From contig SHMQ01000038.1 in the NCBI GenBank assembly GCA_008534395.1, positions 1-23,362 of the forward strand: a stretch of DNA of 23,362 nucleotides, read 5' to 3'. Made by a program: the position numbers and the translations under genes. This document shows positions 1 to 23,362 of this stretch, piece by piece (position 1 is the first letter of the stretch; every line of letters begins with the position of its first letter). Origin of the DNA: Candidatus Acidulodesulfobacterium acidiphilum. Lineage in GTDB: Bacteria > SZUA-79 > Acidulodesulfobacterales > Acidulodesulfobacteraceae. Under the pieces are notes generated by a model. It had not been told where the DNA came from. It saw nothing but the letters and a program-made list of their open reading frames with translations, and made no database searches.

Positions 1-251
1 GGGCAAAGGGGGTGATGAAGGTTGATTGCGATTATTAATAAAACGTATTAAAAGCAAAATAATAATACAAAGATATTATGACAAATTAAAAGTTAAATTC
101 AATAGACAAATTAAAAGTTGACAACAAGATTTTTTATTTTTTTATCCAACACAGATAATTTTGCGGTTATTTTATCCTTTTTTAATCGGACTTATCATCA
201 ACAGCTTTCTTAAAGTCTCCTAAAATATATACTGCTTAGGAAATTCCTTAT
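1..251. other. Left-edge noncoding region, possible insertion-sequence end
   Basis: No intact gene is visible in this stretch. One minus-strand or plus-strand gene may end at the very edge: plus-strand frames close at 13-15, 23-25 and 36-38, but none gives a recognisable C-terminus. The sequence then becomes very AT-rich. It carries a 15-bp direct repeat (80-94 and 105-119) ending in TTGACA, and at 182-235 on the minus strand a short frame that resembles the tail of the neighbouring integrase. The most economical reading is the remains of mobile DNA inside an island that extends to the left. No promoter or terminator can be assigned. Confidence 0.4.
80..119. repeat. 15-bp direct repeat pair, insertion-sequence-like end
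   Basis: The unit gacaaattaaaagtt occurs exactly at 80-94 and again at 105-119, a 25-bp period. The second copy runs into gttgaca near 123. Read on the minus strand this begins TGTCAACTTTTAATTTGTC, which looks like the repeated termini of IS21-family elements: a TG start with several subterminal transposase sites. Recombinase arm-type sites of the nearby integrase are an alternative. The repeat is seen directly; the family assignment is from memory and uncertain. Confidence 0.5.
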
Positions 252-1280
252 CTACTTCCGCCATACGTCATTAACCGCTTTTTTCAGCGTACTTGGCACT
301 AAATGGCTATACCTTTTTGTCATCTGAGTCGTCCGGTGACCCAACAGTTCCCCTGTAATATAAAGTGACGTGCCGTTCATAACCATTTTACTTGCAAAGA
401 CGTGGCGCAAGTCGTGGATGCGTAAGTCTTTTAATCCGGCATTACGACAGGCTGTATGAAAAGACTTTTTAAAATCGGTTATTTTTTTACCTGTTTTATC
501 GCAAAAAACGTGTTCCGATTTTTTGTCTATATTGCTTAATAGTTCTTTTAACGGTTTAGACGCTGGAATATATCTGTCGTACTTTGTTTTTGTACCTTTA
601 ATAGCGATGATATCGTTCTGTAAATCCACATCATCCCACTTTAAATTCAATGTCTCGCCCTTCCTGCAACCCGTATAAATTAAAAATGTAATGATGTCTC
701 TCGTAAGTTTATTTGTAGCACCGTTTATTAACTTCTTTATGTCACCGTCGGATAAAGTCTTAAGCCTTTTAAGTTCATTAAGTTTTTTTATTTTAGCCGC
801 GGGATTTTTCTCGGCATATCCTCTTTCTATACAAAAATTAAAGAAGTTAGAAATTATTATAATTTCATAATTAGCCGACCTAAAATTTATCTCAGATTCT
901 TTTTTGTTTTTATTTTTTTCTAAAGATATCAGTTCTAATTTTCTTTCAATTTGATAATTTTTAATGTCAAGCGGCATTATTGTGGTTAATATTTTGTTTT
1001 TAAAAGATGGAAGAAAATGTTTTGCGGCAATAATTTTACGCTCTATGGCTTTTTCGGAATTCCCGTTATTTTTCAAATAATTTTCCCAAGCAGTTTCAAA
1101 TAAAAGATTTTTATTTTGGTTCGTAGGAAGGCTATGCTCTCTTTTAATTATGTCGTTTTTAACTGATATTTCAATCTGTTCGGCAAGTTTTTTATCGGTT
1201 GTTCGACAACTTTTCCGGTATCTTTTTCCTTCGTAAACGAAGTCATAAAAGTAATATTTGCCGTTTTTTACGATTGACAT
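252..1280 (-). CDS. Tyrosine recombinase / site-specific integrase
   Basis: This 342-residue protein is a complete phage- or island-type integrase that would catalyse site-specific recombination between attP and a chromosomal att site. The N-terminus (about 1-50) resembles the arm-type DNA-binding domain (KNGKYYFYDFVYEGKRYRKS). Residues about 60-165 form a SAM-like core-binding domain, and about 170-335 the catalytic domain. All catalytic residues are visible: R206 in TGCRKGE, a lysine in the K231/K233 region, H289 and R292 in HDLRH, H315 in LGHR, and the nucleophile Y324 in KRYSHL. The start is supported by a GGAGGT ribosome-binding site 6 nt upstream of ATG. The gene begins about 165 bp from the 3' end of tRNA-His and reads away from it, the classic arrangement for an element integrated in a tRNA gene. 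It is probably active, or only recently inactivated. Confidence 0.93.
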   Translation of the reverse strand: MSIVKNGKYYFYDFVYEGKRYRKSCRTTDKKLAEQIEISVKNDIIKREHSLPTNQNKNLLFETAWENYLKNNGNSEKAIERKIIAAKHFLPSFKNKILTTIMPLDIKNYQIERKLELISLEKNKNKKESEINFRSANYEIIIISNFFNFCIERGYAEKNPAAKIKKLNELKRLKTLSDGDIKKLINGATNKLTRDIITFLIYTGCRKGETLNLKWDDVDLQNDIIAIKGTKTKYDRYIPASKPLKELLSNIDKKSEHVFCDKTGKKITDFKKSFHTACRNAGLKDLRIHDLRHVFASKMVMNGTSLYITGELLGHRTTQMTKRYSHLVPSTLKKAVNDVWRK

Positions 1281-1446
1281 TGCATACCTCCATATTTTAC
1301 ATGCATTTTAAGCATATGAAGATATTATATCACCTATGTGAAAATCTCGCCATAAAAAAGACAAAAATGGGTAAAAAATGGTCTTATTTGATTAAATATG
1401 ATAAGTGCTTAAAACGGAAAAAGCTTATGAAATATGCGGTTTTAAG

Positions 1447-1523
1447 TGGGGTGGATGACAGGTTTTGAACCTGCGACCACCGGAGTCACAATCCGGGGCT
1501 CTACCAGCTGAGCTACATCCACC
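1447..1523 (-). tRNA. tRNA-His (GTG anticodon), CCA encoded
   Basis: The minus strand folds as a full cloverleaf. The acceptor pair is GTGGATG with CATCCAC, the D-loop is AGCTGGTAG, and the anticodon stem CCGGA/TCCGG encloses loop TTGTGAC with anticodon GTG. The T-arm loop is GGTTCAAAACC-like. Two histidine-specific marks are present: an extra G at -1 (position 1523) and discriminator C73 (1450). CCA is encoded at 1449-1447. Its 3' end faces the integrase gene, so it is the likely attachment site. The tRNA is intact, as expected when the element restores the 3' part of the gene. Confidence 0.96.
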
Positions 1524-1530
1524 GTGAATA

Positions 1531-1560
1531 AGAATAGAATATATTGTATTATTTTATCAA
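1531..1560 (-). promoter_or_regulatory. Candidate promoter of tRNA-His
   Basis: On the minus strand TTGATA (1560-1555), an 18-bp spacer and TATTCT (1536-1531) lie just upstream of the tRNA. Initiation would fall within a few bases of the mature 5' end. The match to the sigma70 consensus is moderate and the region is AT-rich, so this is a suggestion only. Confidence 0.35.
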
Positions 1561-1607
1561 ATTTTAGATTAAATTGAAATATATTTTTTTGATTTGATTT
1601 ATTATGC

Positions 1608-2039
1608 TTAAAACAAAGCGTCGATACCGAGCGTTTTTCCCGAATCCGTAAATATAATAATTAATTCGCATACTATAAACGTCAGATTTATGCCTAATTC
1701 CGAGGGGCTGATCCAGTACATTGCAAGCAGATAGTTTAAATTCAGAAATATTGCTATAAGAGCGGCAAATCTTGTAAGAAAGCCCGCCGTTAAAAAAATG
1801 CCTGCGAATAATTCGCCCATAATTATTAAAATAGCGAATAAGAATGCATTTGGAACGGCGACCCTGCTTAAAAATATGCCGTAAAACCATAAAGGGTCGT
1901 GATTTGCAAAATATGCTAATTTAACATGAAAATTTGAGAAAAATTCAGGATTTACCTTAAAGTGCACCGCATAAAGAAAAAACAGTCCTATGTATATTCT
2001 TAAAAAAGCATTCCAAATATTTGAATTTTTTGCCGCCAT
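1608..2039 (-). CDS. DoxX-family integral membrane protein
   Basis: This 143-residue protein has four predicted membrane segments, at about 10-28, 62-88, 90-108 and 117-131. The central GELFAGIFLTAGFLTR followed by a hydrophobic helix is typical of the DoxX family. Members include the small subunit of archaeal thiosulfate:quinone oxidoreductase, and many proteins of unknown role often linked to redox or sulfur stress. Nothing here shows which electron donor, if any, it uses. No convincing Shine-Dalgarno sequence precedes the ATG. It is transcribed toward tRNA-His and is divergent from the phosphoesterase gene. The family call is firm; the function is unknown. Confidence 0.8.
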   Translation of the reverse strand: MAAKNSNIWNAFLRIYIGLFFLYAVHFKVNPEFFSNFHVKLAYFANHDPLWFYGIFLSRVAVPNAFLFAILIIMGELFAGIFLTAGFLTRFAALIAIFLNLNYLLAMYWISPSELGINLTFIVCELIIIFTDSGKTLGIDALF

Positions 2040-2057
2040 TTTTAATTTTTATATATA

Positions 2058-2073
2058 TTAAAATATATTTTAA
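2058..2073. promoter_or_regulatory. Perfect 16-bp AT palindrome upstream of doxX-like gene
   Basis: TTAAAATATATTTTAA is a perfect palindrome lying between the putative doxX-like -10 element and its start codon. It could be an operator, but in such AT-rich DNA it could easily arise by chance. Confidence 0.2.
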
Positions 2074-2088
2074 TTGTTAATTTGTACC

Positions 2089-2094
2089 ATTATA
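2089..2094 (-). promoter_or_regulatory. Candidate -10 element for the DoxX-like gene
   Basis: The minus strand reads TATAAT at 2094-2089, about 50 nt before the DoxX-like ATG. No good -35 hexamer is visible at the normal spacing (TTTTAT only), so support is weak. Confidence 0.35.
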
Positions 2095-2182
2095 ATATAA
2101 AATAATTAAAAATAAAATTGTAAAATTTTTAGCAAATATTTTCTGTTTCGTATATTTTCGGTATATTATAACGACTGTTTTA

Positions 2183-2191
2183 TGATATAAT
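2183..2191 (+). promoter_or_regulatory. Extended -10 promoter (TGATATAAT)
   Basis: TGATATAAT is a perfect extended -10 element, with TG one base before TATAAT. The start of transcription would be near 2198, giving a leader of about 30 nt before the phosphoesterase ATG at 2230. The -35 region is poor, as is usual for extended -10 promoters. The same sequence with the same flanking bases (TATGATATAAT) precedes the PHP gene at the other end of the window. Confidence 0.5.
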
Positions 2192-2229
2192 TTAATCGTA
2201 ATGTTCTATTTAAATATTTCATAATTAAT

Positions 2230-2595
2230 ATGATTTTTGTAGTTCACGAACATCATGCAAGCCATCTTCACTGGGATTTAAGGATAGAAGAAAACGGTAT
2301 GCTGACTTCTTTTGCTTTGCCTAAAGAACCGCCGTTAGAATCCGGCAAAAAAAATCTATCTATAAAAGTAGAAGATCATCCTCTTGCTTATGCAAATTTT
2401 GAAGGCACTATACCGGAAGGTCATTACGGAGCCGGCAAGGTAAAGATTTGGGACAAGGGCGAATATACTCTTGTTAAGAAAGATAAAAAGAAATATGTTC
2501 TGGATTTTAACGGACATAAACTTAAAGGGGAATACACGCTCTTAAAATTCGACAAAGCCGGTGCAGACAACTGGTTGTTTTTTAAAAATCACTAA
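2230..2595 (+). CDS. Stand-alone LigD-type DNA 3'-phosphoesterase
   Basis: This 121-residue protein matches the 3'-phosphoesterase (PE) domain of the bacterial non-homologous end-joining protein LigD. That domain removes 3'-phosphates and 3' ribonucleotides at damaged DNA ends using a metal. The expected residues are visible: HEHHASHLHWDLRIE with H8, H14, D16 and R18, then EDHPLAYANFEGTIPEGHYG with the second histidine group, and a C-terminal WLFFK. No ligase or polymerase domain is attached, and no Ku gene is in the window, so it is a single-domain form of the kind known from some bacteria and archaea. The N-terminus is short; the frame is open upstream to a stop at 2188-2190 but offers no better ATG, and no clear ribosome-binding site is seen. 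Transaldolase follows after 64 bp on the same strand. Confidence 0.87.
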   Translation: MIFVVHEHHASHLHWDLRIEENGMLTSFALPKEPPLESGKKNLSIKVEDHPLAYANFEGTIPEGHYGAGKVKIWDKGEYTLVKKDKKKYVLDFNGHKLKGEYTLLKFDKAGADNWLFFKNH

Positions 2596-2659
2596 AAAAT
2601 TTTAAAAATTATTAAATTTTACATAAAACATCAATATATCAATATAGGAGGATAGCGCA

Positions 2660-3817
2660 ATGAATGTAGATTTAGTCGTTTCTAAGAACGATAATTTTAA
2701 AAAAATGCTGTCATACGGACAAAGTCCATGGCTAGATAATATTTCAAGATGCATGATAGATTCGGGCGACCTTGAAAAATTAGTTAAAAACGGCGTTATT
2801 ACAGGCATAACGTCAAATCCTTCCATATTTGAAAAATCGATTAATTCGGGAAAATGCGGCTATCCCGAAAAGATTAAAAAACTTGCGGCGGATAAATTAA
2901 CTCCGTTTGAAATATACGATACCATAACAAGGGAAGATATAAAATCTGCGGCTCAAATACTTAAACCGGTTTACGAAAAATCCGGCGGCAAGGACGGATT
3001 CGTGAGCATAGAAGTTTCTCCGGATATAGCAACCGACGCCAAGACTTCGACGGAAGAAACTCTTAGGATTTTTTCGCTTATAAACGAAAAAAACATTCTT
3101 ATTAAAATACCGGCTACTAAAGAAGGATTGGAAATTATACCCGCTCTTATAGCTAAGGGAATCAATATTAACGTTACTTTGATGTTTTCTTTAAAACATT
3201 ATATAGACGTAGCCAATGCTTATATAAAAGGATTAAAAACGGCTTATGCCAACGGCTATAATTTATCCGGCATACATTCGGTCGCAAGCATTTTTATCAG
3301 CAGGGTAGATACTATGGTCGATAAAACGATTAACGATTTAATTAACGTCGAAGCGGCAAGCAATACCGCAAAAAAAGAGAAACTTGCCGGTTTAATCGGA
3401 AAAGCCGGAGTTGCAAATTCTAAAATAATTTTTAATAAATTTAACGAAATTTTTAACGGCGGCGATTTTTCGGCATTAAAATCTAAGGGCGCAAATCCTC
3501 AAAGACTCTTGTTTGCAAGTACCAGCACAAAAAACCCGTCATATTACGATTTGAAATACGTCGAGCCGTTCATAGGCAAAGATACCGTAAACACTTTGCC
3601 GGACGAAACTATAGAGCATATTGCCGACCACGGTAATATAATGCCGGATACGGCTTCATTAGAGTTTGACGAATCGTTGAAAATAGTTAACGAACTTATG
3701 GAATTAGGAATTGATTTAAATAAGGTCGGAGATAAACTTCAAAACGACGGAGTAAAATCTTTTGAAGATGCTTACGAAAAACTTTTGCAATCGATAAAAA
3801 ACACTGCGGGGATTTAA
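2660..3817 (+). CDS. tal: Transaldolase
   Basis: Transaldolase transfers a dihydroxyacetone unit from sedoheptulose 7-phosphate to glyceraldehyde 3-phosphate in the non-oxidative pentose phosphate pathway, in the cytoplasm. The 385-residue length fits the long bacterial type (about 360-390). Visible motifs are SPWLDNISR (22-30), GVITGITSNPSIFEKS (45-60), SIEVSPDIATD (116-126) and IKIPATKEG, in which K149 is the Schiff-base lysine. ATG is set by a strong AGGAGG (2646-2651) 8 nt upstream. Transketolase follows 72 bp downstream on the same strand, so the two are probably cotranscribed. The protein ends without the glucose-6-phosphate isomerase domain that some transaldolases carry. Confidence 0.96.
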   Translation: MNVDLVVSKNDNFKKMLSYGQSPWLDNISRCMIDSGDLEKLVKNGVITGITSNPSIFEKSINSGKCGYPEKIKKLAADKLTPFEIYDTITREDIKSAAQILKPVYEKSGGKDGFVSIEVSPDIATDAKTSTEETLRIFSLINEKNILIKIPATKEGLEIIPALIAKGININVTLMFSLKHYIDVANAYIKGLKTAYANGYNLSGIHSVASIFISRVDTMVDKTINDLINVEAASNTAKKEKLAGLIGKAGVANSKIIFNKFNEIFNGGDFSALKSKGANPQRLLFASTSTKNPSYYDLKYVEPFIGKDTVNTLPDETIEHIADHGNIMPDTASLEFDESLKIVNELMELGIDLNKVGDKLQNDGVKSFEDAYEKLLQSIKNTAGI

Positions 3818-3889
3818 ATATATTGATTGCCATTTTTTCGTAATAATTTAAAATTTTTAATGTTAATATTTTAAAAAGAGGTAAATATA

Positions 3890-5827
3890 ATGGATTTAAA
3901 AAGAAATTTTGAAGCGGATAAACTTGGCGAGAACGAATTAAAAATTTTAAAGGATTTTACTAAAAAATGCCGCGGCGACATTTTAAAAATGACTACTATT
4001 GCATCTTCCGGACATCCGGGCGGTTCTATGTCGTCGATAGATATTTATGCAGTATTGTACGGTTTTTGCAATATAGACCCTAAAAATCCATTTAAACCCG
4101 AAAGAGACCGTATCATAGTAAGTCATGGACATACTTCGCCGGGCGTTTATTCCGCTCTTGGAAATTACGGATTCTTTGACGTCGAAGATGCAATTATATC
4201 TTTTAGGACAGCAGGCTATCCGTTTGAAGGACATATAGAAAAAACCGTGCCGGGAGTAGAATGGGATACAGGCAACCTTGGGCAGGGTCTTTCAGCGGCA
4301 TGCGCATTTGCTTTAGCCTCCAAACTTCATGGATACGATAATCATGTTTATTGCGTTATGGGCGACGGAGAGCAGGCTAAAGGTCAAATAGGCGAAGCAA
4401 GAAGATTTGCGGTTAAATATAAATTGAATAACCTTACCGTAATCGTCGATAAAAACGGACTTCAAATAGGCGGTAAAACAGTTGACGTTATGCCCGATAA
4501 TATCGAAGAAAATTTTAAAGCCGACGGATTTCACGTTATAACGATAAACGGGCATGATTTTAACGAAATTTACGCAGCTATAAAACAGTCGCATTCAATA
4601 AATTCTCCCGTTGCTATAATAGCTAACACCGTTATGGGAAAAGGCGTTTCCTTTATGGAAAACCAAGCTAAATTTCACGGAGCTACTTTAAATATCGAAG
4701 ACTGTAAAAAAGCCCTTGCGGAGTTAGGCGAAAAAGATGATTTAGATGAAATTATAGCTAAAAAGAAAGCAGGTTTTAGCATAAAACCTCTTTCTAAAAG
4801 AAATAATAATTTCTTAGTCTTAAAAGACGAAGGAAAGAAAATAGTTTATACCCGCGAAAAGAACACGGATAACCGTTCAGCTTTCGGAAACGCTCTTGCC
4901 GATATTGCAAATACTTATAAAGAAAAAAACGGCGAACAAAAAAATCTTCCTTTTGCGGTATTCGACTGCGACTTAGAAGGATCGGTAAAAACCGGAGCAT
5001 TTAGAAAAGCTTTTCCGGATAATTTTTTTGAATCCGGAATAGAAGAACACAATACGGCGGTAATTTCAGGCGCGCTTTCAACGGATAATATTCTGACTTT
5101 TTTTGCTGATTTTGGAGTTTTCGGAGTGGACGAAACATACAACCAGCAAAGATTAAACGATATTAATCATACAAATCTTAAAGTAGTCTGTACGCATTGC
5201 GGTATAGACGTCGGCGAAGACGGAAAAACCCACCAATGCATCGACTACTTCGGGCTTCTTAACTCTACTTTCGGATTTAAAGTTATATTGCCTGCAGACC
5301 CAAACCAGACTGACAGGGTAACGAGATATATTGCGCAAAATGAAGGAAATTTTGGAGTAATAATGGGAAGGTCTATAATTCCCGTAATACTTGACGAAAA
5401 CGGCAAACCTTTTTTCGGCGAAAATTATGCATTTAAATACGGCAAAATGGATTTAATCAGAGACGGCAAAGATGTTGCGATAATATCTACGGGCAATATG
5501 CTGCCGCATGCTTTAAAAGGCTGGGAAATGCTTAAAAAAGAGGGTATAAGCGCGATGCTTTTAAACGTATCGTGTCCCAGCGACATAGACGTCCAAGACT
5601 TAAAACTTGCCGCTAAAACTGGATTAATAGTAACGATAGAAGATCATAACGTTAAAACGGGGGTAGGAACTTCTATCGGTTCAATGCTGGCAGAAAACGG
5701 AATATCCGTAAAATTTAGAAAAATGGGAGCAAAGTTTTACAGTTCATCGGGCAAACCGGAAGATTTATACAAACTCGCAGGTTTATCCCCCGAAGACCTA
5801 TATAATTTCGTTAAAAAAGAAATATAA
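3890..5827 (+). CDS. tkt: Transketolase
   Basis: Transketolase moves two-carbon ketol units between sugar phosphates using thiamine diphosphate. The 645-residue single chain contains both halves. In the N-terminal half are SSGHPGGS (39-46), SHGHTSPGVYS (78-88), GNLGQGLS (128-135) and the thiamine/metal motif MGDGEQAKGQ (157-166) with NN at 180-181. In the central half are SGIEEHN (382-388), with the catalytic glutamate probably E386, and VGEDGKTHQ (441-449). The C-terminal domain follows. An AGAGGT site sits about 9 nt before ATG. It closes the plus-strand pair with transaldolase and converges on zwf across a long hairpin. It would link the oxidative branch opposite to glycolytic intermediates. 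Confidence 0.96.
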   Translation: MDLKRNFEADKLGENELKILKDFTKKCRGDILKMTTIASSGHPGGSMSSIDIYAVLYGFCNIDPKNPFKPERDRIIVSHGHTSPGVYSALGNYGFFDVEDAIISFRTAGYPFEGHIEKTVPGVEWDTGNLGQGLSAACAFALASKLHGYDNHVYCVMGDGEQAKGQIGEARRFAVKYKLNNLTVIVDKNGLQIGGKTVDVMPDNIEENFKADGFHVITINGHDFNEIYAAIKQSHSINSPVAIIANTVMGKGVSFMENQAKFHGATLNIEDCKKALAELGEKDDLDEIIAKKKAGFSIKPLSKRNNNFLVLKDEGKKIVYTREKNTDNRSAFGNALADIANTYKEKNGEQKNLPFAVFDCDLEGSVKTGAFRKAFPDNFFESGIEEHNTAVISGALSTDNILTFFADFGVFGVDETYNQQRLNDINHTNLKVVCTHCGIDVGEDGKTHQCIDYFGLLNSTFGFKVILPADPNQTDRVTRYIAQNEGNFGVIMGRSIIPVILDENGKPFFGENYAFKYGKMDLIRDGKDVAIISTGNMLPHALKGWEMLKKEGISAMLLNVSCPSDIDVQDLKLAAKTGLIVTIEDHNVKTGVGTSIGSMLAENGISVKFRKMGAKFYSSSGKPEDLYKLAGLSPEDLYNFVKKEI

Positions 5828-5833
5828 AACACG

Positions 5834-5868
5834 GTGACGGTGACGGAATTCAATTCTGCCACCGTCAC
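5834..5868. terminator. Long hairpin between convergent tkt and zwf (bidirectional terminator)
   Basis: A 35-base inverted repeat forms a stem of up to 17 pairs, starting GTGACGGTG and ending CACCGTCAC, with one A/C mismatch and one G-T wobble around a GAATTCAATTC core. Plus-strand transcripts then read AATTTTA, and minus-strand transcripts read CCGTGTTTTA, so it can serve both converging operons. Its sequence resembles the second half of the repeat at 21626-21656 (25 of the first 31 bases agree on the opposite strand), so it may also be a member of a dispersed palindromic repeat family. Confidence 0.75.
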
Positions 5869-5890
5869 AATTTTACATAAGAGGCTTTTT

Positions 5891-7393
5891 TTACGCTATA
5901 TTATTCCATTCCCTGCCGTCCGCGCTTATAAGTTCGTCTGCCTCTTTCGGCCCCCAGGAACCTGCATCGTAATTTGGAAAAACGGGCGGCTCCATTTTCG
6001 ACCAGCCGTTCATTATGGACGTAATCAACTGCCATGCTATAAGCATGTCGTCGTATCTTGCAAAAAGAGTCTGGTCTCCAAGTATAACATCGTATATTAG
6101 GCGTTCATAAGCATCCGGAGGGGACAGCCTGAAAGACGACTTGTAGTTGAATACCATACAGACAGGTTCTATATCCATAACGAAACCCGGTTTCTTTGCG
6201 CCTATATTTATAGATATTCCTTCATTAGGCTGAATCGTTATAATTATAGAGTTCTGCTTTATGTTTTCAATGCCCGCCTTGCTAAATAAACTATATGGAA
6301 GTTTTTTAAAATAGACCGCTATTTCCGTTTTATGCGTCTTTAATCTTTTTCCTGCCCTTAAATAGAATGGAACTCCGGCCCATCTATAATTATCGACGTA
6401 TAGTTTCATAGCCGCATACGTATCGGTAATAGAATTTGCGTTTATCCCTTCTTCTTCCTTGTAGCTTACAACCTGCTTACCGTCGATTACACCCCTGTCA
6501 TACTGCCCTCTGACGGTATACTTCTTTACGTCGTTAAGACTAAGAGGTCTTACGCTTTTTAATAACTTCACTTTTTCGTTCCTTATGTCGTCGGCATCGA
6601 ACAAGGCCGGCGGCTCTATGGCTACCAATGAGAGAAGCTGCATCATATGATTCTGCATCATATCTCTGATAGTTCCTGATTTGTCGAAATATCCTGCCCT
6701 AAGTCCGACGCCTATCGATTCTAATGCCGATATCTGTACATGGTCTATATATTTATTATTCCAAATAGGTTCAAATATTGCGTTTGAAAACCTGAATGCA
6801 AGAATATTCTGGACGGTTTCTTTGCCGAGATAATGGTCTATCCTGTAGATATCTTCCTCTCTGAATACGGTCAATAAATGTTCGTTGAGTTCCTTTGCGC
6901 TTTTATAATCATATCCGAAAGGTTTTTCTATTACTATTTTTGAAAAACCGCCGCCTTTAAAGTCTTCCGATATTAAATTACCATTTTTTATACCTTCTAT
7001 AGCATCGTTATAAACGCTCGGCGGAGTAGAAAGATAATAAACTATATTTTTATCGATTTTATATTCGTTAGATTTAGATGTTATAAATTTACCTAATTCG
7101 ATATAACTTTCAACCTTATCGTATAAGGAAGGTAAGTAATAAATATGTTTTGAAAAATTTAAAAAGTCGTCTTCGCTTATAGGTCTTTTCCTGCAATGAC
7201 TGTTTAAGGACGCAAATATAGATTTTCTGAATTCTTCATCGTTCATTTTTGTCCTTGCAAAACCCACTAAAACGAATGATTCGGGAAAAAAACCTTCTTC
7301 CCACAAACTATAAAGAGCGGGAAATATTTTTATATGGGCAAGGTCTCCGCTTGCGCCGAAAATTACAATTATAGATGGTTTTAAATCTGCCAT
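5891..7393 (-). CDS. zwf: Glucose-6-phosphate 1-dehydrogenase
   Basis: This enzyme oxidises glucose 6-phosphate to 6-phosphogluconolactone, the first step of the oxidative pentose phosphate pathway. The 500-residue length is normal. The N-terminal Rossmann fold has FGASGDLAHIK (12-22). IEKPFG lies at 155-160. The substrate motif RIDHYLGKE at 184-192 includes H187 and K191, and RDMMQNH (243-249) supplies the catalytic histidine H249. A GGAG ribosome-binding site precedes ATG by 6 nt. It lies last in the minus-strand run after the cyclase-family hydrolase and 6-phosphogluconate dehydrogenase, with spacers of 100 and 47 bp. Cofactor preference cannot be read confidently from the sequence alone. 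Confidence 0.96.
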   Translation of the reverse strand: MADLKPSIIVIFGASGDLAHIKIFPALYSLWEEGFFPESFVLVGFARTKMNDEEFRKSIFASLNSHCRKRPISEDDFLNFSKHIYYLPSLYDKVESYIELGKFITSKSNEYKIDKNIVYYLSTPPSVYNDAIEGIKNGNLISEDFKGGGFSKIVIEKPFGYDYKSAKELNEHLLTVFREEDIYRIDHYLGKETVQNILAFRFSNAIFEPIWNNKYIDHVQISALESIGVGLRAGYFDKSGTIRDMMQNHMMQLLSLVAIEPPALFDADDIRNEKVKLLKSVRPLSLNDVKKYTVRGQYDRGVIDGKQVVSYKEEEGINANSITDTYAAMKLYVDNYRWAGVPFYLRAGKRLKTHKTEIAVYFKKLPYSLFSKAGIENIKQNSIIITIQPNEGISINIGAKKPGFVMDIEPVCMVFNYKSSFRLSPPDAYERLIYDVILGDQTLFARYDDMLIAWQLITSIMNGWSKMEPPVFPNYDAGSWGPKEADELISADGREWNNIA

Positions 7394-7493
7394 TTTTTCT
7401 CCGTAAATATATTTATTATTAGTGCAACTAAAATATAACCTATATATACTTCTATATATTATTATTACTTATTGGGGTTAAGTTTTATAATTT

Positions 7494-8120
7494 TTATTTC
7501 TGCAAAATAACTCTTGCGGGAGCGCCGTTAGAATCTTTAATTTTTACGGGAAGAGCCATTAAGTAATAATCGCCTGGTTCTACGCCAAACAGATTAAGTC
7601 CCTCTATAATAACGACGCCGGCGCCGAGCAGAGTTTTGTGGGTATCGTGACCTATATGATAACCTTCTACCGAAAGGTAATCGACTCCGACAAGCGCTAC
7701 TCCTTTTTCAACCATATATTTTGACGCTTCGGGATTTACGTAAACGTAATCTGTGCGGAAGTTTTTATCTCCGCTGTTTATCCACTCCGAATTTTTTGTT
7801 TTAAAAAGAAGCCTGTCGCCTTTTTTTATATTCAAAGGCTCTAAAAACTCCTTGTTGATAGGCGAAACTATAGACGGCACTTCTATTACCCTGCAATTAC
7901 CTATTAAATTATTTATGTCTAATCCGTCTATTCCGATTCCGTCATCGACAAAATGTTTTGGAGCATCTATATGCGTACCGGTATGAACCCCGCAGGTGAT
8001 TTTACTGTTGTTTGCCGCAGCCCCTTTTTTTATCTGAGAATAATTATCTATCTCTATAACGGGATCACTCGGCCAGTGCAGCATACCGTCCGTTATTTCC
8101 ATACTTACGTCGATAAACAT
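7494..8120 (-). CDS. Cyclase-family metal-dependent hydrolase, possible lactonase
   Basis: This 208-residue protein belongs to the cyclase / kynurenine formamidase-like family (PF04199 type), whose members hydrolyse amides or open rings using bound metal. The signature HTGTHIDAPKHF (46-57) supplies metal ligands H46, H50 and D52 plus H56, and the later HKTLLGAG and VIIEGLN supply H161 and E173. An AGAGGT ribosome-binding site precedes ATG. It lies between gnd and zwf on the same strand, where organisms often encode 6-phosphogluconolactonase, and no conventional gene for that step is seen here. Hydrolysis of 6-phosphogluconolactone is therefore an attractive inference, but the family also includes arylformamidases and isatin hydrolases, and nothing in the sequence proves a sugar-phosphate substrate. 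Confidence 0.85.
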   Translation of the reverse strand: MFIDVSMEITDGMLHWPSDPVIEIDNYSQIKKGAAANNSKITCGVHTGTHIDAPKHFVDDGIGIDGLDINNLIGNCRVIEVPSIVSPINKEFLEPLNIKKGDRLLFKTKNSEWINSGDKNFRTDYVYVNPEASKYMVEKGVALVGVDYLSVEGYHIGHDTHKTLLGAGVVIIEGLNLFGVEPGDYYLMALPVKIKDSNGAPARVILQK

Positions 8121-8167
8121 AATATGACCTCTTTAATTTTATTTTTATTACGATTTTTTACATTTTA

Positions 8168-9058
8168 TTAATGTATAGGATGTCCGCCGAACTGGTGTCT
8201 TAAAGCGGCAAGCATTCTTGCGGAAAATGAGTTTTCCTGTCTCGACCTGAAGCGCATAAAAACCGAATCTGCAAGAACTGGAGCAGGAACGGCTCTGTCT
8301 ATAGCTTCTTGCACAGTCCATCTTCCTTCGCCCGAATCGTCGACGATAGGTTTAAGACCGTTAAGTTCAGGATCTTCCTTAAGTGCGTTATGGGCAAGCT
8401 CTAATAGCCATGAGCGAACTACGGAAGCATGATTCCATAAATCTGAAACTTTAGTAAGATCAATATCAAAATCGCTGGCCTTCATAATTTCAAAACCTTC
8501 GGCATATGCTTCCATCATACCGTACTCTATGGCGTTATGAACCATCTTAACAAAATGTCCGGCGCCGTGCGGTCCTGTATGCATGTAACCGTTTTCGGGA
8601 GCAAGCGTTTTAAATATAGGCTCGCAGTGTTTAAATGTTTCTTCGTCGCCTCCTATCATAGAACAGTATCCGTTTTTTAATCCCCATATGCCGCCGCTTG
8701 TACCGCAATCCATAAACTTAATATTTTTATCGGCGCATACTTTTGCCCTTCTTATAGAATCTTTATAGTAGGAATTACCGCCGTCTATAACTATGTCTCC
8801 GTTTTGCGTGTATTGCAAAACTTCGTTAAGCATATCGTCCGTAGGCTGTCCTGCCGGAACCATAAGCCAAATTACTCTCGGAGATGTTAACTTAGAAACA
8901 AACTCCTTTATGGAATTTGAACCTATAGCGCCTTTGTTTATAGCTATTTCTTCTTTGGATAAGGTTCTGTTGAAAACTACTACTCTATGTCCGCCTTCAA
9001 GCAGTCTGAAAACCATATTCATCCCCATCTTTCCAAGGCCTATCATTCCTAATTCCAT
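8168..9058 (-). CDS. gnd: 6-phosphogluconate dehydrogenase, short decarboxylating type
   Basis: The enzyme oxidatively decarboxylates 6-phosphogluconate to ribulose 5-phosphate. At 296 residues it is the short form (about 300, YqeC/GntZ-like) and lacks the long C-terminal duplication of the 470-residue enzymes. Visible motifs are GMIGLGKMGMN (4-14, dinucleotide fold), IDGGNSYYKDS (91-101), DCGTSGGIWG (117-126) and VKMVHNAIEYGMMEAYAEG (170-188), with catalytic K171 and N175. The loop after the second strand reads FNRT (29-32), which in this family usually goes with NADP rather than NAD; that is inference. AAAGGAGGT gives a very strong ribosome-binding site. It is followed by the hydrolase and zwf on the same strand. 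Confidence 0.94.
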   Translation of the reverse strand: MELGMIGLGKMGMNMVFRLLEGGHRVVVFNRTLSKEEIAINKGAIGSNSIKEFVSKLTSPRVIWLMVPAGQPTDDMLNEVLQYTQNGDIVIDGGNSYYKDSIRRAKVCADKNIKFMDCGTSGGIWGLKNGYCSMIGGDEETFKHCEPIFKTLAPENGYMHTGPHGAGHFVKMVHNAIEYGMMEAYAEGFEIMKASDFDIDLTKVSDLWNHASVVRSWLLELAHNALKEDPELNGLKPIVDDSGEGRWTVQEAIDRAVPAPVLADSVFMRFRSRQENSFSARMLAALRHQFGGHPIH

Positions 9059-9129
9059 AATTAATACCTCCTTTAAAATTTTAAAAATTAAAAGTTATTT
9101 AATGAGTAAAATAATAATGTAAAATATAT

Positions 9130-9912
9130 TTACGAATTATTATTTTGTTGAGAATTTCCGCTTAAACTTTTACCTACTTCCCTTATAATATCTAACGGTA
9201 TCGGCATTATCATAGTAGTATTATTAGTAGATGAAATTTCATTCAACGTCTGCAAATATCTCAGCTGAAGAGCCATAGGATTTTCAGCTATAATTTTAGC
9301 CGCATCGCTTAGTCTTTGCGCCGCCTGAAATTCTCCGTCGGCGTTAATTATCTTTGCCCTTCTGTCCCTTTCTGCCTCAGCCTGTCTTGCCATAGCTCTT
9401 TGCATATCCTGCGGCATATCTATCTGTTTAAGCTCTACGACTGTTACTTTAACGCCCCATGGCCCTGTATGTTTATCGAGTATGTCCTGAATTTCCATAT
9501 TAATTTTTTCTCTTTCCGATAAAAGTTTATCAAGTTCTCCTTCGCCGCATACGCTTCTTAAAGTGGTCTGCGCAAGCTGAGATACTGCATAATTATAATC
9601 GTAGACTTGTACAATTGCATTAAGAGGATCAACTACTTTATAATAGACCACTGCACTTATTTTTAAAGTTACGTTATCTTTCGTAATAACGTCCTGCGGC
9701 GGTACATCGAGAGTAATTATCCTTAGGGTCACTCTTACCATTCTGTCTATTACCGGCCAAAGAAGAATTATACCGGGGCCCTTAACTTTTATAGCCCTGC
9801 CGAGCCTGAATATTACCGCCCTGTCATATTCCGCTATTATTCTTACAGCATTTAAAATAACGATAATTGCGACTATTATAACGACCGCAAAAAAAATTGC
9901 GCTGTCTCCCAT
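9130..9912 (-). CDS. Stomatin-like SPFH-domain membrane protein (slipin)
   Basis: This 260-residue protein has one N-terminal membrane helix (about 5-24). An SPFH/Band 7 domain follows, recognisable from [13 protein letters not shown] (28-40), [16 protein letters not shown] and [23 protein letters not shown] helical stretch rich in Ala, Glu and Arg ([16 protein letters not shown]) probably drives oligomerisation. Slipins scaffold membrane microdomains and usually work with an NfeD-family partner, which is encoded 92 bp upstream on the same strand. AAAGGAG lies 6 nt before ATG. It could be cotranscribed with gnd downstream (71-bp gap). The family assignment is strong; the client protein is unknown. 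Confidence 0.93.
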
Positions 9913-10004
9913 TTTATTCTCCTTTTAAATTATAGTTATATAATATTAAATACCTGCTAAAATAGCCGAATTATTATTATATTGACTTTGCTCAAGATTT
10001 ATAT

Positions 10005-10454
10005 TTAGGTTTCTTCGGGTTTAACTTTAAGTCTCAGCTTTCCGTCAACTTTTACGACGGTAATTTTTTTTCCTTTCAATATAGTATAATCCGAATAAGC
10101 AGTCCACAATTCGCCGTTAATTAAAATTTTACCGTCTTTATTAGGATTTACGTCCGAAACTACTTCGCCGGTTTGATTTAACAAAAGAGACTCTCCGGTT
10201 TTCACTTTCGATTTATAGGCTTTATATCCGAGATATGCAAAAATTGAGACGAAAACCGTAAGGGTAACGTAAGTAGGAAGGACGATTCTTATGAAAAATA
10301 TCGGTACGTTATGCACTATATAAAATAGAATTATAGTGCCGATGACGAAAAGTATAGCGCCTGCGCTTGTAAAAACGCCGTAACTCATAGCAAAAAAATC
10401 CGTTATAACAAGTATAAATGCTATGATTATTAGAAAATCCGCAAAATAAACCAT
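10005..10454 (-). CDS. NfeD-like membrane protein (short form)
   Basis: This 149-residue protein has several hydrophobic segments within about residues 3-80, then a soluble C-terminal OB-fold domain (about 88-146). The pattern GEVVSDVNPNKDGKILING, then WTAYSD, LKGKKITVVKVDG and LRLKV is the NfeD C-terminal fold. The ClpP-like protease domain of long NfeD proteins is absent, as in the short class. NfeD and slipin genes are a conserved pair; here nfeD precedes the slipin gene. AAAGG lies 5 nt upstream of ATG. The role is membrane-domain organisation by family inference, with no direct evidence for a substrate. Confidence 0.88.
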   Translation of the reverse strand: MVYFADFLIIIAFILVITDFFAMSYGVFTSAGAILFVIGTIILFYIVHNVPIFFIRIVLPTYVTLTVFVSIFAYLGYKAYKSKVKTGESLLLNQTGEVVSDVNPNKDGKILINGELWTAYSDYTILKGKKITVVKVDGKLRLKVKPEET

Positions 10455-10500
10455 TAGACCTTTTATTATTAATTTTTATTATATTTATATTATACTACAT

Positions 10501-11235
10501 TTATTTAAAATACAATTCCCTGATTTTTTTCATATCTTCCCATGTCTCTTTTTTTGCCGAAGGGTTTCTAAGTAAATAAGAAGGGTGATAAGTAGGTATC
10601 ACCGTTATTCCGTCATAATTATAAGTTTTTCCTCTAACCGAAGATATAGAGCCTTTGCCTTCTCCTATAATAAATTCGGTTGAAAATTTTCCCAGAGTGC
10701 AGATTATCTCGGGTCTTATGACGGCTATCTGCTCTTTAAGAAAGGGCGCGCATGAAGCTATTTCGTTTTCCATAGGATTTCTGTTTTCAGGAGGTCTGCA
10801 TTTTATTATATTGGCAATATAAACTTCCTCTCTTTTTAGATTTATGGATTCTATTATCTTTGTAAGAAGCTGACCCGCTCTTCCGACAAAAGGCCTTCCG
10901 GTATTATCTTCTTCGGCGCCCGGAGCCTCCCCTATAAACATGAGTCTGCTTTCGGGATTTCCTTCGCCGAAAACTATATTTTTTCTTGTTTTGCTCAATG
11001 CGCATTTTATGCATTTATCGACTTTTACTTCACGTAAAAATTCTAACGCTTTCCGTTTATCCGGATATACCGTCTCGTTATTCAAATTTGAACTCATAAT
11101 ATTATCCTGCGTTACAGAGGGAATTTTATTAAAAAAATCGGATATAGAGGAAATAAATACAAAACTTTCTTTATTGCCTGAAACAAAATAATTTATATCT
11201 TCAATCAGATTGCTTAATTCGTCTTTTTCTTTCAT
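10501..11235 (-). CDS. Uracil-DNA glycosylase, family 4 (iron-sulfur type)
   Basis: Family 4 glycosylases excise uracil from DNA at the start of base-excision repair and carry a [4Fe-4S] cluster. In this 244-residue protein the four cluster cysteines are visible: C75 and C78 (CIKC), C146 ([10 protein letters not shown]) and C162. The active-site motif GEAPGAEED spans 102-110, and the second motif HPSYLLRNP begins at H217. Residues 1-70 form an extension without recognised motifs, as is common in this family. No clear Shine-Dalgarno sequence precedes the ATG. It sits between iorB and nfeD in the minus-strand run with 47- and 46-bp spacers, and shares no obvious pathway with them. Confidence 0.93.
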
Positions 11236-11282
11236 TTATAATTGCAGTCATTGATAAATAAATATACCGACGTTTAAATGAC

Positions 11283-11900
11283 TTAAAGATTTAATCCTAA
11301 TGCAAAGGCTTTTAAATTATTTTCGGCTCCTTTACCTTCGGCGAGAACGCTTTCCACGGCAGACCTTTCTATTGGAATATCTGCTTTTGCGAACAGTATG
11401 CCTAAAGCGATTATATTTTTTTGCGTTAAAGAATTAAATTCTTCTAACGAAATAGCGTCAATATCGTAATAATATATATGTTTCGTAACTTTTTGCAGTT
11501 CCGAAACTATAAAAGATATTTCGGGGTATTTAGTCTTGCCCATTCTTACGCTTATGGGAATATACGGCGTTTTGTTAAAAATAACTATCGAATTTTTGTT
11601 TAAATATTTTATGCCTCTCAATGTTTCTAAAGGCTCTAAAGATATTAAGGCATTTGCGCCTCCTGATTCTATCATCGGCGAATGCATATTTTTTCGCGGA
11701 TTATTCATTTCGGCCGCATTTTCATAAAAAATATATTTTACGAAAGTTTCTACGTAGCCTTCTCTTTGCGCTCCGCCTCTTCTTTCTGAACCGGAAACAT
11801 CCTGCAAATCCGAATTCAGGGCTGCATTTTTCATCACAGTTCCCATGGTGATAATGCCTTGTCCCCCTAAACCTACTATAGCTATGTTAAATTTTTTCAT
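11283..11900 (-). CDS. iorB: Indolepyruvate:ferredoxin oxidoreductase, beta subunit
   Basis: This is the gamma-domain-type subunit (205 residues) that pairs with IorA to oxidise aryl pyruvates to acyl-CoA while reducing ferredoxin. The nucleotide- or CoA-binding motif IVGLGGQGIITMG (8-20) and SERRGGAQREGYVET are characteristic. It starts 23 bp after the iorA stop codon on the same strand, so the two are cotranscribed. No strong ribosome-binding site is visible, so translation may be coupled to iorA. The true substrate could be another 2-oxoacid derived from aromatic amino acids; the reaction may also run in the reductive, assimilatory direction. Confidence 0.92.
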   Translation of the reverse strand: MKKFNIAIVGLGGQGIITMGTVMKNAALNSDLQDVSGSERRGGAQREGYVETFVKYIFYENAAEMNNPRKNMHSPMIESGGANALISLEPLETLRGIKYLNKNSIVIFNKTPYIPISVRMGKTKYPEISFIVSELQKVTKHIYYYDIDAISLEEFNSLTQKNIIALGILFAKADIPIERSAVESVLAEGKGAENNLKAFALGLNL

Positions 11901-11923
11901 ATTTTATTATTTTATAAAGAAAT

Positions 11924-13927
11924 CTATACTATTGCTTCCGGCAATCCTTTTTTTAATTTAAACTCAGATTTTAAATCAAATTCTACTTTACGTATGGCGC
12001 TGTTAGGACATATTTCATAACAGACTCCGCATTTTACGCAAGACGCCGGATCTATATAGTAATAATCGCCGCCGTTATCTTCGTCTTTTTTTAGAATAAT
12101 CGCAGGACAGGCAAGTTCTACAAAACATTCGCTGCATTTTACGCATCTCGACTTTTGAATCTCATATAAAGATTCTCCTGTTTCCGCTACTTTAGCGTCG
12201 TTTTTAAACAAACTTTTATTTCTTCTGATTTCCTGCAAAATACATTCTCTTTTAGCTATTAAAACTTTTACGCCCGGTTCTTTAAGCGCGCTCTTAATTT
12301 GGGCGGAAAATCTTTTAACGCTGTTAGGGTCTAAGCTTTTAACGTAAGAAACTCCGAGAGATTTTACCAAATCTTTCAAGTTTAAAACGTTCGCCGAAGG
12401 TTTGCCGTCGATATCTTTTTGAGTCGAAGGCGTCTTCTGATGTCCGGTCATAGCAGTCCAACTGTTATCCAGAATAATGTAAAGAATATCCGCTCCGTTT
12501 TGAACCGCATTTAGCAGAACGGGAATTCCCGAATGATAAAAAGTGGAATCGCCGACTAAGGCTATTACTTTTTTGTTTTTGTCAAAATTACTTATAGCCT
12601 GACCTATACTTAGCCCGGCATTCATGCAGGTTAAAAAATCCATCGCATTATACGGCGGTAAAAGACCAAGGGTATAGCAGCCTATGTCGCCGGCTATTAC
12701 GACGTCTCTTTCTTTTTCTTCGGTATTTGAAAATCCGACGGCTTTAAGGATAGAATAAAAAGTTGCGCGGTGCGGACATCCTATGCAGAACGTTCCCGAC
12801 CTTTGGGGTAATTTATCGGACAGTTCCTTATATTTTTTGGAGGCAAAATCAAAAGATGCGGGCAGAGGCTTTTCAAGAAATCTGCTTACTCCGAAAATAA
12901 CGTCGTCCAATGTAATCTCGCCGGTTTTGCTAAAAAATTCTTTGCCGTATATATTGCCTTTAAAGCCAGTTTCGTAAGCTATTTTTTTAATCTGAAATTC
13001 CAAAAAACCTTCTGCTTCTTCTACTACAACTACTTTTTCGAGACCTTCAAAAAATCTTTTAATCAGTTCGTTAGATATAGGAAAAGAAAACCCTAATTTT
13101 AATATTTTATGGTCATACACTCCCAATATATCAAAAGCTTCCATTAAATGCGCATAAATAACGCCGGAAGATATAAAGCCTATTTTTGATTGTCCTTCAT
13201 TAATGATCTTATTAAATTTTGATTCAATAAGATATTTTTTTAATAATTCGTTTCTTTCAAGATATTTGGCATGATTTTTAACCGCAAGGCTAAAAAGATT
13301 TAAATAATTTTCGGGGTCTTTTTTAAAATTACCTTTAATATTTTTTCTATCCCTTATATCGCCGAAACGGAGGACTCCCGCGTTATGGCACAAACGGGAC
13401 GGCGCCATTAAAACGATCCCGAAAGAAAATTCTTCGGACACGTCGAAAGCGTCTTTCGTAAAATCTTTTGCTTCCTGTATATTTGAAGGCTCCATAATCG
13501 GCATATAAGTATGGAGGCTGTACCATCTGTCGTCCTGTTCGTTAGAACTGCTCGGCGCTCCGGGGTCTGATCCGATAGCAAGCACTAAGCCTGCTTTTAC
13601 GCCGGTATAAGCCAAAAACTGCGCGGGTTCGCTTGCAACGTTTAATCCTACGTTTTTCATTGCGCAAAGCGACCTTATGCCCGACCATGAAGCCCCTATC
13701 GCTCCGTGTAATGATATATGCTCGTTAAGGCTGAATTCAGTATATAAATTTTCTATGCATTTTTTGTTTTTATCTAAGACGGCTATTATTTCGGAAGCGG
13801 GGGTGCCTGGGTACATAGAAGCATATCCTATGCCGGCTTCCAAAGCGCCGCGCGCAATCGCTTCATTTCCTAATACTATAGCTTTATCGCCTTCAGAGCC
13901 GTTTACGAATAGATTGCTTTTCGCCAT
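11924..13927 (-). CDS. iorA: Indolepyruvate:ferredoxin oxidoreductase, alpha subunit
   Basis: This 667-residue large subunit binds thiamine diphosphate and iron-sulfur clusters. Residues about 15-180 form the pyrimidine-binding domain (YPGTPASEI, 39-47). FCIGCPHR lies at 380-387, GDIGCYTLG at 413-421, and the thiamine motif GDSTFYHSG ... DNSWTAMTGHQ at 459-497. The C-terminus carries a ferredoxin-like domain with two cysteine sets: C595, C598, C601, C607 and C630, C633, C636, C640. The longer spacing in the first set is usual for IorA. All expected residues are present, so the enzyme should be functional. It lies 17 bp downstream of the MetF-like gene and 23 bp upstream of iorB, which suggests one transcript with the one-carbon genes. 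Confidence 0.95.
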   Translation of the reverse strand: MAKSNLFVNGSEGDKAIVLGNEAIARGALEAGIGYASMYPGTPASEIIAVLDKNKKCIENLYTEFSLNEHISLHGAIGASWSGIRSLCAMKNVGLNVASEPAQFLAYTGVKAGLVLAIGSDPGAPSSSNEQDDRWYSLHTYMPIMEPSNIQEAKDFTKDAFDVSEEFSFGIVLMAPSRLCHNAGVLRFGDIRDRKNIKGNFKKDPENYLNLFSLAVKNHAKYLERNELLKKYLIESKFNKIINEGQSKIGFISSGVIYAHLMEAFDILGVYDHKILKLGFSFPISNELIKRFFEGLEKVVVVEEAEGFLEFQIKKIAYETGFKGNIYGKEFFSKTGEITLDDVIFGVSRFLEKPLPASFDFASKKYKELSDKLPQRSGTFCIGCPHRATFYSILKAVGFSNTEEKERDVVIAGDIGCYTLGLLPPYNAMDFLTCMNAGLSIGQAISNFDKNKKVIALVGDSTFYHSGIPVLLNAVQNGADILYIILDNSWTAMTGHQKTPSTQKDIDGKPSANVLNLKDLVKSLGVSYVKSLDPNSVKRFSAQIKSALKEPGVKVLIAKRECILQEIRRNKSLFKNDAKVAETGESLYEIQKSRCVKCSECFVELACPAIILKKDEDNGGDYYYIDPASCVKCGVCYEICPNSAIRKVEFDLKSEFKLKKGLPEAIV

Positions 13928-13944
13928 TTTTTTTAATTCTTTCT

Positions 13945-14667
13945 TTATTTTTTTCGGGTAAAAACATTTGAATTTTCATCCGCAATTTTAATTATAACGC
14001 CGTCTAAGCCTAAATTATCTATCGTTTTAATAAAATCTCTTAAAGAACCTTTTATGCTTAATTCTTTAACGTTTAAAAACAATTTTTTATTATTCGACTT
14101 TATGTATTTTATTATATTTTCGTCCGGATTTATTCCGCTGTAATTAATAAAAAAACTATCCGCACCTATTTCTATCAGTTTTTTTGTCTTTAAAAAATCG
14201 ACAGCGGCGGATGCTCCTATTACGGCTCCAAAATTAAATAAATCATGCTTAATATCATTCATCAGTCCTCTTTTCAGCATTAAACCGAGTCCCAAAATAT
14301 CGATATCATAAACAGGTTTTGCCGATTTAAATTCAGTTTTTAGCGGATGAACTCCTTCAAAAACTATTATGTCTTTTAACCCGAGCTGTTTAATCGTAAT
14401 CAAATCGGACATGAGGGATATCCTGTTTTTATCTCTCATATTGAAAGCGTATGCCGTTTTTATTTTATACTTTTCTTTTAAATCCCTGCATAATAATAAA
14501 GCGTTAAAACCGAAGTTTTGTTCTATAATTATCTGAGGTAAAGAATTATCCGTCCCTGAACCGTTTTGCGGATCATTTTCGACGGCATTTAATAATTTAA
14601 TTAAATCTTCTTCAAAAACGGAGTAATTTTTGCTAACGGGAGTTTCGATTTGCGGTATAATCTGCAT
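13945..14667 (-). CDS. Diverged, shortened MetF-like protein
   Basis: This 240-residue protein looks like methylenetetrahydrofolate reductase (MetF) but is about 50 residues shorter than usual. The best match is the central YAFNMRDKNRISLMSDL segment (73-89), equivalent to the HLTCRDRNR-type motif, followed by LGLKDIIVFEG (95-105). After this strand MetF normally has GD (FAD contact); here it reads EGVHP. The equivalent of ITQ..FD, with a substrate-binding glutamine, reads FFINYSG (172-178). A glutamate near the N-terminus (E8 in QIETP) may match the catalytic one. It follows a MetV-like gene by 25 bp, so the identification is helped by context. No ribosome-binding site is clear. FAD binding or reductase activity may be altered or lost. 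The fold call is fairly sure, the activity is not. Confidence 0.68.
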   Translation of the reverse strand: MQIIPQIETPVSKNYSVFEEDLIKLLNAVENDPQNGSGTDNSLPQIIIEQNFGFNALLLCRDLKEKYKIKTAYAFNMRDKNRISLMSDLITIKQLGLKDIIVFEGVHPLKTEFKSAKPVYDIDILGLGLMLKRGLMNDIKHDLFNFGAVIGASAAVDFLKTKKLIEIGADSFFINYSGINPDENIIKYIKSNNKKLFLNVKELSIKGSLRDFIKTIDNLGLDGVIIKIADENSNVFTRKK

Positions 14668-14692
14668 ATGTATCGGTTATATTTCTGATAAA

Positions 14693-15328
14693 TTATATTT
14701 TTGTTCTTGTAGTAGAATGACCGTAATCTCTTGGTTCAAAAATTTTATTAAGATTGTCTTCTTCCGAATATTTTTTCAACAGTTCGTAAGATTTTACGAA
14801 TACGCATTCTTTATCTTCGAATACTTCGCAATTATTGCCGTTATGCCCTTCGCAAGGACCGTTTAAAAGGCCTTTGGGGCATAAAGTAATAGTGCAAACT
14901 CCTCCGGTAAAATTCAGCCTGCATGAGTCGCATCCTCCGCAAAGAGCGTAATATTCCCCTATGTGTTCCGTCTGCGCTATATACTTGCTGTCCGTTCCGG
15001 AAACTACCTTCTTTTGTATGAAATCTCCTATAGTCTGCACGCCGGTTCCGCAGGATAAAACGACTACGGCTTCGGTTTCTTTGAGTTCGTCTTCTACGAA
15101 GCGGATATCTTCCTTTAATACCCTTTTGTCGCACGGTTCGTCGATTGATATAGTAAACGTAACCTCTTTGCCCGACGATTCTAAGTGCTTTTTCATTTCC
15201 CTCACTTCTCTGCTGCCGCCGGTAAGACATACAGAGGCGCAGGAAGCGCAACCTACGACGCCGATTTTTTTATATTTTTTTAAAGCTTCGTCTATTTCTT
15301 TTACATCTTTCTTTTCCGTCAAAAACAT
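14693..15328 (-). CDS. MetV-like MTHFR C-terminal zinc/iron-sulfur protein
   Basis: This 211-residue cysteine-rich protein matches the MTHFR_C (MetV) family, the partner of MetF in acetogens and other anaerobes using the Wood-Ljungdahl pathway. The N-terminal half has GVVGCASCASVC (C27, C30, C34), C66 and LSCGTG (C93). The C-terminal half has ALCGGCDSCRLNFTGGVC (C130, C133, C136, C145), CPKGLLNGPCEG (C150, C159) and C167. These are the usual metal or cluster ligands. An AGAGGT site precedes ATG. The MetF-like gene is 25 bp downstream, then iorAB, so methyl-branch one-carbon chemistry coupled to ferredoxin is plausible. Only MetV and MetF homologues of that pathway are within the window. Confidence 0.88.
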   Translation of the reverse strand: MFLTEKKDVKEIDEALKKYKKIGVVGCASCASVCLTGGSREVREMKKHLESSGKEVTFTISIDEPCDKRVLKEDIRFVEDELKETEAVVVLSCGTGVQTIGDFIQKKVVSGTDSKYIAQTEHIGEYYALCGGCDSCRLNFTGGVCTITLCPKGLLNGPCEGHNGNNCEVFEDKECVFVKSYELLKKYSEEDNLNKIFEPRDYGHSTTRTKI

Positions 15329-15355
15329 TAACTAAACCTCTATTTTATTTATATA

Positions 15356-16465
15356 TCAGGATAAACCCGAAGGGACGCTCGCTAACCTGACTTTAACAAA
15401 TTTCACTATTTTTCCTCTGTGAATTTTAAGCGTAATAATCTGCCCCGGTAAAAATGAACTTATAAGTTTTTCAAGCCGCGAAAAAGAATAGACTTTTTTG
15501 CCGTTTAACCTTGTTATTATATCTCCGCCTATTATGTAATTAATATTTTTCATGGCTATAATTTTTTTGCCGGCAACCAAACCTGCCGTAAAAGCGGGGC
15601 TGTTGGGAAATACTTTTTCGATAAGCAAACCTTTATCGACATGTTTTATGCCGAGCAAAACTGCAACGCTCTTAGTTAATTTTATAGCTTCTATACCGAG
15701 CCATGGACGAATGACCCTTCCATACTTAATTAACTCAGGTATATCTCTTTTAGCAAGGTTAATAGGAATGGCGAAGCCAATATTCTGAGCGTTGTTAGCA
15801 AGTTTTGCCGTGTTTATGCCGATAACGCGGCCGTTATAATCGACGAGCGGACCTCCCGAATTTCCCGGATTAATCGCGGCATCCGTCTGAATTATATTTC
15901 CGTAAAATCTAGCCGAAGGAAAAAACAAAGACCGTTTTAAACCGCTTACTATTCCGGTCGTAACGGTCTGATAAAGATTATACGGATTACCTACCGCAAT
16001 TACTCTTTCGCCTACTCTAATGTCATTTGAATCGCCTAAAGTTAAAGGCTTTATAATTTTACCCGCAGGGTTTATATGTATAACTGCAATATCCGACATA
16101 GGGTCGGTTCCTACGACGCTTGCCCTTATATTTATATATTTAAGAAAACTGATAAATATCTTGCCCGCGTTTCCTATAACGTGAAAATTTGTAAGTATAT
16201 CGCCGTTTTTGTTTATAAAAAACCCCGTGCCTATATCTTCTTCCGGCATGATAGCGCCGTTCTTAAGCCGTGCATAGCCTAAGACTTTTATATGAACGAC
16301 TCCGGACTTAATTGTGTTAAAAATGCGCTCGACAGAAGAAGTGTCCGAATTATACGCAAATGAATATTTAACTAAAAAACCGCCGCTTATAAATAAATTC
16401 AGAATCAATGATAATACGAAAACTAGCAATAATTTATTTAATTTACGCTGCTTCCTGAAATTCAT
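15356..16465 (-). CDS. HtrA/DegP-like membrane-anchored serine protease
   Basis: This trypsin-fold protease with one PDZ domain degrades or checks misfolded envelope proteins. With the chosen start it has 369 residues: a signal-anchor helix (about 10-30), a protease domain (about 45-230) with the triad H95 (TNFHVIGN), D125 (MSDIAV) and S203 (GNSGGPL), then a PDZ domain (about 255-365). A longer frame reaches 16510, but ATG at 16465 is preferred because AAGGGGGT lies 5 nt before it and the first 15 extra residues look unlike a signal peptide. The start overlaps the upstream gene by 23 bp, which suggests translational coupling. Its PDZ domain carries an insertion-like stretch (GKKIIAMKNINYIIGGD). 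Whether it is fully periplasmic or membrane-tethered depends on signal cleavage, which is uncertain. Confidence 0.92.
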   Translation of the reverse strand: MNFRKQRKLNKLLLVFVLSLILNLFISGGFLVKYSFAYNSDTSSVERIFNTIKSGVVHIKVLGYARLKNGAIMPEEDIGTGFFINKNGDILTNFHVIGNAGKIFISFLKYINIRASVVGTDPMSDIAVIHINPAGKIIKPLTLGDSNDIRVGERVIAVGNPYNLYQTVTTGIVSGLKRSLFFPSARFYGNIIQTDAAINPGNSGGPLVDYNGRVIGINTAKLANNAQNIGFAIPINLAKRDIPELIKYGRVIRPWLGIEAIKLTKSVAVLLGIKHVDKGLLIEKVFPNSPAFTAGLVAGKKIIAMKNINYIIGGDIITRLNGKKVYSFSRLEKLISSFLPGQIITLKIHRGKIVKFVKVRLASVPSGLS

Positions 16466-17672
16466 TTTTGACCCCCTTCCATTGTCTTGCCTGATGCATA
16501 AATGCTTCAAGCCTGAGCATTAAATTAGTACTCTCCTGTCCGTCGAACCATAAATTTATCCATGGAAAATTATTAAGGTCTTCCCTGAATTTTTTTGATA
16601 CTATCTGAACTATGGAACCTGGCATACAATGAAAAGGATGAATGCTTATTACGCCCGAATACCCTTTTTTTGCAAAATCTACGGATTCGCCCACTGTAAG
16701 AATAGCTTCCCCTCCAAGCGGCAAATCAAGATATTTTTTTGAATAAGAAAGTATATCCTTTATGCTGGTTTCTTTATGGTTTCTGAGCAGTTTTTTGAAC
16801 GGTTTAAACATGCCCGTTTCGTCTTTTCTCTGGTAATAATTAACCAGAAAACTTAAAAAAATATCTTTGACTTTTCTGTTTCTTAAGGCATTTACTGCAT
16901 ATTCATAGGTAGTAAAGGTTATCCATTTATAAGTCGGCACGACGGAAACTTCGCCTCCGAGAGCTTCGACTTTTTCTATAGTAAAATTGTTGGTAAACTT
17001 GTTCAGCCTTAAAAATATTTCGCCGACAATGCCTATTAGCGGTCTGTCTTCATCTTTTCTGGGAATTCTTTCAAATTTTTTGGCGCACGTCGCCATCGTA
17101 TCGTAAATATCCCTTCCTTTCTCAGTTGCCTCGACGACTATATTTATGCATTCCCTGTAAACGGAAACAGTATCGCCTTTTGTAGTTTCATACGGTCTTA
17201 CTCTGTATAAAGCTTTTTCTAAGGTATCGACCGCTACGCAACCCTGCCATGCAACTCTTCTAAAAAGAGTGGCTTTTTCGCCTATGAAGTCTGTATAAGA
17301 TTTTTTAGCGCTCGGCACTAAGAATTCTACATCCGTATAACCTAGATTATCGAGAACCATTTCGTGAAGCCTGTTATATTGACCGAATTTACACGGTCCG
17401 GGCGAAGTCGGCATAAAAAAAGCCGATTTTTTTGCATCGAAATCCGGCTTCTCTATAACTTTGATAATATCTCCGGTAGTAACAAAACAGGGCATACATT
17501 CGTTTCCGTTGGTGAACTTAAGTCCGAAATCAAGCGTGGACTCGTCCGGCTCGTCCATAACCGCAGAATCGACTCCGCATCTTCTAAATGCGGCGCTTAA
17601 CGCATATGCCGCATCGGACATATACGGTATATACACTTTTTTATCAAAAATATTAGTGTTTGTATGGTGCAT
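16443..17672 (-). CDS. Stand-alone CoA-activase C-terminal-like protein (DUF2229 / HgdB-related)
   Basis: This 409-residue protein matches the C-terminal part of the large 2-hydroxyacyl-CoA dehydratase activator-like proteins. Recognised pieces are IPYMSDAAYALSAAFRRCG (15-33), NGNECMPCFVTTGD (55-68), TSPGPCKFGQYNRLH (89-103), IVGEIFLRLNKF (215-226) and HPFHCMPGSIVQ (345-356). C59, C62, C94 and C349 are likely iron-sulfur ligands. The ATP-binding ASKHA domain of the large form (over 1000 residues) is missing, and none is encoded beside it, so any ATPase partner lies elsewhere. CGGAG precedes ATG, and a good sigma70-like promoter is upstream. It leads the operon into htrA and the metV-metF-iorAB genes. 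The biochemical role of these stand-alone proteins is unknown to me. Confidence 0.85.
   Translation of the reverse strand: MHHTNTNIFDKKVYIPYMSDAAYALSAAFRRCGVDSAVMDEPDESTLDFGLKFTNGNECMPCFVTTGDIIKVIEKPDFDAKKSAFFMPTSPGPCKFGQYNRLHEMVLDNLGYTDVEFLVPSAKKSYTDFIGEKATLFRRVAWQGCVAVDTLEKALYRVRPYETTKGDTVSVYRECINIVVEATEKGRDIYDTMATCAKKFERIPRKDEDRPLIGIVGEIFLRLNKFTNNFTIEKVEALGGEVSVVPTYKWITFTTYEYAVNALRNRKVKDIFLSFLVNYYQRKDETGMFKPFKKLLRNHKETSIKDILSYSKKYLDLPLGGEAILTVGESVDFAKKGYSGVISIHPFHCMPGSIVQIVSKKFREDLNNFPWINLWFDGQESTNLMLRLEAFMHQARQWKGVKNEFQEAA
16471..16480 (-). promoter_or_regulatory. Ribosome-binding site deciding the htrA start
   Basis: The minus strand reads GGAAGGGGGT, ending 5 nt before ATG at 16465, inside the end of the upstream gene. 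It supports the internal start over the ATG at 16510, which has no comparable site. Confidence 0.7.
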
Positions 17673-17740
17673 ATAAACTCCGAATTAAATATTTTTAACC
17701 GTTATATTTGGTTATATTTTTATTACTTTTACTCATTTAC

Positions 17741-17769
17741 ATTATAATAGAGCATATAGATAAAGTCAA
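17741..17769 (-). promoter_or_regulatory. Sigma70-type promoter for the activase-like operon
   Basis: On the minus strand TTGACT (17769-17764), a 17-bp spacer and TATAAT (17746-17741) form a near-consensus promoter. The start would lie near 17734, leaving a leader of about 60 nt before the ATG at 17672. This is the best promoter of the window and the likely driver of the long minus-strand run. Confidence 0.65.
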
Positions 17770-17797
17770 ATCTATTGATATGAGTTTATTTAAACCG

Positions 17798-17826
17798 TTG
17801 CAAATAATCGATACATTTAATAAAAT
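17798..17826 (+). promoter_or_regulatory. Promoter of the lipid-kinase-like gene, probable leaderless transcript
   Basis: TTGCAA (17798-17803), a 17-bp spacer and TAAAAT (17821-17826) place the transcription start at about 17833, almost on the ATG at 17835. No Shine-Dalgarno sequence precedes that ATG, which fits a leaderless mRNA. Confidence 0.45.
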
Positions 17827-17834
17827 TAAACAAT

Positions 17835-18773
17835 ATGAATTTTAAAAAAGTATTAATTATTTATAATCCTAAGTCGGGACGTTTTTCGGAAAAAAAACTA
17901 TCTTACATATTAAGTTTTTTCAAACTTAAAAATATTTCTGCAGATACTCTTAATATACTGAAAAACTCAATAGAAAAAGAAAATATCGAAAATTCCTACG
18001 ATGCAGTTTTAGTCGCCGGAGGCGACGGCAGTTTAAACTATGTCATAAATACTTTAGTATATTCGGAAATTCCAATCGCGCATTTACCTATGGGCACGGT
18101 TAATCTTTTCGCAATGGAAAATAAAACTCCTCATTCTTTAAAAAAAGCCCTTTCTGATATAATAAATTTATATAAACCCGTTAAAATAGGTTTAGGGCAG
18201 GCAAACGAAAGATTCTTTTTTGCCATGACAGGCGTAGGACTTGATGCTTTCGTAGTGAAAAACATGGAAGAAAAAATCAGGAGCAGCAAAAGGAGAATTT
18301 ATAATAATTCGACGAAATATATAAGTTATATTTTAAATATAATAAAAATGACAAAAAAATACCGATTCTACGATTTATGTATGGAAAAAAATAATGAACA
18401 AATTACCTGCGCAAAAGAAATTATCGTTTCAAATATACGGTATTACGGAGGACCTTTTGAAATATTCCCCAATAATTCCCCTTTAGACGATAAATTTCAT
18501 ATAAGGACGGTAAAAAATGCAGCGGGAACTGCCGACGTAATTTTTTCTATCTTAAAATCCTTGATATTTTACAAAAAATATTCAAATAATCCCGATTTTT
18601 ATATAAAAGATAACGAAGTGACTATAACTTCTACGAACGATTCGACTAATAAATTAATATATTATCAGTGCGACGGGGAACTTGTCGGAACGCTGCCGGT
18701 AAAGATAAAAAAGGTCGAAAATGCCTTGACTATGTTAATTAATCCGCGTTACTTTCCGTTGTCTCAGCCATAA
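17835..18773 (+). CDS. Diacylglycerol/lipid kinase-family protein (YegS/DgkB-like)
   Basis: This 312-residue protein has the diacylglycerol-kinase catalytic fold, which phosphorylates lipids such as diacylglycerol or sphingoid-like substrates. The N-terminal IIYNPKSGR (8-16), AGGDGSLNYVIN (61-72) and LPMGTVNLFA (84-93) are the ATP-binding motifs; the usual GGDGT and GTANDFA are here GGDGS and GTVNLFA. A C-terminal beta domain follows (from about 125), ending with QCDGELVG, also typical. ATG has no ribosome-binding site, and a promoter ends just before it. The gene is divergent from the activase-like operon and converges on glcF with only 2 bp between stop codons. The substrate is unknown. Confidence 0.88.
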   Translation: MNFKKVLIIYNPKSGRFSEKKLSYILSFFKLKNISADTLNILKNSIEKENIENSYDAVLVAGGDGSLNYVINTLVYSEIPIAHLPMGTVNLFAMENKTPHSLKKALSDIINLYKPVKIGLGQANERFFFAMTGVGLDAFVVKNMEEKIRSSKRRIYNNSTKYISYILNIIKMTKKYRFYDLCMEKNNEQITCAKEIIVSNIRYYGGPFEIFPNNSPLDDKFHIRTVKNAAGTADVIFSILKSLIFYKKYSNNPDFYIKDNEVTITSTNDSTNKLIYYQCDGELVGTLPVKIKKVENALTMLINPRYFPLSQP

Positions 18774-18775
18774 AA

Positions 18776-20107
18776 TCATTTTTCGCCTCGTAAACTGCGG
18801 GCATAAATACCGATTAAATGGTTTACGGGAATAACTTCGTTATGTTTTACAATTCCGCTCTGATCTTTTAACGAAAATATACATCCTGAGCATGACGTTA
18901 ATATTTCCTGCGGAGCCGCTTCTTTAATTTCTTCAAATTTTCGTTTAGTAATTTTTTTGGACAAATCGTAATGCCTTACGTTAAACATACCGCCGTTACC
19001 GCAGCAATAGTTATATTTCAGCGGTTTTAATTTCAATCCGGCAATTTTATCCGCAATTAAGCCCGGCTCTCCTATTAATTTTTCATAAGCCGTAACCGGT
19101 TTAAAATCCGGCATATTTGAAAGATGGCACGGAATATGAAATACCGCTTTCGTTTCTTTATCCAATTTACCTTTTTTTATCTCGATACCGTGTTTTTTAA
19201 GTTCATTAAAAAAAGCCCAAATACTGATTAATTTTTTAGAAAAATCCAAAATTTCGGTATAATTTTCTTCGTTTTCATTAAAATACTTGGGATATAGTTT
19301 ATTAATCGAATATGAACAAGAAGCGCATGACGTTACTATATAATCTAATTTTTTGCCTTTAAAAGCCAAAGCGTTATTGACGGCAAGCTCCTTAAAAGAC
19401 TTTAAGTCGCCGCTTGATATAAAAGGCAGTCCGCAGCATCCTTGCATTTTGGGAACGAAAACTTCGACTCCGTTTTTGGTCAGAGAGGTTACGGTATCGA
19501 TGGATATCTGCGAATATATGCCGTTAAAAACGCACCCGCTGAAATATCCGGCTTTAAAAATATTTTTACCGTCCTCATCGGCTGATTGCATTATAACTTG
19601 ACCGTGCTTAAGAGGCGAAGACTGCGATTTTTCCAGCGAAGTATCGGCATTAAATATAAGGTCTCTCTTTCCGATAAAAGATTTACCTTCCGGTAAGGGC
19701 GAATTTCTGCCGGACAATTTTTTAAAAAAAGGAATATTTGCAATTTTTAAAGCGGATTTTAATAAAACTTTTCTTTTATTTTTAAGAATATTTAATGCTA
19801 ATTTATCTGAAGAAAATCTTTTTCTCCCAAACTCTTCCAGTTTTATTTTTTCGTTCGCGACAAGTTCTGTTATATTAACGTCGTTAGGACACACTTTTTC
19901 GCATCTTCCGCATAAAAGACAGGTTGACATAGATTCCATAATCTTGCCGGGTCTTAAAAGAAGGCTGTCGGCATAATCCGTTAAAACTATGCGCACCCTT
20001 CCCCTCGGACTTAAAAACTCGTTGAAATCAATATTGTAAGAAGGGCAAACCGGCAGGCATTTTCCGCAGTGAACGCAATTAAGATAGCTTTTATTTTCGG
20101 ATGGCAA
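18776..20107 (-). CDS. glcF: GlcF-type iron-sulfur subunit of glycolate / D-lactate dehydrogenase
   Basis: This 443-residue protein passes electrons from the FAD subunit to the membrane or an electron carrier. Two [4Fe-4S] motifs sit at the N-terminus: C11, C14, C17, C21 (CVHCGKCLPVC) and C63, C66, C69, C73 (CLLCGRCEKVC). Two CCG domains follow, with GCCGLPF and YCCGNGG and a preceding SGC or PCH. Translation starts at TTG: AGAGGT (20120-20115) lies 7 nt upstream, giving P-S-E-N-K after the initiator. It begins 52 bp after the stop of glcD. No third GlcE-like subunit is present. Glycolate and D-lactate are both possible substrates, and other D-2-hydroxyacids cannot be excluded. Confidence 0.9.
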   Translation of the reverse strand: MPSENKSYLNCVHCGKCLPVCPSYNIDFNEFLSPRGRVRIVLTDYADSLLLRPGKIMESMSTCLLCGRCEKVCPNDVNITELVANEKIKLEEFGRKRFSSDKLALNILKNKRKVLLKSALKIANIPFFKKLSGRNSPLPEGKSFIGKRDLIFNADTSLEKSQSSPLKHGQVIMQSADEDGKNIFKAGYFSGCVFNGIYSQISIDTVTSLTKNGVEVFVPKMQGCCGLPFISSGDLKSFKELAVNNALAFKGKKLDYIVTSCASCSYSINKLYPKYFNENEENYTEILDFSKKLISIWAFFNELKKHGIEIKKGKLDKETKAVFHIPCHLSNMPDFKPVTAYEKLIGEPGLIADKIAGLKLKPLKYNYCCGNGGMFNVRHYDLSKKITKRKFEEIKEAAPQEILTSCSGCIFSLKDQSGIVKHNEVIPVNHLIGIYARSLRGEK

Positions 20108-20114
20108 TGAAAAA

Positions 20115-20120
20115 ACCTCT
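20115..20120 (-). promoter_or_regulatory. Ribosome-binding site supporting a TTG start for glcF
   Basis: AGAGGT on the minus strand is 7 nt from TTG at 20107. No ATG or GTG in this frame lies near it before the first cluster cysteine, so the rarer TTG start is preferred. Confidence 0.6.
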
Positions 20121-20159
20121 TTTTATTTTTATATATTTTCGGAATTATACATTAGGATT

Positions 20160-21536
20160 TTAGAATATTTTCCCAGGATTAATTATATTATGCGGATCAA
20201 AAACTTTTTTAATGTTTTCAAGCAGACTTATATAATATTCGTCGTATTTCAGCTTCATAAATTCTTTTTTTTCAAGTCCTATTCCGTGTTCGCCGGACAA
20301 ACTTCCGTCCAGTTCGACGGTCTTTTTTAATACGTCGTATTTTGCTTTTCCGCCTTTTTCGACCATTTCGGCGTTGTTTTTATCGAGCATAATATTTACG
20401 TGAATGTTGCCGTCTCCGAAATGCCCGAAGTTTATAACGGGAATTTTGTATTTTTTCGAAGTTTCTTCTAAAAAAGCAAGCATATCGGGGATTTTATTTA
20501 TCGGAACCGCAATATCGTTATTTATTTTAAGGTCTCCGTATTTTCTTAAAGAAGGCGATATGGCTTTCCTTGCATCCATTATCGCTTTTTTATCTTCGCT
20601 TTTTTCCGACGCAAAAAGAAAAACAGGAGAAAATCTTTCTAATATGTATTTATACTCGCCGATAGATTTATCGACTTCTTCCTTAGAACCGTCGGCTTCT
20701 ATAATAAACAGAAAATTACCCGTTATTTTTATTATATCGCTTTTAAAAATACTTTTGACGGATTCGATGGAAGATTTATCCATAAATTCTAACATCGACG
20801 GTCTGTTCCTCAGCTTCAAAAGAGAAATAGCGGCGTTAAATCCGTCGTTAATATCGTTGAACGACACTAAAATCAGCGAATTTGCTTCCGGTTTCGATAA
20901 AATTTTAAGCGTAATTTTTGAAAAAAGACCGAGCGTGCCTTCCGAACCGGTAAAAAGCTGAGTAAGATTGTATCCCGAAACGTTTTTGACCGTTTTTGAG
21001 CCGGTATAGATAATTTCGCCTTCTCCGGTTATAACCTCCAGCGCAGCGACGTAATCTTTGGTAACGCCATATTTTACGGCGGAAGGTCCTCCGGAACTCT
21101 CGGCGACGTTGCCGCCGATAGTCGAAAACTCGTAGCTTGCGGGGTCCGGCGGATAAAAGTATCCCTTTTCGGAAAGGTAAGACTTAAGGTCGGCATTTAT
21201 AATGCCCGGTTCGACGGTAACGAACATATTCTCTTCGTCTAATTCCAAAATCCTATTCATTTTCGTAAACGAAACCACGACGCCGCCTTTTAAAGGCAGG
21301 CTCCCGCCCGAAAATCCGCTTCCCGAACCCCTTCCGACGATAGGAGTATTATTATATTTTAAACACAATTTAACTATTTTGGATATTTCTTCCCCGTTAA
21401 GCGGAAATACAACGACTTCAGGCATAAAATCCTTAGACGTAGCGTCATAGGAATAACACAAAAGTTCCTCGGTTTCCGACAAAACCCTGTCTTTTCCCAA
21501 CATCATTTCAAATTCATTTATAAGTTTTTTATCCAT
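20160..21536 (-). CDS. glcD: GlcD-type FAD-linked D-2-hydroxyacid dehydrogenase
   Basis: This 458-residue flavoprotein of the PCMH/vanillyl-alcohol-oxidase class oxidises glycolate or D-lactate. The FAD domain shows VGRGSGSGFSGG (67-78), VEPGIINADL (108-117), STIGGNVAESSGG (138-150) and FTGSEGTLG (195-203). The C-terminal cap domain has INFGHFGDGNIH and SGEHGIGLEKK, both typical of GlcD/DLD enzymes. The ATG at 21536 has no clear ribosome-binding site, and a TATAAT on the minus strand ends only about 15 nt upstream, so the leader may be very short. GlcF follows, so the two form the enzyme. Substrate choice between glycolate and lactate is open. Confidence 0.92.
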   Translation of the reverse strand: MDKKLINEFEMMLGKDRVLSETEELLCYSYDATSKDFMPEVVVFPLNGEEISKIVKLCLKYNNTPIVGRGSGSGFSGGSLPLKGGVVVSFTKMNRILELDEENMFVTVEPGIINADLKSYLSEKGYFYPPDPASYEFSTIGGNVAESSGGPSAVKYGVTKDYVAALEVITGEGEIIYTGSKTVKNVSGYNLTQLFTGSEGTLGLFSKITLKILSKPEANSLILVSFNDINDGFNAAISLLKLRNRPSMLEFMDKSSIESVKSIFKSDIIKITGNFLFIIEADGSKEEVDKSIGEYKYILERFSPVFLFASEKSEDKKAIMDARKAISPSLRKYGDLKINNDIAVPINKIPDMLAFLEETSKKYKIPVINFGHFGDGNIHVNIMLDKNNAEMVEKGGKAKYDVLKKTVELDGSLSGEHGIGLEKKEFMKLKYDEYYISLLENIKKVFDPHNIINPGKIF

Positions 21537-21550
21537 ATAGTTCGATAAAT

Positions 21551-21556
21551 ATTATA
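21551..21556 (-). promoter_or_regulatory. Candidate -10 element of glcD
   Basis: TATAAT on the minus strand (21556-21551) would start transcription about 8 nt before the glcD ATG. No -35 match is seen; the upstream DNA is the palindromic repeat. Confidence 0.3.
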
Positions 21557-21571
21557 CCGCCTCTCATGCGA

Positions 21572-21658
21572 AGATTGTTTCGCCTTGACGACGAAACAAT
21601 CTGTTCTCTTCATCGCTTCGAATTTGTGACGGTAACAGAATCTAATTCAGTCGCCGCG
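21572..21658. repeat. Composite palindromic repeat between rdgB and glcD
   Basis: Two hairpins lie in tandem. The first is perfect: AGATTGTTTCG (21572-21582), a 9-base loop, and CGAAACAATCT (21592-21602). The second (21626-21658) begins GTGACGGTAACAGAAT and has an imperfect stem with GAAT-CTA-ATTC at its core. It resembles the hairpin after tkt. This looks like a dispersed REP- or MITE-like element. The first arm recalls GATTGCTTCG-type palindromes I have seen in many anaerobe genomes; that comparison is from memory. It may also terminate rdgB transcripts. Confidence 0.7.
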
Positions 21659-21664
21659 CTTATT

Positions 21665-22309
21665 TTAAGATCGCCGATTTTTTATCGCCTCTGCGACTTT
21701 TCCGAAAGCAGCCGCTCTATGCGATATTGCGTTTTTTTCCTCCGCGCCTATCTGCGCCGCCGTTTTATTAAACTGAGGCACTATAAAAACAGGGTCGTAG
21801 CCGAAACCCTTCGTCCCGCTTATTTCTTCCGCAATTAAACCTTTTAATTCTCCGTAAAAATACTCGAAACTATTTTTTTTTACATCGTAAAGACAAGCAT
21901 AGCAGACAAATTTAGCGCGCCTGTTTTCCGCGCATTCCTTTTTAAACTCCATGCCGTTAAGAAGTTTCTCTATGTTCGCAATATCGGAGGCATTTTCGCC
22001 CGCATACCTTGCCGTAAAAAGCCCAGGAGCGCCCTCTAAGCACTCGACCTCAAGCCCCGAATCCTCGCCGACTATAAAATCAAGATTCAATTCCGTCCTT
22101 AACTCCGGATTTTCTTCCAAAAATTTCAGGTAGCCCTCAACCTTAATTTTTGCGTTTTCTTCGTAAGTTTCGCGGTCTTCGACTATCTCAACCCGATAAC
22201 TTTTATCCAAATAAACTAAATTTAAACTTAAATCGGCAAATTTCCCCATTATAACTTCAATTTCTTGAAACTTATGGGCATTGCCCGTAGCTATAAGAAC
22301 ATTTGACAT
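21665..22309 (-). CDS. rdgB: RdgB/HAM1-family XTP/dITP pyrophosphatase
   Basis: This housecleaning enzyme hydrolyses ITP, dITP and XTP to monophosphates, keeping deaminated purines out of nucleic acids. The 214-residue length is typical. The motif IATGNAHKFQE (6-16) opens the protein. GEDSGLEV (81-88) holds the metal ligand and general base region (D83). GTKGFGYDPVF (165-175) and ISHRAAA (195-201) complete the nucleotide pocket. The upstream site TTGAGAA is a weak ribosome-binding match. It is separated from the PHP gene by 226 bp and from glcD by the palindromic repeat, so it may be its own unit. Confidence 0.93.
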   Translation of the reverse strand: MSNVLIATGNAHKFQEIEVIMGKFADLSLNLVYLDKSYRVEIVEDRETYEENAKIKVEGYLKFLEENPELRTELNLDFIVGEDSGLEVECLEGAPGLFTARYAGENASDIANIEKLLNGMEFKKECAENRRAKFVCYACLYDVKKNSFEYFYGELKGLIAEEISGTKGFGYDPVFIVPQFNKTAAQIGAEEKNAISHRAAAFGKVAEAIKNRRS

Positions 22310-22535
22310 AAATTTATTATTCTCAACAATTAAATTATTTATAGACAGTGTATTTTTACTGCTATAAGTTTTACTTTATCAAATATTTAGAATTTATTCA
22401 ATTTTCAGGAATTTATATTTCAGCTATGCTATAATGGAATAAAGATTTTTAGATAAAGGTGAGTCATACCTAAATCTCAAAGATTTGCCGCCTGAAATTA
22501 ACCGAGACAATTTATAGTTTTACAACGATATCTCT
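22310..22535. other. 226-bp gap with orphan plus-strand promoter and hairpins
   Basis: No gene can be supported here. The minus strand must carry the rdgB leader. The plus strand has an extended -10 element at 22427-22435 followed by AGATTT / AAATCT / AGATTT segments (22443-22448, 22472-22477, 22481-22486) that allow two exclusive stems. A minus-strand frame across 22425-22510 encodes about 27 unremarkable residues without a start and is not called. Confidence 0.35.
22427..22435 (+). promoter_or_regulatory. Orphan extended -10 promoter (TGCTATAAT)
   Basis: TGCTATAAT is a perfect extended -10 on the plus strand with a start near 22442, but no plus-strand gene follows; the next gene, PHP, is on the minus strand. 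Transcription would make a small RNA or an antisense RNA to the PHP gene. The -35 region is poor. Confidence 0.4.
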
Positions 22536-23252
22536 TTATGCGGCGTCTTTGCCGCCGTCCTTATTTCCGAAGAAATAAAAATAAAAAGATTTTGCGGACT
22601 GAACGGTATTGAGTTTAAACTCCTGAAAGGAATAATGGTTGAAATGAGCGGTGGTTCTCTTTTCCTTTATCTGCGACTTTAAATCTAAGGCTGTTTTTCC
22701 GTAAAAACCGGTATAGCCCTTGCCTATAAAATCGCTTCTGTGGGCGTCGCTTACTCCAAGCTGAGGAAGCCCGATGGACACGTTTGCCAAAGAAGCTGCC
22801 GCATTGGAAAAAATAGAAAAAGTGCTGGAATTATTAATAACTTCTATTGCATCGAAATCTAATTCGTATAAAATTTTTCTTACCGGCTGATATCCTTTTT
22901 CCGCGTAAGAAACGAAATAATAAGGATGGGGGGCAATTGCCAGCCCCCCTTGCGAGTGTATTTCGTCTATCGTTTCCTGAGCCGTCTTACCGGGTATTAT
23001 CTTGTTTTCTAAAAAAAGACCTACTATATGTCCGTTTTTAGTAGATACCTCTTCGCCGATAATAACGTCGACTTCTAAAAAACTATTTTTTAACGCATAT
23101 TCTTTAGCCTTAAATGCACCTTTAATCCTGTTGTGGTCTGTGACGGCAATTACGTTAAGTTTTCCCGCCGCCGCCTCGACAATATCTTCCGGTGAATTAT
23201 TTCCGTCGCTGTAGCTTGTATGTATGTGCGTATCAGCTTTTGAATATTTCAT
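22536..23252 (-). CDS. PHP-domain phosphoesterase
   Basis: This 238-residue protein belongs to the PHP metal-dependent phosphoesterase family (TrpH/RNase AM-like). Metal ligands are in ADTHIHTSYSDG (6-17: H9, H11, D16), TDH (38-40), GEEVSTKNGH (66-75: E67, H75), APHPY (108-111: H109) and GVSDAHRSDF (167-175: D169, H171). Relatives act on nucleotides, short RNA or histidinol phosphate, but the substrate here is not fixed. No clear ribosome-binding site precedes ATG. It has an extended -10 promoter and a perfect 15-base palindrome in its leader. The C-terminus GGKDAA overlaps a small GC-rich hairpin. Confidence 0.87.
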   Translation of the reverse strand: MKYSKADTHIHTSYSDGNNSPEDIVEAAAGKLNVIAVTDHNRIKGAFKAKEYALKNSFLEVDVIIGEEVSTKNGHIVGLFLENKIIPGKTAQETIDEIHSQGGLAIAPHPYYFVSYAEKGYQPVRKILYELDFDAIEVINNSSTFSIFSNAAASLANVSIGLPQLGVSDAHRSDFIGKGYTGFYGKTALDLKSQIKEKRTTAHFNHYSFQEFKLNTVQSAKSFYFYFFGNKDGGKDAA

Positions 23253-23261
23253 TGCATCAGT

Positions 23262-23276
23262 CGTTTAAGTTAAACG
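23262..23276. promoter_or_regulatory. Perfect palindrome in the PHP gene leader
   Basis: CGTTTAAGTTAAACG has 7-bp arms around one base, 10 nt before the PHP start codon and downstream of the putative transcription start. It could be a repressor operator or a small hairpin affecting translation. Confidence 0.4.
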
Positions 23277-23308
23277 AAATTTTAATCATTTTTTTGCGAT
23301 ATATTTTT

Positions 23309-23317
23309 ATTATATCA
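23309..23317 (-). promoter_or_regulatory. Extended -10 promoter of the PHP gene
   Basis: The minus strand reads TGATATAAT at 23317-23309, identical to the element before the phosphoesterase gene at 2183. Transcription would start near 23302, giving a leader of about 50 nt that contains the palindrome at 23262-23276. Confidence 0.5.
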
Positions 23318-23362
23318 TATAAAATTTAAAATTAAGCTTTATGCGTCGCCGCTGATGCCGCA

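Follow-up and report, generated by a model that had tools for sequence, protein, structure and literature searches.

The pentose phosphate gene cluster of Candidatus Acidulodesulfobacterium acidiphilum raises the question of which gene supplies its 6-phosphogluconolactonase. The window analysed here, a stretch of 23,362 nt, is an entire contig of a 2.09-Mb genome, and the relatives of this organism are MAGs, including those of SZUA-79. In the preliminary description, a metal hydrolase encoded between gnd and zwf had been proposed as a non-orthologous 6-phosphogluconolactonase, and this idea is supported below by the absence of pgl and the conserved gene order, evidence that is genomic and not biochemical.

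The gnd-cyclase-zwf locus and its product

The clustering of zwf, gnd, tal and tkt around this hydrolase gene was borne out by profile matches. Glucose-6-phosphate dehydrogenase (zwf, 5891-7393, minus strand) matched TIGR00871 with 616 bits (cut-off 400.6). For the 6-phosphogluconate dehydrogenase, which is short and of the YqeC type (gnd, 8168-9058, minus strand), the match was to TIGR00872 gnd_rel with 405.5 bits (cut-off 297.2). Transaldolase (tal, 2660-3817; NF002881 and TIGR00876) and transketolase (tkt, 3890-5827; NF004556, 954 bits) are encoded beyond zwf on the opposite, plus strand. The hydrolase gene (7494-8120, minus strand), which encodes 208 aa from an ATG start, is in an operon-like position, co-directional with gnd 47 bp upstream and zwf 100 bp downstream, and a ribosome-binding-like site read from the sequence, AAAGAGG (8128-8134, minus strand), lies 7 nt before the ATG. 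Further upstream, an SPFH/Band-7 (HflK/stomatin-like) gene (9130-9912, minus strand) precedes gnd and is probably not part of the pathway. A stand-alone LigD 3′-phosphoesterase domain protein (PF13298) is encoded at 2230-2595 on the plus strand and adjoins tal across the class. That the window holds no recognisable pgl was likewise confirmed, a PF01182 gene being absent from the window and from the genome.

The sole Pfam match of the 208-aa protein was PF04199 (Cyclase), with 85.2 bits (cut-off 23.1), and neither the PF01182 nor the PF10282 profile matched it in the Pfam search. The HxGTHxDxPxHF motif described earlier is matched by HTGTHIDAPKHF at residues 46-57 (7950-7985, minus strand), which contributes the metal-binding residues H46, H50, D52 and H56. 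The codons of two further predicted ligands, whose metal role is inferred from homology to KynB and isatin hydrolase, are those of H161 (7638-7640, minus strand) and E173 (7602-7604, minus strand), and all six residues were invariant across all homologues compared, whether linked to the pathway genes or unlinked. By comparison, the sequence KTKNS at codons 107-111 (7788-7802, minus strand) is a signature of the pathway-linked subfamily (KTxNS): K107, T108 and N110 were present in 54 of 54 linked cyclases and S111 in 98%, against 4% for K107 and 0% for N110 in distant cyclases. The conserved basic residue R203 (7512-7514, minus strand), a candidate substrate contact, is also arginine in all 54 linked cyclases; since KynB and 79% of the distant cyclases share it, R203 is not specific to the subfamily.

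Lactonases and gene order across lineages

An ordinary pgl gene elsewhere in the genome would have refuted the proposal, and the whole-genome profile search found no PF01182 Pgl there. Nor was PF01182 matched in any of the 30 genomes of the class (SZUA-79/Acidulodesulfobacterales; 19 of high quality) by a profile search that was positive in 9 of 14 control genomes and did not cover PF08450. PF10282 matches were found in most class genomes, and the suggested search for a YbhE-type enzyme returned, in the organism's own genome, exported YNCE- or NHL-type propellers. Of these two proteins, one, of YNCE type and 483 aa, begins with what resembles a signal peptide, and the other, an NHL-repeat protein of 379 aa, begins with a membrane-spanning segment. 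The top PF10282 match of the class bears an Ig-like domain. None of the PF10282 proteins examined resembles a cytosolic YbhE. The cyclase itself was found in 28 of the 30 class genomes, including 19 of the 19 of high quality, with 58-100% identity, and the two genomes lacking it are 85-86% complete. It is flanked by gnd and zwf in all 28, as far as the contigs extend, and the Band-7 gene upstream of gnd is kept at the class loci. The anticipated recurrence of this gene order in relatives without pgl therefore holds across the class, and linkage to zwf or gnd was also observed in Patescibacteria, Clostridia and Bacilli. Because the order is kept in every class genome with the gene and recurs in unrelated phyla, the gnd-cyclase-zwf arrangement is not a matter of chance. 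In one MAG (G012) the cyclase is present twice, at loci L008 and L029, each time near gnd and hflK; the copies share 85% and 76% identity with the window protein, and the MAG is likely a strain mixture.

Through a comparison of the window protein with genome contigs, two Doudnabacteria and two further small genomes were picked up in which the cyclase adjoins gnd or zwf. From a zwf search of 286 Patescibacteria, 79 zwf-positive genomes (G032 and G033 included) were then tested for PF01182 and the cyclase. The low-scoring PF01182 proteins were read individually, and the outcome altered the cross-table of Pgl and cyclase: 16 divergent proteins were real Pgl by motif, many of them encoded beside gnd. 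Weak PF01182 matches in five genomes (G030, G035, G038, G042 and G043) were rejected as NagB. Pgl was present in 37 of the 79 genomes and the cyclase subfamily in 23, with an overlap of 0; the subfamily was thus found in 0 of 37 genomes with Pgl versus 23 of 42 without. This exclusion gave a one-sided Fisher p value of 9e-9, or of 1.2e-7 once the four genomes discovered by way of the cyclase were set aside, shared ancestry being ignored in both tests. The zwf tree offered just four independent pairs, none in the wrong direction, and the underpowered sign test was not significant; the exclusion is not independent of shared ancestry.

The cyclase gene lies near zwf or gnd in 18 of the 23 subfamily-bearing Patescibacteria, and within about 5 kb of zwf in 14 of the 19 not found through the cyclase. 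The orders observed were zwf-gnd-cyclase, cyclase-gnd-tal-rpiB-rpe facing zwf-pgi, cyclase beside zwf, and one run of zwf-gnd-pgi-ROK kinase-cyclase; in many Pgl-bearing genomes, Pgl itself adjoins zwf or gnd. Five cyclases found alongside Pgl scored 69-105 bits, lack KTxNS and group in a clade of their own, which an unlinked low scorer (G219) joins; they were left out of the subfamily. A further 19 zwf-positive Patescibacteria (L238-L254, G077 and G219 among them) have neither a PF01182 Pgl nor a KTxNS cyclase, so that such genomes either manage without a lactonase or use one of a further kind.

Several side observations were made at these loci. Fusions of zwf and gnd in a single open frame of ~780-880 aa occur at eleven Patescibacteria loci (L194, L195, L199, L201, L210, L238, L244, L246, L251, L253 and L254), some of them in genomes whose cyclase is unlinked and others in genomes without either lactonase. 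At one locus (L186, genome G049) zwf occurs twice in a span of 19 kb, once beside the cyclase and once beside gnd. Candidate cyclase-zwf Rosetta-stone fusions in G060 and G079 were rejected, the long frames being GC-rich read-through.

In Clostridia, 61 of 392 genomes searched were zwf-positive, and the cyclase was looked for in 58 of them. In 39 of these 58 it directly follows zwf in the same orientation, mostly 11-70 bp and once 953 bp past the zwf domain match. Clostridial PF01182 matches did not exceed 97 bits, all 30 loci inspected showed NagB signatures, and 17 of these genomes had no PF01182 match at all. A Clostridiaceae genome that had been included for an unlinked cyclase proved to carry a second one 20 bp after zwf.

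Among Bacilli, a Paenibacillus replicon has the order zwf-cyclase, and a mobilizable Exiguobacterium plasmid (NZ_CP040675.1, 47.5-55.4 kb; L383/L386) carries hxlA-hxlB-cyclase-HAD facing zwf-pgi-gndA. The genes on this plasmid cover every step of the dissimilatory ribulose monophosphate (RuMP) cycle except a named lactonase, and no annotated lactonase was found elsewhere on it, as far as its incomplete gene table allows. The set amounts to a near-complete cassette for a formaldehyde-oxidising RuMP cycle. A scan of viral contigs yielded one fragment. The record 'Microcystis phage MaAM05' (L387, MW495066.1, 39.5-52.2 kb) contains cyclase, eda, dehydratase and sugar kinase genes in an Entner-Doudoroff-like operon; it also holds genes for ribosomal protein L1, cysteine desulfurase and queG, and with this content the record may be of bacterial origin and misfiled as phage DNA.

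Structural relatives and exceptions to the pattern

The AlphaFold model of the cyclase is of high confidence, with a mean pLDDT of 96.6, and among solved structures it is closest to 8HMO, 1R61/3KRV, KynB and isatin hydrolase. The proteins of 1R61/3KRV (Geobacillus stearothermophilus) and 8HMO (Bacillus smithii, with Mn) are 36-39% identical to the cyclase, superpose with an rmsd of 1.5-1.8 Å over 193-198 residues and share both the metal ligands and KTxNS; their PDB titles say 'metal-dependent hydrolase', with no function assigned. In the tree, 1R61 and 8HMO nest within the Clostridial zwf-linked clade with support of 100/98. Isatin hydrolase (4J0N, 4M8D, 5NMP, 5NNA) resembles the cyclase in fold (Z 24-26) and metal site and opens a cyclic amide ring, but it is only 21-24% identical, longer and acts on another substrate. 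The classical Pgl (PF01182/TIGR01198; Pgl, DevB) shares the proposed reaction and the gene slot with the cyclase and is unrelated to it in fold and sequence. The same lack of relation in fold, without any profile match, holds for the YbhE/YkgB-type Pgl, a PF10282 beta-propeller that provides the precedent for a second, non-homologous Pgl.

The classical arrangement is seen in the pgl-zwf-YqeC-type gnd-rpiB cluster of Geobacter metallireducens (PMC2700814). Modelling of Geobacillus icigianus found 6-phosphogluconolactonase absent from the genus and suggested spontaneous hydrolysis (PMC7409357), and Thermoanaerobacter genomes were reported to have no 6-phosphogluconolactonase gene (PMC3608648). 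No link between a PF04199 cyclase and 6-phosphogluconolactonase was found in the open-licence papers searched, subscription journals not being covered.

The linked cyclases fall into several clades among unlinked near relatives and not into one supported clade, so that a single origin is neither demonstrated nor excluded. KTxNS relatives were found in three zwf-less genomes (G036, G037 and G042), and two Anaerolineaceae (G040 and G041) combine a strong Pgl with a cyclase of the same broad clade, the G040 copy having KTxNS. More widely, KTxNS cyclases at six loci (L051, L053, L059 and L061-L063) belong to Anaerolineaceae and an actinomycetote, and the KTxNS-cyclase genomes checked (G039 and G040) also carry a true PF01182 Pgl and zwf. 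The zwf-less KTxNS genomes, the Anaerolineaceae with Pgl and the 19 Patescibacteria with neither enzyme are the main weaknesses of a lactonase reading. A general sugar-lactone hydrolase with a role in more than one pathway would be compatible with each of these exceptions.

Proposed reaction and rival explanations

With these exceptions taken into account, the gene very likely encodes a non-orthologous 6-phosphogluconolactonase (EC 3.1.1.31), in the absence of any activity data. This is the best reading of the linkage to zwf and gnd in several phyla and in varied orders, the absence of known Pgl (judged by PF01182 and, within the class only, by PF10282), the way in which Pgl and the cyclase complement each other among Patescibacteria, and the membership of a hydrolase family known for opening cyclic amides and formamides. 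Linkage was observed across unrelated lineages, namely the SZUA-79 class, Patescibacteria, Clostridia and Bacilli, and the cyclase stands in place of known Pgl in the class and, uncorrected for ancestry, in Patescibacteria, with the Anaerolineaceae as exceptions. The PF04199 'putative cyclase' is thus probably a third, unrecognised kind of 6-phosphogluconolactonase, its activity being inferred. In the proposed reaction, the zwf product would make 6-phosphoglucono-1,5-lactone, and H46, H50, D52, H56, H161 and E173 of the cyclase would coordinate one or two divalent metal ions such as Mn or Zn. A metal-activated water could then attack the lactone carbonyl and open the ring to 6-phosphogluconate, which would be decarboxylated by the gnd product. 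K107-T108-x-N110-S111, perhaps with R203, may hold the 6-phosphate or the sugar hydroxyls, although no pocket placement supports this assignment. The substrate, the identity of the metal, the mechanism, the phosphate-binding residues and the role of KTxNS are all inferences.

The alternative that survives best, though we regard it as improbable, is a pathway-linked clean-up or side enzyme whose main substrate is not 6-phosphoglucono-1,5-lactone but some other product of zwf or gnd: a different lactone, an ester or a damaged sugar phosphate, with the 1,4 (gamma) lactone formed by rearrangement, phosphoerythronolactone and unphosphorylated gluconolactone as examples. Such an enzyme would account for the linkage, for coexistence with Pgl in Anaerolineaceae and for the presence in zwf-less genomes, and the Entner-Doudoroff-like operon member might use unphosphorylated gluconolactone; the avoidance of Pgl by the subfamily in Patescibacteria would nevertheless be unexpected.

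A kynurenine (aryl) formamidase or similar amide hydrolase, placed in the operon by chance, is very unlikely, even though family and fold are common to both. TIGR03035 (arylformamidase) is the sole NCBIfam match of the cyclase, and KynB (4CO9, 4COG, 4COB, 4CZ1) aligns with it at a fold Z of 27-28 and shares the HxGTHxDxPxH site and hydrolytic chemistry. The score of 144.8 bits, however, lies below the equivalog cut-off of 223.05, as do the 128-164 bits of other pathway-linked cyclases, and KynB has R-T-S-S-H in place of KTxNS and stands in another pathway context. Four separate groups show the linkage to zwf or gnd, a recurrence that chance placement cannot account for. No tryptophan or kynurenine pathway genes were recognised in the window, the only region to which this statement applies. 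Moreover, the conversion of tryptophan to kynurenine requires O2-dependent dioxygenases, which are unlikely in strict anaerobes.

That spontaneous hydrolysis suffices and the cyclase merely travels, unrelated to the pathway, within a conserved block is scarcely credible: the lactone does hydrolyse spontaneously, the account given for pgl-less Geobacillus (PMC7409357), and 19 Patescibacteria have zwf and neither enzyme, but linkage in the differing orders gnd-cyclase-zwf, zwf-cyclase, zwf-gnd-cyclase, cyclase-gnd-tal-rpiB-rpe and hxlAB-cyclase is not explained by passive inheritance of one block.

Collectively, we consider it likely that the PF04199 proteins with KTxNS form a third non-homologous class of Pgl with a broad role in the oxidative pentose phosphate pathway of many Clostridia, Bacilli including Geobacillus, several Patescibacteria lineages and SZUA-79/Acidulodesulfobacterales, that they have been recruited to dissimilatory RuMP and Entner-Doudoroff pathways, and that their structures already exist without a function in the PDB (1R61, 3KRV and 8HMO). 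If so, the enzyme would close a gap in central metabolism hitherto attributed to gene loss and spontaneous hydrolysis in Geobacillus (PMC7409357), and would correct the reading of the Thermoanaerobacter pathway as broken (PMC3608648). Genome-scale models and annotations would change for Clostridia, thermophilic Bacilli and Patescibacteria, many genes now called 'cyclase family protein' or 'kynurenine formamidase' would receive new names, and structures already solved would acquire a function that a simple assay could test.
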